The position numbers and the translations under genes were made by a program. Shown here piece by piece: positions 1-64,000 of a stretch of DNA of 64,000 nucleotides (within the stretch, counting starts at the first letter, position 1; every line of letters starts with the position of its first letter). The notes under the pieces are model-generated. The model saw only the letters and a list, made by a program, of their open reading frames with translations. It did no database searches and had not been told where the DNA came from. Source of the stretch: Halogeometricum limi (GTDB lineage: Archaea > Halobacteriota > Halobacteria > Halobacteriales > Haloferacaceae). The stretch covers positions 62,001-126,000 of the forward strand of contig NZ_FOYS01000002.1 in assembly GCF_900115785.1 (NCBI RefSeq). Direction: 5' to 3'.

Positions 1-1
1 C

Positions 2-781
2 GTGGACGGCGACACGGTGAAAGTCCGATACGCCAACGGGTCGCGCGACACCGTTCGCCTCCTCGGCGTCGACACGCCCGAGGTGTACGGGTCGAACGCG
101 CCGGGCGAGTTCGAGGGCGTCCCTGACACCGAGGCGGGCGTCGCCTGTCTCGACGCCGCCGGCGAAGACGCCTCCGCGTACGCGAGAGAGCGACTCTCCG
201 GCGAGGAAGTCACCCTCGTCTTCGACGAGACGGCGGACCGCCGCGGCTACTACGGCCGTCTCCTCGCGTACGTCTCCGTCGACGGGAGGTCGTTCAACCT
301 CGCACTCCTCGAATCCGGACACGCTCGCGTGTACGACAGTACCTTTACCGAACGTGAACGCTATCGCGCCGCCGAGGCGGACGCCCGCGCGGCGGGGCGC
401 GGCCTCTGGTCGTGCGCCGACCGGACGACGACGGGAACGAGCGCCGACGACGCCTCCATCGACGTCGTTCGGATTCACCCCGACGCCGCGGGCGACGACA
501 ACGAGAATCTCGACGACGAGTACGTCGTCTTCCGAAACGAGGGCGAGGAGTCGGTGAATCTCACGGGCTGGTCCGTCGTCGACGCGGCGGGCAACGAGTA
601 CGACTTCCCGCCGGGGACGACGCTCGAACCCGGCGCGGAACTGACGCTCGTGACCGGACGGGGAACCGACAGTCGGGAGACGCTCTACTGGGGCCGCGAG
701 TCCGCGGTGTGGAACAACGGCGGGGACACGGTCGAACTTCGGGACGGACGCGGCGTCGTCGAGGCCGAGCGTCGGTACTGA
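2..781 (+). CDS. Thermonuclease-family nuclease with lamin-tail domain (5' partial)
   Basis: The 5' end lies outside the window. The first visible residues, VDGDTVKVRY, are the usual start of the core of a staphylococcal-nuclease-like (SNase) fold. The SNase domain covers about residues 1-140, with the conserved block RLLGVDTPE near residue 20 and an R-E-R stretch near residue 63. After a short linker, residues 150-259 look like a lamin-tail domain (ENLDDEYVVFRNEG, LTGWSVVDAAGNEYDFPPG), which is commonly joined to secreted nucleases in haloarchaea. The likely role is extracellular degradation of DNA or RNA. The signal peptide would be upstream and cannot be seen. The GTG at position 2 should not be taken as the true start. 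Confidence 0.85.
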   Translation: MDGDTVKVRYANGSRDTVRLLGVDTPEVYGSNAPGEFEGVPDTEAGVACLDAAGEDASAYARERLSGEEVTLVFDETADRRGYYGRLLAYVSVDGRSFNLALLESGHARVYDSTFTERERYRAAEADARAAGRGLWSCADRTTTGTSADDASIDVVRIHPDAAGDDNENLDDEYVVFRNEGEESVNLTGWSVVDAAGNEYDFPPGTTLEPGAELTLVTGRGTDSRETLYWGRESAVWNNGGDTVELRDGRGVVEAERRY

Positions 782-940
782 CGCGACTCGACGACGAGTA
801 CCCGCGTCCGAGGGGGGAGGAATGGGGGAATGGGGGACGCGGAGCGTGCGACCCCATGCGTTGGTATCACACGGAGAGGCTTCAGTCCCTCGGGCCGTTC
901 ATCTCCCGCGCACAACTCTTCTCCGTCCTTCGATAATCTC

Positions 941-1005
941 CCGATAATATTACTATTGGACATTCAACAAGGCTTTTGTATGATTAGCAGGTATGTGCTA
1001 GTGTC
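941..1005 (+). promoter_or_regulatory. AT-rich promoter region of the 1006 gene
   Basis: This 65-bp stretch is far more AT-rich than its surroundings. It holds two copies of CCGATAAT or TCGATAAT close together and a TATA-like element (CTTTTGTATGATT) about 26-35 bp before the ATG at 1006. The spacing fits a leaderless haloarchaeal transcript. No operator can be assigned. Confidence 0.45.
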
Positions 1006-1407
1006 ATGAGCACGACCCCCACTTCGAACGCGTCTGCGCCCCACGAGATAGCCACCGACACCGTCAGCGACGTGACGCCAATCGTCGTCTCGGCGTCGAG
1101 TCTCGACTCGACGGCCCCGGACTACCTGCGCGACGTGAAGGCTGAACTCGTCGGAGACGGCTATCATCCGACGGTGCTGACCGTCGACGCCTGTTTCGGT
1201 GAGGACTGTCCGCTGGCGACGCAGGACGTCGCCGACGAACTCCGAGCGTACGTCCGCGCCGCGTCGTTCCTCGGGACCGCCCGCGTCGAGGTCACCGTCG
1301 ACGAGGCGGCCGACGAAGCGGCCGTTCGGACGGCGCTCCGCGCACTCGAAGAGCGAGCGCACCGCGAGGGGGTCGCTTTTTCGGTGTCCGGCGCGATATC
1401 CGCCTGA
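1006..1407 (+). CDS. Conserved haloarchaeal hypothetical protein
   Basis: A 133-residue acidic soluble protein that I do not recognise as a characterised family. It has a central block DYLRDVKAELVGDGYHP and two cysteines in VDACFGEDCPL. The C-terminal half is predicted to be helical (DEAAVRTALRALEERAHREGV). There is no signal peptide or membrane segment. Its stop codon overlaps the start of the METTL5-type methyltransferase by one base, so the two are probably co-transcribed and translationally coupled. A role linked to RNA or nucleotide modification is possible only by association. Confidence 0.75.
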   Translation: MSTTPTSNASAPHEIATDTVSDVTPIVVSASSLDSTAPDYLRDVKAELVGDGYHPTVLTVDACFGEDCPLATQDVADELRAYVRAASFLGTARVEVTVDEAADEAAVRTALRALEERAHREGVAFSVSGAISA

Positions 1408-2030
1408 TGGCGACGAAGTCCGCGCTCGAAACACAGCTCTCCGTCGTCGCGGGGTTCGAGAACCCCCGCGTCGAACTCGAACAGTACCCGACACCGCCGA
1501 CGCTGGCCGCCCACGTCGTCCACGTCGCCGACCTGAACGGGGATGTGGAGGGAAAGACGGTGGTCGACCTGGGAACCGGAACGGGGATGCTCGCCCTCGG
1601 CGCCGCCCTCCGGGGCCCGGCGCGCGTCGTCGGCGTCGACGTGGACGCCGAAGCGCTCGGAACCGCACGCGAGAACCGCGTCCGCGTCGGGACGACCACC
1701 CCAATCCACTGGGTCCGCGCCGACGCGACGCGCGCACCGCTCTGTATCGACGGCCCGGTGACGGTGCTCATGAACCCGCCGTTCGGCGCGCAACACGGCC
1801 ACGAACACGCCGACAGAGCGTTCTTGCAGACGGCGTCGTCGCTCGCCGACGTGTCGTACTCCGTCCACAACGAGGGCTCACAGGAGTTCGTCGAGGCGTT
1901 CGCCGCCGACGAGGGCGGTGAGGTGACGCACGCGTTCCGCGCGACGTTCAACCTCGACAGGCAGTTCGAGTTCCACGAGTCCGAGTCGCGGGACATCGAG
2001 ACCGAAGTGTTCCGAATCGAGTGGCGCTGA
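1407..2030 (+). CDS. METTL5-family N6-adenine RNA methyltransferase
   Basis: A 207-residue SAM-dependent methyltransferase. Motif I is VVDLGTGTGML (about residues 51-61), followed by the acidic SAM-binding strand VVGVDVDAEAL. The catalytic motif is NPPF in VLMNPPFGAQHGHEHAD (about residue 119). The N-terminal EQYPTPPTLAAHVVHVA segment is typical of METTL5-like enzymes, which methylate N6 of an adenine in small-subunit rRNA in eukaryotes. The archaeal role in rRNA modification is inferred from the family. The gene overlaps the preceding one by a single base and converges on the rhomboid gene downstream. Confidence 0.85.
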   Translation: MATKSALETQLSVVAGFENPRVELEQYPTPPTLAAHVVHVADLNGDVEGKTVVDLGTGTGMLALGAALRGPARVVGVDVDAEALGTARENRVRVGTTTPIHWVRADATRAPLCIDGPVTVLMNPPFGAQHGHEHADRAFLQTASSLADVSYSVHNEGSQEFVEAFAADEGGEVTHAFRATFNLDRQFEFHESESRDIETEVFRIEWR

Positions 2031-2069
2031 CCGACTGCCCGAGGTGGGTCATCGACCGAACGAGGCCGG

Positions 2070-3725
2070 TCACTTGTACCGCTCTCGCCTCGCTATCTGG
2101 AGCTTCGTATCGCCGTACTCGACGAACAGCTTCTTCTTTTGTCGCGTGAACGTGAGGCCGTCCAGCGTCGCGGTCTGATTCTCCGCGGGGAGGCGTGCGC
2201 TCACCGAGTTGTTCTGCCGCGCGACGTGGAGGTAGTACCCTTGCGGTGCCGCCTCGATGCTGATGTTCCGCCCGCCGACGACCGGTCCGGCGCGTGCGGG
2301 TTCGGCGGTGTAGACGACGCGTGCGCGTTCGTCGTGGCTCAAGAGGACGCGGTAGGTGGTGTTGCCGCCGGTGGTCACCCAGCCGTCGCGGACGGCGAAC
2401 ACCGTCTCGCGCCACCCGGGGCCGCCGACGAGAACGGGGACCTGTCCGTCGAACGCGAGTCGCCCTTTCGACACCGCCGTCGTCCAGATTCCCCGCTCTT
2501 GGCTCCTGACGATGACGCCCGAGGTGGTCACCGCCGTCGACTCCCCGAACGCCTCCACGTCGAACACGGCGGTCATCCCGTTCGAGACGTTCTCCGCGTA
2601 CGTCACCTCGTAGTCGCGGACGGTCATCTCCTCGCCGGGGAGTTCGCCGTCGTCGGCGGTGTAGAGGTTGTACGGCACCGCGGGTCCGGAGATGGCGGCG
2701 GCGACGAGGACGAGACAGGCCGCCCCGGCCTGCCACTTTCGGAGCGAGAAGGCACCGTCGAAGAGGTCCGCGAAGATGATGCGGTCGGAGGCGACGACGG
2801 TGAACGTCACCACCGTCGCGAGCGCCAGAACGAGGGCGACGCCGACCGCCCGGTAGAGGACGTACGTCTCGCCGCCGCGGTACCAGTAGACGGCCCACAT
2901 CGACTGCTGGATGCCGAACAGGAGCGTTCCGGCCCACAGTCTGGCCGCCGAGGGCCGCGCGGTTCTCGGTCGGGACCGTACGACGGCCAACCCGAGGAGC
3001 ACGCCGAGGAAGAGACCGAGCGCGTGGCCCTGAATCGCGATGTCGGCCCACCACGGCGTGACGTAGGCGGGGTGACCGCTGGCGGTGAGTTGCGGGACCT
3101 GAACGGCGTTGTAGAACACGCGGACGACGCGTCCGGCCGCGAGGGCGACGACCGTCGCGAGCGGATAGTTGACGAGTGCGAACCCCGCGAACGCGAAGAC
3201 GACGCCGGAGAAGCCGATGATGGGGCCGAGCGCGAACGCGGAGGTGAGGATGCCGACGACGAAGACGACGGCGGGGAAGACGACGAACGCGCGGACGTAC
3301 GGGTTCGTCCGCCACGACCCGAACGACGTGCTCCCGCGCTCTCGCGCGTAGTGACCCCACGCGTACTCCGCGAGGGGGGCGAACGTCACCGTCCCGATGA
3401 GATTTCCGAGGAGGTGACCCGGTCCGCCGTGCGAGAACGCCGCGGTGAGTACGCCGAGCGGGTAGAAGTACGACCACGCCCGGAACGGGAGCGTCACCGG
3501 GCGGTTCCAGTACCCGAGCCCCCCTTGGACGAACAGGTAGACGGCGAGGACGCCGAGAACGCTGACGACCGTCCCCCACGGAACGCCGAGGAGGAATCGT
3601 TCGCGGAGCGCCGACCGAGCGCGACTCGTCGACCGGTCGAGGAGGAGAACGACGGCGATGGAGAAGACGACGGCGGCGACGAGCAGCGCACGCTGAACCG
3701 CTAGTGTTCCCGGAGTGTCCATCAT
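2070..3725 (-). CDS. Rhomboid-family intramembrane serine protease with long C-terminal domain
   Basis: A 551-residue polytopic membrane protein. The rhomboid core has the HxxxN motif (His104, Asn108 in HGGPGHLLGN), the GxSG nucleophile motif (Ser173 in GFSGVVFAFAG) and the catalytic histidine (His234 in IQGHALGLFLG), so it should be an active intramembrane protease. More membrane segments follow, then a roughly 180-residue soluble C-terminal domain (from about residue 365) rich in beta strands, probably outside the cell. This makes it much longer than a minimal rhomboid (about 200 residues). The substrate is unknown. The gene is transcribed alone and converges on the methyltransferase. Confidence 0.85.
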   Translation of the reverse strand: MMDTPGTLAVQRALLVAAVVFSIAVVLLLDRSTSRARSALRERFLLGVPWGTVVSVLGVLAVYLFVQGGLGYWNRPVTLPFRAWSYFYPLGVLTAAFSHGGPGHLLGNLIGTVTFAPLAEYAWGHYARERGSTSFGSWRTNPYVRAFVVFPAVVFVVGILTSAFALGPIIGFSGVVFAFAGFALVNYPLATVVALAAGRVVRVFYNAVQVPQLTASGHPAYVTPWWADIAIQGHALGLFLGVLLGLAVVRSRPRTARPSAARLWAGTLLFGIQQSMWAVYWYRGGETYVLYRAVGVALVLALATVVTFTVVASDRIIFADLFDGAFSLRKWQAGAACLVLVAAAISGPAVPYNLYTADDGELPGEEMTVRDYEVTYAENVSNGMTAVFDVEAFGESTAVTTSGVIVRSQERGIWTTAVSKGRLAFDGQVPVLVGGPGWRETVFAVRDGWVTTGGNTTYRVLLSHDERARVVYTAEPARAGPVVGGRNISIEAAPQGYYLHVARQNNSVSARLPAENQTATLDGLTFTRQKKKLFVEYGDTKLQIARRERYK

Positions 3726-3856
3726 GAGCGTAGTTCGCCGGCGGCGTTATGAAACTCCTGCCGCCCGTGAGCGTGTGCGTGGCCGACGACTGACACGGCT
3801 ACGGCTCTCGCTGCCATGACGCTGTCGGTGGGCGGCCCCCGGAGAACGAGTCCCGT

Positions 3857-4135
3857 TCAGAGTTTGGACTCGGCGTCCTCGGCGAGTTCCTCCATCCGCT
3901 TGCCGACGCGGCCGGCGTTGGAGAACTCGTCCTCGCTCATCGCCGCCGCGAGCGCGTTGCCGAGGACGAAGACGGCGTGTTTGTGCTCGCTCTTGGACTT
4001 GTGGACGTGCGACGGTTCCACGGCGAGCTGTTCGTACGGTTCGAAGAGCTCCCCGTTGACGTGCTCTTGAGCAGCGAAGTGGTCCTTGATGGTCACCATC
4101 TGCTCGTGAAGTTCGAGGAGTTCGTCTTTGTGCAT
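3857..4135 (-). CDS. UPF0058 family protein
   Basis: A 92-residue protein matching the archaeal UPF0058 family: N-terminus MHKDELLELHEQM, then FEPYEQLAVEPSHVHKSKSEHKHAVFVLGNALAAAM. The histidine-rich centre (HVHKSKSEHKH) could bind metal. No biochemical role is established that I know of. A TATA-like element (CTTAAATCG on the minus strand) lies just upstream near 4160-4170. It lies next to a small ribbon-helix-helix protein gene in the same orientation. Confidence 0.85.
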   Translation of the reverse strand: MHKDELLELHEQMVTIKDHFAAQEHVNGELFEPYEQLAVEPSHVHKSKSEHKHAVFVLGNALAAAMSEDEFSNAGRVGKRMEELAEDAESKL

Positions 4136-4203
4136 TGTCGTGGGTTATGCGAGAGGTCGATTTAAGGATTATTGGGGTTGGCTGACACGCGAGTCCGGGC
4201 GTC

Positions 4204-4413
4204 TCAGAAGACGTACTCGTCTTCGTGGCCCATCATCCCGTCGTCCTCGAAGCGGTCCTCCTCGTCCATCGGACCGCTCGTCTTGAACGCGCGAATGCCC
4301 GTCGAGAGGAGTTCTTCGATGGCTTCCTCGCGGTTCACGAACTCTCCCTGTTCCACGAGTTGCGCAATCTGCATCTCGATGTGCTCGGGAACGTTGATAT
4401 TAACTTTCGGCAT
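4204..4413 (-). CDS. Small ribbon-helix-helix (CopG-like) DNA-binding protein
   Basis: A 69-residue protein whose first 45 residues form a ribbon-helix-helix: an N-terminal strand PKVNINVPEHI, then two helices (EMQIAQLVEQ and NREEAIEELLSTGIRAF). The remaining tail is acidic (PMDEEDRFEDD). Such proteins normally dimerise and bind DNA as local regulators. A clear TATA-like element (GTTAAATAACC on the minus strand, about 4438-4447) lies 25-33 bp before the start, consistent with a leaderless transcript. The target is unknown; autoregulation is common in the family. Confidence 0.8.
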   Translation of the reverse strand: MPKVNINVPEHIEMQIAQLVEQGEFVNREEAIEELLSTGIRAFKTSGPMDEEDRFEDDGMMGHEDEYVF

Positions 4414-4595
4414 CTAACGCCCGGGGGTTTGAAGGCGGGTTATTTAACTCCTGCGCCCGGCTTTTCGCATTCGACGAACGTCTACTCCCTCGTTCTTACG
4501 TTTCGTTTCTTCCGTGCGAACCGATGTTCGTCGAGCCGATAGCACGGATGCTCCGGAGTCGTCACCGTTAGGTACGCTCCGACGAACGTACGAAC

Positions 4596-5189
4596 ATGAG
4601 TAAGGACGTCACGGGACTCTACGAGGAGTTCGGCGACGACAGACTGCCGTCCGGCCAGCGGGAGACGTCGCGCTTTCCGGTGCTTTCGAAGAGTGGTACG
4701 CCGTCGTGGGACCCTGCCGACTGGACGTTCGAGGTGTGGGGTGCCGTCGACGAGGAACTCACGTTCTCGTACGAGGAGTTCGAAGACCTCCCGTCGGAGA
4801 CGCAGGTGCAGGACTTCCACTGCGTCACCGGGTGGTCGAAGTTCGACTGCGAGTTCACCGGCGTCACCTTCCCCACGCTGGCGGAGATGGCTGGCGTCGA
4901 CCCGGACGCTGTTCACGTAATGTTCCACGCCCTCGACGGCTACACGACCAACCTCCCGCTCGAAGACTGCATGCGCGACGAAGTCCTGTTCGTCTACGAG
5001 TACGACGGCGAGTTCCTGCCGCCGGACCACGGCGGACCGCTCCGCGTCGTGACGCCGCACAAGTACGCCTACAAGGGCGCGAAGTGGGTCTCGGGCGTCG
5101 AGTTCCTCACCGAACCCGAACGCGGCTACTGGGAGAAGCGCGGCTACTCGAACACGGCGAACCCGTGGAACGAGGAACGGTACAGTTAG
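4596..5189 (+). CDS. Sulfite-oxidase-like molybdopterin-dependent oxidoreductase
   Basis: A 197-residue protein of the sulfite oxidase/YedY fold. The Mo-coordinating cysteine is Cys76 in DFHCVTGWSK. Other conserved parts are VWGAVDEELTFSYEEFEDLPS before it and the C-terminal block GGPLRVVTPHKYAYKGAKWVSGVEF, where the cofactor pocket is completed. It is a single-domain form with no haem or dimerisation domain, and it lacks a signal peptide, so it probably acts in the cytoplasm. The physiological substrate is unknown; members reduce or oxidise oxo-compounds such as sulfoxides. It stands upstream of menF as a separate unit. Confidence 0.85.
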   Translation: MSKDVTGLYEEFGDDRLPSGQRETSRFPVLSKSGTPSWDPADWTFEVWGAVDEELTFSYEEFEDLPSETQVQDFHCVTGWSKFDCEFTGVTFPTLAEMAGVDPDAVHVMFHALDGYTTNLPLEDCMRDEVLFVYEYDGEFLPPDHGGPLRVVTPHKYAYKGAKWVSGVEFLTEPERGYWEKRGYSNTANPWNEERYS

Positions 5190-5308
5190 ACGCGCTGGGC
5201 GTCGGCCTCGACGCGCCCTCTCTCTGCGATTCTCGGCGACGCTCGTTCTCGGACGCCGCCGTTCCGGGATAGTCAGGTAAAAGACTGTGGCCTCCTCATC
5301 TCCAGCAA

Positions 5309-6658
5309 ATGGCATCGCTGCGGACTGACGAGGCAGAGACACACCTCGTCAGCAGGTCGGTTCCCGTGTCGGCACCGTCGTTTCGCGCCGTCCTCCGCGC
5401 CGCCGACGCGCCGCGTACCGTCTGGTCTGCGCCCGACGAGGCGACAGTCGTCGGCAGCGGGGCCGCCGCGACGGTGACCGCGGACGGGCCGAACCGATTC
5501 GACCGCGTCCGCGAGGCCGCAGAGGACCTGTTCTCCTCGGGCGACGTCCACGCGGGGACCGAAGCGGCCCGTCCGCGTCTGTTCGGCGGGTTCGCCTTCC
5601 ACGCCGACAGCGCGGACGGGTCGCCGTGGGAGGACTTCCCCGGCGCGCGGTTCGTCTTCCCCCGCGTGCAGGTCACCTACGCCGACAACGGGACGTGGCT
5701 CACCGTCAACGCCGTCGGCCCGGACGCCGACGCCGACGCGGTCGAAGAGCGTCTCGCGACCGAACGCGAACGCATCGCGTCGCTGCCGGACCCCGGTCCG
5801 GTCGCCGACCCGCCGGGCGTCGTCGACAGGCGCCGGACGACGGCCAGAGACGACTGGAACGCGAGCGTGAACGCCGCCGTCGAACGCATCCGCGACGGCG
5901 ACCTTCGGAAGGTCGTCCTCGCGCAGGCGCTGGAGGCGGACTTGGAGACGGACCTCTCGATTCCCGACGTCCTCGAACGACTCGGCGACTCCTACCCCGA
6001 GTGTTATCGCTTCCTCGTCGAACCCGAACCCGAGGCGGACCGGCCGCAGGCGTCGTTCTTCGGCGCGACGCCGGAACGACTCGTCAGCCTCCGCGGGCGA
6101 ACCGTCGAGACGGACGCGCTGGCGGGGACGACGGGCCGGGGCGAGACGCCCGCCGAAGACGAGTGGTTGGCTCGCGAACTGCTGGGCGACGAGAAGAACG
6201 TCCACGAACACGCACTCGTCGCCGAGACGATACGCGACCAACTCTCGCCGTTCGCCTCGTCGGTCAACGCCCCGGAACGGCGCGTCAAACGCCTCGCGAC
6301 CGTCCAGCACCTCTGGACGCCAATCACGGCGACGCTCGCGAGGAACGAACACGTCCTCTCGCTCGTGGAGGCGCTTCACCCGACGCCCGCCGTCGGCGGC
6401 CTCCCGCCCGCGAAGGCCTTAGAGACCATCCGCGAGACGGAACCGTTCGACCGTGGGTGGTACGCCTCGCCCGTCGGGTGGATCGACGCCGCGGGCTACG
6501 GGTCGTTCGCCGTCGCCCTCCGGTCCGCCGTCGTCCGCGGCGCGACGGCGACGCTGTTCGCCGGCGTCGGCATCGTCTCCGACTCGGACCCCGACGGCGA
6601 GTGGGACGAGGTCCAACTGAAGTATCGCGCCCTCCTCGACGAACTCGAACGCCGATAG
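5309..6658 (+). CDS. menF: Isochorismate synthase
   Basis: A 449-residue chorismate-binding enzyme that converts chorismate to isochorismate, the first committed step of menaquinone synthesis. The C-terminal half carries the family motifs: DALAGTTGRGETP, GDEKNVHEHALVAETIRDQL, LHPTPAVGGLPP, then FDRGWYASPVGW and the final GAGI-like GVGIVSDSDPDGEWDEVQLK. The N-terminal 180 residues are variable, as in other members. It is followed 16 bp later by menD on the same strand, so the two probably form an operon. Salicylate or anthranilate synthase homologs share the fold, but the neighbour menD supports MenF. Confidence 0.93.
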   Translation: MASLRTDEAETHLVSRSVPVSAPSFRAVLRAADAPRTVWSAPDEATVVGSGAAATVTADGPNRFDRVREAAEDLFSSGDVHAGTEAARPRLFGGFAFHADSADGSPWEDFPGARFVFPRVQVTYADNGTWLTVNAVGPDADADAVEERLATERERIASLPDPGPVADPPGVVDRRRTTARDDWNASVNAAVERIRDGDLRKVVLAQALEADLETDLSIPDVLERLGDSYPECYRFLVEPEPEADRPQASFFGATPERLVSLRGRTVETDALAGTTGRGETPAEDEWLARELLGDEKNVHEHALVAETIRDQLSPFASSVNAPERRVKRLATVQHLWTPITATLARNEHVLSLVEALHPTPAVGGLPPAKALETIRETEPFDRGWYASPVGWIDAAGYGSFAVALRSAVVRGATATLFAGVGIVSDSDPDGEWDEVQLKYRALLDELERR

Positions 6659-6674
6659 CTGTTCGCTCACAGAT

Positions 6675-8441
6675 ATGACCGCACCAAACCGAAACGTCCT
6701 CTGGGCTCGCACCGTCGTCGACGAACTGGCCGACGCCGGCGTCGACGCCGTCTGCATCACGCCCGGAAGCCGTTCGACACCCCTGACCGAAGCGTTCGAC
6801 AGACACGACGACGTCCACGTGTTCTCGCACTTAGACGAGCGTTCGTCGGCGTTCTTCGCCCTCGGCCGCGCCCGTCGGACGGGCGACGTGACACCGCTCG
6901 TCTGTACCTCGGGCACCGCCGTCGCGAACTTCCACCCCGCGGTCATCGAGGCGTCGCAGTCGCGCGTCCCGATGCTCCTCCTCACCGCGGACCGCCCGCC
7001 GGAACTCAGAGATTCGGGGGCCAACCAGACCATCGACCAAGCGAAACTGTTCGGCGACTCGGTCCGGTGGTACAAGGACGTGGCCGAACCGGAGGCGACG
7101 CCGCGGAAACTCCGCTCGCTCCGAACCACGGCCGCACGCGGACTCGCGAAGGCGACGGGAACGCCCGCCGGACCGGTCCACCTGAACTTCCCGTTCAGAA
7201 AGCCGCTCGAACCGGTCGAGGTGGCGGGCGACGTACCGGACGACCTGCCAGAACTCGCCGCGTCGGGCCGCGACGGCGCGTTCGTCCGGACGACGGCGGG
7301 CGTGCCCGAACTCGACGACGACACGCTCCGCGAGGTGGCCGAGCGACTGTCGAAGCCCCGAGGACTCGTCGTCGCCGGCCCCGCGGACGCTCCCGGCGTC
7401 GAACGCGAGGCGCTCGCGGCGTTCGCGCACGCGACCGGATTCCCCGTCCTCGCGGACCCGCTCTCCGGCGTTCGCTTCGGCGGGCACGTCCGCGTCGCGC
7501 CCGTCGTCGGCGGCTACGACGACTTCCTCGACGAGTCGGTCACCGCGTCGTGGCCCGACCCGGACGTGGTGTTCCGCTTCGGCGCGTCGCCCACGTCGAA
7601 ACCGCTCCGCAAGTACCTCGCCCGCGTCGACGCCGAGCAACTCGTCGTCGACCCCGCCGCGGGGTGGCGCGAGGCCGAGTTCACGGCCACCGACCTCGTC
7701 GTCGCCGACCCGTCGCGACTGATGGGCCGCCTCTCTCGTCTCCTCGCCGGGCCGGGGAGTCCGGACTGGCGGCGGCGCTGGGAGGACGCCGACGCGACGC
7801 ACGAATCCGTCGTGAGTGATTTCGCGACCGACGCCGACACCGCCGGGTTCGAGGGTCGCATCCTCGCCGACGTGTTCGAACTCGCCCCCGACCCGGCGAC
7901 GGTGTTCGTATCGAACTCCATGCCCGTCCGCGACGCCGACCGGTTCGCCGCGCCGACGACGAAGAATCTGACCGTCCTCGGCAACCGCGGTGCCTCGGGC
8001 ATCGACGGTATCACGTCGACGGCGCTCGGCGCGGGGTCGGCGACGACGGACGACCTGACGCTCGTCACCGGCGACATCGCGTACTACCACGACATGAACG
8101 GCCTCCTCGCTATCGGTCGTTCGGACGTGGACGCCACCGTGGTCGTCGTCAACAACGACGGCGGCGGCATCTTCCACATGCTCCCCATCGAGCGGTTCGA
8201 CCCGCCCTTCACCGCCCAGTTCAAGACGCCGCACGGCCTCGACTTCGAACCGAGCGCCGACCTCTACGGCCTCTCGTTCGCCCGCGTCGCCGGCGACGAC
8301 AGAGACGGATTCCGCGAGGCGTACGAGACGGCGACGAAGGAGGACGGGTCGCACGTGATAGAAGTCGTCACCGACGCCGAGGAGAGTCACCGCCTCCGCG
8401 ACGAGATTCGCGCCCGAATCGTCGGCGAACTCACAGAGTGA
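6675..8441 (+). CDS. menD: 2-succinyl-5-enolpyruvyl-6-hydroxy-3-cyclohexene-1-carboxylate synthase
   Basis: A 588-residue thiamine-diphosphate enzyme that joins 2-oxoglutarate to isochorismate in menaquinone synthesis. The N-terminal Pyr domain begins NVLWARTVVDELADAGVDAVCITPGSRSTPLTEAF, with the MenD-typical SGTAVANFHPAV block. The C-terminal ThDP-binding part has GNRGASGIDG, then TGDIAYYHDMNGLL and VVVNNDGGGIFHMLP. The length is normal for the family. It directly follows menF. A run of five T residues ends at 8454, just after the stop, and may serve as a terminator. Confidence 0.95.
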   Translation: MTAPNRNVLWARTVVDELADAGVDAVCITPGSRSTPLTEAFDRHDDVHVFSHLDERSSAFFALGRARRTGDVTPLVCTSGTAVANFHPAVIEASQSRVPMLLLTADRPPELRDSGANQTIDQAKLFGDSVRWYKDVAEPEATPRKLRSLRTTAARGLAKATGTPAGPVHLNFPFRKPLEPVEVAGDVPDDLPELAASGRDGAFVRTTAGVPELDDDTLREVAERLSKPRGLVVAGPADAPGVEREALAAFAHATGFPVLADPLSGVRFGGHVRVAPVVGGYDDFLDESVTASWPDPDVVFRFGASPTSKPLRKYLARVDAEQLVVDPAAGWREAEFTATDLVVADPSRLMGRLSRLLAGPGSPDWRRRWEDADATHESVVSDFATDADTAGFEGRILADVFELAPDPATVFVSNSMPVRDADRFAAPTTKNLTVLGNRGASGIDGITSTALGAGSATTDDLTLVTGDIAYYHDMNGLLAIGRSDVDATVVVVNNDGGGIFHMLPIERFDPPFTAQFKTPHGLDFEPSADLYGLSFARVAGDDRDGFREAYETATKEDGSHVIEVVTDAEESHRLRDEIRARIVGELTE

Positions 8442-8515
8442 ACAGTACATTTTTCTAATCGGTTCGGCGAAGAACGGGTGTATCCTCCGCCTCCGCCCTC
8501 CGTGCGGGTGCCCGC

Positions 8516-8770
8516 GTGGCGCTCTCTCGCCCCGGCGCACTCGCCGTCGAAGACGCCCGGATGCGGATGACACTCGACACCGACCGCGGCGTCGTCGCCG
8601 GTGGTTCCGGGCACGTCAGGGCGACGCGGACGAACGAGTCCGGCGCGGTGACGAGTCGCTGGGAGACCGAGTTCCGGTACGAGGTGCGCGTCGACGTGGC
8701 CGTCGACCGACCGGACTCGCTCGGAGCACCGTCGGTGTCCGAGTGGGCGTGGCGCGTCCTCGCGTACTGA
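8516..8770 (+). CDS. Possible small hypothetical protein
   Basis: An 84-codon reading frame starting with GTG. The third codon positions are GC-rich and the C-terminal part (TSRWETEFRYEVRVDVAVDRPDSLG, SEWAWRVLAY) has the acidic, amphipathic look of a real haloarchaeal protein. An in-frame TAA at 8456 limits any upstream extension, and no ATG is available. I recognise no family. It fills the gap between menD and the next membrane protein, starting 75 bp after menD. It may be spurious or may use another start. Confidence 0.4.
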   Translation: MALSRPGALAVEDARMRMTLDTDRGVVAGGSGHVRATRTNESGAVTSRWETEFRYEVRVDVAVDRPDSLGAPSVSEWAWRVLAY

Positions 8771-8815
8771 GTCCGGGACCCAGTGTTTTTCACGCCGCCC
8801 GCCGACGTGACGTAC

Positions 8816-9286
8816 ATGTCACGAGGTGCCACCGACTCCGAGACGGAGGCGAGGCAGGTCCGTCCCCGCGAGGATAACGACGAACTCGGCCGCTGGCTCG
8901 AAGACCTGTTCGACGGGACGGCGGAGGCGACGGTGTTGGGGCTTCCCGCCCTCGTCGTCGCCGCGTTCTCCGGCGACTTCGTCGCCTCCTCGGCCGCCCT
9001 CGGTGCGGCCGTCGCCCTCTCCGTCGGCGTCGCCGCGTACCGAAACGGCCGCCTCTCCCTCGGGCCGGAGTGGCCCCCGTTCTCGGTGTTCTACGCCGCC
9101 GTCCGAACGCTCTGGTACAACGTCGTCTACCTCGTCGCCGTCTTCGGAACCGTCGGCGCGGGCGTGTTCTCGCCGACGCCGCCCGACCTCGCGGCGGCCA
9201 TCGTCGCGGGGTTCGTCGTCGGCACCGCGGGCCTCCTCGCGTTCCCGTTCGTCGCCAACGGCGTCGAGTCCGCGCGACGACTCTGA
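8816..9286 (+). CDS. Haloarchaeal membrane protein of unknown function
   Basis: A 156-residue protein. The first 40 residues are acidic and soluble (EDNDELGRWLEDLFDGT). About four hydrophobic segments follow: VLGLPALVVAAFSG, SAALGAAVALSVGVAAY, NVVYLVAVFGTVGAGV and AAIVAGFVVGTAGLLAFPFVA. The ATG at 8816 was chosen over an in-frame GTG at 8783, which would add 11 residues without support. It lies between menD and menB on the same strand, but a link with quinone synthesis is only positional. Confidence 0.75.
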   Translation: MSRGATDSETEARQVRPREDNDELGRWLEDLFDGTAEATVLGLPALVVAAFSGDFVASSAALGAAVALSVGVAAYRNGRLSLGPEWPPFSVFYAAVRTLWYNVVYLVAVFGTVGAGVFSPTPPDLAAAIVAGFVVGTAGLLAFPFVANGVESARRL

Positions 9287-9401
9287 CCGGTCGAACGGTT
9301 TTCCCCCGCTCTCGTCCTCCGCGTCTCGCGGGCGACGGGTTCCGCGGCCCGTCCCCGCGCGGTAAGCGAATCTTTTTGCGCGCACCGGCCGCCTCGTCGG
9401 T

Positions 9402-10319
9402 ATGGTCTCGGACATCTTCGACCCCGAACGGTGGGAACCCGTCGCCGGTTCCGACGAGTTCGACGACATCACCTACCACCGGGCGGTGGACGTCCCGGCG
9501 GTCCGCATCGCCTTCGACCGACCCGAGAAACGGAACGCGTTCCGCCCCGGTACGGTCGACGAACTGTACGCCGCCCTCGACCACGCCCGCAAACAGGCCG
9601 ACGTGGGCTGTGTCCTCCTCACCGGCAACGGCCCCTCCGAGAAGGACGGCGGGTGGGCGTTCTGCGCCGGCGGCGACCAGTCCGTCCGCGGCGGGTCGGG
9701 CTACGAGTACCGCGACGACGACGCGGCCGACGAGGGCGACGACCCACTCGTCCGCGAGGCGAAGGCGGGGCGACTCCACATCCTCGAAGTCCAGCGACTC
9801 ATCCGGTTCATGCCCAAACCCGTCGTCGCCGTCGTCCCCGGATGGGCCGTCGGCGGCGGCCACTCCCTGCACGTCGTCTGCGACCTGACGCTCGCCTCCG
9901 AGGAACACGCGAAGTTCCTCCAGACGGACCCCGACGTGGCCTCGTTCGACGGCGGGTTCGGCTCCGCCTACCTCGCGAAACAGGTCGGCCAGAAGAAGGC
10001 CAGAGAGGTGTTCTTCCGCGGGAAGACGTACTCCGCCGAGGAGGCCGTCGACATGGGGATGGCGAACGAGGCGATTCCGCACGAGGAGTTAGAGGACGTG
10101 GCCTTGGAGTGGGCCGACGAGATGACGAAGAAGTCGCCGATGGCGATGCGGATGCTCAAGTACGCGTTCAACATGACCGACGACGGCCTCGTCGGACAAC
10201 AGGTGTTCGCGGGCGAGGCGACGCGTCTCGGCTACATGACCGAGGAGGCTCAAGAGGGGAGAGACGCGTTCTTGGAGAAGCGCGACCCCGAATTTAGAGA
10301 GTATCCCTGGTTCTACTAA
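9402..10319 (+). CDS. menB: 1,4-dihydroxy-2-naphthoyl-CoA synthase
   Basis: A 305-residue crotonase-fold enzyme that closes the second ring of menaquinone by turning o-succinylbenzoyl-CoA into 1,4-dihydroxy-2-naphthoyl-CoA. Key parts are IAFDRPEKRNAFRPGTVDELY, the oxyanion segment FCAGGDQSVRG, VVPGWAVGGGHSLHVVCDLTLASE and the MenB-typical C-terminus AFLEKRDPEFREYPWFY. This end and the QTDPDVASFDGGFGSAYLA block separate MenB from ordinary enoyl-CoA hydratases. A T-rich element (TTTTTGCGCGC, near 9374) lies about 25 bp before the start. Confidence 0.95.
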   Translation: MVSDIFDPERWEPVAGSDEFDDITYHRAVDVPAVRIAFDRPEKRNAFRPGTVDELYAALDHARKQADVGCVLLTGNGPSEKDGGWAFCAGGDQSVRGGSGYEYRDDDAADEGDDPLVREAKAGRLHILEVQRLIRFMPKPVVAVVPGWAVGGGHSLHVVCDLTLASEEHAKFLQTDPDVASFDGGFGSAYLAKQVGQKKAREVFFRGKTYSAEEAVDMGMANEAIPHEELEDVALEWADEMTKKSPMAMRMLKYAFNMTDDGLVGQQVFAGEATRLGYMTEEAQEGRDAFLEKRDPEFREYPWFY

Positions 10320-10320
10320 C

Positions 10321-10386
10321 CCACCTTTTTCCAGGGGGTCCTCGGCGACGGCTTCGCCGTCGCCTCGAACCCCCGCAAAAACCTGG
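10321..10386. terminator. Long imperfect inverted repeat after menB
   Basis: A 66-bp inverted repeat directly after menB. The inner stem is perfect, 9 bp (10344-10352 with 10356-10364) around a TTC loop. Five G residues at 10334-10338 can pair with five C residues at 10370-10374, and the flanks continue imperfectly, with T5 on the left and A5 on the right. It could end transcription in both directions or be a dispersed repeat element. Confidence 0.5.
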
Positions 10387-10397
10387 AGGGAAAAAAG

Positions 10398-10429
10398 CCG
10401 CGCCTCGCTCACGTCGTTCGCTCGCGCGG
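10398..10429. repeat. Second hairpin downstream of menB
   Basis: CCGCGC at 10398-10403 pairs with GCGCGG at 10424-10429 around a 20-nt loop. It follows a run of six A residues. It is probably part of the same terminator or repeat region between menB and the iron-uptake gene. Confidence 0.35.
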
Positions 10430-10504
10430 GACAGTAAGCTTGAAGCACTCGTGAGCGGACTCCCTATTCGGCGTTCATTTTAGGGTCGCCGAAAAGTCGG
10501 AACA

Positions 10505-10533
10505 GCTTTATGACTTTAGGCTGGCCTAAAAAT
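10505..10533 (+). promoter_or_regulatory. Promoter with DtxR/IdeR-like operator
   Basis: A TATA-like element (GCTTTAT, 10505-10511) lies about 26 bp before the ATG at 10534. Immediately after it is a perfect inverted repeat TTTAGGC-TG-GCCTAAA (10515-10530), close to the half-site pattern of DtxR/IdeR/SirR iron-dependent repressors. An operator between TATA box and transcription start would block initiation when iron is plentiful. The repressor itself is not in the window. Confidence 0.65.
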
Positions 10534-11760
10534 ATGGCTGGAGAGGATGCAGCACCCGACGCACCGACTCGACGCGACTATCTGAAGTACGGCGGTGCAG
10601 TGCTCGGCGGAGCGCTGTTGGCGGGATGCACCGGCAGTTCGACCGACGACGAGTCCGGAGCGACCACCGACGCCGCGACGTCGACGCCCGAGGCGACTGC
10701 GACCGAAGCGACTGCGACCGAGACGACCGAAACGGACACCTCGTACTCGGTGTCGATGGCGCCGGTCGGCGAGGTCACCTTCGAGTCGGTCCCCGACTCG
10801 TGGGTCGCGTACGACGGCGGCTACGCCGACATGGGTGTCGCTCTCGGCGTCGGCGACGGGATGACCGGCATCGGGAGCGCAGACCGGTACTACACGTACG
10901 TCTACGACGAACTGCCGGGCGTGAGCGTCGACCGCGAGAAACTCGAAGCGAACCAACTGTCGGACGCCGACATGTCCAAAGAGGCGTTCTACGAGTTGAA
11001 CAACGACGTCCATCTGATGGACCCGAAGATGCTCGTCAACTGGTTCGGGTGGGAACCACAGGACGTCGACGAGATTACGGAGCAGGTCGCGCCGTTCGTG
11101 GGCAACCTCGTCTTCCGGCGCGAAGACGAGTGGCACGACTACCGCTACTACACGCTGTACGAGGCGTTCGAGAAGGTCGCACGCGTCTTTCAGGAGACGG
11201 AGCGCTACGAGGCGTTCGAGTCGCTTCACGACGAGTTCATCGCCGATATCCAGAGCCGTCTGCCGCCGGCGGACGAACGACCCAACGTCCTCTTGGTGTA
11301 CGCGGGGAGCGACGAACCCGAGAAGTTCTCGCCGTACCGCCTCAACGACAAGGGGACGAGCAAGAAGCAGTGGCGCGACCTCGGCGTGAGCGACGCGCTC
11401 GCCGGGACCGGCGTCGAGGGTCTCAGCACCACCGACCGCGGGAAGATAGACTACGAGACGATGCTGGAGATAGACCCCGACGTCATCCTCCTGCGCGCGC
11501 ACGAGCGCAAGTCGGCGACCGAGTTCCGTGACACCGTCCTCGAATTCATGCGCTCGCACCCCGTCGCGAGCGAACTGACGGCGGTACAGAACGGACGCGT
11601 CTACCGCGGCGGCTACCTGTACCAGGGGCCGATTCAGAACCTCTTCTTGACCGAACGCGGCGCGCAACAACTGTTCCCCGAGGAGTTCGGCGACGTGACG
11701 AGCGACACTCAGTTGTTCGACCGACAGCGAGTCGCCGACATCGTCGCGGGAGACGTCTGA
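10534..11760 (+). CDS. Iron/siderophore ABC transporter substrate-binding Tat lipoprotein
   Basis: A 408-residue periplasmic-binding-type protein. It starts with a twin-arginine signal (TRRDYLKYGG, residues 12-21) and a lipobox LLAGC (Cys32), so it is exported folded and lipid-anchored. A Thr/Glu-rich linker (TATEATATETTETDT) follows, then a class III binding fold (VAYDGGYADMGVALGVGDG; DPDVILLRAHER; NGRVYRGGYLYQGPIQN) as in ferric-siderophore and cobalamin binders. The ATG at 10534 is preferred to that at 10510 because the operator would otherwise lie in the coding region. No permease or ATPase gene is next to it. Iron is inferred from the DtxR-like operator. Confidence 0.85.
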   Translation: MAGEDAAPDAPTRRDYLKYGGAVLGGALLAGCTGSSTDDESGATTDAATSTPEATATEATATETTETDTSYSVSMAPVGEVTFESVPDSWVAYDGGYADMGVALGVGDGMTGIGSADRYYTYVYDELPGVSVDREKLEANQLSDADMSKEAFYELNNDVHLMDPKMLVNWFGWEPQDVDEITEQVAPFVGNLVFRREDEWHDYRYYTLYEAFEKVARVFQETERYEAFESLHDEFIADIQSRLPPADERPNVLLVYAGSDEPEKFSPYRLNDKGTSKKQWRDLGVSDALAGTGVEGLSTTDRGKIDYETMLEIDPDVILLRAHERKSATEFRDTVLEFMRSHPVASELTAVQNGRVYRGGYLYQGPIQNLFLTERGAQQLFPEEFGDVTSDTQLFDRQRVADIVAGDV

Positions 11761-11762
11761 GA

Positions 11763-12704
11763 ATGGGCGCCGACGAACACGCGGAGACGGACGCAGAGCG
11801 CGCGGAGGACGCGACGTCGGAGGCGGACGCGGCGTTCGACCACGACGTGGTCGTCGTCGGTGGCGGTCCGACGGGGTGTTCGCTGGGCGTCTTCACCGGT
11901 CGGTACGGACTCGACACCGTCGTCTTCGACCGGGGTCGCTCGTCGCTCCGGCAGTGTGCGTATCTGGAGAACTACCTCGGATTCCCGGGCGGAATCGACG
12001 TGGACACCCTGTACGGCCTCATGCACGACCACGCCGAAGCGGCCGGGTGCGACGTCGTCTCCGAACACGTCGCCGAAGTCAGACGCGACGGGACGGGATA
12101 CGCCGTCACTACGAGCGACGGCCGGACGGCCACGGCCAGGCGAGTCGTCGCGGCAGCCCGGTACGGCGGAGACTGTCTCGAACCGCTGGGCGACGAGTCG
12201 ATGTTCGTCACTCAGGAACGCGACGGCGAGACTCGCAAACGATTCGACCGGGAGTACCCCGACGACGACGGACGGACGCCGTTCGACGGACTGTACGTCG
12301 CCGCGCCGGTGCCCGGTGCGAACGTGCAGGCGATACGCTCGGCCGGTCACGGCGCACGCGTCGCCCGGACGGTCATCGCGGACGTCCGCCGTGAACAGGG
12401 CTACCCCGAACCGCTCGCGGCGCACTGGGACTGGATGCGACGGGACGCGGAACTCGCGGGCGACGACCCCGACAGAGACGACTGGCGCGAGTGGTTCGAC
12501 GACCGAGTGCCGGAGGACTGCGACGTCGACGAGGCGCGTCTACGCGAACTTCGCGAGGCGGACATCGACCGCCGACTCTCGACGTATCTCTCCGAGGAGG
12601 ACGTCGAGGAGCGAACGCGGGACGCCCACGAGCGACTGGCCGAACACCTCGAGGCGGGCGACGACGGCGAGGGACGAAGCGTCGAGCAGTCGCCCGGTCG
12701 CTGA
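11763..12704 (+). CDS. FAD-dependent thioredoxin-reductase-like protein
   Basis: A 313-residue flavoprotein. After an acidic N-terminus comes the FAD-binding Rossmann motif VVVVGGGPTGCSLGVFTGRYGLDTVVFD (starting near residue 31), then CAYLENYLGFPGG as in thioredoxin reductases, and the second FAD contact GLYVAAPVPGANVQAIRSAGHGARVA. The redox CxxC pair and a clear NADPH-binding GxGxxA segment are missing, so it is not a thioredoxin reductase. The last 100 residues are charged and helical. It starts 2 bp after the iron-binding lipoprotein gene, so it is probably co-regulated by iron; a role in releasing iron by reduction is a guess. Confidence 0.75.
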   Translation: MGADEHAETDAERAEDATSEADAAFDHDVVVVGGGPTGCSLGVFTGRYGLDTVVFDRGRSSLRQCAYLENYLGFPGGIDVDTLYGLMHDHAEAAGCDVVSEHVAEVRRDGTGYAVTTSDGRTATARRVVAAARYGGDCLEPLGDESMFVTQERDGETRKRFDREYPDDDGRTPFDGLYVAAPVPGANVQAIRSAGHGARVARTVIADVRREQGYPEPLAAHWDWMRRDAELAGDDPDRDDWREWFDDRVPEDCDVDEARLRELREADIDRRLSTYLSEEDVEERTRDAHERLAEHLEAGDDGEGRSVEQSPGR

Positions 12705-12763
12705 GTCGAACTCGGCGGGTTCGATAGGAACTTACTCACTTCTCGCGCCCTCGAACTCACACA

Positions 12764-13711
12764 ATGAGTACGCAGGACATCTCGCGGACGAAGGCGTGGC
12801 TGATGGCCGCGCGGCCGCAGACGCTGCCCGCCGCCGCCGCGCCCATCCTCGTCGGCGTCGGCTTGGCGCTCCACGACGGCGTGTTCGCCGCTCTGCCCGC
12901 CCTCGCCGCGTTCGTCGGCGCGGCGCTCATCCAGGTCGGGACGAACTTCGCGAACGACTACTACGACGCCGTGCAGGGCGCGGACACGGAAGATAGAGAA
13001 GGGTTCACCCGCGTCACCGCCGGCGGCCTCATCGACCCCGCCGAAGTCAAGCGTGCCATGTATCTCACGTTCGCCGCCGCCGTTCTCTCGGGAACCTACC
13101 TCGTCTACGTCGGCGGCGTCCCCATCCTCGTCGTCGGTCTCCTGTCGGTCGTCTCCGGAATCGCCTACACCGGCGGCCCGTACCCGCTGGGCTATCACGG
13201 CCTCGGCGACGTGTTCGTTTTCCTCTTCTTCGGCGTCGTCGCCGTCACCGGGACGTACTACGTGCAAGCGGCGTCCGTCCTCGCCGCCCCGCTCACCGTC
13301 GGAATCCCGGCGGGCACGCTCCCGTTCGACGCGTTCGTCGCGTCGCTGGCCGTCGCCGCCATCTCGACGAACATCCTCGTCGTGAACAACGTCCGCGACA
13401 AAGAGGAGGACGCGACGACGGGCAAGCGGACGCTCGCCGTCCGATTCGGCTACGCGTTCTCGCGAATCGAGTACGCCGCGATGCTCGCTCTCGCGTACCT
13501 CGTCCCCGTCTGGTTCCTCGCGCGCGAGGGGTTCGGCGTCGCCGTCCTCCTCCCCCTCGTGACGCTCCCGTACGCGCTCTCTATCGCGCGAACGGTGTTC
13601 ACCGAGACGGGCGGGGGGGCGCTGAACCCCGCGCTCGAACGCACCGGAAAACTGCTCGCGATGCACGCCGTCCTGTTCGGGTTCGGTCTCGCGTTCGGCG
13701 GCTTCTTCTGA
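12764..13711 (+). CDS. menA: 1,4-dihydroxy-2-naphthoate polyprenyltransferase
   Basis: A 315-residue UbiA-superfamily membrane enzyme that prenylates 1,4-dihydroxy-2-naphthoate in menaquinone synthesis. The start ISRTKAWLMAARPQTLPAAAAPILVG is typical of MenA. The first aspartate-rich motif is NFANDYYDAVQGADTEDREG and the second region is NNVRDKEEDATTGKRTLAVRFG. About eight membrane helices are visible. It ends 3 bp before menC, so menA and menC form an operon. The TATA-like GAACTTACTC lies about 30 bp upstream. Confidence 0.95.
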   Translation: MSTQDISRTKAWLMAARPQTLPAAAAPILVGVGLALHDGVFAALPALAAFVGAALIQVGTNFANDYYDAVQGADTEDREGFTRVTAGGLIDPAEVKRAMYLTFAAAVLSGTYLVYVGGVPILVVGLLSVVSGIAYTGGPYPLGYHGLGDVFVFLFFGVVAVTGTYYVQAASVLAAPLTVGIPAGTLPFDAFVASLAVAAISTNILVVNNVRDKEEDATTGKRTLAVRFGYAFSRIEYAAMLALAYLVPVWFLAREGFGVAVLLPLVTLPYALSIARTVFTETGGGALNPALERTGKLLAMHAVLFGFGLAFGGFF

Positions 13712-13714
13712 ACC

Positions 13715-14725
13715 ATGCGCTTCGAACCGTTCTCCGTCTCGCTGTCGGAGTCGCTCGATACCGCACGCGGTCCCATCGATAGCCGCGAGGGCTTTCTCGT
13801 CCGCGTCGGCGACGGCGACGCCACCGGACTCGGCGAGGCGACGCCGCTTCCGGGGTGGACCGAGTCGCTGGACGACTGCCGAGACGCCCTCGAACGCGGC
13901 GACCCGGACGACGCGACGCCCGCCGCGCGACACGGCGTCTCGCTGGCCCGCGCCGACGCCCGCGCGCGAGAGACGGGCGTCCGACTCTGCGACGAACTCG
14001 CCGCCGAGGGGTTCGAAAGCGACCACGCGGCCGACGCCGTCCCCGTGAACGCCACCGTCGGCGACGGGTCCGTCGAGCAGACGGAGGAGGCCGTCCGAGA
14101 CGCCGTCGACGCCGGGTTCGGGACGGTGAAGCTGAAAGTCGGGGCGCAGGACCCCGAGACGGACCAGAGACGGCTTCGCGCGGCGAGAGCCGTCGCTCCC
14201 GACGCGGAACTCCGCGCGGACGCGAACGGCGCGTGGACCCGCGAGACGGCCGAAGTGATGCTCGACGTCGCGGCCGAACTCGACGTCGCGTACGTCGAAC
14301 AACCGCTCCCGGCGGACGACCTGTCGGGCCACGCCGCCCTCTGCGGCCGCGGCGTCGACGTCGCACTCGACGAGACGCTCGCTTCGCACGGCGTCGGCGA
14401 GGTACTCGACGCGGACGCGGCGGACGTCCTCGTACTCAAGCCGATGGCGCTCGGCGGCCCCGACCGGACGCTCGCGGCGGCGAGGCGGGCCCGAGCGTCG
14501 GGCGTCGACGCCGTCGTCACCACGACGATAGACGCCGTCGTCGCCAGACTGGGCGCACTCCACGTCGCCGCCGTGATTCCCGACGTACCGGCGTGCGGCC
14601 TCGCGACGGGGTCGATGCTCGCAGCGGACCTCGCGGACGACCCGGCACCCGTCGCCTCGGGGGCGATGCGCGTCCCCGACGGGCCGGGACTCGCGGGCGA
14701 CGCGCTTGACCCGCTATACTTCTGA
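13715..14725 (+). CDS. menC: o-Succinylbenzoate synthase
   Basis: A 336-residue enolase-superfamily enzyme that dehydrates SHCHC to o-succinylbenzoate. The catalytic residues are visible: the KxK motif in GTVKLKVGA, the metal ligands in RADANGAW, VEQPLP and LDETLAS, and the second lysine in LVLKPMALGG. The N-terminal capping domain (RFEPFSVSLSESLDTARGPI) is normal. Dipeptide epimerases share the fold, but the menA neighbour makes MenC the best call. The expected next step, menE (OSB-CoA ligase), is not found in this window. Confidence 0.9.
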   Translation: MRFEPFSVSLSESLDTARGPIDSREGFLVRVGDGDATGLGEATPLPGWTESLDDCRDALERGDPDDATPAARHGVSLARADARARETGVRLCDELAAEGFESDHAADAVPVNATVGDGSVEQTEEAVRDAVDAGFGTVKLKVGAQDPETDQRRLRAARAVAPDAELRADANGAWTRETAEVMLDVAAELDVAYVEQPLPADDLSGHAALCGRGVDVALDETLASHGVGEVLDADAADVLVLKPMALGGPDRTLAAARRARASGVDAVVTTTIDAVVARLGALHVAAVIPDVPACGLATGSMLAADLADDPAPVASGAMRVPDGPGLAGDALDPLYF

Positions 14726-14790
14726 GACCCGAACCTCTCGCCCGCGTGGACGACCGTGAACTTTTGTCCCCGCACTCCGTCGTCCACGCT

Positions 14791-15600
14791 ATGACCGAAG
14801 AAACTGAAAACTCGGTGTCCGTGTCCGAAGCGTCGGGCGTGGTGACGGTGACGCTCGACCGACCGGACGTCCGGAACGCGTTGACGTCGGACCTGACGGC
14901 GGGCGTTCGCGACGCCCTCGACTCGCTCTCCGCGGACACGCGTTGCGTCGTCCTCGAAGGCGCGGGCGGGGCCTTCTGCGCCGGCGGCGACGTGAACGCG
15001 ATGTTGCAACTCCGCGCGGACGAGTGGACGACGGACCAGGCCGTTCGGCACGTCATCAACGACACCGCCGACGTCGTCAAACGCGTCTACGACTGCGAGT
15101 ACCCCACCGTCGCGAAGATAGACGGCCCGGCCATCGGCGCGGGCGGCGCACTCGCTCTCGCCTGCGACCTGCGGGTGTTCTCCGACGACGGCCGCATCGG
15201 CTTCGGCTTCGAGCAACTCGGTCTGGCCGTCGACTCCGGCGTCTCCTACCTCCTGCCGCGCGAAGTCGGCGCGGGCGTGGCGAAGGAACTCGTCTACACG
15301 GGGGAAGTGCTCGGCCCGGACCGGGCGGCGGAACTCGGCCTCGCGAACCGCGTCTTCGGGACGGAGGGAGGCGACGACTTCGAGACCGAGTTCGAGTCGT
15401 TCGTGTCCGACATCGCCTCGGGGCCGACGGCCGCCCTCCGAACCTCGAAGCGACTGCTCCGGCGCGGGTTCGAGGTGTCGTTAGATACCGCTATCGAGCA
15501 CGAGGCGGCCGCGCAGGGCGCGTTGTTCGAGACGGCGGACCACGAGGAGGGCGTCGACGCGTTCTTGGAGCGTCGTGACCCCGAGTTCGGCGGGCGCTAA
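14791..15600 (+). CDS. Enoyl-CoA hydratase/isomerase family protein
   Basis: A 269-residue crotonase-fold protein. It has [18 protein letters not shown], the oxyanion segment [14 protein letters not shown] and the second block [24 protein letters not shown]. The C-terminus [17 protein letters not shown] fits generic enoyl-CoA hydratases rather than MenB. A 15-residue upstream extension starting with GTG at 14746 is possible but the ATG at 14791 follows a normal promoter gap. The substrate cannot be told. It stands right after menC, in the place where haloarchaea often have menE. Confidence 0.85.
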
Positions 15601-15692
15601 CGGCGAGTCCGTCCGGCGTGCGCGTCGGCGTCGTGCGAGGAAGACGCGCCGCGAACGGTGGCTACTTTGCGGGTCCCCGTGTCGGCCACGGT

Positions 15693-16421
15693 ATGAGTTC
15701 GGAGCTTTCCGTCACGGTGTGGAACGAGTATCGACACGAACGCGACAGCGACGAGGTGGCCGAGGTGTACCCCGAGGGCATCCACGCGGTCATCGCCGAG
15801 GGCCTCGAAGAACGCGGGTTCGACACCCGGACGGCGACGCTGGACGACCCCGAACACGGCCTGACCGAGGGCGTCCTCGCCGACACCGACGTGCTGACGT
15901 GGTGGGGGCACCGCGCGCACGACGAGGTGTCCGACCACATCGTCGAACGCGTCGTCGAACGCGTCCGCGAGGGGATGGGACTGCTGGTCCTCCACTCGGC
16001 GCACTACTCGAAGCCGTTCAAGTCGCTCATGGGCACGTCGTGTTCGCTGAAGTGGCGCGAGGCCGACGAGAGAGAGCGTCTCTGGGTCGTCGAACCCGGA
16101 CACCCCATCGCCGCCGGCGTGGACGAACACATCGAGATTCCGCGGGCGGAGATGTACGGCGAACGGTTCGACGTGCCCGCGCCCGACGACCTCGTTTTCA
16201 CCAGTTGGTTCGAGGGCGGCGAGGTGTTCCGCTCGGGGTGTTGTTACACCCGCGGGTCGGGAAAGATATTCTACTTCCGACCGGGGCACGAGACGTACCC
16301 CATCTACTACCGCGACGACGTCTGCGACGTCCTCGCGAACGCCGTCGAGTGGGCCGCCCCCGCCGGCGGACCGGAACCGTTCTTCGGGAACGCCGACCCA
16401 CTCGAAGAACTCGACGACTGA
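15693..16421 (+). CDS. ThuA-like domain protein
   Basis: A 242-residue protein of the ThuA/trehalose-utilisation glutamine-amidotransferase-like fold. Typical blocks are [32 protein letters not shown] at the N-terminus, [42 protein letters not shown] and [31 protein letters not shown]. ThuA proteins are tied to sugar metabolism in bacteria; the reaction in archaea is unknown. The ATG at 15693 gives the expected start; an upstream extension to 15618 has no support. It is a single-gene unit. Confidence 0.85.
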
Positions 16422-16527
16422 ATCGGTCTCTCGGACGCTCTCTCGGTGCTGGGGCCGCCGACACCGCAACCGTCGACGTGCCGCGACCGCCGGTCAACCT
16501 AAACCGCCGGCGTCCTACGAGACGACT

Positions 16528-16641
16528 ATGGCAGACCCGACCGCGGGACAGCGCCGTCTCATATTCGGCCTGTTCGTCTTCGCGTTCCTCGTCTTCGTCG
16601 GTGGTATCGTCGTCGTCGCGTTCCTCTCGGGAGTCATCTGA
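16528..16641 (+). CDS. 37-residue single-span membrane microprotein
   Basis: An ATG-started frame encoding MADPTAGQRRLIFGLFV, then a strongly hydrophobic stretch (AFLVFVGGIVVVAFL) ending SGVI and TGA. It has a short positively charged N-terminus and one membrane helix. It is not in any overlapping gene, its codons show the haloarchaeal GC bias in the third position, and its start is 107 bp past the ThuA gene. The function is unknown. Confidence 0.6.
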   Translation: MADPTAGQRRLIFGLFVFAFLVFVGGIVVVAFLSGVI

Positions 16642-16689
16642 CCGTCGACGCGCGGGCGTCGCCGCGGATGAACGAGTACGACCGAGTGT

Positions 16690-17562
16690 TCAGGTGTCGT
16701 CCGGGCGGTGCGTGACGCCGTCCTGTTCGTCCGCGCGCTTCCGTCGGAGAGCGGCGGCGGCGTTGGAGGCGTCGTAGCCGAAGAACACGTTCTCGGCGTA
16801 CGCCTCCGCGACTTCCGTCGCGTGGATGAGGTCGTCGAGTTCCATCTCGGCGTCGACGGCGTACAGTTCGATTGCGAACGGCGTGTCGAGCGGCTCTAAG
16901 AGCGACTGGAACCCCTTCGCGATGGTTTCGAGCCAGTACGTCGTTCCGTAGTGGACGTCGTACAGTGGGACCACGAACTCGTCGACGTACCGTGAGAGGG
17001 CGTCGATGTCGAGGCCCGCGCGACGGTAGAGATGTCCCGGATACGGGTCGGGGTAGAGCGTCAGGTACGTCGTCCCCGGAATCTTCTCGGCCGCCTCGGC
17101 GACGAACTCGGTTATCACCTCGGCGCGCCACTCGAACCAGTCGTCTTCGTCGCCGTCTCTGTCGTTCTCGTCGGCCCACGCCGCGAACAGTCGGTCACAG
17201 CGGTCACACCGGCAGTACCCCTCGCGGGGAAAGCCCACGTCGTCCAGTCGGACGGCGTCGTTCGCGGCGGCGCAGTCCTCGACTATCTCGAGGAGTCCGG
17301 CGCGGTACTCCTCGTTCGTCGGGCAGATGTACGCCCAGTCGAAGTAACGTTGGTCGCGCGTCGCGAGGGTGCCCTCGTCGTCGACGGGGACGAGTTCGGG
17401 GTTCGAGTTCGCGGCGGCGGTGTCGCCGAAGCACGACACCATGTTCACCGCGTCCGGGAGCGGTTCGGCCGCCCGGCCGGTGACGTCTTTGACCTCGTAG
17501 AACGCTCTGTCGAAGTCCGGCCACTCCACCTCGTCGGGGTTGCGCGTGACGACGCCGTACAT
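16690..17562 (-). CDS. Uncharacterised protein, possible TIM-barrel glycosidase-like
   Basis: A 290-residue soluble protein. The start MYGVVTRNPDEVEWPDFDRAFYEVKD (ATG at 17562) is favoured over a 34-residue longer form. Features include YFDWAYICPTNEEYRAGLLEIVEDCA, a probable metal or disulfide site GYCRCDRCDRLFAAW and repeated alternating strands and helices (TTYLTLYPDPYPGHLYRRAGLDIDALSRYVDEFVVPLYDV) that look like a TIM barrel. I cannot name a characterised family. The pattern resembles putative glycoside-hydrolase-like proteins, but no catalytic pair can be proved. Confidence 0.7.
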   Translation of the reverse strand: MYGVVTRNPDEVEWPDFDRAFYEVKDVTGRAAEPLPDAVNMVSCFGDTAAANSNPELVPVDDEGTLATRDQRYFDWAYICPTNEEYRAGLLEIVEDCAAANDAVRLDDVGFPREGYCRCDRCDRLFAAWADENDRDGDEDDWFEWRAEVITEFVAEAAEKIPGTTYLTLYPDPYPGHLYRRAGLDIDALSRYVDEFVVPLYDVHYGTTYWLETIAKGFQSLLEPLDTPFAIELYAVDAEMELDDLIHATEVAEAYAENVFFGYDASNAAAALRRKRADEQDGVTHRPDDT

Positions 17563-17706
17563 ACTCGAAACAGTCTCGGGAGCGTCATGAGTCGTTCGTT
17601 CGACGTCGGTCAACGTCGGTGAGCGCCGCGTCCCGGCGTCGTCACTCGTGGACGCGACGACCAAAGAACGGAGGATGCGTTCGTCGGGCGGTTCGTCGGT
17701 CGCGGC

Positions 17707-17811
17707 TTACTCTTCGACTTCCACTTCGACGGGTTCGCTCCCGCCGGAGACGAGGACGTAGACGACGGCTACCAGTGCGAGCGCGAAGAGCAGTTTGGCT
17801 TTTCCGGACAT
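17707..17811 (-). CDS. 34-residue membrane microprotein
   Basis: A short ORF with ATG at 17811 and TAA at 17707. It reads MSGKAKLLFALALVAVVYVL followed by VSGGSEPVEVEVEE: a lysine-containing start, one membrane helix and an acidic tail of alternating Val and Glu. Composition and codon use fit a real haloarchaeal small protein. It lies between pyrI and the TIM-barrel-like gene. The function is unknown. Confidence 0.6.
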   Translation of the reverse strand: MSGKAKLLFALALVAVVYVLVSGGSEPVEVEVEE

Positions 17812-17906
17812 ACGCTACCGTACGGCGGTTCGGTACAAAGTGATTTCCCCTCGTCCGAACGGGTGCGAGGTGGTCGCCGATTCGTGGAGACGAGACGGAC
17901 TCGCGG

Positions 17907-18371
17907 TCAGTTCACGTCGAGGTTGGTCGCGACTTCGTCCTCCCGGACGATTTCGCCGCAGTAGCCGCAGCGCAGGCCGTCCGAGAGCACCTCGAACCGG
18001 GAGGCGACCGGTTCGTCGGCGTTCGTGATGCAGTTGCGGTTCGGACAGGAGACGACGCCGGTCACCTCCTCGGGGCGTTCGACGCGCTTCTTGTCGACGA
18101 CTTCGTACTCGCGGACGATGTTGATGGTCGCCTCTGGAGAGATGACCGAGAGCACGTCGACTTCGGACTGGCTCAACTCCCGTCCCTCGACCTTGACGAT
18201 GTCCTTGCGAGCGAGGCGGTCCGAGGGGATGTTCATGCCGATGGACACGCTCTCGCCGCCGGACCCGTCGATACCGAGGATAGCGAGGACGTTCAGCGCC
18301 TGTCCCGCCGTGAGGTGGTCGATGACGGTGCCGTCGCGAATCTTCGAGACGCGGAGTTCCTTCTCACCCAT
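17907..18371 (-). CDS. pyrI: Aspartate carbamoyltransferase regulatory chain
   Basis: A 154-residue protein. The N-terminal nucleotide-binding domain reads LRVSKIRDGTVIDHLTAGQALNVLAILGI, and the C-terminal zinc domain has four cysteines in CPNRNC and CGYCGE. It binds allosteric nucleotides and assembles with PyrB in the first committed step of pyrimidine synthesis. Its start overlaps the pyrB stop by a base or so, a typical pyrBI operon with translational coupling. Confidence 0.95.
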   Translation of the reverse strand: MGEKELRVSKIRDGTVIDHLTAGQALNVLAILGIDGSGGESVSIGMNIPSDRLARKDIVKVEGRELSQSEVDVLSVISPEATINIVREYEVVDKKRVERPEEVTGVVSCPNRNCITNADEPVASRFEVLSDGLRCGYCGEIVREDEVATNLDVN

Positions 18372-19285
18372 CAGTCGTCACCTCCGATGAGCATATCCAG
18401 AAGCGCCATTCGAACCGGGACGGCGTTGTGCGCTTGCTCGAAGTACTTCGCGTGCCGTGTGTCGTCCACGTCGGGGGCGATTTCGTCGACGCGCGGCAGG
18501 GGGTGCATCACGGTCAGCGAGTCCTTCGCGACCGAGAGGTCGTCGGCGTCTATCTGGTACTGCCCGGCGACCTTCCGGTACTCGTTCTCGTCGGGGAACC
18601 GTTCGCGCTGGATGCGCGTGACGTAGAGGACGTCGAGTTCCGAGAGCACCTCGTCTAACGCGGTGTGTTCTCGCACCTGTGCGCCCGCGGCGTGCAGGTC
18701 GTAGCGGACGCTCCGGGGCAGTTGCAGGCTCTCGGGGCTGATGAAGTGCTGTCGCGCGTCGAAGTTGGTGAGCGCTTCGGCCAGCGAGTGGACGGTTCGG
18801 CCGTACTTCAGGTCGCCCATGATTCCGATGGTGAGGTCGTCCAGTCCGGCGTTCTCGCGGATGGTGTAGAGGTCGAGGAGCGTCTGCGTGGGGTGTTGGC
18901 CCGCGCCGTCGCCCGCGTTGATGACGGGCACGTCGACGAACTCGGAAGCCATCTTCGCCGCGCCTTCGAGCGGGTGCCGGAGGACGATGGCGTCCGCGTA
19001 CCCCTCGACGACGCGGACGGTGTCGGCCAGACTCTCGCCTTTCTTCACCGACGTGGAGTCGACCGGTCCCATGTCGACGGTTCTGCCGCCCAACCGCTTC
19101 ATGGCGGTGTCGAAGCTCATCCGCGTGCGGGTACTGGGTTCGAAAAAGCACAGTCCGAGCACCGTCCCGGCGTGTCGCCGCCGCCACGCCTCCCGGTCGG
19201 CGTCGATGTCCGCCGCGCGGTCGAGCACCGCCTCGACGTCCGTCCGCGACAGTTGGGCCGCGGAGATGAGGTGGTCCTGACGCAT
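18371..19285 (-). CDS. pyrB: Aspartate carbamoyltransferase catalytic chain
   Basis: A 304-residue enzyme that condenses carbamoyl phosphate with aspartate. The carbamoyl-phosphate motif is [20 protein letters not shown], and later blocks are [38 protein letters not shown] and [16 protein letters not shown]. Length and motifs are normal. It is the first gene of the pyrB-pyrI operon on the minus strand. A short gap separates it from the DICT-domain gene upstream. Confidence 0.96.
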
Positions 19286-19394
19286 CGTCGGAACAGGTGC
19301 GTGGGACCAACTTGAATCACTCGGCTTCGGACCGGCGCGAAAAACAGCACGTTCGTGGACAGTTCCTCCGCGCGCGGTGCGTCGTGCGCGTCGG

Positions 19395-20138
19395 TCAGCA
19401 CCCGGTCATTCGGCGGCGGTCCGACCGACCGCTGAGGTAACTGTCGTCGACGTAGTCGAAGATGTAGTCCACCGTCCGCGGGTCGTACGTCCAGAAGCCG
19501 TAGAACCGTCTCGGCTCGCGTTCCTCCGCCACCAGCGCGCACTTCGCGTCGTCGTCGCCGCCGCCGTCGTACGCGACGAACCACACGTCGCGTATCTCGC
19601 GGGACCGGTCGGGGTACACCTCGAACGTCCCGTCGTGGTCCGAGAGTTCCGCGTCGGGGAACGCGATAGCGGTCACGTCCAGTTCCGGCTTCGTCCCCAA
19701 CTGCTCGTACGTCCCGAGTTGCTTCTCCAGCGTCGAGTAGTGCTGAAAGCCGGCGTACAGCGTTCCCTCACCCGCACGCCAGGCTCTGTCCTCTATCTCC
19801 CGCGACGCCGACAGCATCCGCGAGGGGTCGAACGACGTGAACATCGTCTCGTCCAGTCTGTCCAGTATCGGTTTGTACGGGTTCGACGTGAACTCGGGTT
19901 GTCTCGGGTGGCCGCCGTCCGGGAGCACCTCCGAGAGCGACGTCGCCGTGAGCACTCTGTCGCCCTCCGAGAGGACGGCGTACTCGGGGGGGCCGTCCGC
20001 CGTGGACGCCGTGGTGACGGTGACGTTGCGGTCCGCGAATCGCTCCGTGACCGATTCGACCGTCGCGTCGTCCGCGTTGTGGACGATGAGTGTCTTCTCG
20101 CTGTCTTCGACGCCCGTGATGAGTTCAGTGAGTGACAT
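19395..20138 (-). CDS. DICT-domain sensory protein
   Basis: A 247-residue stand-alone DICT protein. The DICT domain was named from diguanylate-cyclase and two-component proteins and is thought to sense a signal, possibly light. The N-terminus [20 protein letters not shown] and the block [21 protein letters not shown] are typical. The C-terminal block [17 protein letters not shown] followed by FYGFWTYDP is almost identical to that of the second DICT protein at 62137-62838. There is no attached HTH, GGDEF or kinase domain. The output partner is unknown. Confidence 0.85.
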
Positions 20139-20153
20139 GGCCGCAATTTAGTG

Positions 20154-20192
20154 GTATAGCATATAATTCTTTCCTGAGTATAGCGTAAAGAA
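20154..20192 (-). promoter_or_regulatory. Repeat-rich promoter of the DICT gene
   Basis: Two copies of GTATAGC (20154-20160 and 20178-20184) flank an AT-rich TATA-like core (ATATAATT, 20161-20168). An inverted repeat TTCTTT/AAAGAA (20167-20172 and 20187-20192) overlaps it. The position, 16-54 bp before the start on the minus strand, fits a regulated promoter. Confidence 0.5.
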
Positions 20193-20250
20193 CTCTCTCG
20201 GCGTCGAAGCTCCGTCGCAGACGGTGCGAAAACGGTCGGCCGACGGCCGT

Positions 20251-21507
20251 TCAGGGCCAGTTGCCGTTGTCGGTGTACGCGTCGACGACGCGTTGGAGTG
20301 CGACGACGTAGGCGGCGGTTCTGAAGTTCGGCAGGTCGTGCGACTCGTACGCGTCGGTGAGGGTGTCGAACGCCTCCGTGATGACGCGTTCGAGTTCGTC
20401 GTTGACGCGTTCTTCGGTCCAGTAGAACCGCTGGCGGTTCTGAACCCACTCGAAGTAGGAGACGGTGACGCCGCCGGCGTTCGCGAGGATATCCGGCAGG
20501 ACGTAGACGTCGCGTTCCGTCAGGACGTCGTCCGCGTCGGGCGTGAGCGGTCCGTTCGCCGCCTCGACCACCACGTCCGCTCGTACGTCTTCGGCGAGGT
20601 CGCCGTCGATGGCGTTCTCCAACGCCGCGGGGATGAGGAGGTCGACGTCGAGCGTCAGCAGTTCCTCGTTCGACAGTTCCTCTGCGGCGTCCTCGTAGCC
20701 CGTGACGGACCCGGTGTCGCGTTTGAACTCCTTGACCGCCACCGCGTCCAGACCGCTCTCGTCGTACACCGCACCGCTGGAGTCGGAGACGGCGACGACG
20801 TCCGCGCCGATGTCCTCGAGCAGTCTCGCCGCGACGGACCCCGCGTTGCCGTAACCCTGAACGGCGACGGTGGCACCTTCTATCTCCTTGTCGAGGTAGT
20901 CGAACGCCTCGCGGGCGGTGAGCATCGTCGACCGACCCGTCGCCTCGACGCGGCCCTCGCTTCCCCCGGAGGAGATGGCCTTCCCCGTCACGACGCCGGG
21001 TGCCGTCGTGTGTTCGAGTTTCTCGTAGGTGTCCTTTATCCAGTTCATCTCCCGCTGACCGGTGTTCACGTCGGGCGCGGGGATGTCTCGGTCCTCGCCG
21101 ATGAGAGGGCGGAGTTCCTTTGCGAACGACCGCGTGACGCGTTCGAGTTCCGCGGCGGAGTGCTCCTTGGGGTCGATGACGATACCGCCTTTCCCGCCGC
21201 CGTAGGGGATGTCGACCACGGCGCACTTGTACACCATCCACCCCGAGAGCGCCTTCACCTCGTCGCGCGAGACGTTCGGGTGGTAGCGAATCCCGCCCTT
21301 GTACGGGCCGCGGTCACCGTTGAACTGCGACCGAAACGCCTCGAACCGTCGTCTGGACCCGTCGTCCATGTCGACCGAGAGGTTCAGTTCGAGCACTCGC
21401 TCGGGATGTTTCAACCGCTCTAAGATGTCGTCGTCGACGTCGAGGTACGCCGCGGCGTCGTCTATCTGCTCTTGTAAACTCTCGAACGGATTCGCCTCCT
21501 CGCTCAT
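20251..21507 (-). CDS. gdhA: Glutamate dehydrogenase (first copy)
   Basis: A 418-residue Glu/Leu/Phe/Val dehydrogenase. The substrate-side motifs are [21 protein letters not shown] and the catalytic-lysine block [20 protein letters not shown]; the Rossmann part has [33 protein letters not shown] and [14 protein letters not shown]. It interconverts glutamate with 2-oxoglutarate and ammonia. The ATG at 21507 was chosen because upstream codons (MNDIIPGRL) lie in the promoter zone. It is next to a paralog in the same orientation. Cofactor preference (NAD or NADP) cannot be read with confidence. Confidence 0.93.
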
Positions 21508-21552
21508 GGCTACTGTACCACCCGGAGACACGTTAAGTCTGCCGGGAATAAT

Positions 21553-21565
21553 ATCATTCAATGAT
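21553..21565. promoter_or_regulatory. 13-bp palindrome between the two gdh genes
   Basis: ATCATT-C-AATGAT is a perfect palindrome within a wider AT-rich inverted repeat (about 21548-21571). It lies 46-58 bp before the gdhA start, just upstream of a CTTAAC TATA-like element near 21534. It is a plausible activator or repressor site, for example for an Lrp/AsnC-type regulator. Confidence 0.45.
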
Positions 21566-21624
21566 GATAATACGCTCTAGAGAAGGGGTCGCAGTCTGCC
21601 GAATCGACTCCGCCGCTCGCCGGT

Positions 21625-22926
21625 TCAGGGCCAGACGCCGCGTCGTTCGTGCGCCTCGGCGACGCGTTCGAGCGCGACGATGTAGGCGGCGTCGCGCCAC
21701 CGAACGTCGCGTTCGTCGACCTCTTCGCGGACGGCGTTCCACGCCGAGAGCATCTCCGTCTGCAGTTCCTCGTGGACGCGTTCGAGCGACCACGCGCGGC
21801 GGTTGATGTCCTGTAGCCACTCGAAGTAGGAGACGGTGACGCCGCCGGCGTTCGCGAGGATGTCCGGAATCACGGGGACGTCGCGCTTCGCAAGAATCTC
21901 GTCGGCGGCGAACGTCGTCGGTCCGTTCGCCCCTTCGACGACGACGTCGGCCTGTATCCGGTGGGCGTTGTCGGCGGTGATGACGTTCCCGATGGCGGCC
22001 GGAATCAGCACGTCCACGTCGAGTTCGAGGACCTCCTCGTTGGAGATGGTATGCGGCGCGTCGTACTTCATGACCGCTTCTGGCTCTTCTTTGTGCGTCG
22101 GCACGTCGCGCGTGTCGAGTCCGTCGGGGTCGTAGATGGCTCCGTTCACGTCGGAGACGGCGACGACGTTCGCGCCCCAGTCGTCCAGGAGGCGGGCGGC
22201 GTTCGCGCCGACGCTCCCGTAGCCTTGGATGGCGACGGTCGTCTCCGAGAGCTCCATGTCGAAGTAGTCCATCGCCTCGCGGGTGATGAGCGCCACCGAG
22301 CGACCCGGCGCACCGTCGCGGCCCTCGCTTCCGCCGATGACCGGCGGTTTGCCGGTGACGACGCCCGGCACCGTCTCGCCCTCTTGCATCGAGTAGGCGT
22401 CCATGAACCACGACATCGTCTGCGCGTTCGTCCCCATGTCGGGCGCGGGGATGTCGGTGTGGGGGCCGACCACGTCGCGCAGTTCCTGTGCGAAGCGTCG
22501 CGTGAGGCGTTCCGTCTCGCCGTCCGAGAGCTGTTTTGGGTCGACGACGACGCCGCCTTTCGCGCCGCCGAACGGGAGGTCCATCACGGCGCACTTCCAC
22601 GTCATCCACATCGAGAGGCCGATGCACTCCTCGCGGTTGACGTGCGGGTGGAAACGCAGTCCGCCCTTGTACGGACCGCGGACGCTGTCGTGCTGGGCGC
22701 GGAACCCGGTGTAGGCTTCGAGCGTGCCGTCGTCGCGACGGAGGGGGACGGTCACCTCGTGGAGTTGCGCAGGGTGTTTCAGTCGCTCGACGATGTTGGG
22801 GTCGAGCGACAGTTCGGCCGCGGCGCGGTCGAGTTGGCGTCGTGCCGTCGCCAACGCGGAAGCGGGTTCTGTGTCCGATTCGTGCTCTGTCTCGTCCGTG
22901 TGGGCCGCAGTTGGTTTCGAAGACAT
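21625..22926 (-). CDS. gdhB: Glutamate dehydrogenase (second copy)
   Basis: A 433-residue paralog of the neighbouring enzyme. It has [21 protein letters not shown], the catalytic segment [60 protein letters not shown] and [23 protein letters not shown]. The lysine-bearing motif has GGAKGG where the first copy has GGGKGG. It carries an extra acidic N-terminal tail of about 25 residues. Two tandem isoenzymes often serve opposite directions or different cofactors in haloarchaea; which is which cannot be told here. Its own upstream AT-rich region suggests separate control. Confidence 0.93.
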
Positions 22927-23065
22927 CTATCTGATGAAGTGCGGCGTCGCCCACGTCGAGCGACCACGCCTTCGGTCCGAGTCCGTTCGCGGAGCCGAGG
23001 GGTGGGTCGGCGTGCTGTCCAGCCGAGTGGCGACACCTGCCATCGGAAGGTCGTAATCAGGGGCG

Positions 23066-23105
23066 TCTAATAAATATTAATGTCCTTATGGTATATTAAT
23101 ACATT
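23066..23105. promoter_or_regulatory. AT-rich direct repeats upstream of gdhB
   Basis: ATATTAAT occurs twice (23074-23081 and 23093-23100), 19 bp apart from start to start, in a strongly AT-rich block. It lies about 150 bp before the gdhB start, so the transcript would have a long leader, or the repeats bind a regulator. Confidence 0.45.
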
Positions 23106-23170
23106 GAGTCGGTACGGAAGAGTGTCGTGCGCTCCTTAGTCTCTGCGGGCGGTCACCGCCGAGTCGCCAC

Positions 23171-24022
23171 TCAGACGGACTCTCCGGCGCGTTCGAGGAT
23201 GCGTTCGGCCTGCGCGACGACTGGCGCGTCGACCATCTCGCCCTCCACGCGAAAGACGCCCGACGCCGCCGCCGCCGCCTCGTCGCGGGCGCGCAGAATC
23301 TTCTTCGCCCACTCGACTCGGTCTCGGGGCGGCGTGAACGACTCGTTGATGACCGACACCTGCGCGGGGTGAATCGCCATCTTGCCGTCGTATCCGAGCG
23401 TCTCCGCGAACTCGGTCTGTTCTCTGAGTCCCGCCTCGTCCTCGAAGTCCGTGTGGACGGTGTCGATGGCGTCGATGCCTTCGGCGGCCGCCGAGAGGAC
23501 TACTTTCTCGCGGGCGTACAGCACCTCGGTTCCCTCGGGCGTTCGCGTCGCCCCCACGTCCGCCGCGAGGTCCTCCGCGCCGAACACGAGCGCCGTCGTC
23601 GGCCCCTCGGCGGCGATGTCGGGCGCGTTCAGGACGCCTCTGGCCGTCTCGACGAGCGCGAAAATCGGCAGGGTCCACCCGCGTGCGGCCAGTTCGTCGT
23701 CGACGTCTCGCACGTCGCTCGCGAACCCCGTCTTCGATAGCATGAGACCGTCCAGTCGGACGTCCGCCTCGCCGTCGGAACCGAGGACGCCGTCCAGGTC
23801 GTCGCCGACCGTCTCGGCGGCGACGCGGACGAGCACTTCGGCGTCGGGGTCGAACGACGGGTCCGAGAGCACCGCGCGGACGGCCTCGCGGGCCACGGAC
23901 TTCTTCGCCGGTGCGACGGCGTCTTCGAGGTCGAAACAGAGAACGTCCGCACCGGCGCTCGGCGCTTTACGCATCAACTCGGGCTTGTCGCCCGGCGAGA
24001 AGAGGAGGCTTCGTCGTGCCAT
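23171..24022 (-). CDS. CitE/HpcH-family C-C lyase
   Basis: A 283-residue TIM-barrel lyase of the HpcH/HpaI and citrate lyase beta-chain family. Key motifs: RRSLLFSPGDKPELMRKA, DVLCFDLEDAVAPAKK, the glutamate-containing PIFALVETARGVLNAPDIA and ALVFGAEDLAADVG. The C-terminal GYDGKMAIHPAQVSVINESFTP is typical of CitE-like malyl-CoA, methylmalyl-CoA and citramalyl-CoA lyases. No citrate lyase alpha or gamma subunits are present, so a malyl-CoA-type thioester substrate is more likely than citrate. The exact substrate is not readable from sequence. Confidence 0.85.
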   Translation of the reverse strand: MARRSLLFSPGDKPELMRKAPSAGADVLCFDLEDAVAPAKKSVAREAVRAVLSDPSFDPDAEVLVRVAAETVGDDLDGVLGSDGEADVRLDGLMLSKTGFASDVRDVDDELAARGWTLPIFALVETARGVLNAPDIAAEGPTTALVFGAEDLAADVGATRTPEGTEVLYAREKVVLSAAAEGIDAIDTVHTDFEDEAGLREQTEFAETLGYDGKMAIHPAQVSVINESFTPPRDRVEWAKKILRARDEAAAAASGVFRVEGEMVDAPVVAQAERILERAGESV

Positions 24023-24091
24023 ACCGGTCCCACGAGGGGACGGGTTGAAACTGTACCGTCGCGCCGCACCCTCGCCGTCTCGCCGACGGCC

Positions 24092-25714
24092 TCACTCCGC
24101 GGACTCGTCGTCCCACTCCGCGTCGACGACGTCGACGTCGTCGTCAGTGTCGGGGTCGCCGCTCGCATCCGCGTGTTCGACGTCACGGTCGCCGCCTTCG
24201 ACGGCGACTGTTTCCCCATCACCCGTCACCTCTCCCGCCTCGCCCTCCGCGGAGAGGCGGCGTCGCACGTCCTCGTCGAGCAGTTCGCGCAACTCGTCGC
24301 TCTCGTAGTCCAAGTCGGTGTAGCCGTAGGCGAGTCCGAGGCCGCCGCCGACGAGGGCGGCCGTCGTCGGGTCGTCCGCGTTCGGCGACTTCTTCGCGGC
24401 TTCCGCGCCCAGCGTCGCGCCGCGGAGGGCGAGTTCCGGGTCGGCGTTCGCCAACCAGTGGGCGTACGCGGTGTCGTCCGTCCGGTCGACGACGTGTTCT
24501 GCCGCGCCGAGGACGCTCCCGACGGCGGCCCCGCCGGGTCCGCCGCCGCGCTTCCACTGTCTCTCTCTCGTCTTCGCGCCGAGTGCGAGTTCGATGGGGT
24601 CGATGCGGGCGGCCGCGGACTCGGGATTCGCGCTCGCGTACGCGCCCGTCGCGGCGCCGCCGAGGGCGATGGCACCGAGTCCCGCGGCGGTCGAAAACGG
24701 CAGCGAGACGGCGACGCTGAAGCCGGCGATTCCCGCGCCGATGGCCCACTTTCCGGCCTCCTTCGGGTCGCCGTCGCGGAGCGTCCGACTCACCCGCTGT
24801 CTGACGGGTTCGATACTGGGTCGCCCCGCCGTGGGGAGGGACGAAGCCCCTCCGCCGTCGCCGCCGTTTACGGGCGTCGCGTCGGCACCCTCAGCATCGC
24901 CGGCATCGCCAGCCTCGCTGGGACCGTCGGCGGGCGTCGGAAGCGAGGGGCGAGTGGTCGTGTTCGAGAGCCCCGAGAGCAGGTCGTCCGCCGACGACGC
25001 CTCGCGCACGACGTGGTCGAAGACGGCCGTCTCGTCTCGCTCCGCGAACAGGTCGGCGACCGCTCTGAGCGCCGTCTCCGCGTCGTCGGCGTCGGCGACG
25101 GCGGCGTCGACGTCCCGTTCGAACGCGGCGGCCCGCGACGCCGCGGAGTCGGTCGCGCGGACCCGTTCTCGGACGTCGGCGGCGACGGCGTCGAGTTCGT
25201 CGGCGGAGACGCCCGCGAGGGAGACGGTGGTCGTCCACCCGTCCGCCCGTTCGAACGTGAGTCGCTCTCGCAACCACGTCGACTCGGTCTCCACGGCGAC
25301 GACGTCGTCGAGGGGGACGGCGACCAGTTGGTCGCCGGGGTCGGCCGGGGTGACGAGGAGGAGTCGGTCGTCCGTGAGTATCGCGTGTCCCCGCCGTCTG
25401 AACCCCGGACGTACCGTCCACGTCTCTCCGCGCACGTCTTCGAGGGTGACGCCGTCCACGTCGAGGACCCGGCGGGGTCGTTCGTCGGCGAACAGATACC
25501 CGCCGAGCGGTCGGTCGTACTGGTCGTGTCGCGACCGGAGGGCGTCGAAGGTGACGCTCTCGTGGTCCGCGTCGGCCGTCACCTCGCTCAGGTGCGCCGT
25601 CAACGACGGGTTCCGTCTCGGGACGTCGACGGCACCCACGTTCGTGTTGCAGTTCACGCAGTACCGAGTCTCGGGGACCGCCGAACCGCAGAACGAACAC
25701 CGGTGGCTGGCCAT
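24092..25714 (-). CDS. Zinc-ribbon/PH-like protein with glycine-rich membrane-like region
   Basis: A 540-residue haloarchaeal protein. The first 25 residues form a zinc ribbon (CSFCGSAVPETRYCVNC). Residues about 70-190 resemble a bacterial PH-like domain (RRRGHAILTDDRLLLVTPADPGDQLVAVPLDDVVAVETES). Then come helical acidic segments, a Ser/Gly-rich linker, and a C-terminal part with a glycine-zipper-like hydrophobic stretch (WAIGAGIAGFSVAVSLPFSTAAGLGAIALGGAATGAYAS) and another (TTAALVGGGLGLAYGYTD). The tail is very acidic. It probably interacts with membranes, but I know of no assigned function. Confidence 0.75.
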   Translation of the reverse strand: MASHRCSFCGSAVPETRYCVNCNTNVGAVDVPRRNPSLTAHLSEVTADADHESVTFDALRSRHDQYDRPLGGYLFADERPRRVLDVDGVTLEDVRGETWTVRPGFRRRGHAILTDDRLLLVTPADPGDQLVAVPLDDVVAVETESTWLRERLTFERADGWTTTVSLAGVSADELDAVAADVRERVRATDSAASRAAAFERDVDAAVADADDAETALRAVADLFAERDETAVFDHVVREASSADDLLSGLSNTTTRPSLPTPADGPSEAGDAGDAEGADATPVNGGDGGGASSLPTAGRPSIEPVRQRVSRTLRDGDPKEAGKWAIGAGIAGFSVAVSLPFSTAAGLGAIALGGAATGAYASANPESAAARIDPIELALGAKTRERQWKRGGGPGGAAVGSVLGAAEHVVDRTDDTAYAHWLANADPELALRGATLGAEAAKKSPNADDPTTAALVGGGLGLAYGYTDLDYESDELRELLDEDVRRRLSAEGEAGEVTGDGETVAVEGGDRDVEHADASGDPDTDDDVDVVDAEWDDESAE

Positions 25715-25759
25715 ACCGTCGGGACGCGCCGACCGGGGTTGTGTCTTGTCCCTGATTTC

Positions 25760-26437
25760 TCAGCGACGGGCGGCGCGGGCGAGAAACGCCGTCACCGCGA
25801 GGAGGGCGGCGAGAGCGACCGGTCCGCCGAACCCGGGGACGGGCGAGTTGGTGACGTCGATGGCGTCCGCGCCGTCGGTCTCCGTCGGGTCCGGACCGTC
25901 CGCCTCGGGCGTCGCCGTCGCGCCGGCGGCCGAGTCGGAGACGGCCACCGTCGCGTTCACCAGGGCTCGTTCGCCGGGCGCGTTGACGCCGAGAGGAACC
26001 GCGTCCGTCCCCGCGGCGGGCGTCGGGAGTCCCTCGACGACGACGACGAGTTCGTCGCCCGCTTCGAGTTGCGTCGTTCCGTCGAAGAACACCTCGACGA
26101 CGCCGTCTTCGTCGACGCTCACGCCCGAGATGTCGTCGCGGACGTCCACGTCGACCGCCGTTCCCGAGTCGTCGCCGCCGCGGTCGATTCCGGCGGTCAC
26201 GACCGCACTCGGCGGCACCGACGCGGGCGTCACGCCCGCCTCGCCGAGGTGCATCTCGAACGCCGACAGGGGACCGACGGACTCGTTGTCGACGCCGACG
26301 GTGGCCGCGTACGTCGCCGTCCCCGAACCGGAGGGACGAATCTCCAGCGTCGCCTCCGCATCCGCGACGGCGACGCCGGCGACGAGACTGGTACTCAGGA
26401 GAACGACGAGAGACAGGGCGAGAGTTTTCGAGTGCAT
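25760..26437 (-). CDS. Secreted PGF-CTERM surface protein
   Basis: A 225-residue secreted protein. It has an N-terminal Sec-type signal (LALSLVVLLSTSLVAGVAVA) and a beta-rich body of about 150 residues that resembles a cohesin-like fold (ATYAATVGVDNESVGPLSAFEMHLGE). A Thr/Ala/Asp-rich spacer follows. The C-terminus PVPGFGGPVALAALLAVTAFLARAARR is a PGF-CTERM sorting signal: PGF, one membrane helix, then arginines. Such proteins are processed by archaeosortase A and lipid-anchored to the cell surface. The binding partner is unknown. Confidence 0.8.
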   Translation of the reverse strand: MHSKTLALSLVVLLSTSLVAGVAVADAEATLEIRPSGSGTATYAATVGVDNESVGPLSAFEMHLGEAGVTPASVPPSAVVTAGIDRGGDDSGTAVDVDVRDDISGVSVDEDGVVEVFFDGTTQLEAGDELVVVVEGLPTPAAGTDAVPLGVNAPGERALVNATVAVSDSAAGATATPEADGPDPTETDGADAIDVTNSPVPGFGGPVALAALLAVTAFLARAARR

Positions 26438-26570
26438 GCGTATCGGGTCGAACGGGGTCGCCGTTCGCGTACCCGACCGTTGGGAGGAGAGCGAAAAGGT
26501 GTTTGCGGCCCCGCGGGGCCGACCCGCCGAAGACCGTCACGGTTTTTCGGGAGAGACGAGACGGAGTCGT

Positions 26571-27020
26571 ATGACCGGCCGCTACTACGAGGAGTTCGAA
26601 GTCGGCGAGACCATCGAACACGAGAAACGCCGCACTATCTCCGAGTCGGACAACCAGCGGTTCTCGGACATGACGATGAACCAACAGCCGTTGCACTTGG
26701 ACCGCGAGTTCGCCGAAGACACCCAGTTCGGCCGCCGACTCGTCAACGGCCTCTACACGATGTCGCTCGCCGTCGGTCTCTCTATCCCCGACACGACGGA
26801 CGGCACCATCGTCGCGAACCTCTCGTACGACAACGTCGAACACCCCCATCCGGTCTTTCACGGCGACACCGTCCGCGCCCAGTCGACGGTGACGGACAAA
26901 CGAGAGACGTCGGACGGCGAACGCGGCGTCGTCACGATGCACGTCGAGGTGTTCAACCAGGACGACGAACTCGTCTGCGAGTTCGACCGGACTGTGCTGT
27001 CGTTGAAGCAAGCTGAGTGA
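26571..27020 (+). CDS. MaoC-family hydratase
   Basis: A 149-residue hot-dog-fold protein. It begins MTGRYYEEFEVGETIEHEKRRTISESDNQRFSDMTM and has the hydratase region DTQFGRRLVNGLYTMSLAVGLSI. The pairing of NQQPLHLD with this block fits single-domain MaoC proteins that hydrate enoyl-CoA or mesaconyl-CoA-like substrates. It is close to a CitE-like lyase and an acyl-CoA carboxylase, so a role in C4/C5 dicarboxyl-CoA chemistry is a reasonable guess. The ATG at 26571 follows a T-rich element at about 26540. Confidence 0.85.
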   Translation: MTGRYYEEFEVGETIEHEKRRTISESDNQRFSDMTMNQQPLHLDREFAEDTQFGRRLVNGLYTMSLAVGLSIPDTTDGTIVANLSYDNVEHPHPVFHGDTVRAQSTVTDKRETSDGERGVVTMHVEVFNQDDELVCEFDRTVLSLKQAE

Positions 27021-27063
27021 CCGCCGCCCGCGGACTCTTCTCTCTCGGGTCGTATCTTCGAGC

Positions 27064-27525
27064 ATGAGTCTCGACACCGGACGGCGACTCCGTCGCGCCG
27101 CGACTGCGGGCGTCGCCGCCGTCACCGCCGTCGTCGACCGGTCATCCGGCGCGTCGACGATAGCCCGCGTGAGTCTCGGCGCGATGGTTCTCCTCGCGGG
27201 CGTCCACAAACTCGTCGCGCCGACGGCGTGGACGGCGTACGTCACCGACTGGCTGGCACCGTGGCTGGTCGTCTCTCCCCTCACGTTCATGCTCGTCAAC
27301 GGCGTCCTCGAAGTCGGGTTCGGTCTGGCCCTCCTCGCGGACCGCTACACGCTGTTTGCGTCGCTCGTCGCCGCCGTCTCCCTCTCGGCGACCTGTCTCT
27401 ACCTCGCCGTCGTCTTCGTCGTCGAGGGCGGCCTGTTCGGCGACGTCCTCGTCCGCGACGTGGGGTTGGCCGGACTCGCGTGGGCCGTCGTCGTCGACGC
27501 CGTCGAGACGCGCTCTGCGACCTGA
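27064..27525 (+). CDS. DoxX-like membrane protein
   Basis: A 153-residue protein with four predicted membrane helices: IARVSLGAMVLLAGVHKLVAP, PLTFMLVNGVLEVGFGLALLAD, FASLVAAVSLSATCLYLAVVFVVEGG and RDVGLAGLAWAVVVDAV. The first helix with its GVHKL motif is typical of DoxX-like proteins. Members include subunits of thiosulfate:quinone oxidoreductase and many of unknown role. It is followed by two PH-domain proteins on the same strand. Confidence 0.7.
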   Translation: MSLDTGRRLRRAATAGVAAVTAVVDRSSGASTIARVSLGAMVLLAGVHKLVAPTAWTAYVTDWLAPWLVVSPLTFMLVNGVLEVGFGLALLADRYTLFASLVAAVSLSATCLYLAVVFVVEGGLFGDVLVRDVGLAGLAWAVVVDAVETRSAT

Positions 27526-27571
27526 CTGTCACGGGCGAACGATTAACTCCCGGCGCGTCCTCTCGCCGCGC

Positions 27572-28177
27572 ATGGAACCCGAACTCGACTGGCTGACGCT
27601 GGACGACGACGAGGACGTCGTCTGGTCGGACACGCCGCATCCCGCCAGTATCGTCCCCGCACTGGTCGTCGGGATACCCCTCTCGTTCGTCCTCGTGGGC
27701 ATTCCCATCGTCGTCTCGGCGTACCTCACCCTCCGCAACACCCACTACGTCCTCACGACGGCGGGACTGTACCGCAAGTCCGGCATCCTCTCGCGCGACG
27801 TGCAGAAGGTGGGCTTCGACAAGGTGCAGAACACCTCGTACAGTCAGGGCGTCCTCGGGTCGTACGTCGGTTTCGGCAACGTCGACATCAGTACCGCGGG
27901 CGGGTCCGGCGTCGAGATGCAGTTTTCGTCCGTCGAGAACCCGCGTGAGGTGGCCGAAGAGATAAACCGGTACGTGAAGCGGTCCACGGGAAGCCGCGAC
28001 GCCCCCTCGGACAAGGCCGCCGTGTTGGACGACGTGCTGACGGAACTCCGGGAGATTCGGTCGCTCTTGGAGAGCGAGCGTGAGACGTCGTCGCCGAACG
28101 AGACGTTCCGCGACGAACCGACGCCCGAGGACCACTTCGAGGACACCGCCGACGACAGACCGAGCACGGACCGATGA
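27572..28177 (+). CDS. Bacterial-type PH-domain (bPH2) membrane protein
   Basis: A 201-residue protein. It starts MEPELDWLTLDDDEDVVWSDTPHP, has two hydrophobic stretches (PALVVGIPLSFVLVGIPIVVSAYLTL) and a PH-like domain with the family signature NTHYVLTTAGLYRKSGILSRDVQKVGFDKVQNTSYSQGVLG. The C-terminal 50 residues are acidic and may be coiled. Homologs are called YdbS/YdbT-like; their role in membrane homeostasis is unclear. Its stop overlaps the next start by 4 bp (ATGA), so the pair are co-translated. Confidence 0.85.
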   Translation: MEPELDWLTLDDDEDVVWSDTPHPASIVPALVVGIPLSFVLVGIPIVVSAYLTLRNTHYVLTTAGLYRKSGILSRDVQKVGFDKVQNTSYSQGVLGSYVGFGNVDISTAGGSGVEMQFSSVENPREVAEEINRYVKRSTGSRDAPSDKAAVLDDVLTELREIRSLLESERETSSPNETFRDEPTPEDHFEDTADDRPSTDR

Positions 28178-28740
28178 GCACCGACGCCGACTGGGTCACC
28201 TTGGACGACGGCGAACGGGTCGAGTGGTCCGAGCGACCGCTCTTAGAGAGCGTCCTGCCGCAGGCGGCGTCGGTGTTCGCCCTCGCACTGGGGTGGGTCG
28301 TTGTCGCGCGACTGCTCGAACTCCCCTCGCTCGCCGTCTTCGCGGGACTGTTCGTCGGCCTCGCACTCGCCGTCGGCGTCGTCTACCCCGTCTACACGAC
28401 GGCCTACCTCGTCACCGACCGCGCGGTGTACACGAAACGCGGCCGTCGGGCCAGACGGGTGACGAGCGTCGAACTCGACCGCGTGCAGGACGTCTCGTAC
28501 CACCGCTCCCTCCTCGGTGGCGTCTTCGGCTACGGAACCGTCACCGTCGAGGTGGCCGGCGGCGACGAGGTGACGCTCTCGGGCGTCGCCGACGCCGAAC
28601 GCGCCGCGACCCTCGTGGGCCGTCTCGTCCATCGGGCCGACGACCCCATCCCGGGGTCCGTCGAGCAGTGGCGAGCCGTCCGCGACGAACTCCGAGCGAT
28701 TCGGACGGCGCTGGAATCCGGTCGCGAGACGCGACGCTGA
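28174..28740 (+). CDS. Second PH-domain (bPH2) membrane protein
   Basis: A 188-residue paralog of the preceding gene, with start STDADWVTLDDGERVEWSERPLLES, membrane segments ALALGWVVVARLLELPSLAVFAGLFVGLALAVGVVYPVYTTAYLV and the PH signature TDRAVYTKRGRRARRVTSVELDRVQDVSYHRSLLGGVFGYG. The ATGA overlap with the upstream gene suggests a heteromeric pair, as with YdbS-YdbT. It converges on a DUF5658-like gene 134 bp away. Confidence 0.85.
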   Translation: MSTDADWVTLDDGERVEWSERPLLESVLPQAASVFALALGWVVVARLLELPSLAVFAGLFVGLALAVGVVYPVYTTAYLVTDRAVYTKRGRRARRVTSVELDRVQDVSYHRSLLGGVFGYGTVTVEVAGGDEVTLSGVADAERAATLVGRLVHRADDPIPGSVEQWRAVRDELRAIRTALESGRETRR

Positions 28741-28874
28741 CGTTTATATCCGAAGACGGCTCCAGAACCCCACACCGAGCGGGCGAGGACGACAGAACCG
28801 AGGGCGACGGCGAGTGCGACGACTGCACCAACGGCGACGAACGCGGTCAGGCCGACGGCGAGCGCATCCCGCCG

Positions 28875-29231
28875 TCAGGCGCCGAAGATGAGGTAGAAGT
28901 TCGACACGGAGGCGAGTCCCCACGGCATCGCGACGGCGAGGGGGATGAGCGGTCGACCCGCGGGCGGAGCGACGCGCGTGAAGACGACGGCGATGCCGAC
29001 GACGGCCGTCTTCAACGCGACCATCGCCGGGAGGGGACCGACGGCGACCATCGTCGCGCGAGCGACGGGGTTCGCCTCCTGAAACCCGAGCGAGAGTCCG
29101 TAGGCGGTGAGCGTGACGTCGAGCACGTACGTGACGGCGACAGCGACCCAGAGGGTTCGCTCTCGGTCCGCGAGTACGACGAGAAAGCCAGCGAGAGAGG
29201 CGACTGACCTCGAAGCGTTGGGCGCTGCCAT
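28875..29231 (-). CDS. DUF5658-like small membrane protein
   Basis: A 118-residue protein with three or four membrane helices. The segment VTYVLDVTLTAYGLSLGFQEANPVARATMVAVGPLPAMVALKTAVVG matches the general DUF5658 pattern. The function is unknown. The promoter side is AT-rich (AGTTGTCACATAG near 29260). The 134 bp downstream of the stop contain no gene, but a coding-like hydrophobic stretch continues in frame after the TGA, as noted in the rejected items. Confidence 0.7.
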   Translation of the reverse strand: MAAPNASRSVASLAGFLVVLADRERTLWVAVAVTYVLDVTLTAYGLSLGFQEANPVARATMVAVGPLPAMVALKTAVVGIAVVFTRVAPPAGRPLIPLAVAMPWGLASVSNFYLIFGA

Positions 29232-29366
29232 ACCTCGTCCGTCGAGCGGTGTACTCCTGAGTAGTTGTCACATAGACGAAGACAGTCTCGATAAGGAGAA
29301 CGTTACCGTTCGGTAAACGTCTACCTACGCGGGGCGTGGCGGTCACCCTCCCCTCGGGAAGACTCC

Positions 29367-31148
29367 TCAGAGGACGGTGCCGTGCTTCTTGTCCGGGAGC
29401 GACTTCTCCACGTCCTCGTAGAACGCGAAGCGTCCGGCGAGTTCGGCGCGGAGGTCGGAGGGAGCGACGATTTCGTCGATGACGACTTCGCTCGCCATCC
29501 GGTGGGCGTCGATGTCGCGGCGGTACTCCTCGCGTAGTTCGTCCTCTCGCTTCCGTCGCTCTTCGGGGTCGTCGATGGCGGCGAGTTTGTTCGCGTAGAC
29601 GGCGTTGATGGCCGCTTCGGGACCCATGATGCCAATCTCGCCCGACGGGAGTGCGACGATGCTCTCGGGGTCGTAGGCGGGGCCGCCCATCGCGTAGATG
29701 CCCGCGCCGTACGCCTTGCGGACGACGACGGTCTGTTTCGGCACCGTCGCCGACGACGTGGCGTAGATGAACTTCTTGCCCTTCTCCAAGATGGCGTCTT
29801 TCTCCACCTGCGACCCGGCCATGAACCCTGGCGTGTCACAGAGGTAGAGCAACGGAATCTCGTAGGCGTCGCAGGTCCAGATGAACTCCGCGGCCTTCTC
29901 GGCGGCGTCGGGGAAGATGGCACCGGAGCGTTGCGTCGGCTGATTCGCCACGATGCCCACCGGACGGCCGTCGATGCGGGCGAAAGCGGTGACTATCTCC
30001 TTCCCGTAGTCGGGTTTGAGTTCGAAGACCGACTCGGCGTCGACGACTCTGTCCAACAGGTCGTGAACGTCGTAGGGGCGGTTCGGTGCCTCGGGGATGA
30101 GTTCGTCGATGCCATCGGGCGAGTACTTCGGGGGAACCGTCTCGGATTTCGGCGGTTTCTCGCCGGCCACGTCGGGGAGGTACGTCACCAACTGCGAGAC
30201 GAGTTCGCGGGCGTGCGCCTCGTCGCGGGCGACCAGGTCCGCACTGCCCGACTCCTCGGCGTGCATCCGCGCGCCGCCGAGGTCCTGCATATCTATCTTC
30301 TCGCCCGTCACCATCTCGACCATCCGCGGGGAGGCGATAGCCATCGCGGACATCCCCTCGACCATGATGGTGAAGTCGGCGAACACCGGCGTGTAGGCGG
30401 CGCCGGCGATACACGGGCCGTAGAGGACGCATATCTGCGGGACTCGCCCGGAGAGCATCGAGTGGTTGTAGTAGTACTTCCCGATACCCTCGCGGTTTGC
30501 GAAAAAGCCCGTCTGCTGGTCGATTCGACCCCCCGAGGAGTCCATCAGGTAGAGCACGGGCTTTCCGCTCTTGAGGGCGCGTTGCTGCATCCGGAGGAAC
30601 TTCTCGACGCCGTGGCGGGCCATCGACCCGGCCTTCACGGTGAAGTCGTTCGCCATGAAGTGCATGTCGCGGCCCTCGAACGTCGCCGCGCCCGTGATGA
30701 GGCCGTCCGCTGGGAGGCGGTTGTTCTCGTCGGCGTCCTCGACTTCGGGGCTGTTCTCGTGCCACCCGTCGAAGTGGGCGAACTTGCCGTCCTCGAACGT
30801 TATCTGGTTCCGTTCGGACCCCTCTCCGGCGGACGCGCCGCGCGAGTCGAACCAGAGTTCGAGTCGGTCGCGGACGAACAGTTTCCCCGACTCGGAGAGT
30901 CTGTCGCGGTACTTCTCGGGGCCGCCTTCGAGGATATCGCGAATCTCCGCGCGGAGTTCCGCCTCTCTGTCTGTCGGTCCCAACTCGTCTTCGAGGGGGT
31001 ACTCCACCGTCGGTGCCTCGGCCGTCGCCGCGGGTTCGTCGTCGTCGCCCGCGTACACTTCGACGGCGGCGGCGAGGTGTTGGGCGAGGGCACCCGCGAT
31101 GGCGGACGCCTCGTCGTCGGAGGCGTCTGCGCCGATTCGGACCTTCAT
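29367..31148 (-). CDS. pccB: Acyl-CoA (propionyl-type) carboxylase beta subunit
   Basis: A 593-residue carboxyltransferase. The usual core runs from about residue 60, with FEGRDMHFMANDFTVKAGSMARHGVEKFLRMQQRA, DSSGGRIDQQTGFF, GPCIAGAAYTPVFADF and the C-terminal AYGAGIYAMGGPAYDPESIVALPSGEIGIMGPEAAINAVY. It transfers carboxyl from biotin to propionyl-CoA or acetyl-CoA. The first 35 residues (MKVRIGADASDDEASAIAGALAQHLAAAVEVY) form an additional domain that resembles small carboxylase subunits, joined by an acidic linker. The biotin-carrying alpha subunit is not in the window. Confidence 0.92.
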   Translation of the reverse strand: MKVRIGADASDDEASAIAGALAQHLAAAVEVYAGDDDEPAATAEAPTVEYPLEDELGPTDREAELRAEIRDILEGGPEKYRDRLSESGKLFVRDRLELWFDSRGASAGEGSERNQITFEDGKFAHFDGWHENSPEVEDADENNRLPADGLITGAATFEGRDMHFMANDFTVKAGSMARHGVEKFLRMQQRALKSGKPVLYLMDSSGGRIDQQTGFFANREGIGKYYYNHSMLSGRVPQICVLYGPCIAGAAYTPVFADFTIMVEGMSAMAIASPRMVEMVTGEKIDMQDLGGARMHAEESGSADLVARDEAHARELVSQLVTYLPDVAGEKPPKSETVPPKYSPDGIDELIPEAPNRPYDVHDLLDRVVDAESVFELKPDYGKEIVTAFARIDGRPVGIVANQPTQRSGAIFPDAAEKAAEFIWTCDAYEIPLLYLCDTPGFMAGSQVEKDAILEKGKKFIYATSSATVPKQTVVVRKAYGAGIYAMGGPAYDPESIVALPSGEIGIMGPEAAINAVYANKLAAIDDPEERRKREDELREEYRRDIDAHRMASEVVIDEIVAPSDLRAELAGRFAFYEDVEKSLPDKKHGTVL

Positions 31149-31220
31149 ACCCCGGACTGTGTGGGGTACTTCAAAATGGTTTTCTATGTAGAATTCGCCG
31201 GCGGCGTCGGCGGTCGGTTC

Positions 31221-32120
31221 TCAGTCGTCGGCGAGGGCTTCTTCGACGCCGGCGACGAACGCCTCGTTGCCGACGTACACCGGCGTCCGCGCGTGCAGGT
31301 CCTCCTTCTCGACGTCCATGAGCGACTGCGACCCGTCGGAGGAACGGCCGCCGGCCGTCTCGACGATGTGGGCGACGGGGTAGCCCTCGAACTGCACGCG
31401 GAGTTTCCCCTCGGGGGCGTCCGCGAGCGTCGGGTAGCCGAAGACGCCGCCGTACGTCAGGACCTGGTTCACGTCACCGATCATCGACCCGCCGTAGCGG
31501 AGTTTCATCGAGGGGTCCGACTCCACCTCGCGAACGTACGCCGTGAACGAGTCCACCCAGTCGGGGACGCGGCCGCCGAACCCGTACACCGACGGGTCGT
31601 CGGGGAGACGTACGTCCTCGCGGCAGACTTCGTACTCGCCGTCCTCGTGAATCACGTACTCGGTGACCGTTCCGTCGCGGGCGGTGACCATCGTCGTCGT
31701 CGCGCCGTAGAGGACGTACGCGGAGGCGACGACGTCCGCGCCCGTCGCCGGGAGGGGGGCGTCGTAGACGGCGACGATGGTGCCCATCGTGTTGTTCGGC
31801 TTCAGGTTCGAAGAGCCGTCGAGCGGGTCGACGCAGACGGACAGACCGGTTCCGACGTCGACGGGGTGTTCGCGTTCCTCGCTCGCGTACTCGCCGACGC
31901 CGGACAGGTCGCCGAGGCGGTCACAGAGCAGTTCGTCGGCGAACACGTCCGCGGCCATCTGCGACTCGCCAGAGGGGTTCTCTCCCTCGGCGGCGACGCG
32001 GCGGCCGGGGAGTCCGGCGCGAACCTCGGGGGCCGCGCGGGCGACGACGTCGAAAATCTGCGAGATAGTCGTCGCGTTCGATACCGTCTCCGCCGGAGTC
32101 AGGTTCTCTTTCGTAGCCAT
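31221..32120 (-). CDS. fbp: Fructose-1,6-bisphosphatase, class I
   Basis: A 299-residue enzyme of gluconeogenesis. It has the metal-binding EEREHPVD and [19 protein letters not shown] motifs and the C-terminal [40 protein letters not shown]. These are the marks of class I FBPase. It differs from the bifunctional archaeal FBP aldolase/phosphatase. It lies 72 bp downstream of pccB's start region in the same direction but is probably a separate unit. Its upstream region has an unusually long AT-rich leader (see next entry). Confidence 0.95.
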
Positions 32121-32409
32121 CGGTTAGGGCGCACCTCCGCGTTCGAGCGCAGAGCGTGCGAGGGGGGACGTGTCGCGTCGTTGGCGTCGCGGAAACCGCG
32201 GGGTCGACCCGCTGAGCCGAATCCTGTCGGACGCAACACTCGTTCTCATCAGTTCTGATTCCGGTCACTAAGTATAAAAAACTGGTGCTAAATAGAATCT
32301 ATAGTTCAGTCCTACGATTCGCGGAGATAGCGTTTGGAGCGCCCGAAAACGCAGTTTCTGCAAACACGGCGAAAATTAACTCGGAGAGTAAATAGTTCTC
32401 GCGGACGGT
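32121..32409. promoter_or_regulatory. Long AT-rich region upstream of fbp
   Basis: A 289-bp gene-free gap. The part at 32262-32312 is very AT-rich, with TATA-like elements on both strands (AGTATAAAAAACTGG at 32268-32282). The nearest is about 145 bp before the fbp start, so fbp may have a long 5' leader, unusual for haloarchaea. No ORF or RNA fold was recognised. Confidence 0.4.
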
Positions 32410-33429
32410 TCACTCGAAGCGCGCACGGGCCGCCTCGCACCAGCGTTCGACCAGCGAGCGGTCGAGTTCGAGGGCGTCGGCGACGCTCTCTGGGTCGGCG
32501 GTGGCGAGGCGGCGGACCGACCGGATACCGGCCTCGCCGAGTCTGTCGGCGTACGCCTCGTCGACGTCGTCGAGGTCCGTCACCGGCGTCGGCGCACTCT
32601 GTGCGCGCCAGGCCGCCTCCGCGTCCGTCTCTTCGCGGGCGTCGTCCTCGATGCCGTGGTCCGTCGCTCGTTCGCGCCACGCCGCTTCGCCCGCCGTCTC
32701 GTCGTCGCCCGACTCGACGTCGGGGGAACGCGCTCGCCAGGCCGCCTCCTCGTCGCGGGTGGGCGAGTCGGTGGCCGTCGTCGCCGCCGCCGTCCGCCAC
32801 TCGGCCTCCGCGTCCGCCTCCGACGTTCCCGCCCCGTTCGGCGCGTTCGTCTTCGGAGCGTCGGGTCCTCGCTGTTGCCACGCGGACTCGGCCGTCGTCG
32901 CGTCGCCGGACCCGTCCGTCTCGGCCGCTTCCGACTCGCTCTCGTCGGCCCACCCCGACGACGCGGCGACCCACGCGCGTTCGTCGTCGTCCAACCCTCT
33001 GACCTGCGAGGACCGTCGCGAGAGGTCCGAATCCTCGGCGTCGAACGACCACGACAGCGAGTGCTCGCGCCGTATCTTCGCGGCGACGCCCGGATGGACC
33101 CCGTGTTCGGTCAGGTCGCGGTAGGAGACGCGCTTTCGCGAGATATCGTCCACGTCGATGGACGAGTCGCGGAGCGCCGCGGCCGTCTTCGGGCCGACGA
33201 ACCGCAGTTCCTCGAACGCTTCGGGCCGTTCCTCCCGTAACTCCTCGTCGTCGACGACGGTCCACGGAAGCGGAATCTCACCGTCGCTCTCCGTGGGCGC
33301 GGCCGCACTCCACGAGTCCGGCGCATCCCCGTCGCCCGCCTCTCGGACGTCCTCGTCGCCTCTGTCCCACGACGCCTCGACGTCCCCCGCGTCGTCCACC
33401 CCCTCCTCGTCGTCTGTGCCTTCGTTCAC
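32410..33429 (-). CDS. Helix-hairpin-helix protein with AAWR repeats
   Basis: A 339-residue acidic protein. Two HhH-like regions flank the ends: FEELRFVGPKTAAALRDSSIDVDDI near residues 75-100 and DLDDVDEAYADRLGEAGIRSVRRLATADPESVADALELDRSLVERWCEAARARF at the C-terminus. In between are at least five degenerate repeats built on EAAWR with an R, Q or T next (ESAWQQRG, EAEWRTA, EAAWRARS, EAAWRERA, EAAWRAQS), spaced about 22-28 residues apart by acidic linkers. DNA binding is likely through the HhH parts; the repeats are of unknown role. Confidence 0.8.
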   Translation of the reverse strand: MNEGTDDEEGVDDAGDVEASWDRGDEDVREAGDGDAPDSWSAAAPTESDGEIPLPWTVVDDEELREERPEAFEELRFVGPKTAAALRDSSIDVDDISRKRVSYRDLTEHGVHPGVAAKIRREHSLSWSFDAEDSDLSRRSSQVRGLDDDERAWVAASSGWADESESEAAETDGSGDATTAESAWQQRGPDAPKTNAPNGAGTSEADAEAEWRTAAATTATDSPTRDEEAAWRARSPDVESGDDETAGEAAWRERATDHGIEDDAREETDAEAAWRAQSAPTPVTDLDDVDEAYADRLGEAGIRSVRRLATADPESVADALELDRSLVERWCEAARARFE

Positions 33430-33572
33430 GCTTTCACCCGTTGGGCACTACCTTCACGTTCTGCAACTTGAGAGTTTCCGTGCATGTTCGAAACTCATCA
33501 CGTCGGTGAAACAAGGTCAGAATTCGCCGACGGTTCGTCACGTTTAGAACCGACCCCCGCGCAGTGACGTTC

Positions 33573-34439
33573 ATGGACGTTCGTGAGTTATCCGAAGTGG
33601 ACACGGTCGGCGTCGTCGGCGCGGGAACGATGGGCAACGGCATCGCGCAGGTGGCGGCGATGGCCGGGTACGACGTGATCATGCGCGACATCGAGACGCA
33701 GTACGTGGACCGCGGCCTCGACAGCATCGAGGACTCTCTCTCGCGTTTCGTGACGAAAGAGCGACTCTCGCAAGAGGAGGCCGACGAGGCCCTCGACCGA
33801 GTGCGCGGGACGACGGACCTCGCGGACCTCGCGGCCGCGGACCTCGTCGTCGAAGCGGCCGTCGAGAACATGGACATAAAGCGAGACATCTTCGCGGACG
33901 TAGACGAGGTGACAGACGGGGACGTGGTGTTGGCGACGAACACGAGTACGCTCTCTATCACGACCATCGCGGCGGCGACGAACCGCCCCGAGAAGGTCGT
34001 CGGCGTCCACTTCATGAACCCCGTCCCCATCATGAAGGGCGTCGAAGTCGTCGTCGGCGAGAAGACGGCACCCGAGGCCGTCGAACTGGCGCACGAGTTC
34101 TCCGAGGCTCTCGACAAGGAGACGTGGGAGTCCGACGACAAACCCGGGTTCGTCACGAACCGCATCCTCATGCCGTGGTTGAACGAGGGCATCCGCGCGT
34201 ACGACGAGGGCGTCGCCTCGAAGGAGGACATCGACCGGGGGATGACGCTCGGGACCAACGTCCCGATGGGACCGCTGACGCTCGCGGACCACATCGGCCT
34301 CGACATCTGTCTGGACGCTTCGGAGACGCTCCACGAGGAACTCGGCGACCGCTACAAACCGGCGTACCTGCTCAAGCGCAAGGTGGACGCGGGCGACCTC
34401 GGAAAGAAGACGGGCAAGGGGTTCTACGAGTACGACTGA
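33573..34439 (+). CDS. hbd: 3-Hydroxyacyl-CoA dehydrogenase
   Basis: A 288-residue NAD-dependent dehydrogenase. It has the Rossmann motif VGVVGAGTMGNGIAQVAAMAGYDVIMRD, the catalytic region GVHFMNPVPIMKGVEVV and the C-terminal domain PGFVTNRILMPWLNEGIRAYDEGVASKEDID, then GLDICLDASETLHEELGD. It oxidises 3-hydroxyacyl-CoA in beta-oxidation or reduces acetoacetyl-CoA. The ATG at 33573 was preferred to a GTG at 33564. Nearby genes do not define a pathway. Confidence 0.95.
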   Translation: MDVRELSEVDTVGVVGAGTMGNGIAQVAAMAGYDVIMRDIETQYVDRGLDSIEDSLSRFVTKERLSQEEADEALDRVRGTTDLADLAAADLVVEAAVENMDIKRDIFADVDEVTDGDVVLATNTSTLSITTIAAATNRPEKVVGVHFMNPVPIMKGVEVVVGEKTAPEAVELAHEFSEALDKETWESDDKPGFVTNRILMPWLNEGIRAYDEGVASKEDIDRGMTLGTNVPMGPLTLADHIGLDICLDASETLHEELGDRYKPAYLLKRKVDAGDLGKKTGKGFYEYD

Positions 34440-34445
34440 CGCCGC

Positions 34446-34598
34446 TCACCACGTACAGTTCGAACACCGCTCGCCGTCGAGTTCGTCGGGGTCCGTCTCC
34501 GTCTCCTCGCCGAGTTCCAGCACCGACGACTCCGTACAGGCGAGGATGTCCGTGCGATGCCACCGTCCGTCCGCGTCGCGTACGACAGTCACTGACAT
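34446..34598 (-). CDS. 50-residue cysteine-containing microprotein
   Basis: A short ORF with ATG at 34598 and TGA at 34446. It reads MSVTVVRDADGRWHRTDILA, then CTESSVLELGEETETDPDEL and DGERCSNCTW. One cysteine in the middle and a C-terminal CSNC could bind zinc. Acidic composition fits haloarchaeal small zinc-finger proteins. It converges on hbd, leaving 6 bp between the stops. The function is unknown. Confidence 0.65.
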   Translation of the reverse strand: MSVTVVRDADGRWHRTDILACTESSVLELGEETETDPDELDGERCSNCTW

Positions 34599-34660
34599 AC
34601 GGGTGTATCGTCACTTCGGCGACACGAAAACGTGTCGGCGAGCGAGTTCGGGGCCGTCCG

Positions 34661-34873
34661 TCATCGTCTCGCCCGAAGCACGGCGGCGACGACGACGCCC
34701 GCGAGGAGGAACGCTCCGCCGAGACCGACGAAGACGAGCGAGAACGCGCGGACGGTCGGAAGCACGTCGCCCGCGGCGACGAACGCGAGGCCCGCGGCGA
34801 ACCAGAACAGGGCGGCGACGAACCCGCCGACGAACAGCGCCGTCCACGGGTCGAGATAGTCGTCTGCGGGCAC
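34661..34873 (-). CDS. 70-residue two-helix membrane protein
   Basis: A small membrane protein starting MPADDYLDPWTALFVGGFVAALFWFAAGLAFVAAG, then FSLVFVGLGGAFLLAGVVVAAVLRARR. Two transmembrane helices are clear, and a positively charged C-terminus follows. It belongs to no named family that I recognise. It is placed upstream of, and opposite to, the ABC exporter operon. Confidence 0.65.
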   Translation of the reverse strand: MPADDYLDPWTALFVGGFVAALFWFAAGLAFVAAGDVLPTVRAFSLVFVGLGGAFLLAGVVVAAVLRARR

Positions 34874-34980
34874 GTCGATGCGTTCTCACCGCGCCCCCAT
34901 AACCTCTCGCCGGCGCGCTGAGTATCAACGCTGAATATCTGCGCGAACCACTTAACCCGGGGTCGTCCTTCGTCTCGCCC

Positions 34981-36051
34981 ATGATACGGGTGGACGGACT
35001 CAGAAAGACGTACGGCGACTTCCCCGCCGTCGTCGGGAGCGACTTCGAGGTGGGTGACGGAGAGATATTCGGCGTCGTCGGACCGAACGGCGCGGGGAAG
35101 ACGACGACGCTGAAGATGCTCGCGGGACTCGTCGAACCGACGGAAGGGACGGCGACCATCGGCGAGTACGACGCGGGCGACGCGGAGATGCGCCGTCACC
35201 TCGGCTTCCTCCCCGAGGAGTCGCCGCTGTACGAGGACATGACCGCGCGGTCGTATCTGCGGTTCTTCGCCGACCTGTACGACGTGCCGCGCGAGGAGGC
35301 GACGCGACGGACCGAAGACACCCTCGACAGACTCGAACTGGAACACCGCGACAGGCGACTCGGAGACATGTCCAAGGGGATGAAACGGAAAGTCGCCATC
35401 GCGCGGTCGCTGGTCAACGACCCGGAGTTGCTCATCTACGACGAACCCGCGTCCGGACTCGACCCCCTCACGACGAACTACGTGTTGGAGTTCACGCGTG
35501 ACCTCGCCGAACGAGGGAAGACCGTCGTCTTCAGCGCGCACAACCTCTACCACGTCGAGAGCGTCTGCGACCGGGTCGTCATCATGAACCGCGGCGAGAT
35601 AATCGCCCGCGGGACGGTACCGGAGATTCGCGCCGAACACGGCGAGACGTCCTACCACGTGTTCACCACCGTCCCCGTCGAGGAGACGGACGTAGTCGGT
35701 GCCGACGTCACCGACGCCGTCGACGTCGCCGCCGATACCGCCGTCGACGCCACCCCCGACACAGACGCGTCCGCCGGCCCGGAGACGTACCGCAGCGTCG
35801 TCGCCGACATGGACGCCGTCGAATCGGTCCGGTCGGCGGCCGAGAAGGCGGGCGGCGAGGTAGTCGACATCCGCACCCGAGAGCCCAGTCTGGAGGACAT
35901 CTTCTTGGACCTCGCCGGTCGTCCGCCCGAGACGCGCGACGACGGCAAGGGTCGCCCCGTCGCCGCGCAGGCCGACGGCGGCGTGGAGACTCTCGACGGC
36001 GACGGGGGCGACCGTTCGGGACACGCCCGCGACGACGGGGGCGCACGGTGA
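34981..36051 (+). CDS. ABC-2-type exporter ATP-binding protein
   Basis: A 356-residue ATPase. Walker A is VVGPNGAGKTTTLKML, signature is GDMSKGMKRKVAIARS and Walker B is LLIYDEPASGLDP, with the H-loop in VVFSAHNLYHV. The C-terminal 110 residues are a variable acidic extension. It resembles the NatA/CcmA group of drug- or sodium-exporter ATPases. Its stop overlaps the next gene's start by 4 bp (GTGA), and with the two permeases it forms a three-gene operon. The substrate is unknown. Confidence 0.92.
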   Translation: MIRVDGLRKTYGDFPAVVGSDFEVGDGEIFGVVGPNGAGKTTTLKMLAGLVEPTEGTATIGEYDAGDAEMRRHLGFLPEESPLYEDMTARSYLRFFADLYDVPREEATRRTEDTLDRLELEHRDRRLGDMSKGMKRKVAIARSLVNDPELLIYDEPASGLDPLTTNYVLEFTRDLAERGKTVVFSAHNLYHVESVCDRVVIMNRGEIIARGTVPEIRAEHGETSYHVFTTVPVEETDVVGADVTDAVDVAADTAVDATPDTDASAGPETYRSVVADMDAVESVRSAAEKAGGEVVDIRTREPSLEDIFLDLAGRPPETRDDGKGRPVAAQADGGVETLDGDGGDRSGHARDDGGAR

Positions 36052-37898
36052 GTCGGTCGCTCTCGGACCACCTCCGCGTGGTTCGCCGCATCGCGCGCTG
36101 GGAGGTCGGACGCTCAGCCGGGACGATAGACCGTCGAACCGCCGCGTTCGCACTCGTCGCCCTCCTCCTCGCGGGTGGCGTCGCGAGCACGGGTGCCCTC
36201 GCGGGCGGCGTCGCCCTCGACAGGGACATCTACCGCGTCGGCGTCTCGCCGGAGAGTCCGTACTACGACGCCATCGCGTCCTCGCCCGCGTTGGACGCAC
36301 GGCCGCCTACCGTCGACAGGGCGGACGTGGACCTGTACGTCGGCGACGGCTACATCGTGGCCGACGACTCGCAGAAGAGTCGCGCCGCCCTCGCGGAACT
36401 GAACGACGCCGTCCGCCGGTACAACACGGGAGCGATGCTGGCCGAGGAGAACCGGACGGCGGCGTTCCCCGTCGTCGTCTCCTTGGAGTACGTCCAACGC
36501 GGCGCATCGATTCCCGCGGGGGCGACGACGGGAGCGTCCGCGGAGTCCTCTTCCGGGACGGCCGGTGAGTCGGAGTCCGGGCGGACCGGGTCCGCCGGTT
36601 CCGACGACGGAGACGCCGCGGGTCCGACACCCGACTCGTCGAGGAGTGCGGGTGACGGTTCGGACGACGGAGACGCCGCGGACCGAGACGACGACTCGCT
36701 CTCCGTGCCGACGCTCGGCGGTATCAACCCGTTCGGGAGCGAATCGACCGGTTCCCCGGCCGACATCAGCCCCCCGTTCCCGTTCGCGTCGCTGGTGCTC
36801 GCGTTCGCCTTCCTCGTGCCGATGAACTTCGTCGTGCAGGCGTACGGCGGGACGATGCTGAACGAGCGAATCAACCGCCGCGGGGAACTCCTCCTCGTCG
36901 CGCCCGTCTCCCCGGGCGATATCGTCGCCGGGAAGACGCTCCCGTATCTGACCGCGCTCGTCGGCCTCACCGCCGTCGTCGCCGTCGCCGTCGGCGGCGG
37001 CGTCGTCTCCGTCGCCGCCGTCCTGCCCATCGGCCTCGTCTTCTTGGGCGCGACGTTCGTCGGCGCGATGTTCGCTCGGTCGTTCAAGGAACTCACGTTC
37101 CTCACCGTCGCGATATCGGTGTTTCTCACCTCCTACACGTTCGTCCCGGCCATCTTCACGCAGGTGACGCCCATCGCGCTCATCTCGCCGCTGACGCTCG
37201 TCGTCCGCGACCTGTCGGGCGCGGGCGTGAGCCTCGGCGAGTTCCTGTTCTCCACGGGGCCGTTCTTCCTCTGCGCCGTCGTGCTGTTCGCCCTCGGTTC
37301 CGGCGTCTACCGCGAGGAGGACATGTTCACCCAGCGCTCGGTGCCGCTGAAGTTCTTAGACGCCCTCGACGCGCACGTCTCGCGCCCGCGCGACGTCGCC
37401 CTCGTCTCGCTTCTCTCGATTCCGTTCGTCTTCGTCGCGGAACTCTTGGCCATCGCCGTCCTGTTCGTCCTCCCGGTCGAACTGACGGTCCCGGTGCTTC
37501 TCCTCCTCGTCGCTCTCGTCGAGGAGGCGGCAAAGAGCCTGCACGTCTTCGCGGCGTTCGAGAAGGGTCGGTTCGCCCGGACGACGCGAACGGCACTCCT
37601 CCTCGGCGCACTGTCGGGCCTCGGCTTCTTCGTCGGCGAGAAGTTCACCGCCGTCGCGCAAGTCGTCGGCCTCCCGGAGTTGACGCTCGGACAGGCCGCA
37701 CTCGGCCCCTCCGGCGTCGGCATCGGCGTCTTCTCCGCCGCCGGCTTGTTGCTCGCACCGCTCGCGTTACACGTCGTCACCGCGGGCATCTCCGCCGTCG
37801 GCGCGGCCCGCGGGAGGCGCTGGTACGCCCTCTCGTTCCTCGTCGCGGTGGCGGTTCACACCGCCTACAACCTCACGGTGGTGAGCGTCCTTGGCTGA
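36048..37898 (+). CDS. ABC permease fused to a PrsW-like protease domain
   Basis: A 616-residue membrane protein starting with GTG. The first part is a NatB/ABC-2-type permease: an N-terminal helix, an extracellular loop with a Ser/Gly/Asp-rich linker (about residues 165-230) and helices from residue 240 to 430. From about residue 460 the C-terminal part is a second membrane unit with PrsW features: EEAAK (Glu492, Glu493, Lys496), GLGFFVGEK (Glu531), ALHVVTAG (His575) and VHTAYN (His604). These residues match the glutamic-type intramembrane protease family. Whether it cleaves anything is unknown. It overlaps the flanking genes. Confidence 0.85.
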   Translation: MSRSLSDHLRVVRRIARWEVGRSAGTIDRRTAAFALVALLLAGGVASTGALAGGVALDRDIYRVGVSPESPYYDAIASSPALDARPPTVDRADVDLYVGDGYIVADDSQKSRAALAELNDAVRRYNTGAMLAEENRTAAFPVVVSLEYVQRGASIPAGATTGASAESSSGTAGESESGRTGSAGSDDGDAAGPTPDSSRSAGDGSDDGDAADRDDDSLSVPTLGGINPFGSESTGSPADISPPFPFASLVLAFAFLVPMNFVVQAYGGTMLNERINRRGELLLVAPVSPGDIVAGKTLPYLTALVGLTAVVAVAVGGGVVSVAAVLPIGLVFLGATFVGAMFARSFKELTFLTVAISVFLTSYTFVPAIFTQVTPIALISPLTLVVRDLSGAGVSLGEFLFSTGPFFLCAVVLFALGSGVYREEDMFTQRSVPLKFLDALDAHVSRPRDVALVSLLSIPFVFVAELLAIAVLFVLPVELTVPVLLLLVALVEEAAKSLHVFAAFEKGRFARTTRTALLLGALSGLGFFVGEKFTAVAQVVGLPELTLGQAALGPSGVGIGVFSAAGLLLAPLALHVVTAGISAVGAARGRRWYALSFLVAVAVHTAYNLTVVSVLG

Positions 37899-38949
37899 CC
37901 CGCGCCTGACCATCGCGAAGCGCGAACTCTCCTCGCTCAGTCGCGAGAAGACCATCGTGCTGATTCTCGTCCTGCAACTGTTCGTCGCGGCGTTCTCGTC
38001 GTTCCTCGTCGTGGGACTGGTCTCGCTGTACGACCCCGGACAGACGGCGAGTTACGAGGTTGACGTCGCCATCGCGGGCGACGCGACGGACGAACTCGTC
38101 GCCGCCGCGAACGAAGTGACCGGCGTGGACCCGCACGTCTACCCGGACGAAGCGACGGCGACGAGCGCGTTCGAACGGCCGACACAGACCGGCATCGACG
38201 CCGTCCTCGTGGGCGAGTCGCGCGACGGCCGGGTGTACGTCTCCGCGGCCGTGCCGGACTCGAACGTGCAGACGACGGTGGTCGTCGTCCAACTCCGCGA
38301 GGTGCTCCAGCACCTCGAACGCGCCGAACGCGAAGACCGGTCGGCGTGGCTGGAGACGCGGCCCGTCGACGTGCCGCCGGAGACCAGTTCGAGTCCGTAC
38401 TACGGCTTCACCTACACCGTGTTGGTGCCGCTTCTGTGCTTCCTGCCGGTGTTCATCAGCGGGTCGCTCACCGTGGACGCGTTGAGCGAGGAGCGAGAAC
38501 GAGGGACGCTCGAACTCCTCCGCGTCGCGCCCGTGTCGCTCCGCGAAATCGTCGACGGCAAACTGCTCGCCGCCGTCGTCCTCGCGCCAGCGCAGGCGGC
38601 GCTCTGGATGACGCTGCTCTCGCTGGACGGCACCCGTATCGCGAACCCCGTCTCCGTCGTCGTCCTCGTGGGGGCGCTCTCGCTTCTCGTCTGTTCGCTC
38701 GCGGCGACGGTGGCGCTGGTCTCGCCGGAGCGACGCACCGCGCAGTTCCTCTACTCCGTCGGCGTCCTGTTCGTCTTCGGCGGGACGACGCTCGTCCCGA
38801 ACAACCCCGTCAACACCGTCGCGCGGTTGGCCATCGGGAGCACGGACGCGACGGCGGCGTTCGTCGTCGCCGCGTACGCCGTCGTCGGCGTCGGCGTCTA
38901 CGTGGCGCTTCGGTCGCTCGTCGGCGACGTGGACGCGAACGCGCTCTGA
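37891..38949 (+). CDS. ABC-2-type permease
   Basis: A 352-residue permease starting with TTG at 37891, inside the end of the previous gene (8-bp overlap). An in-frame TGA at 37882 rules out an upstream start. The sequence has an N-terminal helix (IVLILVLQLFVAAFSSFLVVGL), a soluble extracellular domain, and at least five more helices, with the conserved ERERGTLELLRVAPVSLREIVDGKLLAAVVLAPAQAALW segment of NatB-type permeases. It completes the exporter with the ATPase and the PrsW-fused permease. Confidence 0.9.
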   Translation: MADPRLTIAKRELSSLSREKTIVLILVLQLFVAAFSSFLVVGLVSLYDPGQTASYEVDVAIAGDATDELVAAANEVTGVDPHVYPDEATATSAFERPTQTGIDAVLVGESRDGRVYVSAAVPDSNVQTTVVVVQLREVLQHLERAEREDRSAWLETRPVDVPPETSSSPYYGFTYTVLVPLLCFLPVFISGSLTVDALSEERERGTLELLRVAPVSLREIVDGKLLAAVVLAPAQAALWMTLLSLDGTRIANPVSVVVLVGALSLLVCSLAATVALVSPERRTAQFLYSVGVLFVFGGTTLVPNNPVNTVARLAIGSTDATAAFVVAAYAVVGVGVYVALRSLVGDVDANAL

Positions 38950-39026
38950 ACCGGGGACGCTTCGCCTTCTTCTCTCCCGTCGTCCGAAGCGGAACGCACA
39001 CAAACCCCGGGCACACACGGTGGGGC

Positions 39027-39392
39027 ATGGGAATCGGAGGGACCGCGAAGAAGCTCCAGAAAGTGGCCGAGATGGCCGAAGACGTGTACGCCCGACTGAA
39101 CGAACTCCGCGACCAACTCGCCGAGATGCGCGAGACGACGCAGGCGACGAAGGCGCGCGTCGACCGTCTGGAGGTCGAGAACGCCGAACAGCGCGCGCTG
39201 CTGGAGGCACTCGCCGAGGAGGAGGGCATCGACGTGGAGAGCGTGACGGCGAACGCCCACATCGCGGAGGCGGAGCGCCGCGGGTCGACGCTGAAAGTCG
39301 ACGCCGAGGAGACGACGGCTTCGGAGGGTGACGTAGACGCCGACGCCAACGCCGACGCCGACGAACCGGCAGACACGACGAACGCGAACTGA
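39027..39392 (+). CDS. DUF5798-like coiled-coil protein
   Basis: A 121-residue acidic protein. It begins MGIGGTAKKLQKVAEMAEDVYARLNELRDQLAEM and continues as a long helix and coiled coil (RVDRLEVENAEQRALLEALAEEEGIDVESV), with an Asp/Ala-rich tail (DVDADANADADEPAD). This pattern fits the haloarchaeal DUF5798 family. The function is unknown. The ATG at 39027 was chosen because the longer frame upstream is a shadow of the permease gene. Confidence 0.75.
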   Translation: MGIGGTAKKLQKVAEMAEDVYARLNELRDQLAEMRETTQATKARVDRLEVENAEQRALLEALAEEEGIDVESVTANAHIAEAERRGSTLKVDAEETTASEGDVDADANADADEPADTTNAN

Positions 39393-39490
39393 CGGACGCC
39401 GTTCGACGCGACGGCGCGTCCTGCTGATTCTTCGACGCTCTCGACGCGCCGATGGGAACTTTGAGGTACGGGGGCAACATTTGCCAGCGC

Positions 39491-40471
39491 ATGACTACGC
39501 ATCGAGAACCGGTGGCGTCGGTCCTCGACACCATCGGCGAGACACCGCTCGTTCGGGTTCACGCGTCGCCCGACGAGGTGCCGGTGTACGCCAAGTTGGA
39601 GTCGTTCAACCCCGGCGCGAGCGTCAAAGACCGCATCGGGAAGTACATGCTCGAACGGATGCTGGAAGACGGGACGCTCCCCGAGGGCGGCACCGTCGTC
39701 GAACCGACGGCCGGGAACACGGGCATCGGTATCGCCGTCGCGGCGGGCCAACTCGGCGTCGAGGCGGTGTTCGTCGTGCCCGAACGCTTCAGCGTCGAGA
39801 AACAGCAACTGATGCGCGCGCTCGGCGCGACGGTGGTGAACACGCCCACCGACGACGGGATGGGCGGGGCGATTCAGCGCGCACACGCCATCGCCGAGGA
39901 GATGGACGACGCCGTCGTCCCCCAGCAGTTCTCGAACCCGCTGAACGCCGACGCGCACTACGCGACGACCGGACCCGAGATTTTCGACGCTCTCGAAGGC
40001 GAGGTGGGTGCCGTCGTCGCCGGGTGCGGGACGGCGGGGACGCTCATGGGCATCGCTCGGTACGCCCTCGAACGGAACCCCGACACCCACGTCGTCGCCG
40101 TGGAACCCGCGGGGTCGCTGTACGCGACGCTCAAAGGAGACGACAGCGAGGAGGAGGCGTACAAGACGGAGGGCATCGGGACGCACGACCCGGCGACGAA
40201 CGAACTGTTCGACCCCGAACTCGTCGACGAAGTCGTCCAGATTCCCGACCGAGACGCCCACGCGGAGGTCCAGCGACTCGCCCGCGAGGAGGGCCACCTC
40301 GTCGCGTCGTCCGCCGCCGCCGCGAGTCTCGCCGCGCGCGCCGTGGCCGGGCGAATCCGCGACGGCGAGCTAGACGCCCCCCACGACAGCGTGGCGACGG
40401 TATTCCCCGACTCCAGCGAGCGGTACCTCTCGAAGGGTATCTACGGCGACTTCGAGTCTTGGGACGGCTGA
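39491..40471 (+). CDS. cysK: Cysteine synthase-type PLP enzyme
   Basis: A 326-residue fold-type II PLP enzyme. The PLP lysine is Lys46 in NPGASVKDRIG, the phosphate-binding loop is GCGTAGTL, and PTAGNTGIGIAVAAGQLGVEAVFVVPE is the substrate loop region. It makes cysteine from O-acetylserine (or phosphoserine) and sulfide, or may act as cystathionine beta-synthase, which shares these motifs. The ATG at 39491 follows an AT-poor gap; an upstream extension to 39452 is not supported. Confidence 0.88.
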   Translation: MTTHREPVASVLDTIGETPLVRVHASPDEVPVYAKLESFNPGASVKDRIGKYMLERMLEDGTLPEGGTVVEPTAGNTGIGIAVAAGQLGVEAVFVVPERFSVEKQQLMRALGATVVNTPTDDGMGGAIQRAHAIAEEMDDAVVPQQFSNPLNADAHYATTGPEIFDALEGEVGAVVAGCGTAGTLMGIARYALERNPDTHVVAVEPAGSLYATLKGDDSEEEAYKTEGIGTHDPATNELFDPELVDEVVQIPDRDAHAEVQRLAREEGHLVASSAAAASLAARAVAGRIRDGELDAPHDSVATVFPDSSERYLSKGIYGDFESWDG

Positions 40472-40507
40472 GCGCGGGTCGAACCGGGGTCGCCGACGCG
40501 CCCGCGT

Positions 40508-40930
40508 TCAGTCGAGCAACCGGGCGTGCTCGACTTTCATACACTTGTCCTGCACGAACGCGAGTCCGGCCTCTCCGGCTCTCTCCCCCGCCTCGTCGTC
40601 CGTGATACCGAGTTGGAGCCACACCGAACGCACGTCGCCGACGGACTCGTGACGGTCGATGGCGTCGTCGACGACGCCGCCCGCCTCCTCGCTCGGCCGG
40701 AACACGTCTACGACGTCTATCTCGGCGTCTTCGGGAACGTCTGCGAGCGAGTCGTACGCCGTCTCCCCCAGAATCTCGTCGGCGAACGGGTTCACCGGAA
40801 TCACGCGATAGCCGTGGCGCTGGAGGTACGCGGGGATGTCGTGCGCGGCTTTTCCGGCCGTCGTCGAGCAGCCGACGACGGCGACGGTGTCGGCGTCGAG
40901 TATCTGTCTGAGTTCGTCGTCACTGGTCAT
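40508..40930 (-). CDS. CoA-binding domain protein (YccU-like)
   Basis: A 140-residue protein. It starts MTSDDELRQILDADTVAVVGCSTTAGKAAHDIPAYLQRHGYRVIPVNPF, the CoA-binding fold of YccU-type proteins, with VDVFRPSEEAGGVVDDAI and VWLQLGITDDEAGERAGEAGLAFVQDKCMKVEHARLL at the end. It is not fused to an ATP-grasp domain, so it is not a complete acyl-CoA synthetase. The ATG at 40930 is preferred to a 9-residue extension. The role is unknown. Confidence 0.85.
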   Translation of the reverse strand: MTSDDELRQILDADTVAVVGCSTTAGKAAHDIPAYLQRHGYRVIPVNPFADEILGETAYDSLADVPEDAEIDVVDVFRPSEEAGGVVDDAIDRHESVGDVRSVWLQLGITDDEAGERAGEAGLAFVQDKCMKVEHARLLD

Positions 40931-40981
40931 GTATCGACCGACGCGCGCCGGGGGCAAAAACTGTCGGCACCGGCCGCCGAC

Positions 40982-41593
40982 TCACTGAGAGGCGAGTCGA
41001 ATCTCGGGTTCGCGGTCCTCGGAGGTGGTGATGATGCCGTCGAACAACTGCTTGAGGGTGTTCATCGTCTGTTCGTCGTGCGCGCTCGCGTCGATAGCGA
41101 ACAGTCCGAGTCCCTCCACGCTCTGGATGCGTCCGGTGAAGACGTGGAGGAACCGAAACACGGTCTGGAGGTCCGCGTACATCAGAAGCGTCGACAGCGA
41201 GTGGAGCATGATGCGGTTCTGCTCGATGTTTCGGTCCTGGTAGAACGCCTGCAGGAACTCCGAGAGCTTGATCCCGATTCCGGTCATGTCGACCGGCGAC
41301 GAGGTGTACTTGATCCGGTCGTCGTCGCGAATCTCGCCGACGCCCTGCTGTCGCGTCACGCAGTCGACGACGGCGACGGGTTTGCCTTCGTACGGTGTGC
41401 GCTTCTCGAAGTCCGCGAGGACGCGCTTGGCCCCGTCTTTGGTGGTGACGATGATGGCACCGTCGCCCGTTTCGGCTCCGCTCGCGAGGATGTCGAGCGC
41501 GAGAGACCGTTTTCCGGTCAGCGGTGGGCCACTGATGAGGAGGTTCGTTCCCGGCGGAACCTCGGCATCGACGGCCGGTGAAAGGTCATACAT
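40982..41593 (-). CDS. KaiC/Rad55-like protein with degenerate ATP site
   Basis: A 203-residue RecA-fold protein of the haloarchaeal HTR-like type. It starts at MYDLSPAVDAEVPPGTNLLISGPP, continues with a Walker A variant GPPLTGKRS (Lys28, where Arg replaces the usual Ser/Thr after the lysine), and has NRIMLHSLSTLLMYAD, where His131 replaces the expected Walker B aspartate. It is likely to bind partner proteins or nucleotides weakly rather than act as a strong ATPase. A long AT-rich promoter with TATA-like AATATTATC lies upstream (about 41690). Confidence 0.75.
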   Translation of the reverse strand: MYDLSPAVDAEVPPGTNLLISGPPLTGKRSLALDILASGAETGDGAIIVTTKDGAKRVLADFEKRTPYEGKPVAVVDCVTRQQGVGEIRDDDRIKYTSSPVDMTGIGIKLSEFLQAFYQDRNIEQNRIMLHSLSTLLMYADLQTVFRFLHVFTGRIQSVEGLGLFAIDASAHDEQTMNTLKQLFDGIITTSEDREPEIRLASQ

Positions 41594-41785
41594 GGGCGTG
41601 CCTCTGTGGCGGCCAGCCGACTGGTGGACGTTCGTTCGCACGGCGGGTGACCTCACCGAGAGTCATCAAACGGTACAACGATATTGTGTGCCGATAATAT
41701 TCTTTTTGATTCTGTGACCATCGTCTGCGAGTGAGATGTTTTGGTCTTGTCAGTTCGTATGCCCGCTCGTCGACCAGTGTCTGGT

Positions 41786-42709
41786 CTAAGCGACGGGGCC
41801 GGGTGTTATAAAGAGTCGCCCGGCTATGAACGCTACCGTCGCGAGTAGCATCCCCTGCTTGAGGCGACGTTGCGCCAGACTCGGGTTCTCGAACGACCGA
41901 ACGCAGGCGGACAACATCACGAGATCCGCCGGGAGGACGAGCGCGAGGTAGACCGGTCCGAACGCGCCGGCGACGTACGGGTAGATGCTGGCGACCGTCG
42001 CGACGATCATCGCGAGGAACCCGAGTCCGAGCGAGACGCCCTCACCGGCGACGATGGGGAGCGTCCGGAGTCCCTCCTCTCTGTCGCCCTCCAGGTCCTC
42101 GACGTCTTTGACTATCTCGCGGGTGAGCGTCGCCAACGCGGCCAGTCCGAACAGGACGAGCACGCTGGCGTCGAGCGGTTGGTCCACCGCGGCGGCCCCG
42201 AACAGGAACGTTGACCCGGTGAGGTAGCCGACGATGGCGTTGCCGACGCCGGGGAGTCCCTTGAAGTACTCCGTGTAGGCGACGAGTGCGAGGAGGTTCA
42301 CGACGGCGATGGCGAGCGCTTCGACGGGTAACAGCACCGCACAGACGACCGCTCCGAGGAACAACGCGACGCTGAACGCGAGTGCGCCGCGCGAACTGAC
42401 CGCGCCGCGCGGGATGGGTCGGTCCGGCCGGTTTATCGCGTCGATGTCGCGGTCGAAGTAGTCGTTGACGGCGTTGCCCGCCCCGGTGGCGAAGACGGTA
42501 GCGAGAACCGCCGCGAGGACACGGGAGGGCGTCCCGAACACGCCGGCGGCGACGAACGCGCCGGTGAACGTCAGCACGCCCGCCGAGACGATGTTCCCCG
42601 GACGCGTGAGTTCGAGGAGGGCGCGCGCCGTCTCGGCGACGCCCGAGGCGGAGTCGTCCGCGGAGACGCCGTCGTCCGCGGACGAACCGGACTCTGCGGC
42701 GGGTGGCAT
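41786..42709 (-). CDS. ubiA: Geranylgeranylglycerol-phosphate geranylgeranyltransferase (UbiA family)
   Basis: A 307-residue UbiA-family membrane enzyme that adds the second geranylgeranyl chain to make digeranylgeranylglyceryl phosphate, the core of archaeal lipids. The first Asp motif is NAVNDYFDRDIDAINRPDRPIPRG and the second is REIVKDVEDLEGDREEGLRTLPI. About eight helices are visible. An acidic N-terminal tail precedes the first helix. A TATA-like element (CATTTATC on the minus strand) lies about 27-35 bp before the ATG at 42709. Confidence 0.9.
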   Translation of the reverse strand: MPPAAESGSSADDGVSADDSASGVAETARALLELTRPGNIVSAGVLTFTGAFVAAGVFGTPSRVLAAVLATVFATGAGNAVNDYFDRDIDAINRPDRPIPRGAVSSRGALAFSVALFLGAVVCAVLLPVEALAIAVVNLLALVAYTEYFKGLPGVGNAIVGYLTGSTFLFGAAAVDQPLDASVLVLFGLAALATLTREIVKDVEDLEGDREEGLRTLPIVAGEGVSLGLGFLAMIVATVASIYPYVAGAFGPVYLALVLPADLVMLSACVRSFENPSLAQRRLKQGMLLATVAFIAGRLFITPGPVA

Positions 42710-42781
42710 ACGCGGTACGTCTCCGTGCCGCAAAGATAAATGACGCGGAGTCTCCCACTTCGCGACCGAAACGAATCCGTG

Positions 42782-42793
42782 GGTTTAAATTCG
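42782..42793 (+). promoter_or_regulatory. TATA-like promoter of tRNA-Arg
   Basis: GGTTTAAATTCG lies about 25-35 bp before the tRNA 5' end, the expected TATA position. Confidence 0.5.
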
Positions 42794-42816
42794 GGTAGGC
42801 CGCTACGATGTAATGC

Positions 42817-42891
42817 GGGCGCTTAGCTCAGTCTGGACAGAGTGCTTGGCTTCGGACCAAGTTGCCACGGGTTCAAATCCTGTAGCGCCCA
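42817..42891 (+). tRNA. trnR: tRNA-Arg (anticodon TCG)
   Basis: A complete 75-nt cloverleaf without intron. The acceptor stem is GGGCGCT/AGCGCCC, the D-arm contains TTAGCTCAGTCTGGACAGAG, the anticodon stem-loop is CTTGG-CTTCGGA-CCAAG giving anticodon TCG (arginine codon CGA), and the T-arm is GGGTTCAAATCC. No CCA is encoded. The 3' end is duplicated 104 bp downstream. Confidence 0.93.
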
Positions 42892-42926
42892 TGATTCTTC
42901 CGCGAACAACGTGAGCGGAGAATCAT
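42891..42926. terminator. Hairpin downstream of tRNA-Arg
   Basis: ATGATTCTTCCGC at 42891-42903 pairs with GCGGAGAATCAT at 42915-42926 with one bulge. Position directly after the tRNA suggests a terminator or processing signal, or part of an inserted element. Confidence 0.45.
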
Positions 42927-42973
42927 CTACCGCGAGGGATTTGAATCAGGGAGCGAACGCAGTGAGCGACCGA

Positions 42974-42996
42974 GGTTCAAATCCTGTCGCGCCCAT
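42974..42996 (+). repeat. Second copy of the tRNA-Arg 3' end
   Basis: These 23 bases match the tRNA 3' end plus next base (42870-42892) with a single mismatch (C for A at the start of the acceptor strand). A direct repeat of a tRNA 3' end is what integration of an element by a tyrosine recombinase leaves behind. Only about 81 bp separate the two copies, with no integrase gene, so it is a remnant or a small repeat unit. Confidence 0.65.
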
Positions 42997-43027
42997 CTCT
43001 CGCCCGAGACCGACGTACTCTCTTCTC

Positions 43028-43945
43028 TCACACCCACTCCCGCAACCGCCCCAGATGAAACTCCACCGCCGCCGCTCCTTCCAGTTCCGGATACCGCGGC
43101 CGGGTCACGACGCCGCCCGAGTCCACCGCCGAGCGAACGACGGCGACGACCCGATACACGTCGGACACGTCGGGATACGTCCGAACGGAGTCGTACCCCC
43201 GTTCGAACGCCGCCCGCAACCGTTCGTCCTCGACGTACCAGTCGGCCACTAGGTGCTCCGCTTTCGCCACCGACAGTCCCGCCGCCGCCGCCAACGGCGC
43301 GCCCCAGTCGAGAACCGCCGCGACGCCCTCGCCGTCGTACACGGCGTTGCCGGGGCGAAAGTCCCACGGGTAGAGTCGCGGCGTCGGCGTCGCCGGGAGG
43401 TCGGCGTCGCGAACGCACCGCCGGAGTTCCTCGCGGACGCCGTCGAACGCGGCCGGAAGCGCGTCGATACCGGCCTCCGCGTGCGACCCGAACCACGCCG
43501 GCCACGAGGGGTTCGCCGCCCGGAGTTCGTCGCCGTCGCGGCGAACCGGACCGTACCGCTCGAACGCGAACGTCTCGTGGAGTTCGGCGAGATACCGACC
43601 GAACCGTTCGGCGAGGCGTCGTCGCGTCTCGTCGTCCACGACGGCGAATCGCTCGTGTAAGTCCTCGCCCGTCACCAGTTCGACGACGGCGTACGTGCGG
43701 CCGTCGAACTCCCCCGTCGTGAGCACTTCGGGCGTCGGCACCGACGTTCGCTCGCGGACGGCGCGCGCGAGGGCGAGTTCGGTCTCGAACGCCTCCCGGT
43801 CGGCAGACGACTGGACGACGACGCCCGACCCGTCGGCGAAGTGGACGAGGGTGGTGTCTTTCGAGTTCCCTCGACGGGCCGCCACCGCGGACGCGACGCG
43901 CTTGTTCGGGAACTCCCGGGCGACGACGGCCGTCACCTCGTCCAC
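43028..43945 (-). CDS. APH-family phosphotransferase
   Basis: A 305-residue kinase-like protein of the aminoglycoside/choline/fructosamine phosphotransferase type. The catalytic region is PRLYPWDFRPGNAVYDGEGVAAVLDWGAP: the usual His before the Asp is a Trp here, but the Asp and Asn are kept, and DWG replaces DFG. The N-terminal lobe has VVVQSSADREAFETELALARAV and TYAVVELVTGEDL. The start is set at GTG 43945, just after the HAD gene. The substrate is unknown. Confidence 0.75.
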   Translation of the reverse strand: MDEVTAVVAREFPNKRVASAVAARRGNSKDTTLVHFADGSGVVVQSSADREAFETELALARAVRERTSVPTPEVLTTGEFDGRTYAVVELVTGEDLHERFAVVDDETRRRLAERFGRYLAELHETFAFERYGPVRRDGDELRAANPSWPAWFGSHAEAGIDALPAAFDGVREELRRCVRDADLPATPTPRLYPWDFRPGNAVYDGEGVAAVLDWGAPLAAAAGLSVAKAEHLVADWYVEDERLRAAFERGYDSVRTYPDVSDVYRVVAVVRSAVDSGGVVTRPRYPELEGAAAVEFHLGRLREWV

Positions 43946-43979
43946 GTCGGCGCACCTCCGGCCGAGCGGTTCGGGGGGG

Positions 43980-44684
43980 TCACGCGTGCTCTCCGTCCAG
44001 TATCTCGACCAGTTCCGAGAGTGAGCGGAGGACGTAGTCGGGGTCGTACGACTCCGCGTCTTCGTCGTCGGCGTCACCGCCGCCGTCGCCGACGTACCAC
44101 GCGACGGGGAGTCCTGCGTTCTGCGCCCCCGCGACGTCGTACTGCAGGGAGTTACCGACGTACAGCGCGTCGGGCGGCGAGACGCCGAGCTCCGAGACGG
44201 CCCTGTCGAACGGGTCCGGGTGCGGCTTTCGGCGCTCCATATCACCGGCGAAGACGACCACCTCGAAGGCGTCTTCGAGGCCGAGCGAAGCGAGTTTGAC
44301 CGCCTGCCGGTGCTCGGGGCCGTTCGTCACCAGACCGACGCGGGCGCGTTCCCGCGCGGCGGCGAGCGTGTCTCCGGCACCCGCGAGGAGCGAGACGGCG
44401 CTGTGGTCGACCACCTCGGAGAATCCCCGAGCGAGTGCGCCCGCGTCGACGCCGGTGCGGTCGTGTCGCTCTGCGACCGAGCGGAACCCCTCGCGGAGGT
44501 AGTCGAGCCGTTCTCTCGGGTCCGCGGCGGGCGGCCCGTCGAGCGTCGACCAGAGGTCCGAGGGGCGACCGAAGGGGTCGATTCCCGCCCGGTCGAACGC
44601 GCCGAAGTAGATGTCCGCGCCGGTCTGGTCGTTCCGGCAGAGCGTCCCGTCCAAGTCGAACAGGACGGCGTCGAATCGTGTCAC
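43980..44684 (-). CDS. HAD-superfamily hydrolase
   Basis: A 234-residue phosphatase of the HAD family. Motif I is VLFDLDGTLCRND (nucleophile Asp and acid-base Asp), motif II is VGLVTNGPEH, motif III includes KPHPDPF and motif IV is YVGNSLQYDVAGAQNAGL. The helical cap (about residues 20-90) marks subclass I. Start GTG at 44684 was chosen; a second GTG at 44732 overlaps the upstream gene's stop by 4 bp and is also possible. The phosphate ester substrate is unknown. Confidence 0.85.
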   Translation of the reverse strand: MTRFDAVLFDLDGTLCRNDQTGADIYFGAFDRAGIDPFGRPSDLWSTLDGPPAADPRERLDYLREGFRSVAERHDRTGVDAGALARGFSEVVDHSAVSLLAGAGDTLAAARERARVGLVTNGPEHRQAVKLASLGLEDAFEVVVFAGDMERRKPHPDPFDRAVSELGVSPPDALYVGNSLQYDVAGAQNAGLPVAWYVGDGGGDADDEDAESYDPDYVLRSLSELVEILDGEHA

Positions 44685-44728
44685 GACGGGTCTAGGGCCG
44701 ACGCGAGCAAAAGCGACTCGCCCGTGAT

Positions 44729-45484
44729 TCACGCGTGGTCGACCGTCACCCTGTCGCCGACGGAGAGACCGAACGCGTCGTCGCCGCGCCCGCGGTTGAC
44801 CGCTAACTCGACGTTGCCGTGACTGCCGACGGTGACGACGCGGTCACCGGCGTCGACGGCGGCGTAAGACCGACGGACGGGGACGACCTCACCGTCGACA
44901 GACGCCCGGTCGAGGCCGTCGAGGAGTCGCCCGGGGAGGTTCGTGACGACGTTGCCGAAGTCGTCGACGACGAGGACTTCGCCCGTCGCCGTCTCCTCGT
45001 CCACCGTCGGCGTCGGAAACGTCAGGTCGACGAACTTCTCCGTCGGCGAGAACCGCTCGACGCCGGCGATGGTCGGCGAGTCGTGGACGTCCGCGGCCGC
45101 GGGGGCGAACACGTCGCGCCCGTGGAACGTGTTACTCGCCGTCCCGTCGTCGTCGTACGCCACCTCGTACACGTCGAAGTCGTCGCCGGCTATCTCGCGG
45201 ACGGCCGGGACGACGACGCCGTTGTCGGGGGCGACGAAGGTGTGTCCGGCCGCCTCCACGACGATGGCGGCGCGGTCGGTGCCCACGCCGGGGTCCACGA
45301 CGACGAGGTGCGTCGCCGCCGGGAAGTACGGGAGCACCTCTCGGAGCCAGAACGCCGTCGCTCGCACGTCCTGTCTGGGGAAGTCGTGCGCCACGTCGAC
45401 GAGGCGGGCGTCGGTTCGCCTGAGCAACACGCCCTTCATCGCGGCGGGGTACGGCGTCCCGAAGTCAGAAGACAGCGTGATCAT
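44729..45484 (-). CDS. SAM hydroxide adenosyltransferase (SAM hydrolase)
   Basis: A 251-residue protein of the DUF62 family, which splits S-adenosylmethionine with water into adenosine and methionine; chlorinases and fluorinases share the fold. Motifs are MITLSSDFGTPYPAAMKGVLLRRTDARLVDVAHDFP, VVDPGVGTDRAAIVVEAAGHTFVAPDNGV and TFHGRDVFAPAAADV. No feature points to a halogenase loop, so hydrolysis is more likely. The ATG at 45484 removes a 10-residue extension. It leads a row of three same-strand genes with the HAD and APH genes. Confidence 0.9.
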   Translation of the reverse strand: MITLSSDFGTPYPAAMKGVLLRRTDARLVDVAHDFPRQDVRATAFWLREVLPYFPAATHLVVVDPGVGTDRAAIVVEAAGHTFVAPDNGVVVPAVREIAGDDFDVYEVAYDDDGTASNTFHGRDVFAPAAADVHDSPTIAGVERFSPTEKFVDLTFPTPTVDEETATGEVLVVDDFGNVVTNLPGRLLDGLDRASVDGEVVPVRRSYAAVDAGDRVVTVGSHGNVELAVNRGRGDDAFGLSVGDRVTVDHA

Positions 45485-45554
45485 CCTACGGTGCTCTCGG
45501 GAAGCGTCCACCATGTCGGTTTCGACCGTCGGCCGAGACGTCGTCTCGAACCGC

Positions 45555-46613
45555 TCAGAGGAGCGTCGCCGCCGCGGGCTCGAACCCGAGTTCGAGGCGG
45601 TCCGCCTCGGGCACCGTCTGCCGTCGCGCGACCACCCGCCGACCGGCCCACCGACAGTACAGGCGCGTCGCCTCGCCGAGGAACTCTGTCGTCTCCACCT
45701 CGACGGTCAGTCGGTTGGGAGTCGCCGCGCCCGACGCTCCGGACGCGGCTTCGACCGCCGAGAACTGCTCCGGGCGGACGCAGAACCGCACGCTGTCGCC
45801 CGTCGATGCCGCCGACGGCGGGAGTTCGAACCGGGCGTCGGCGACGCGGACGACGGTCGATTCGTCCCTCGACGCGACCACCTCGCCCTCGAAGACGTTG
45901 TTGTCGCCGACGAACGTGGCGACGAACTCCGTCTCGGGGCGGTGGTAGACGTCCTGCGGCGTCCCCACCTGTTCGACCCGCCCGCCGTTCATCACGGCGA
46001 CGCGGTCGGAGACGGCGAGCGCCTCTTCTTGGTCGTGCGTGACGTACAGCGTCGTCACGCCGAGCGTCTGTTGAATCTCTTTGACGCTCCGCCGGAGTTG
46101 CTCGCGGAGGCGGGCGTCCAGCGCGCTCATCGGTTCGTCGAGGAGGAGGACGCGAGGTTCGGGCGCGAGTGCGCGGGCGAGGGCGACGCGTTGCTGTTGG
46201 CCGCCCGAGAGTTCGTCCGGGTCGCGTCCGCCCATCCCCGCTAAGTCGACCATCGACAGGAGGTCGGAGACGCGTTCCTCGACGGTCGCTCCGGCGGGAG
46301 GCTCGCGGAACTTCAGCCCGTAGGCGACGTTCTCGCGGACGTTCATGTGCGGGAACAGCGCGTAGTTCTGAAACACGAGTCCAACGTCGCGGTCCTCCGT
46401 CGGCGTGTCGCTCACGTTCTCGCCGCCGAACCGAACGACGCCGTCGGTGGGCGTCTCCAGTCCGGCGACGAGACGGAGCGTCGTCGTCTTGCCACACCCG
46501 GACGGGCCGACGAGCGTGAAGAACTCGCCGTCTCGAATCGACAGCGACACCTCCGAGAGCGCCGCCGCTCCGCCGTACGACTTCCGGACGGCGTCGAGTT
46601 CGAGGTCAACCAC
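45555..46613 (-). CDS. Orphan ABC importer ATPase (spermidine/iron/thiamine type)
   Basis: A 352-residue ATPase of the CUT/FbpC/PotA type. Walker A is VGPSGCGKTTTLRLVAG, the signature is LSGGQQQRVALARALAP, Walker B is VLLLDEPMSALDAR and the H-loop is YVTHDQEEAL. After residue 230 there is a TOBE-like domain (PPSAASTGDSVRFCVRPEQF and EFLGEATRLYC). It starts with GTG at 46613. No permease or binding-protein gene lies nearby, so it may energise a transporter encoded elsewhere. Confidence 0.9.
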   Translation of the reverse strand: MVDLELDAVRKSYGGAAALSEVSLSIRDGEFFTLVGPSGCGKTTTLRLVAGLETPTDGVVRFGGENVSDTPTEDRDVGLVFQNYALFPHMNVRENVAYGLKFREPPAGATVEERVSDLLSMVDLAGMGGRDPDELSGGQQQRVALARALAPEPRVLLLDEPMSALDARLREQLRRSVKEIQQTLGVTTLYVTHDQEEALAVSDRVAVMNGGRVEQVGTPQDVYHRPETEFVATFVGDNNVFEGEVVASRDESTVVRVADARFELPPSAASTGDSVRFCVRPEQFSAVEAASGASGAATPNRLTVEVETTEFLGEATRLYCRWAGRRVVARRQTVPEADRLELGFEPAAATLL

Positions 46614-46767
46614 GGCGTCTCTCCTCCCTCGAATGGCCGACGCTCGCGGCGTCGGAGAGCGAGCGTGGACCGAGGTGGGCCGACATCGTCTCTGTTCACT
46701 CACCACCCGAAGATAACGGCGTCGAATACGGAACGCCGTCTCTCGGCCGTCGGCGTCGAGGTTCGAC

Positions 46768-48159
46768 TCAGTCGGCGGACGCCGCGTTGCTCGCCGCTCG
46801 AAACAGGCCGCGGCTCGCGGAGTAGCGATAGAAGACGAACAGGCCGACGGCGGCGGCGACGTTCGAGAGCGTGACGGCCCAGAAGACGGCGTGGACGCCC
46901 ATCCCGAGGACGTAGACGCCGACGAGGGCGATGGGCAGGCGGACCGCCCAGTACTGCACGAGCGTCGAGTACATGCTCAGGTCGGTGCGTCCGGCCCCGC
47001 TGAACCCCGCTTCGATGACGTAGATGAACGCGAACGCCCAGTAGCCGTACGCGAGGATGCGAAGGTAGTCGACGGTGAGAGAAAGCGTCTCCGCGCCGAT
47101 TTCGGGGATGAACGTCCGTGCGATGAGGTCCGGCATCGCCCACTGGGTGAGGCCGACGAGGCTCAATCCGACGGCGCCGACGAGGACGCCGACGCGGGTG
47201 GCCGCCGCGGCACGCTCTGGTGCGTCGGCACCCACGTTCTGCCCGACCATGCTCGTCGTCGCCGCGGAGAGTCCCTGAATCGGGACGAACGCGACGGTTG
47301 CGAGGCGCGCGCCGACGGTGTACGCCGCGAGCGCCGCCGCCCCGCCCGTGAGCGTCACGAGAGATATCATCACCGCGCGGGCCACCTGCCGTCCGGCGTT
47401 CTTCAGCGCGATGGGCGTCCCCGTGCGGACGATGTCCGCGAACGCCCCGGCGTCGAACCAGAACGCGTCCCGAGAGAGCGAGAACGCGGTTCGGCCGCGG
47501 AGGGCGATGCCGAGAGCGAGGAGGCCGCCGCCGGCGTAGCCCACGCCGGTGGCGATGGCGGCACCGAACACGCCCCACTCGGGGAACACCCACAGGCCGA
47601 AAATGAAGAACGGGTCCAAGACGACGTTCAGTCCGACGGCGGTCAGGTTCACGAGGAGTGCCGCGCGGGTGTCGCCGAAGCCGACGAACCCGCTCTCCAG
47701 TCCGTCGCTCACGCTGGACATGACGAGCGACAGACTCCACCCGAGCATGTACGTCGCGCCCGCGGCGACGACGGTGGTGTTCGGGTAGAGGAGCCTCAGC
47801 GCGGGTTCGGCGGCGAAGTAGACGACGCCGACGAGGACGGTGGAGACGAGGGCCATCAGGACGACGGCGTGGACGGGGAGGCGTCGGGCCCGAGCGTCGT
47901 CGCCGGCACCGACGCGTTGCGACGCGGTGACCTGACTCCCGACGAAGACGGCGGTGATGGGGATGGTCAACAGCGCACCGAGCGGAATCACGAGGCCGAC
48001 GGCCGCGACGGCGTCGGTCCCCAACCGACCGAGCCAGAAGGTGTCTATCACCTGCTGGGCCACGAGGGCGAAGTTCTGCGCGACGAGGGGGAGAGCGAGG
48101 AGAACCAACGTCCGCGGAATCGGTCCGTCGGTGATGTCCTCGGTGGACACGTCCAGCAC
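46768..48159 (-). CDS. MATE-family efflux transporter
   Basis: A 463-residue transporter with about twelve helices in two similar halves. The N-terminus PIPRTLVLLALPLVAQNFALVAQQVIDTFWLGRLGTDAVAAVGLVIPLG and the centre PIALKNAGRQVARAVMISLVTLTGGAAALAAYTVGARL fit the MATE family, which exports cations or drugs in exchange for Na+ or H+. The substrate is unknown. The AT-rich region after its start (48160-48230) holds TATA-like elements. Confidence 0.93.
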   Translation of the reverse strand: MLDVSTEDITDGPIPRTLVLLALPLVAQNFALVAQQVIDTFWLGRLGTDAVAAVGLVIPLGALLTIPITAVFVGSQVTASQRVGAGDDARARRLPVHAVVLMALVSTVLVGVVYFAAEPALRLLYPNTTVVAAGATYMLGWSLSLVMSSVSDGLESGFVGFGDTRAALLVNLTAVGLNVVLDPFFIFGLWVFPEWGVFGAAIATGVGYAGGGLLALGIALRGRTAFSLSRDAFWFDAGAFADIVRTGTPIALKNAGRQVARAVMISLVTLTGGAAALAAYTVGARLATVAFVPIQGLSAATTSMVGQNVGADAPERAAAATRVGVLVGAVGLSLVGLTQWAMPDLIARTFIPEIGAETLSLTVDYLRILAYGYWAFAFIYVIEAGFSGAGRTDLSMYSTLVQYWAVRLPIALVGVYVLGMGVHAVFWAVTLSNVAAAVGLFVFYRYSASRGLFRAASNAASAD

Positions 48160-48254
48160 GATACCGAAGTGACAGATTCGGTGTAGTAATACGTTCCGGT
48201 TGTCTATTCAGTGAACTATCACGACATATGACTACTATCCGCCTCGGTGACCGC

Positions 48255-49118
48255 TCAGGGGTTCGCCTCGCTCTCGTCGTCGTCCGAAACCGTCCCGGGT
48301 GTGCTCGGAACGCTCGGAAGCCAGTCCAAGTCGGCGTCGACGCGGCCGGAGAGAACCGCGTTGACGACGACGCCGACGAGGATGGCGACGCCGCCGAAGT
48401 AGAGCCACGAGAGGAAGATGAGGAGCGCACCGGCCAGCCCGTACAGTTGGACGCTCTCCGAGAGGGTGACGTAGACGCGGAAGACGACGCCCGAGACGGT
48501 CCACGCGCCTGCCGCGATGAACGCGCCGGGGAGCGCCTCCGTCAGCGTCTGGTCGACGCCGGGAAAGAGGTAGTACATCGGGAGGAAAAACAGGACGAGC
48601 GACGCGAGGATGAGGAGCGCACTCGCGACGGACCACCAGCCACCGGGGAGGGCGATGGAGAGGCCGACGGAGACGAACGAGACGACGATGAGCGCTGTCG
48701 TCACGCCGACGAAGACGAGTATCGTGTCGCGGATACGCCCCCAGAACGACGTCTCTCGCCGCGTCCCGTACACCTCGGCGAACAGGTCCTGAATCGACCG
48801 GAGGCTCTTCAGCGAACTCCAGACGACGATAGCGACGGCCAGCGACAGCGCTCGGAGACGCGCGGACGTCTCCGCGCCGACCATCTTCAGGATTCGTTCG
48901 AACTGCGTCGGTTCGACGTCGACGAGGCGCGAGAGCCCCTGCGAGATGGTCTCGACGCTTCCGAACGTGGCGATTCCGACCACGAGGAGAAACAGCGTCG
49001 GGACGAACGCGTTGAAGACGTAGTACGCGAGGCTGGCCGCGAGCGTCGTGACGTTCTTCTCGTGGCTGACGGCGACGACGGCTTTCGACGTTCTGACGAC
49101 TGACTCTACGCGGGGCAC
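48255..49118 (-). CDS. YihY/BrkB-family membrane protein
   Basis: A 287-residue membrane protein. It has VAVSHEKNVTTLAASLAYYVFNAFVPTLFLLVVGIATFG, then VVWSSLKSLRSIQDLFAEVYGTRRETSFWGRIRDTILVFVG, and LVLFFLPMYYLFPGVDQTLTEALPGAFIAAGAWTVSGVVFRVYV. Six helices are predicted. YihY/BrkB members are widespread but not well characterised. GTG at 49118 is chosen because an upstream TTG at 49148 would add only a short charged tail. Confidence 0.88.
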   Translation of the reverse strand: MPRVESVVRTSKAVVAVSHEKNVTTLAASLAYYVFNAFVPTLFLLVVGIATFGSVETISQGLSRLVDVEPTQFERILKMVGAETSARLRALSLAVAIVVWSSLKSLRSIQDLFAEVYGTRRETSFWGRIRDTILVFVGVTTALIVVSFVSVGLSIALPGGWWSVASALLILASLVLFFLPMYYLFPGVDQTLTEALPGAFIAAGAWTVSGVVFRVYVTLSESVQLYGLAGALLIFLSWLYFGGVAILVGVVVNAVLSGRVDADLDWLPSVPSTPGTVSDDDESEANP

Positions 49119-49229
49119 ACGTCGCGGTACGGCGCGGCCGTGTATCAACCGTCGCAGCTGTCGCGTTCGGTGACTGTCTCCCGAACGGCTACAACGGTTA
49201 TGTGTCGGCCGAGGGTCTACTGATGTGCA

Positions 49230-49448
49230 ATGACCGCACTCACAGCGCTCACGGCCGGTGTCGCAGTCGCGTCGCTCGCAGTCCCCCTGCAGGGTGGAGG
49301 ACTGCTCCCACTCGCCATCGCGTTCATCGTGCTGGCCATCGTCGCGGGGCTCGCGGGATTCCGCGGAGTCGCGGGACTGTCGATGAGCGCCGCGAGACTC
49401 CTCATCGTGGTGTTCCTCGTACTGGCCATCCTCACGTTCTTCCTCTAG
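49230..49448 (+). CDS. DUF1328-like membrane protein
   Basis: A 72-residue protein with two or three helices: TAGVAVASLAVPL, LAIAFIVLAIVAGLAGFRGVAG and AARLLIVVFLVLAILTFFL. The FVLAIVAGLAGFRGVAG-type segment fits DUF1328. It lies divergently from the BrkB gene with an 111-bp shared promoter region. The function is unknown. Confidence 0.8.
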   Translation: MTALTALTAGVAVASLAVPLQGGGLLPLAIAFIVLAIVAGLAGFRGVAGLSMSAARLLIVVFLVLAILTFFL

Positions 49449-49562
49449 CTCGGCCCGCAGGAGGCGACGCGGTCCGTCCGCCGTCGTCGTCGTCTGATGT
49501 CTCGCCTCCGCGCTCTCCTCGCGCCGTCAGGCTTATTCGGGCGTTCCGTGAACCGAGAGCCA

Positions 49563-50018
49563 ATGAACCGACCACTCGCCGCAGTCGCGGGCGGACTCTC
49601 GGGAACGACCGTCCTGACGGTCCTGCTCCTCTTGTTCGAAGTAGAGACGCGGTCGCAGATAGGCATGTTCGAGGTCGTCGCACGCTTCGTGGGCGTCCCC
49701 GACAGCACCACCGTCGGCTTCCTCCTGTTCGTCACCGCGGGCGTCCTCGCGTGGCCGCTTCTGTTCGTCGCTCTCGAAGAGCGCATCCCAGGCGACGACC
49801 CGGCGCTGAAAGGGATGGCGCTCGGCGTCGCCCTCTGGATACCGTTCGTCGTCCTCGGCCGCGGCGAACTCGCCGGCGCAATCGTGTTCGCGTTCGGCGG
49901 CCTTACCCTCGTCGCACACCTCGCGTACGGCTACGTCACGGGAGCGGTGTACGCCCGACTGGCCGGTCGCGAACCGGCGACCGAAGTGTTCGGCGACGGG
50001 ACGGAACTACGTGGCTGA
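49563..50018 (+). CDS. DUF6789-like membrane protein
   Basis: A 151-residue protein with four helices: MNRPLAAVAGGLSGTTVLTVLLLLF, TVGFLLFVTAGVLAWPLLFVAL, MALGVALWIPFVVLGRGELAGAIVFAFGG and LTLVAHLAYGYVTGAVYARLAG. It is followed by a cytochrome oxidase gene, a common arrangement in haloarchaea, so an accessory role in respiration is possible. ATG at 49563 is preferred over the 22-residue longer form. Confidence 0.75.
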   Translation: MNRPLAAVAGGLSGTTVLTVLLLLFEVETRSQIGMFEVVARFVGVPDSTTVGFLLFVTAGVLAWPLLFVALEERIPGDDPALKGMALGVALWIPFVVLGRGELAGAIVFAFGGLTLVAHLAYGYVTGAVYARLAGREPATEVFGDGTELRG

Positions 50019-50109
50019 CCCGGACAGTTCTCGGAAGTTGAGGACGGCCTTCGCACTTATAATGTGACCGTCCTAACGGTTTCTTACGCGCCTCGCGCGC
50101 AGGTTGATA

Positions 50110-52122
50110 ATGTCTCTGCCGCTCGCTTCACTCCTCGTCCTCGCCAGCGTGCTTCTCGGCGGACTCGCCTACCGGCACCGCGACGAGGTACTCGACGGTC
50201 TTCGGATGGTATCGCCCCGAGACGACGCCGCACTCAGGACGGACGGCGGCGAACGTCCGGACGAACGGCGCTCCGACGGCGGTCATCGCACGGACGGCGG
50301 TGACGCGCACGACGCTCGCGCCGACGAGTCCGCGCCGGACGGCGGCCGCACCCAGCAGATAATCGGTGCGATATACGGCCGCGAACACAAGACGAGCAAA
50401 CCCTACGGGCTGATGCGGTGGGTGACGAGCGTCGACCACAAGGACATCGGCATCCTCTATCTCCTGTTCGGCCTCGCGGCCGGTCTCTGGGGGGCGACGG
50501 ACGCGATGATGATTCGCACCGAACTGTTCACCCCCAGCACCGACGTCTGGGACGCCGACACGTACAACGCGCTGTTCACGACGCACGGACTGACGATGCT
50601 GTTCTTCTTCGTCACGCCCGTCTTCACCGGCCTCGCGAACTACTTTCTCCCCTTGCTCATCGACGCCGACGACATGGCGTTCCCGCGCATCAACGCCATC
50701 GCGTTCTGGCTCTTGCCGCCCTCTATCGTCCTGGTTCGCGCGGGCCTCCTGACGGAGGTGTTGGCGAAGGCCATCGACGCCGTCGGCCCGCGAATCGAGT
50801 TCCTCTACGCGCTCGAACCGCCGACGCCCGGGTGGACGCTGTACACCCCGCTGACGACGGGTCTGGCGAACCCGCAGGTGGACTTGCTCATCCTCGGACT
50901 CCACCTCTCGGGCCTCGCGACGGTGATGGGGGCGATAAACATCATCGTCACCATCTTCACCGAACGCGGCGACGACGTCAGTTGGTCGAACATGGACATC
51001 TTCTCGTGGTCGCTCCTGACGACCAGCGGAATCATCCTCTTCGCCTTCCCCATCCTCGGCAGTGCGCTGTTGATGCTGCTTCTCGACCGGAACTTCGGAA
51101 CGACGTTCTTCGCCGTCGAGGCCGGCGGTGCCATCCTCTGGCAACACCTGTTCTGGTTCTTCGGCCACCCCGAGGTGTACATCCTCGTCCTCCCGGCGTT
51201 CGGGTTGACGAGCCAGATTCTGCCGAAGTTCTCCGGCCGCCGACTGTTCGGCTTCAAGTTCATCGTCTACTCCACGCTCGCCATCGCCGTCCTCTCGTTC
51301 GGCGTCTGGGCGCACCACATGTTCGCGACGGGCATCGACCCGCGACTCCGCGCATCGTTCATGGTCGTCACCCTCGCCATCGCCGTCCCGAGTGCGGTGA
51401 AGACGTTCAACTGGATGGCGACGCTGTGGAACGGCAACGTCCGCCTCGAAGCGCCGATGCAGTTCCTCCTCGGCGGTATCGGCCTGTTCGTCGTCGGCGG
51501 CGTGACGGGTATCTTCCTCGCTTCCATCCCCGTGGACCTCGTCCTCCACGGCACGTACTACGTCGTCGCGCACTTCCACTTCATCGTCGTCGGCATCATC
51601 GCGTTCTCGATGTTCGCGGCGTCGTACTACTGGTATCCGCTCTTCACGGGCCGGATGTACGACAAGCGCCTCGCGACGCTGCACTCGATACTCAGCATCG
51701 GCGGCGTCCTCGTGACGTTCATGCCGTTGTTCCTCGTCGGCCTGATGGGCCTGCCGCGCCGGTCCGCGCAGTACCCGGCCGAGTTCACGCTCCTCCAACA
51801 GATAGCCACCGTCGGCGCGTTCGTCCTCGCCCTCGGGGTCGGCGTCTGGTTGTTCAACATGGTCAACTCGTTCCGGACCGGGCCGGTCATCCGCGACCCG
51901 GACCCGTGGAACCTGAAGGAGTCCGGGCAGTTCTCCCGCGAGTGGCAGTGGTTCGAGCGCCGACTGTCGAGTGACCTCACCAGTTCGACGAAACTGCTCG
52001 GCGACGGCGGCACGGTCATCGACGAAGACGGTGCGCCGGGGTCGGAGACGCAGACTGACACGGAGAAATCCGAGACGCCGGAGACGGAGGCGGCGGACGA
52101 CACCGACGCCTCGACGCCGTGA
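50110..52122 (+). CDS. coxA: Haem-copper terminal oxidase subunit I
   Basis: A 670-residue oxidase subunit I with about twelve helices after a long hydrophilic region (about residues 30-95, acidic, repeating DGG). Haem and copper ligands are visible: His159 (GLTMLFF region), His353 with Glu355 and Tyr357 in FFGHPEVYI, His402 and His403 (WAHHMFATG), His488 and His490 (AHFHFIVV). The HPEV glutamate marks an A-type enzyme with a D-channel. No subunit II, III or cytochrome b gene is adjacent, so the partners are elsewhere. A TATA-like TTATAATG lies near 50056-50063. Confidence 0.95.
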   Translation: MSLPLASLLVLASVLLGGLAYRHRDEVLDGLRMVSPRDDAALRTDGGERPDERRSDGGHRTDGGDAHDARADESAPDGGRTQQIIGAIYGREHKTSKPYGLMRWVTSVDHKDIGILYLLFGLAAGLWGATDAMMIRTELFTPSTDVWDADTYNALFTTHGLTMLFFFVTPVFTGLANYFLPLLIDADDMAFPRINAIAFWLLPPSIVLVRAGLLTEVLAKAIDAVGPRIEFLYALEPPTPGWTLYTPLTTGLANPQVDLLILGLHLSGLATVMGAINIIVTIFTERGDDVSWSNMDIFSWSLLTTSGIILFAFPILGSALLMLLLDRNFGTTFFAVEAGGAILWQHLFWFFGHPEVYILVLPAFGLTSQILPKFSGRRLFGFKFIVYSTLAIAVLSFGVWAHHMFATGIDPRLRASFMVVTLAIAVPSAVKTFNWMATLWNGNVRLEAPMQFLLGGIGLFVVGGVTGIFLASIPVDLVLHGTYYVVAHFHFIVVGIIAFSMFAASYYWYPLFTGRMYDKRLATLHSILSIGGVLVTFMPLFLVGLMGLPRRSAQYPAEFTLLQQIATVGAFVLALGVGVWLFNMVNSFRTGPVIRDPDPWNLKESGQFSREWQWFERRLSSDLTSSTKLLGDGGTVIDEDGAPGSETQTDTEKSETPETEAADDTDASTP

Positions 52123-52258
52123 CGCGATCTCACTGATTCTCGACGCTCCGTCGCTGTTTTCGCGCGGTTCAGACTCGGCGGTTCCGACTCGGCGTTCAGA
52201 GTCGACGATTCCGACCGAACGGGGGAGAAGAGAGACGAACGGCGACGCGTGCGACGAG

Positions 52259-52675
52259 TTAGCTCTGGAACGGTTCTTCGTCGCGGTGGTTGTCGGGGTT
52301 GTTTATCTCCTGTGCCTCTCGCTCCATCTGGTCGGTCTCGCGGTCCACCGCGTCGAGGTCGCGACGGTCGCCGTCGGGGTGGACGTCGTCTTCGTCGCCC
52401 GTGCCGGGGACGCGAGATTTGTCGACGAACCGGTGTCGGTCCTCGTCGCCGTCGACGACGAACGCCACGTCCGAGGAGTCGTACAGCGAGAAGAACGACT
52501 CCCAGTCGAGTTCCTTCCCGTCGGCGTCCTCGTCGGTCGTGAAGTTGAGTTCCAACGCGCCGTCGGGGTTCGCGGAGATGACGGGACGCGCCCCAGTCTC
52601 GTCGGCCCACGACTGGATGTCTTCGTGTCCCGAGAGAACCTGCTCACCGTCGTCGCTGTCGGTGTTTTCGCTCAT
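52259..52675 (-). CDS. Conserved haloarchaeal hypothetical protein
   Basis: A 138-residue very acidic soluble protein. Its core, GHEDIQSWADETGARPVISANPDGALELNF, followed by DWESFFSLYDSSDVAFVVDGDEDRHRFVDKSRVPG, is conserved-looking. The C-terminal 40 residues are helical and charged (DAVDRETDQMEREAQEIN). I do not recognise a characterised family. It shares a 218-bp divergent promoter region with the Bat-like regulator, which contains a TATA-like TTATAAAAC near 52747. Confidence 0.75.
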   Translation of the reverse strand: MSENTDSDDGEQVLSGHEDIQSWADETGARPVISANPDGALELNFTTDEDADGKELDWESFFSLYDSSDVAFVVDGDEDRHRFVDKSRVPGTGDEDDVHPDGDRRDLDAVDRETDQMEREAQEINNPDNHRDEEPFQS

Positions 52676-52893
52676 AGCACTCGTTCATGAGTCGGAACGA
52701 GTACCCGTCTCCTGCCTGCAAATGCAAGCTGCCGCCGCCGAAGTGATTTATAAAACAACACGCAGATACAGGCAAAACGTCGTGGCTCCGTCCGAGCGAG
52801 CGGTGCCCGTCGTCCGAAGGCGACCGTTCGGTGGGCCAGACTGTCTCGCGAACGGCCGTCGGCTTCAAACCGCCCCCGGACGTACCGCGGCCT

Positions 52894-53556
52894 ATGACAA
52901 GCATCGCCACCCTCCGGGCGGATGCGGCGGACTTCCTCCTCGGGTCGACGTTTCGTGCGGTTCCATCGCTGAGCGTCGAAGTGCCGCCAGTCGTCGCTCA
53001 CGGCCCGGACTCGCCGTTTCCGTTCCTCGTCACGACGGGGGCCGACCCCGAGTGCGTCGCGGCGGCGTTCGCGGACGACGACTCCGTCCGCGAGGCGACG
53101 CGACTCTCCCCCGTCGACGACGGCGGCTTGTTTCGCGTCTCGTGGAGCGAGACGGTCGAACTCGTCCTCGGGTCGCTCGTCCGGACGGACGCGACGGTGC
53201 TCTCGGTCCGTGGCGTCGACGCCGAGTGGCGATTCCGCGTCCTCGCCCCCGACCGGAACTGTCTCGGCGTGACCTTCGACTTCCTCGCGGACCACGGCGT
53301 CGAGGTGGAACTGGACGGCATCCGCCGTCTCGACGCCGACGCGACGGCCCGGTCGTTCGGCCTCTCGGAGGGGCAACGCGACGCCCTCCTCACCGGCCTC
53401 GAGCACGGCCTGTACGAAGTCCCCCGCGGCACCGACACCTGCGAACTCGCCGACGAGTTCGGTATCACGCACCAGGCCCTCTCCGAACGACTCCGCCGCG
53501 CCCACGGAACGCTCGTCGAAAACGCCCTCGCGTCAGGGTCCCGCGTGTTCAACTGA
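52894..53556 (+). CDS. Bat-like HTH-10 transcriptional regulator
   Basis: A 220-residue protein of the bacterio-opsin-activator-like group. The N-terminal 150 residues form a regulatory domain (ADDDSVREATRLSPVDDGGLFRVSW). The C-terminal HTH-10 motif is typical: LSEGQRDALLTGLEHGLYEVPRGTDTCELADEFGITHQALSERLRRAHGTLVENAL. It probably binds DNA to control a few genes in response to redox or light state. ATG at 52894 was chosen over a 21-residue longer GTG form. Targets are unknown. Confidence 0.85.
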   Translation: MTSIATLRADAADFLLGSTFRAVPSLSVEVPPVVAHGPDSPFPFLVTTGADPECVAAAFADDDSVREATRLSPVDDGGLFRVSWSETVELVLGSLVRTDATVLSVRGVDAEWRFRVLAPDRNCLGVTFDFLADHGVEVELDGIRRLDADATARSFGLSEGQRDALLTGLEHGLYEVPRGTDTCELADEFGITHQALSERLRRAHGTLVENALASGSRVFN

Positions 53557-53589
53557 GCGCCGCGAGCGACGTTCCCGCGAGCGAAGTCC

Positions 53590-54441
53590 GTGCGTTTTTC
53601 CCGCAACTCCGCGACCGACCCGTATGCACACCGCACTCTCTCTCTCCCCGACGACGCCGTCGTGGGCATGGTCCACCTCCGCGCACTCCCCGGCGCGCCG
53701 ACGCACGACGACGCCGGCGGTATCGACGCCGTCCGCGCGGCGGCCCTCGAAGACGCCGCGGCCCTCGAAGCGGGCGGCGTCGACGCCGTGATGGTCGAGA
53801 ACTTCGGAGACGTCCCGTTCTACCCCGACGACGTACCGAAACACACCGTCGCGTCGATGACCAGCGTCGTCGAGAGCGTCGTCCGCGCAGTCGATGTTCC
53901 CGTCGGCGTCAACGTCCTCAGAAACGACGCCGAAGCGGCCCTCTCAGTCGCGGCGGCGACGGGCGCGTCGTTCGTTCGGGTGAACGTCCACGCGGGGGCG
54001 CGTGTCACCGACCAAGGACTCGTCGAGGGCCGCGCCCACGAGACGATACGCCTCCGCGAGGGACTCGGCGCGAACGTCGCCGTCTTCGCCGACGTGGGCG
54101 TGAAACACTCCGAACCGCTGGGCGGCGAGACGCCACTCGCCGTCGCCGTCGAGGAAGTCGTCGGCCGCGGACTCGCCGACGGCGTCGTCGTCTCCGGCGT
54201 CGGGACGGGCGAACCCACCGACGACTCCGACCTCGAAGTCGTCGCTCGCGCGGCCGACGAAGCTGGCGTCCCGGCACTCGTCGGGAGCGGTGTCACTGCC
54301 GAGACGGTGGCGGACACGCTGGAACACGCCGACGGCGTCGTCGTCGGGACGGCGTTGAAAGAAGACGGGGAGACGACCGCACCCGTCGACGAGTCGCGGG
54401 TCCGTGCCGTCGTCGAGGCGGCGCGGGCGCGAACGGAGTAG
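53590..54441 (+). CDS. BtpA/SgcQ family protein
   Basis: A 283-residue TIM-barrel-like protein of the BtpA family, named from a photosystem I biogenesis factor; archaeal members may act in nucleoside or sugar metabolism. The core starts DDAVVGMVHLRALPGAPTHDDAGGIDAV, with VMVENFGDVPFYPDDVPKHTVASM and GVKHSEPLGGETPLAVAVEEVVGRGLADGVVVSG. GTG at 53590 is the only upstream start in frame. A better-placed ATG at 53624 is out of frame by two bases because of the (CT)5 tract that follows it; see findings. Confidence 0.82.
   Translation: MRFSRNSATDPYAHRTLSLPDDAVVGMVHLRALPGAPTHDDAGGIDAVRAAALEDAAALEAGGVDAVMVENFGDVPFYPDDVPKHTVASMTSVVESVVRAVDVPVGVNVLRNDAEAALSVAAATGASFVRVNVHAGARVTDQGLVEGRAHETIRLREGLGANVAVFADVGVKHSEPLGGETPLAVAVEEVVGRGLADGVVVSGVGTGEPTDDSDLEVVARAADEAGVPALVGSGVTAETVADTLEHADGVVVGTALKEDGETTAPVDESRVRAVVEAARARTE
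53635..53646 (+). repeat. (CT)5 dinucleotide tract near the BtpA start
   Basis: Five CT units followed by CCCC lie 12-22 bases after the ATG at 53624. Losing one CT unit would place that ATG in frame with the protein, reading MHTALSLPDDAVVGM. Confidence 0.6.
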
Positions 54442-54502
54442 CGGTGTCAGCGCGGGGTGAACCCGGGTTCTCTACGCGGCGGAGTCCGGCGCGTTCGTCG
54501 AT

Positions 54503-55102
54503 CTATATTCCGAGCCACTCGTCGTTCCGAACCTCGTATCCGTTCGCCCGGCAGAACTTCGCCGCCTCTCGACGCACCGCGCGGGACGACGGGAGCTTTT
54601 CCTTGTCGTGAATCTGCTCGACGACCCAGTCGCTGATGACTTGTATTCCTTCGTCGTCGTCGACGGAGTCTATCGCTTTGAGTTCTTGGAACGTCGTCTC
54701 GTACGTTTTACGCTGTGCCCAACTGAACTCCGTATTCGAGAGGGTCTTGCTCGCTTCCACGATCCGTTTCATCGCCGCGGAAACTGTCGGAACTTGAACC
54801 AGCACTCGAACGGCGTCCGGGGAGTCGAACGTCTCGTCGTCCGCCTTCGGAACCAGTTCTTCGATACTGTAGCTCCCCTCGGCCGACTCGACCGCCCAGT
54901 CGCCGATGGCCGCGACGATATCGCTTCCCGTCGCGGGGAAGTTCAGCGCTTCGAGTTCCGCCTCCAAATCGACGGATTCTGTGGACTCGTCCGGAGGCTG
55001 TTCCTCGTCGCCGCGCTCCAGTTCCGCGTCGATTTCTCGCTGTTGCTGGCGTCTCTCGGCGTCTCGTGCTTGCTTATCTCGACCCGTCTTGTTATCTGCC
55101 AT
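54503..55102 (-). CDS. Haloarchaeal hypothetical protein
   Basis: A 199-residue protein. The N-terminal 45 residues are charged and helical (KQARDAERRQQQREIDAELERGDEEQPPDE). The middle LEAELEALNFPATGSDIVAAIGDWAVES looks like a small DUF5789/DUF2795-type domain. The C-terminal part (EKLPSSRAVRREAAKFCRANGYEVRNDEWLGI) is helical. It is acidic and soluble. I recognise no characterised function. It starts next to an AT-rich region at 55100-55140. Confidence 0.7.
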   Translation of the reverse strand: MADNKTGRDKQARDAERRQQQREIDAELERGDEEQPPDESTESVDLEAELEALNFPATGSDIVAAIGDWAVESAEGSYSIEELVPKADDETFDSPDAVRVLVQVPTVSAAMKRIVEASKTLSNTEFSWAQRKTYETTFQELKAIDSVDDDEGIQVISDWVVEQIHDKEKLPSSRAVRREAAKFCRANGYEVRNDEWLGI

Positions 55103-55309
55103 CCGATAACTATTGCACTCCAGGCCGATAGTCCTGTGCCCGACGACCCCTCCCGGACGGCACCGTCGGTGACCGAACCCGAGTTCGACGGGTGCCGTCC
55201 GAGAGCGTCGTTAGTTCACTGAGAATCTGAGCGCGGTCGCTGTCCGAGCGCTGTCTCTCCTCCCGGACTCAGAGGAGTCGGGTCGGGAGAGCCCGACAGA
55301 ACGAGGCCG

Positions 55310-55777
55310 CTACGGTGCGGCGACGGCGGTGATTCCGGTCGTCAGCACGAACCACCCGAGGTAGTTCCACCACGGCACGTCGCCGTAGCGGGGACTGGAG
55401 ACGCGCGACTCGTGGTACGTCCAGAAGCCCTGTGCGACGCCGTGGGGGTCGGTGAGCAGGTTCGTCGCCGTCGCGAGGACGCCCGCGGCGACCGGTCTGA
55501 GCGGACCGGTGACGACGAACCCGACGAGCGAGTACGCGACGTAGATGACGCCCACCCACCCCGCGAGGGCGACGAACGGGACGCCCATCGCCTTCGGACC
55601 GGTGTGGTGGGTCAGAAGGCCGGGCCGGATGACGAAGATTTCAGCGACGAACGCGACGGCGACGGCGACGGCGACGAACCGGAGTGCGGGGACGACACCC
55701 CACACCCACGCGGCGTGGACGACGGCGGCGACGCCGAGTCCGGTCGTCGTCAGGCGAAAGCGGTCCTTCTCCTGCAT
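55310..55777 (-). CDS. CruF-like (carotenoid hydratase family) membrane protein
   Basis: A 155-residue protein with four or five helices. The combination FVIRPGLLTHHTGPKAMGVPFVALAGWVGVIYVAYSLV, TNLLTDPHGVAQGFWTYHE and RYGDVPWWNYLGWFVL resembles the CruF/DUF422 family, in which bisanhydrobacterioruberin hydratase makes the red haloarchaeal carotenoid. It is shorter than typical CruF (about 250-300 residues), so it may be a related protein (DUF6989-type) rather than the enzyme. It starts 7 bp after the end of the NADH dehydrogenase gene. Confidence 0.6.
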   Translation of the reverse strand: MQEKDRFRLTTTGLGVAAVVHAAWVWGVVPALRFVAVAVAVAFVAEIFVIRPGLLTHHTGPKAMGVPFVALAGWVGVIYVAYSLVGFVVTGPLRPVAAGVLATATNLLTDPHGVAQGFWTYHESRVSSPRYGDVPWWNYLGWFVLTTGITAVAAP

Positions 55778-55783
55778 CGCCGA

Positions 55784-56923
55784 CTACGCACCCAGTTCCT
55801 CTTCGACCAACTTCACGGCGTTCTCCACCGCCCCGACCGACCCGAGGTGGCCCGCGCCGATAGAGGCCTTCATCGCCTTCGCCGCGCTTCCGGTGACGAC
55901 GCTCGGCCCGAGTTGGGCCACGGCGCCGTCGCCGACGCTGACTATCCACCCCGGGACCTCGAACCGGTACGGGTCCATCCGGGGGGCGAACCCGTCGGTG
56001 TCGTCGCCGAGGTCGTGGCGGACCAGTTTGGCGACGTTCTTCGCCACCGTCCGGGCCTCCCGGAGGGCCGCCGAAGCGGAGGCGGGCACCGCCTCGCCGT
56101 CGGCGTCGACGACGCGCGCGGCGTCGCCGACGACGAACGTGTTGGCGTCGACTCTGAGGTCGCTTCTGACAGGCGGTCGGTCGCCGCCCATCGCGGTGCT
56201 CCCGGCGATGCCGCCCGTCCAGACGAACGTGTCGTACGGGAACGTCCCCGCGTCCGTCTCGACGGCGTCCTCGGCGGCGCGTTCGACGGTCGTTCCGGTC
56301 CGAACGTCGATGCCGCGGGAGTCGAGTTCCTCGCGGACGGCGTCGCGGAAGTTCGGCGGGAAGTTCGGCGCGACGTCGTCTAACTGTTCGACGACGGTGA
56401 TGGTCACGTCGACGCCCTCTTCGTCGGCCAGCGCACCGAGTTCGCCCGCCGTTTGGACGCCGGAGAGACCGGCCCCGCCGACGACCACGTCCACCTCGTC
56501 TGCAGACTCTGTGGCAGACAGGAACGAGTCGCGAATCGCCTCGGCGTGGGCGACGCGCTTGAGCGGGAGGGAGTGCTCTTCGACGCCCGGAAGGTCGTAG
56601 TAGGCCGTCTCCGCGCCGAGGCAGACGGCGGCGTAGTCGTAGTCGAGCGTCTCGCCGTCACCGAGGCGGACCGTCCGCGCCTCGCGGTCGACGCTCTCGA
56701 CGCGAGCGACGCGCACTTCGGCCCGGCCGAACAGGTCTTCGAGCGGGACCTGAATCGCCTCGGCGACGCTCGGGCGGCGAATCACGCGATGGACCTCGTG
56801 TTGGACGAGGTGCGTCTCCGCCTCGTCGACGACGACCAGTTCCGCTTCGGGAGGGAGACAGGATTCGAGACGGCGGGCGAGAGTCACACCGGCGTACCCC
56901 GCACCGAGTACCAGCACACGCAT
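55784..56923 (-). CDS. Type II NADH:quinone oxidoreductase
   Basis: A 379-residue flavoprotein of the NDH-2 family. It has the FAD motif MRVLVLGAGYAGVTLARRLES, the NADH-binding segment VVVGGAGLSGVQTAGELGALAD, FVWTGGIAGSTAMGG and VVGDAARVVDADGEAVPAS. It passes electrons from NADH to menaquinone at the membrane without pumping protons. The C-terminal PYRFEVPGWIVSVGDGAVAQLG segment probably reaches the membrane. The ATG at 56923 was chosen because the upstream 35 residues are in the promoter zone. Confidence 0.88.
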   Translation of the reverse strand: MRVLVLGAGYAGVTLARRLESCLPPEAELVVVDEAETHLVQHEVHRVIRRPSVAEAIQVPLEDLFGRAEVRVARVESVDREARTVRLGDGETLDYDYAAVCLGAETAYYDLPGVEEHSLPLKRVAHAEAIRDSFLSATESADEVDVVVGGAGLSGVQTAGELGALADEEGVDVTITVVEQLDDVAPNFPPNFRDAVREELDSRGIDVRTGTTVERAAEDAVETDAGTFPYDTFVWTGGIAGSTAMGGDRPPVRSDLRVDANTFVVGDAARVVDADGEAVPASASAALREARTVAKNVAKLVRHDLGDDTDGFAPRMDPYRFEVPGWIVSVGDGAVAQLGPSVVTGSAAKAMKASIGAGHLGSVGAVENAVKLVEEELGA

Positions 56924-57101
56924 GTCCGGAGGTTGGTGTGAGGAGCAAAGAGCGTGTGGGGTCCGGCAGTCTCGCCGGAACGTCCGGCGACGAACGGGGG
57001 GCGATGCCGGCTCGCACAGTCGCAACAACTGTCAAATCGAGTATGTATTTATCCCGTGAGCGAGCGAGAGGACGGTGACTCGCTGAGAGTCGGTGATACA
57101 C

Positions 57102-57725
57102 ATGGAAGATACTCGCTCCACCGGAGCGATCAACTCGGTCACAAACACGTACGTCGCGGGACTGCTCACCGCAGTCGGAGCAGTGCTGGTCGCCGTCGTC
57201 GGCTTCGAGAACTACCTCCCCGGCGCGACGACGCCCGGAAGTGCGGGGTGGCTGACGTTCTACGGTCTCCTCACTCTCGGCGCACTCGCGCTCTTGGTCG
57301 GGGCGGTCCTCGGTTACCCGTTCGCTCGGGCGTCCGGTGGCCGAATCGGCCTCGCCGGCGTCGGCGTCGCGGCGCTCGGCTTCGCGATGACGACGTTCGG
57401 GAGCGCGCTGAACCTCGTCTACGCCGGGCCGGCCGGTGAAACCACGACGGGCGGCGAGTTCCTGTTCGGCGGCATCGTCGTCGCCGTCCTCGGCGGCGCG
57501 ATACTCGCCGCGGGTCTGTCCCGCGCCGGGACGCTCGTCCGCGTCGCCGCGGCGCTCGGACTCGCCCTCGTCGCGTTCGTGACGGCGCTGGTCGTCGAAC
57601 TCGCATTCGTCGACCTGTTCGCCACCTTCGCGGTGGTGTTCGCCGTCGGCTGGCTCCTGTTCGGTCTCAGGATGCGCACGTGGACGGCCGAGGCGACGAC
57701 CGGTCGCACCGCGCCCGTCGCGTAA
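57102..57725 (+). CDS. Haloarchaeal multi-span membrane protein
   Basis: A 207-residue protein with about six helices: VAGLLTAVGAVLVAVVGF, FYGLLTLGALALLVGAVLGYPF, IGLAGVGVAALGFAMTTFGSA, FGGIVVAVLGGAILAAGL, VAAALGLALVAFVTALVVELA and FATFAVVFAVGWLLFGL. It has no motif that I can name. A T6 run at 57745-57750 follows the stop and probably terminates it, before the convergent mvaD gene. Confidence 0.7.
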   Translation: MEDTRSTGAINSVTNTYVAGLLTAVGAVLVAVVGFENYLPGATTPGSAGWLTFYGLLTLGALALLVGAVLGYPFARASGGRIGLAGVGVAALGFAMTTFGSALNLVYAGPAGETTTGGEFLFGGIVVAVLGGAILAAGLSRAGTLVRVAAALGLALVAFVTALVVELAFVDLFATFAVVFAVGWLLFGLRMRTWTAEATTGRTAPVA

Positions 57726-57744
57726 CGCGACTCACCACGGCGGA

Positions 57745-57750
57745 TTTTTT
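57745..57750 (+). terminator. T-run terminator after the 57102 gene
   Basis: Six T residues 20 bp after the stop codon and 15 bp before the convergent mvaD stop. T-rich runs commonly end transcription in archaea. Confidence 0.5.
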
Positions 57751-57764
57751 CGTTTCGGACGGTC

Positions 57765-58739
57765 TCAGAACAGCGCGTCGGACTCGTCGAGTATCTCGGC
57801 GGGGCCGCCGACGCTCCACACGTCGGTGTCGACGTCGCAGGCGGCCACGGCCTCCTCCACGCGGTCGGCGTGTTCCGCGGTCGTGTTCACGTAGACGCTC
57901 GCGCCGGTGTCGGCCGAGAAGTAGACGGGAATCTCCTCGTCGGCCCGCAGTTCGCGGACGGCGTTGAACACGGCGATGGTCTTCGGTTGCCAGTACACCC
58001 ACCCCGCGGGGCCGGTCATCGTCGTCGCCGTCAGCGACAGCGTGTCGTGTTCGGCGAGTTCGAAGGCGCGGTCGAAGTCCGCCGCGTGGAGGGCGTCGCG
58101 CATCTCGTCTAACTGGTGGTGGACGTGCGCCATCCGCGCCTGAAACATGTGGCTGGCGGCGGCCTCCTCGTGGGCCTGTTCGGTCTCTTTGTAGGCGGGG
58201 ACGTGCGCGGCGACGATTCGTAGGTCCTCCTCCAGGTCGGACTCGATGCGTTCGGAGCGGCAGTCCTCGTCGTTCATGCCGGAGTACAGATGCGAGAACG
58301 CGCCGGTGACCGCGCGGGCGGCCGACGAGGACCCGCGACGGGCGATAGTCGATATCTCGGGGCGCGTCATGCCGAGGTCGGCCGCTTCGGCGAGGGCCAT
58401 CGCGGCGGCGGCGAACCCGGACGAAGAAGAGCCGAACCCGATGTTCGAGGGGAAGGAGTTCTCGGATTCGAGGTGGACGGCGTGGTCGAAGTCGGCCAGC
58501 GAGCGCACGTGGTCGACGACGGCGTCGATTCGCTCTGCGCCGCGGCCGGTCACCTCCTCGCCGCCGATGACGTAGGTGTCCTCGTCGGCGTCGGGACGGA
58601 ACTCGACGGTGGTCTTCGTGTGACTCGGCGCGGTACAGACGCTGATACTGTCGTGGTACGGGAGTCGCAACTCCGCGTCGCGCATCCCGTGGTACTTCAC
58701 CAACCCCTGAATCGGGTGTGCTTTGGCGGTGGCCTTCAT
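57765..58739 (-). CDS. mvaD: Phosphomevalonate decarboxylase
   Basis: A 324-residue GHMP-kinase-fold enzyme. The start TAKAHPIQGLVKYHGMRDAELRLPYHDSISV and the ATP-binding loop NIGFGSSSSGFAAAAMALAEA match mevalonate-type decarboxylases, and VYFSADTGASVYVNTT is the C-terminal family motif. Haloarchaea use an alternative mevalonate route where this protein decarboxylates phosphomevalonate to isopentenyl phosphate. Length is normal. The preceding region up to 59070 contains a microprotein but no other gene on this strand. Confidence 0.92.
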   Translation of the reverse strand: MKATAKAHPIQGLVKYHGMRDAELRLPYHDSISVCTAPSHTKTTVEFRPDADEDTYVIGGEEVTGRGAERIDAVVDHVRSLADFDHAVHLESENSFPSNIGFGSSSSGFAAAAMALAEAADLGMTRPEISTIARRGSSSAARAVTGAFSHLYSGMNDEDCRSERIESDLEEDLRIVAAHVPAYKETEQAHEEAAASHMFQARMAHVHHQLDEMRDALHAADFDRAFELAEHDTLSLTATTMTGPAGWVYWQPKTIAVFNAVRELRADEEIPVYFSADTGASVYVNTTAEHADRVEEAVAACDVDTDVWSVGGPAEILDESDALF

Positions 58740-58848
58740 ACACCTACGCGTGAGAGACGCGGGGTTAAACGTCCCGATGGTCGGCGCGGCGCTATCGGCT
58801 CAGGGCACTGCGAGAGGAGAGTCGGCGTGCGTCTGCGGGCGTCGTACT

Positions 58849-58980
58849 TTACTCGTCGGTGTCGGCGTCTGTCGATTCTCGTCCTCGTTCCCAGACGTTC
58901 GTCACTGTCTCCCCCATCGGCGGGGTGTGGCTGACGTCTTTCATACTGGTTCGCTCTGTCATCATGCTACTGACTGCCAT
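58849..58980 (-). CDS. 43-residue microprotein
   Basis: A short ORF with ATG at 58980 and TAA at 58849. It reads MAVSSMMTERTSMKDVSHTP, then PMGETVTNVWERGRESTDADTDE. It is soluble and has several Met residues near the start. Upstream, the minus strand has an AT-rich promoter (TATTATC near 59010). It lies alone in a 331-bp gap between mvaD and the SRPBCC gene. Codon choice and the clean promoter support a real gene; the family is unknown. Confidence 0.6.
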   Translation of the reverse strand: MAVSSMMTERTSMKDVSHTPPMGETVTNVWERGRESTDADTDE

Positions 58981-59070
58981 GTGGGCTCTTAACGCTTTCC
59001 TGGAAATGATAATAACACTTAGTACCATGCATATGTGTTTAAGGATTTCAGTGCTGGCTCGATATCACAC

Positions 59071-59496
59071 GTGAACCGTACGAACACCTATATCGAACGC
59101 ACGCCCGACGGTCGGCGTCTCGTCGTCGAACGCGTGGTGGACGCCCCCGCCGACGCCGCGTGGGACTGCCTCGTCGAGACGCGAACGTGGCCGCGGTGGG
59201 GGCCGTCCGTCGCCGCCGTCCGCGGCCCGGAGCGAATCGGTCCGGGAGCGACCGGTGCGGTCAAAATCGCCGTCGTCGGCGCGTGGGTGCCGTTCGAGGT
59301 GACGACGTTCGACGAGGGGGCGAGGCGGTGGACGTGGCGCGTCGCGCACGTTCCGGCGACGGGCCACCGCGTGGCGGCGCTCGGAGAGAGACGGTGCCGC
59401 GTCGCCTTCGAGATTCCGCTCGTCGCCGCCGGGTACGCCGTCGTCTGCCGCCGCGCGCTCTCGAAGATTGCGCGTCTGGCGGCGTCTCGCGACTGA
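59071..59496 (+). CDS. SRPBCC-superfamily (polyketide cyclase-like) protein
   Basis: A 141-residue ligand-binding-fold protein. It has LVVERVVDAPADAAWDCLVETRTWPRWGPSVAAVRGPERIGPGATGAVKIA, the standard start of a START-like SRPBCC domain, and RRWTWRVAHVPATGHRVAAL. Such proteins bind lipids or aromatic compounds or act as cyclases. The GTG at 59071 was preferred to one at 59035. The ligand is unknown. Confidence 0.8.
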   Translation: MNRTNTYIERTPDGRRLVVERVVDAPADAAWDCLVETRTWPRWGPSVAAVRGPERIGPGATGAVKIAVVGAWVPFEVTTFDEGARRWTWRVAHVPATGHRVAALGERRCRVAFEIPLVAAGYAVVCRRALSKIARLAASRD

Positions 59497-59518
59497 CGCT
59501 CGCGGCGGCCGCTCCGAC

Positions 59519-60103
59519 TTACGGCGGGCGTTCCAACGAGAACCGGTCCGTCGTCCGCGTGTACTCGTTGCCGGCCATGCGTCCCACGGCGTCGAGTTTC
59601 TGCGTGTCCATCTTGCCGTCGGTGAGGACGGAGTCGTCGACGTGCGCGTGGACGACTTCGCCGAGCACGAGCGTCGAGGTACCGACTTCGATGCTCTCGG
59701 CCAGGCGGCACTCGAACGACACCGCCGCCTCCGCGACGCGCGGCGCGTCGACGACGACGCAGTCGGCGGGCGTCACGCCCGCGTGTTCGAACTCGTCTTC
59801 GCTCGGGTCGAGCGTCGCGCTCGTCTCGTTCATCGCCTCCACCACGTCCTCGGTGACGACGTTGAACACGAACTCCTCCGTCTCGATGGCGTTGCGTGCG
59901 CTGTCCTTCAGGTCGTCGCCGGTGCCGACCGACGAGAAGAGGAGCGTCGGCGGGTCGACGCTGGCGACGTTCGAGAAACTGTACGGGGCGAGGTTCCGCG
60001 TCCCGTTCGGAGCGCGCGTACTCACCCACGCTATCGGGCGGGGGACGACGGCCCCCGAGAGGAGGCGGTACGGCGAACCGAACGCGTCCGGCGGTCCGTC
60101 CAC
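59519..60103 (-). CDS. Flavin reductase-like (FMN-binding split barrel) protein
   Basis: A 194-residue protein. It starts YRLLSGAVVPRPIAWVSTRAPNGTRNLAPYSFSNVASVDPPTLLFSSV, the family signature for FMN-binding, followed by ARNAIETEEFVFNVVTEDVVEAMNETSATL and ECRLAESIEVGTSTLVLGEVVHAHV. It transfers electrons from NAD(P)H to free flavin or works with a partner monooxygenase; no partner is next to it. GTG at 60103 is the start. Confidence 0.88.
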   Translation of the reverse strand: MDGPPDAFGSPYRLLSGAVVPRPIAWVSTRAPNGTRNLAPYSFSNVASVDPPTLLFSSVGTGDDLKDSARNAIETEEFVFNVVTEDVVEAMNETSATLDPSEDEFEHAGVTPADCVVVDAPRVAEAAVSFECRLAESIEVGTSTLVLGEVVHAHVDDSVLTDGKMDTQKLDAVGRMAGNEYTRTTDRFSLERPP

Positions 60104-60180
60104 GTTACGCCGCCTCCGAAGTGGTCTGTCGGGTCACGGTCGTCGTTGGTCGACCAGCGGCAAAGGCGTAGTGGAACCGG

Positions 60181-60624
60181 CTAGAGGCCGATACCGAGCG
60201 CGTACGGCCACGCGGTGTTCGAGAGGGCGAGGAACACGAGCGCGGCACCGAGCATGGTGACGTTCTTCAGGAAGTCCGTCATCTCCGCCTGTTTCCGGTC
60301 CTCGGGGACGGCCCAGAAGTCGTGGAACGTCGGCGTCGCGACGACGAGGAACGCCGCCACCGCGCCCGCGGCGAGCGTCGGGAAGACGCCCGTAGCGACC
60401 CCGAGTCCGCCGAGGACGAGCGTCACACCGGAGGCGACGACCATGAACCGTGCCGCGGGCAACCCCTTCGCCTGTCCGTATCCGGCCATGTCGTCGACGT
60501 TCAGCAGGTGGTTCAGTCCCATGAACGCGACCACGAGACCGAACGCGAGGCGTCCGGCGAGGAACGCGAGTTCCGCGCCGGGGCCTTCGAACTGGAGTAG
60601 TATCGGACCGAATGTTGGTATCAT
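60181..60624 (-). CDS. DoxX-family membrane protein
   Basis: A 147-residue protein with four helices. It has LAGRLAFGLVVAFMGLNHLLNVDDMAGYGQAKGLPAARFMVVASGVTLVLGGLGVATGVFPTLA and FLKNVTMLGAALVFLALSN, fitting the DoxX family. Some members serve as quinone-linked subunits or help against oxidative stress. ATG at 60624 is the start. It is transcribed away from the HTH regulator, with which it shares a 258-bp AT-rich divergent promoter region. Confidence 0.85.
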   Translation of the reverse strand: MIPTFGPILLQFEGPGAELAFLAGRLAFGLVVAFMGLNHLLNVDDMAGYGQAKGLPAARFMVVASGVTLVLGGLGVATGVFPTLAAGAVAAFLVVATPTFHDFWAVPEDRKQAEMTDFLKNVTMLGAALVFLALSNTAWPYALGIGL

Positions 60625-60882
60625 TACGATACGTGGTTTCGAGACGAATCGATATATCAGTTGTCGAGACGGAAGTGTAACCGGGTAACACGCGCGTCAC
60701 GCCCCGTCAGCGCCGTTACGCTGTTTCTCTCGCTTTGTCATTTTTTGTATCACATCCCGTACCTAAATGTGGCTAACAGCCATAATTCGAGACCATTCCG
60801 TCCGCTCTTAATTATCCTCAATCCCCTCGAAAAATATACCCGTGTCCGTCTCGGAGTGGCACTAGAATGGAACACTCCACCG
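60625..60882. promoter_or_regulatory. Divergent AT-rich promoter region
   Basis: A 258-bp gap between the DoxX gene and the HTH regulator gene. It holds several TATA-like elements (AAAAATATACC near 60830 for the regulator; ATTTTTTGTATC near 60740). The neighbouring regulator may act on this region. No ORF is credible here. Confidence 0.4.
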
Positions 60883-61554
60883 ATGACTGACTCTTGGGAT
60901 ACTGCGGGTTACATCGCGAGCTCGCGGTACAGAGCGTCCGTCTGTGAGTTCCTCGACGACGAGGGACCGGAGCTTCCGTCACGCATCGCGTCGCAACTCG
61001 GCTTGGCGCAACCGCACGTCTCGCGTGCGCTCTCGGAACTCCGTGACCGAGGGGTCGTGGAGTTGCTCGTCCCCGAATCGCAGCAGAAGGGTCGGCTGTA
61101 CGGGCTCACCCGCGAGGGCGAGGCGGCGCTCGTCAAACTTCAGGGCGAGGCGGCGTCCGTCTCCGTCTCGTTCGTCGGCGCGGACGCGTTCCCCTACATG
61201 CCGTTGGTGGAGTTTCTTCAGGCCGAGCATCCCGACAACTTCCGACTCGCCGCCGCGCGGGACGGCGACGACTCGAACGTCTTCGTCGCCTCCGAATCGG
61301 TGCGCGAGACGTACGACGAGGAGTCGCTGTCGAACGTCATCGCGGCCATCAGAGCGGGCGATGCGACGATAGACGACAAGCTGGAGGAGTTACCCACGGG
61401 AGAAGGCGAGTTCGTCGTCCGCGGCTTCGAGCAGTCGATGCTTTTCCGACTCCGAATGGACGCAGACGCCGAGGTACTCGTCTCTCTGGAGCGAGACGCC
61501 GACGTCCACGTCGCGTCGTTCGCCGACGCCTGCCGCAGTCGCATCTCCAACTGA
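60883..61554 (+). CDS. Winged-helix transcriptional regulator
   Basis: A 223-residue protein. The N-terminal winged helix is ASSRYRASVCEFLDDEGPELPSRIASQLGLAQPHVSRALSELRDRGVVELLVPES, with the wing QKGRLYGLTREGEAAL. The C-terminal 110 residues form an unknown sensor part (FVGADAFPYMPLVEFLQAEHPDN; DKLEELPTGEGEFVVRGFEQSMLFRLRM). It looks like the MarR/ArsR-type regulators of haloarchaea. ATG at 60883 was chosen because the long upstream frame lies in the promoter. The effector is unknown. Confidence 0.82.
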   Translation: MTDSWDTAGYIASSRYRASVCEFLDDEGPELPSRIASQLGLAQPHVSRALSELRDRGVVELLVPESQQKGRLYGLTREGEAALVKLQGEAASVSVSFVGADAFPYMPLVEFLQAEHPDNFRLAAARDGDDSNVFVASESVRETYDEESLSNVIAAIRAGDATIDDKLEELPTGEGEFVVRGFEQSMLFRLRMDADAEVLVSLERDADVHVASFADACRSRISN

Positions 61555-61607
61555 CGTTTTCTCGCCGGGAGGCGAACGCACAAACCGACCGAGAGCCAAG
61601 CGTCGGT

Positions 61608-62075
61608 ATGTACACGGGAAAGACCGAGCAACCCTGCTGTCTCTGCGACGACCCGGAGACGGTCGCTCGGGTAGACATCCCCCCGCGTGCGGTGCGCCTG
61701 ATGAAACACTCCGACCCCATCGCGTGGCGCGACATCGTCGGACGGGCGTCGATTCACTTCTGCGAGAGCGACTGGGAACTGGTCTGTGACCTGGTCGAGA
61801 TGGGGATGAACCCCCTCTCGCGGTGCAACGTCGCGCGGGCGTCGTTCAGCATCCGAGAGGACTTCGAGGCGATGCTGAACCAGACGCGCGACGAACCCGA
61901 CCAGACCGAACTGGAGTCGCGTCTCCTCGCCGACGCCCGCGAGACGCTGTCGGCGTACGGCGACGACCCGATGGTCGAACAGCGCGACTTCGTCGAGGCC
62001 CGACTCGTCGTCGACTCGCTCGCCGAGTTCGGCGTCACCGAAGAGAACAGGCCGGAAGACGCGCTCCGCGGCTAA
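61608..62075 (+). CDS. Haloarchaeal cysteine-rich hypothetical protein
   Basis: A 155-residue soluble protein. The N-terminus has CCLC (QPCCLCDDPETVARVDIPPRAVRLM), with another cysteine in HFCESDWELVCDLV and one in SRCNVARASF; these may bind zinc. The C-terminal half is helical and acidic. I do not recognise a characterised family. It stands between an HTH regulator and a DICT protein, all on the plus strand. Confidence 0.7.
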   Translation: MYTGKTEQPCCLCDDPETVARVDIPPRAVRLMKHSDPIAWRDIVGRASIHFCESDWELVCDLVEMGMNPLSRCNVARASFSIREDFEAMLNQTRDEPDQTELESRLLADARETLSAYGDDPMVEQRDFVEARLVVDSLAEFGVTEENRPEDALRG

Positions 62076-62101
62076 ATTTCACCTCCGGTCCTTCACAAAA
62101 C

Positions 62102-62136
62102 CATTTATCGGCAGGGTTCGTACAGTGCGGTATCAG
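62102..62136 (+). promoter_or_regulatory. Promoter of the second DICT gene
   Basis: CATTTATCGG (62102-62111) is 26-35 bp before the ATG at 62137 and supports that start against a GTG at 62125. Confidence 0.5.
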
Positions 62137-62838
62137 ATGGCTCTCCGAGACATCATCGGGTCGGTCAGAGAACGCGAGCGAACGCTCGTCCTCTACGACC
62201 CCGCCTCGGACCACCTCGTCGAGCAGGTACGCGAGTACCTCGCGCCCTACTCCGTGGCGGTGGAGAGTCGGTCCCACGGCGGGACGCTCTCGGGACACGC
62301 CGAACTCGTTCACGAGGACGGGTCGAGGCTGTTCACCGACTGTTCGTCGCTCTCCTCGCCGCTCACACAGGACGCCTTCGAGGCCTGTTTCGGCGACGCG
62401 CTGACGCGAATCGACCGGACGACGTTCTCCTCGTACGACGGGTCGCAGATGGTCGCCACGTCCAGGGAGATAGAGGACAGAGCGTGGCGCTACGGCCACG
62501 GGTCGCTCCACGCGGGGTTCCAACGCGTCTCCGCGCTCCAGACGCAAGAGCAGGTGTACCGCGATTTGGCGCGTAAGCAACTCGACATCCACGCGTACGC
62601 CGTCCCGGACGCGGACGCGCCGCCCCTCGACGGCGTCGACGTCCACCTCGTCGAGGACGACGAGATAGCGAAGACGTGGTTCGTCGTCTACGACGGCGGT
62701 GGCGACGACGACGCGAAGTGCGCGCTTCTGGCCGAGGAACGCGACCCGGACGTGTTCCGCGGGTTCTGGACGTACGACCCGGCCGTCGTCGACGCGATTC
62801 TCTCGCACCTCGCGGCGCGGTACGCGCCGCTGCCGTGA
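62137..62838 (+). CDS. Second DICT-domain sensory protein
   Basis: A 233-residue DICT protein, paralogous to that at 19395-20138. Its N-terminal half (LRDIIGSVRERERTLVLYDPASDHLVEQV) has diverged, but [22 protein letters not shown] and the C-terminal [17 protein letters not shown] with FRGFWTYDP are nearly the same in both. It carries no attached effector domain. The adjacent winged-helix gene could be a partner, though nothing shows this directly. Confidence 0.85.
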   Translation: MALRDIIGSVRERERTLVLYDPASDHLVEQVREYLAPYSVAVESRSHGGTLSGHAELVHEDGSRLFTDCSSLSSPLTQDAFEACFGDALTRIDRTTFSSYDGSQMVATSREIEDRAWRYGHGSLHAGFQRVSALQTQEQVYRDLARKQLDIHAYAVPDADAPPLDGVDVHLVEDDEIAKTWFVVYDGGGDDDAKCALLAEERDPDVFRGFWTYDPAVVDAILSHLAARYAPLP

Positions 62839-62842
62839 CTTT

Positions 62843-62862
62843 GGTTGTAGATTTCTACTACC
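62843..62862. terminator. Hairpin after the DICT gene
   Basis: GGTTGTAG-ATTT-CTACTACC forms a stem with one T-T mismatch 4 bp after the DICT stop. The flanks TTTGG and CCAAA extend it. It may end transcription. Confidence 0.4.
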
Positions 62863-62990
62863 ACCCAAACTGAGGTTCTGTTTGTCGAAATTTACAACAC
62901 GTTATATGTGCCCGGTCCGATTAGTCGAACGAATACCGCGAGGACTACTCCGGCCCGAGGTAGTTCGCTTCCACGACGGGCACCCACCAC

Positions 62991-64000
62991 ATGATACGGA
63001 AATCGCTCACGATACTCTTGGTCGTCTCGCTCGTCGCGAGTGCGACGCCCGCGACAGCACTCACGTCCGAACCGGAGATTCAGACCATCGTCCCGCAACC
63101 GACGGTCACTCCGGGCACCGAGAACACCGTCAGCTTCCAACTGCTCAACGAGGCGCGCGGAACCGAAGACAGCACCATCACCGCCACGAACGTCCGCGTC
63201 TCGGTCGGTGACGACGCGCCGATAGACGTGCTCACAGAACAGTTGTACGTCCCGCGGTTGGCGGACGGTGAACCCGTGACGCAGACGCTCCGGATGCAGG
63301 TTCCCGCCAACATCGACTCGGGCACGTACCGGATTCCGCTGCGGGTGACGTACGAGTTCGAGACGAACGGCGGCGACCAGCGGCAGATTACGAAGAACCT
63401 GAACGTCCCCGTTCGCGTCCAGAGCGGTGCGCAGTTCGTCGTCGCGGACACGAACTCCACCGCGACGGTGGACGGCCGCGGAACGCTCACGGTCGACGTG
63501 CGCAACGTCGGCGAGCAGGCGGCGTCCGACGCGACGTTCACGCTCACCTCGAACAACAACGACGTGCGCCTCGGCGGCGGACAGCAGGCGACGCGGTTCG
63601 TCGAGAACTGGAAGCAAGGAGCGACGAAGACGTTCGAGTACGACGCCCAACTCGGCGAGTCCGCGCAGGAGGGCGACTACTCCTTGGAGGGAACCGTCGA
63701 CTACAAGGACGCATCGGGCAACGCTCGGACGAGTCCCGCGTTCACCGTCGGGATGACCGCGCTTCCGGAGATGACGTTCGAGGTGTCCGACGTCGAGAGT
63801 TCGCTCCGCGTCGGCGACAGCGGCAAGGTGACCGGTAACATCACGAACACCGGCCCGCTGACGGCCAGAAACGCCGTCGTCACCTTCCAGTCGAACAGCG
63901 CCACCGCGCAGGCCGTCGAGACGGAGTACGCAGTCGGCGAACTCGCGCCGAACGAGACGACGCCGTTCTCCTTCACCGTCGACGTGAAGTCGGAGGCCGA
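62991..64000 (+). CDS. Secreted CARDB/S-layer-like protein (3' partial)
   Basis: An open frame from ATG at 62991 to the window end. It starts MIRKSLTILLVVSLVASATPATA, a Sec signal peptide, and continues with beta-rich repeats of the CARDB/COG1361 type: TVTPGTENTVSFQLLNEARG, GRGTLTVDVRNVGEQAASDATFTLTSNNNDV and SDVESSLRVGDSGKVTGNITNTGPLTARNAVVTFQSNSATAQ. Such proteins often sit next to RND-type transporters in haloarchaea, but the neighbour is not visible. The C-terminus lies outside the window. Confidence 0.82.
   Translation, partial: MIRKSLTILLVVSLVASATPATALTSEPEIQTIVPQPTVTPGTENTVSFQLLNEARGTEDSTITATNVRVSVGDDAPIDVLTEQLYVPRLADGEPVTQTLRMQVPANIDSGTYRIPLRVTYEFETNGGDQRQITKNLNVPVRVQSGAQFVVADTNSTATVDGRGTLTVDVRNVGEQAASDATFTLTSNNNDVRLGGGQQATRFVENWKQGATKTFEYDAQLGESAQEGDYSLEGTVDYKDASGNARTSPAFTVGMTALPEMTFEVSDVESSLRVGDSGKVTGNITNTGPLTARNAVVTFQSNSATAQAVETEYAVGELAPNETTPFSFTVDVKSEA

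Follow-up and report, generated by a model that had tools for sequence, protein, structure and literature searches.

A class-wide hairpin repeat of Halobacteria that ends in the tail of the upstream tRNA

The tRNA-Arg(TCG) locus of Halogeometricum limi

The window analyzed is the whole 64,000-nucleotide stretch of contig NZ_FOYS01000002.1 (positions 62,001 to 126,000), and the features described here lie on its plus strand unless stated otherwise. The gene for tRNA-Arg(TCG) occupies positions 42817..42891, as identified by ARAGORN and by Rfam (RF00005, 64.3 bits). Between its 3' end and the native flank lies a 104-bp unit (42892..42995), which was delimited by extraction and by a precise empty site in a congener. 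The unit opens with hairpin H1 (42892..42925, apical sequence GAACAACGTGAG), located by folding, and continues with a second hairpin, H2 (42931..42991), composed of an inverted T-loop, a tandem-GA core, and a copy of the T-loop. The fold that yielded these two hairpins had a z of -4.5, with equal stability reached in 0 of 200 shuffles; covariance model R1 assigned H2 81.4 bits, this sequence being one of the model's own 21 rows. The left arm of H2 is the inverted T-loop (antiT, GGATTTGAATC, 42937..42947), which was located by pattern. The 26-nt core (AGGGAGCGAACGCAGTGAGCGACCGA, 42948..42973), supported by covariation and by GA retention across the genus, reads GG GA GC GA AC GCA GT GA GC GA CC, i.e. 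Watson–Crick dinucleotides alternating with GA/GA steps, with a three-base loop. The unit closes with a copy of tRNA nt 53–73 at 42975..42995, recognized by sequence and by edge mapping, which has one mismatch (nt 66, A>C) to the stretch copied (42871..42891) and whose first part forms the right arm of H2, paired with the inverted T-loop. The limits of the copied stretch, the 5' edge of the T-loop and the discriminator base, come from sequence and from edge mapping of 143 copies in five congeneric genomes.

The original prediction had described a repeat of the tRNA-Arg 3' end 104 bp downstream, and positions 42870-42892 and 42974-42996 indeed differ at 1 of 23 bases. The strong hairpin it had placed between the copies, at 42891-42926, was recovered by folding as H1 at 42892-42925, and its inverted T-arm fragment, given as about 42936-42946, was found one base away at 42937-42947. 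What had been missed is that the two pieces, inverted and direct, pair as the arms of a single hairpin that encloses the tandem-GA core. This inverted/direct T-loop arrangement occurs once in the 64-kb window and in 0 of 100 dinucleotide shuffles.

An Rfam search of the locus returned the tRNA itself and a sub-threshold match to C0465 (E 0.068), which was taken as chance, and nothing else; the 104-bp unit had no match in plasmid and phage collections. On the minus strand, a long ORF (42927-43955) terminates within the hairpin (RWARQDLNLGRSLRSLPDSNPSR). Protein tails of this sort in haloarchaea probably reflect misannotation caused by tRNA-tail units.

A family of units, each carrying the tail of its own tRNA

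When more copies were sought in the genome, as had been proposed, the 180-bp locus matched 14 places, almost every one of them immediately 3' of another tRNA gene. ARAGORN found 48 tRNA loci in the 3.6-Mb genome, of which one false intron-bearing Val was dropped, and the 250 nt downstream of each of the remaining 47 were compared with all 47 tRNA ends. With a score threshold of 13, at least one copy of the own tail was called at 25 of the 47 loci. Summed over the loci, own tRNA ends scored 661, against a permuted mean of 394 (S.D. 13) and a maximum of 456 in 10,000 permutations, and own inverted ends scored 384 against 336 (S.D. 8, maximum 369). Each copy is thus specific to its own tRNA, and a random match, raised earlier as an alternative, is contradicted both by the first of these scores and by the dinucleotide shuffles of the window.

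The order within a unit is hairpin H1, inverted T-loop, tandem-GA hairpin, and then the copy of nt 53–73 of the upstream tRNA; a T-rich start directly follows both the tRNA and the copies. Full-length R1 matches lay no more than 1 kb downstream of a same-strand tRNA in 21 of 24 cases in this genome (G000), 23 of 26 in G113, and 9 of 14 in G138. Most of the exceptions are tRNAs missed by the RF00005 list, displaced tails, or opposite-strand readings: two of the three in this genome are the intron-bearing tRNA-Trp and one is a tRNA-Pro tail; those of G113 are tRNA-Trp, tRNA-Pro, and a tail displaced by 3.7 kb; and those of G138 comprise one tRNA-Trp, one sequence that is not a unit, and three that by their coordinates lie opposite a unit on the tRNA strand. 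With the tail removed, 164 of 167 unit bodies matched another unit, the best match lying behind the same tRNA in another species for 91, behind the same tRNA in the same genome for 36, and behind a different tRNA for 37 (25 in another genome and 12 in the same genome). The units therefore belong to a single family that is propagated mainly by inheritance and tandem duplication, transfer from one tRNA to another being older or rare. Units of a second kind were also seen, in which the copy is confined to the acceptor part and the GA hairpin lies on the opposite strand (e.g. Arg(CCG), Ala(CGC), and Arg(CCT); L005, L022, L290, L298, and others).

Edges and turnover were examined at 199 tRNA loci from five congeneric genomes (47, 35, 40, 39, and 38 loci). 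A first copy was present at 107 of these loci, a second at 52, a third at 9, and a fourth at 1; orthologous tRNAs of the five species carry from zero to four units, including tandem arrays. Identity of the 143 copies to their own tRNA rose from 0.36 at nt 50 through 0.50 at nt 51 and 0.70 at nt 52 to 0.89 at nt 53, was 0.92–1.00 over nt 60–72 and 0.88 at nt 73, and fell to 0.59 one base further. Because identity drops outside nt 53 and 73, these are the limits of the copy, namely the 5' edge of the T-loop and the discriminator base. CCA followed 1 of 169 copies, and an origin of the copies from mature tRNA was rejected on this ground.

Presence and absence of units at identical sites is precise, as compared between congeneric species rather than strains and with gain and loss not distinguished. 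For Arg(TCG), the sequence directly after the tRNA in G002 matches the tail that follows one unit in G004 with a score of 58 of 60; for Met(CAT), G002 is filled and G003 and G004 are empty, precisely at the tRNA 3' end. Among pairs of filled and emptier loci, 53 of 259 tails exceeded the 99% point of the background (15.5), the pairs not being independent and some tails being themselves pieces of units. The original prediction had named, as evidence against itself, an arrangement conserved in all relatives and lacking any inserted element. The relatives bear out the second half of that picture, in that no element lies between the copies, but not the first, the arrangement being present, absent, or multiplied according to species.

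Copies also follow their tRNA. First copies are nearer to the tRNA than second ones (identity 0.917 versus 0.873; 58 of 107 versus 17 of 52 perfect). Eleven loci with a lineage-specific tRNA change in nt 53–73 were listed and one, whose copy has no T-loop, was left out; at 9 of the 10 evaluable loci the change was seen in the first copy. The exception was Leu(TAG) of this genome, where the copy did not follow.

For H2, 191 distinct cores were compared, picked by their outer arms and not by the positions tested for covariation. Paired dinucleotides were found at 157 of the 185 steps examined, as GC/GC (61), GT/AC (25), AC/GT (22), AG/CT (18), and GG/CC (16). In the 21-row alignment, 6 of 17 pairs change on both sides, with a score of 0.210 versus 0.100 and 0 of 500 shuffles reaching it. 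Of 65 cores taken from tRNA loci of the genus, most but not all of them fetched without the hairpin pattern, 47 retain GA on both sides. G-T pairs outnumbered A-C mismatches in the genus by 57 to 26, or by 30 to 26 when one position was omitted; since the G-T excess comes mainly from that position, the inference as to which strand folds relies mostly on the GA pairs. Palindrome repair coupled to replication would convert GA/GA into GA/TC, so that the retained GA/GA steps point to selection on the folded tRNA-sense strand. H1 regions are less regular within the genus, with a median z of -1.56 versus -0.63 behind tRNAs without a copy.

Taxonomic spread, integrated elements, and known repeats

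Model R1, a covariance model built from 21 hairpins with the 26-nt core, matched 114 of 116 Halobacteria genomes, with matches in 46 of 46 genera of the class. Fifty-two genomes matched in a phylum-wide sample of 294: 51 of about 53 Halobacteria and, with one weak match (E 5e-4), one among about 241 others, these counts being approximate because the split into Halobacteria and others was inferred from listing order. Within the family, the inverted/direct T-loop pattern was present in 37 of 60 genomes, and the reversed pattern had 0 matches in all 60. In GTDB contigs the pattern was found in at least 120 stretches, with haloarchaea named in 70 of the 80 titles shown. Among the 120 stretches listed, 104 had a same-strand tRNA within 400 nt upstream; over 108 of the matches listed, the own acceptor scored 9.44 of 11, against a permuted mean of 3.89 and a maximum of 4.22 in 200 permutations. 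The 16 listed stretches with no near tRNA comprised 7 cut near an end, 5 bacterial, 2 beside integrases, and 2 haloarchaeal (L155 and L161). A non-haloarchaeal match in Candidatus Woesearchaeota (L096) lies 42 nt behind a predicted intron-bearing tRNA-Ser and may be due to chance.

Searches of viral contigs gave 9 + 1 matching stretches. One tailed-virus contig (L371:13744-14011) carries tRNA-Glu(TTC) followed by a true unit array of the family, at a place that may be viral sequence or the border of a provirus. Another (L362) holds a single unrelated match that is not a unit, and eight prophage-like contigs (L363-L370) hold palindromes of another kind, which were set aside as a different phenomenon. 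The long arms of these palindromes resemble a tRNA 3' end (gcggggcat-GGATTTGAACC ... GGTTCAAATCC-atgccccgc), and we take them to be perhaps of a Bifidobacterium type (compare L106 and L109). G138 also contains dispersed palindromes of larger size (L429-L432) that lack tRNA sequence and are tipped by the same tandem-GA core, and several dozen core-only matches were found in that genome.

Integrated elements occupy some of the same tRNAs. In G113, a 3.7-kb element encoding a Phage_integrase protein (tyrosine recombinase) lies between tRNA-Lys(CTT) and its array (L433, G113:C1:111000-117000). In the present genome, an array lies some 31 kb away from tRNA-Pro, following an integrase gene and a short tail of tRNA-Pro; this tRNA-Pro (G000:C8:402814-402886) appears to harbor an integrated element of roughly 31 kb that has a Phage_integrase-like gene (L434, G000:C8:371000-390500), the displaced array lying at the far end of the element. 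Five further loci show the order integrase, att block, unit. The att blocks of these seven elements, as we read them, start at about nt 38, 44, 53, 54, 58, 62, and 62, and in all seven the units lie outside the element, after attR, the array having been pushed away from the tRNA. Thus genuine att duplications, with variable starts, occur next to the units and are distinct from them. All tyrosine recombinases found belonged to such separate integrated elements. Like the units, tRNA-directed integrative elements with Phage_integrase directly duplicate a tRNA 3' end, and partial tRNAs arising from integration are described in one report (PMC9897764); the unit differs from these elements in its lack of genes, fixed 53–73 block, conserved hairpin, and tandem arrays.

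The closest known arrangement is that of the repeats downstream of E. coli tyrT/tyrV (RttR/rtT RNA, tpr), which are tandem and each end in the 3' end of their own tRNA. Three AATCCTTCCCCCACCACCA copies lie there at 159, 337, and 515 nt, with a spacing of 178. In E. coli the copy begins within the 3' portion of the T-loop and takes in the encoded CCA, whereas the haloarchaeal copy spans nt 53–73; in haloarchaea, moreover, many tRNAs per genome carry units. R1 did not match the E. coli repeats, nor was a comparable inverted T-loop found in them (the best scored 8 of 14), and the Rfam RtT family (RF00391) was absent from this genome and, among 14 control genomes, present in E. coli only.

Within haloarchaea, the nearest comparison is with the SMR, PATEs, and MITEs of Haloquadratum walsbyi, likewise short, non-coding, and palindromic; the paper on them describes non-coding palindromic repeats of about 110 bp with strong target preference, as well as "repeat-mediated deletion" between short direct repeats (PMC3119063). 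As far as described there, the targets of those repeats are IS605-type elements, and the repeats either possess terminal inverted repeats or lack a target duplication, whereas tRNA-tail units are placed downstream of tRNA genes and contain the tail of the tRNA. Presence or absence at identical sites in close relatives, a mark of mobility in such repeats, is seen for the units between congeneric species. Terminal inverted repeats are absent from the unit, which has a T-rich start, a tRNA-tail end, and an internal inverted T-loop. Integron attC sites are structured hairpins conserved by fold more than by sequence, and integron cassettes offer a comparison of working principle, being arrays of units that each end in a structured hairpin. 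The tRNA-tail unit differs in having no ORF and in a site sequence that varies from tRNA to tRNA. An archaeal integron paper contains neither "Halobact..." nor "tRNA" in its accessible text (PMC9668308). No printed description of tRNA-tail hairpin repeats was found in a search confined to open-licence literature.

Origin and maintenance of the units

The anatomy of the units, their specificity for the own tRNA, their edges at nt 53 and 73, the covarying core, the arrays, the precise presence and absence, and the tracking of tRNA changes are observations, and the evidence for anatomy, specificity, and precise turnover is strong. We favor, with moderate confidence, the explanation that the feature is one unit of a Halobacteria-wide family of short, palindromic, non-coding tRNA-tail repeats, lost and multiplied by recombination between tails and kept as a folded single strand. 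Units would be lost, and arrays would grow and shrink, through recombination between the 21-bp direct repeats formed by the tRNA tail and the unit tail. An exchange over these 21 bp always leaves a complete tRNA, so that the locus tolerates it, and it may also keep tRNA tail and copy alike. The reason for keeping H2 would be that the tRNA-sense strand folds, either as single-stranded DNA or as read-through RNA, and then serves as the binding site or substrate of a putative factor. That the copy is bounded by the T-loop's 5' edge and by the mature 3' end suggests strand exchange within this loop as the route by which new units arrive. This exchange might resemble that of tRNA-directed tyrosine recombinases, with a putative enzyme and occasional passage to another tRNA; a T-loop of 7 nt suits the overlap of tyrosine recombinases. 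Most units look as if they descended vertically or arose by tandem duplication, so that no recent jump from one tRNA to another was caught. Ordinary repeat-mediated deletion would suffice for precise loss, and empty sites are therefore no proof of insertion. No recombinase tied to the units was found, and in the seven integrase elements beside arrays the att blocks do not regularly start from nt 53.

A bolder form, which we regard as improbable, is a cargo-less integron-like system in which any tRNA could serve as a platform, with the T-loop as exchange site, the folded H2 as a partner recognized by shape with arms matched to the tRNA, and a tyrosine recombinase that excises and inserts the units in trans. 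Less improbable, though still unlikely in our view, is a functional RNA element in the tRNA trailer, selected for termination, insulation, 3' processing, or quality control, with repeats and losses incidental. The covarying structure of the units with GA pairs retained on the tRNA-sense strand, their presence, mostly by vertical descent, in nearly all Halobacteria sampled, and the T-rich start right behind tRNA and copies would all suit such an element. Units are missing, however, behind about half of a genome's tRNAs and at orthologous tRNAs of sister species, and the exact 53–73 copy and the requirement for the own tRNA are left unaccounted for; the T-run behind the tRNA would, in addition, be expected to end many transcripts before the hairpins.

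Three further accounts fare much worse. The original prediction had offered an att-site remnant or a small mobile repeat that uses tRNA ends, of which the latter comes close to the data. Integration does leave a direct copy of the tRNA 3' end and an intact tRNA, as seen here, and such elements sit at tRNAs of the clade; yet the 104 bp between the direct copies at Arg(TCG) consist of hairpins only, congeners having the same or no unit, the conserved-core unit recurs class-wide behind many different tRNAs, and the seven real elements, with att blocks of varying start, have units outside them. A simple remnant of one integrated element was accordingly rejected and is most improbable. A staggered insertion with 21-bp target duplication by a Cas1/casposase-like enzyme, giving CRISPR-like arrays at tRNA ends, would match the order tail-body-tail-body-tail and a preference of casposases for tRNA 3' ends, but the Methanosarcina mazei casposon has a 14-bp target-site duplication that overlaps the tRNA gene by its last 4 bp only (both from PMC6977970), while the repeat here is 21 nt and wholly inside the tRNA, and the bodies are related hairpins instead of varied spacers; we give this account scarcely any credence. 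Under the tandem-inversion duplication (TID) model, snap-back synthesis of the tRNA tail would have produced a local micro-duplication separately at each tRNA, in keeping with the direct/inverted/direct T-loop order and the hairpins at both turning points. The inverted copy ends in the T-arm, however (the adjacent complement of the acceptor scores 4.64 of 10 for the own tRNA versus 4.17 for others), and bodies behind different tRNAs are homologous, which is not expected from separate local events; the model, very unlikely on these grounds, was rejected for the absence of the acceptor part from the inverted copy.

The tRNA-tail hairpin repeat is real, class-wide, and apparently undescribed. A structured repeat tied to tRNA genes, found in almost every genome sampled from a single archaeal class and with copies that follow changes in the tail of the tRNA, bears on the evolution of tRNA 3' ends and on the true nature of att sites and "tRNA fragments" in haloarchaeal annotation, and may account for short spurious ORF ends and partial tRNA matches behind tRNA genes. 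It possibly bears on a single-strand recombination route as well. If the integron-like reading were true, units would pass between cells and occasionally between tRNAs, overwriting the 3' end of the tRNA each time.
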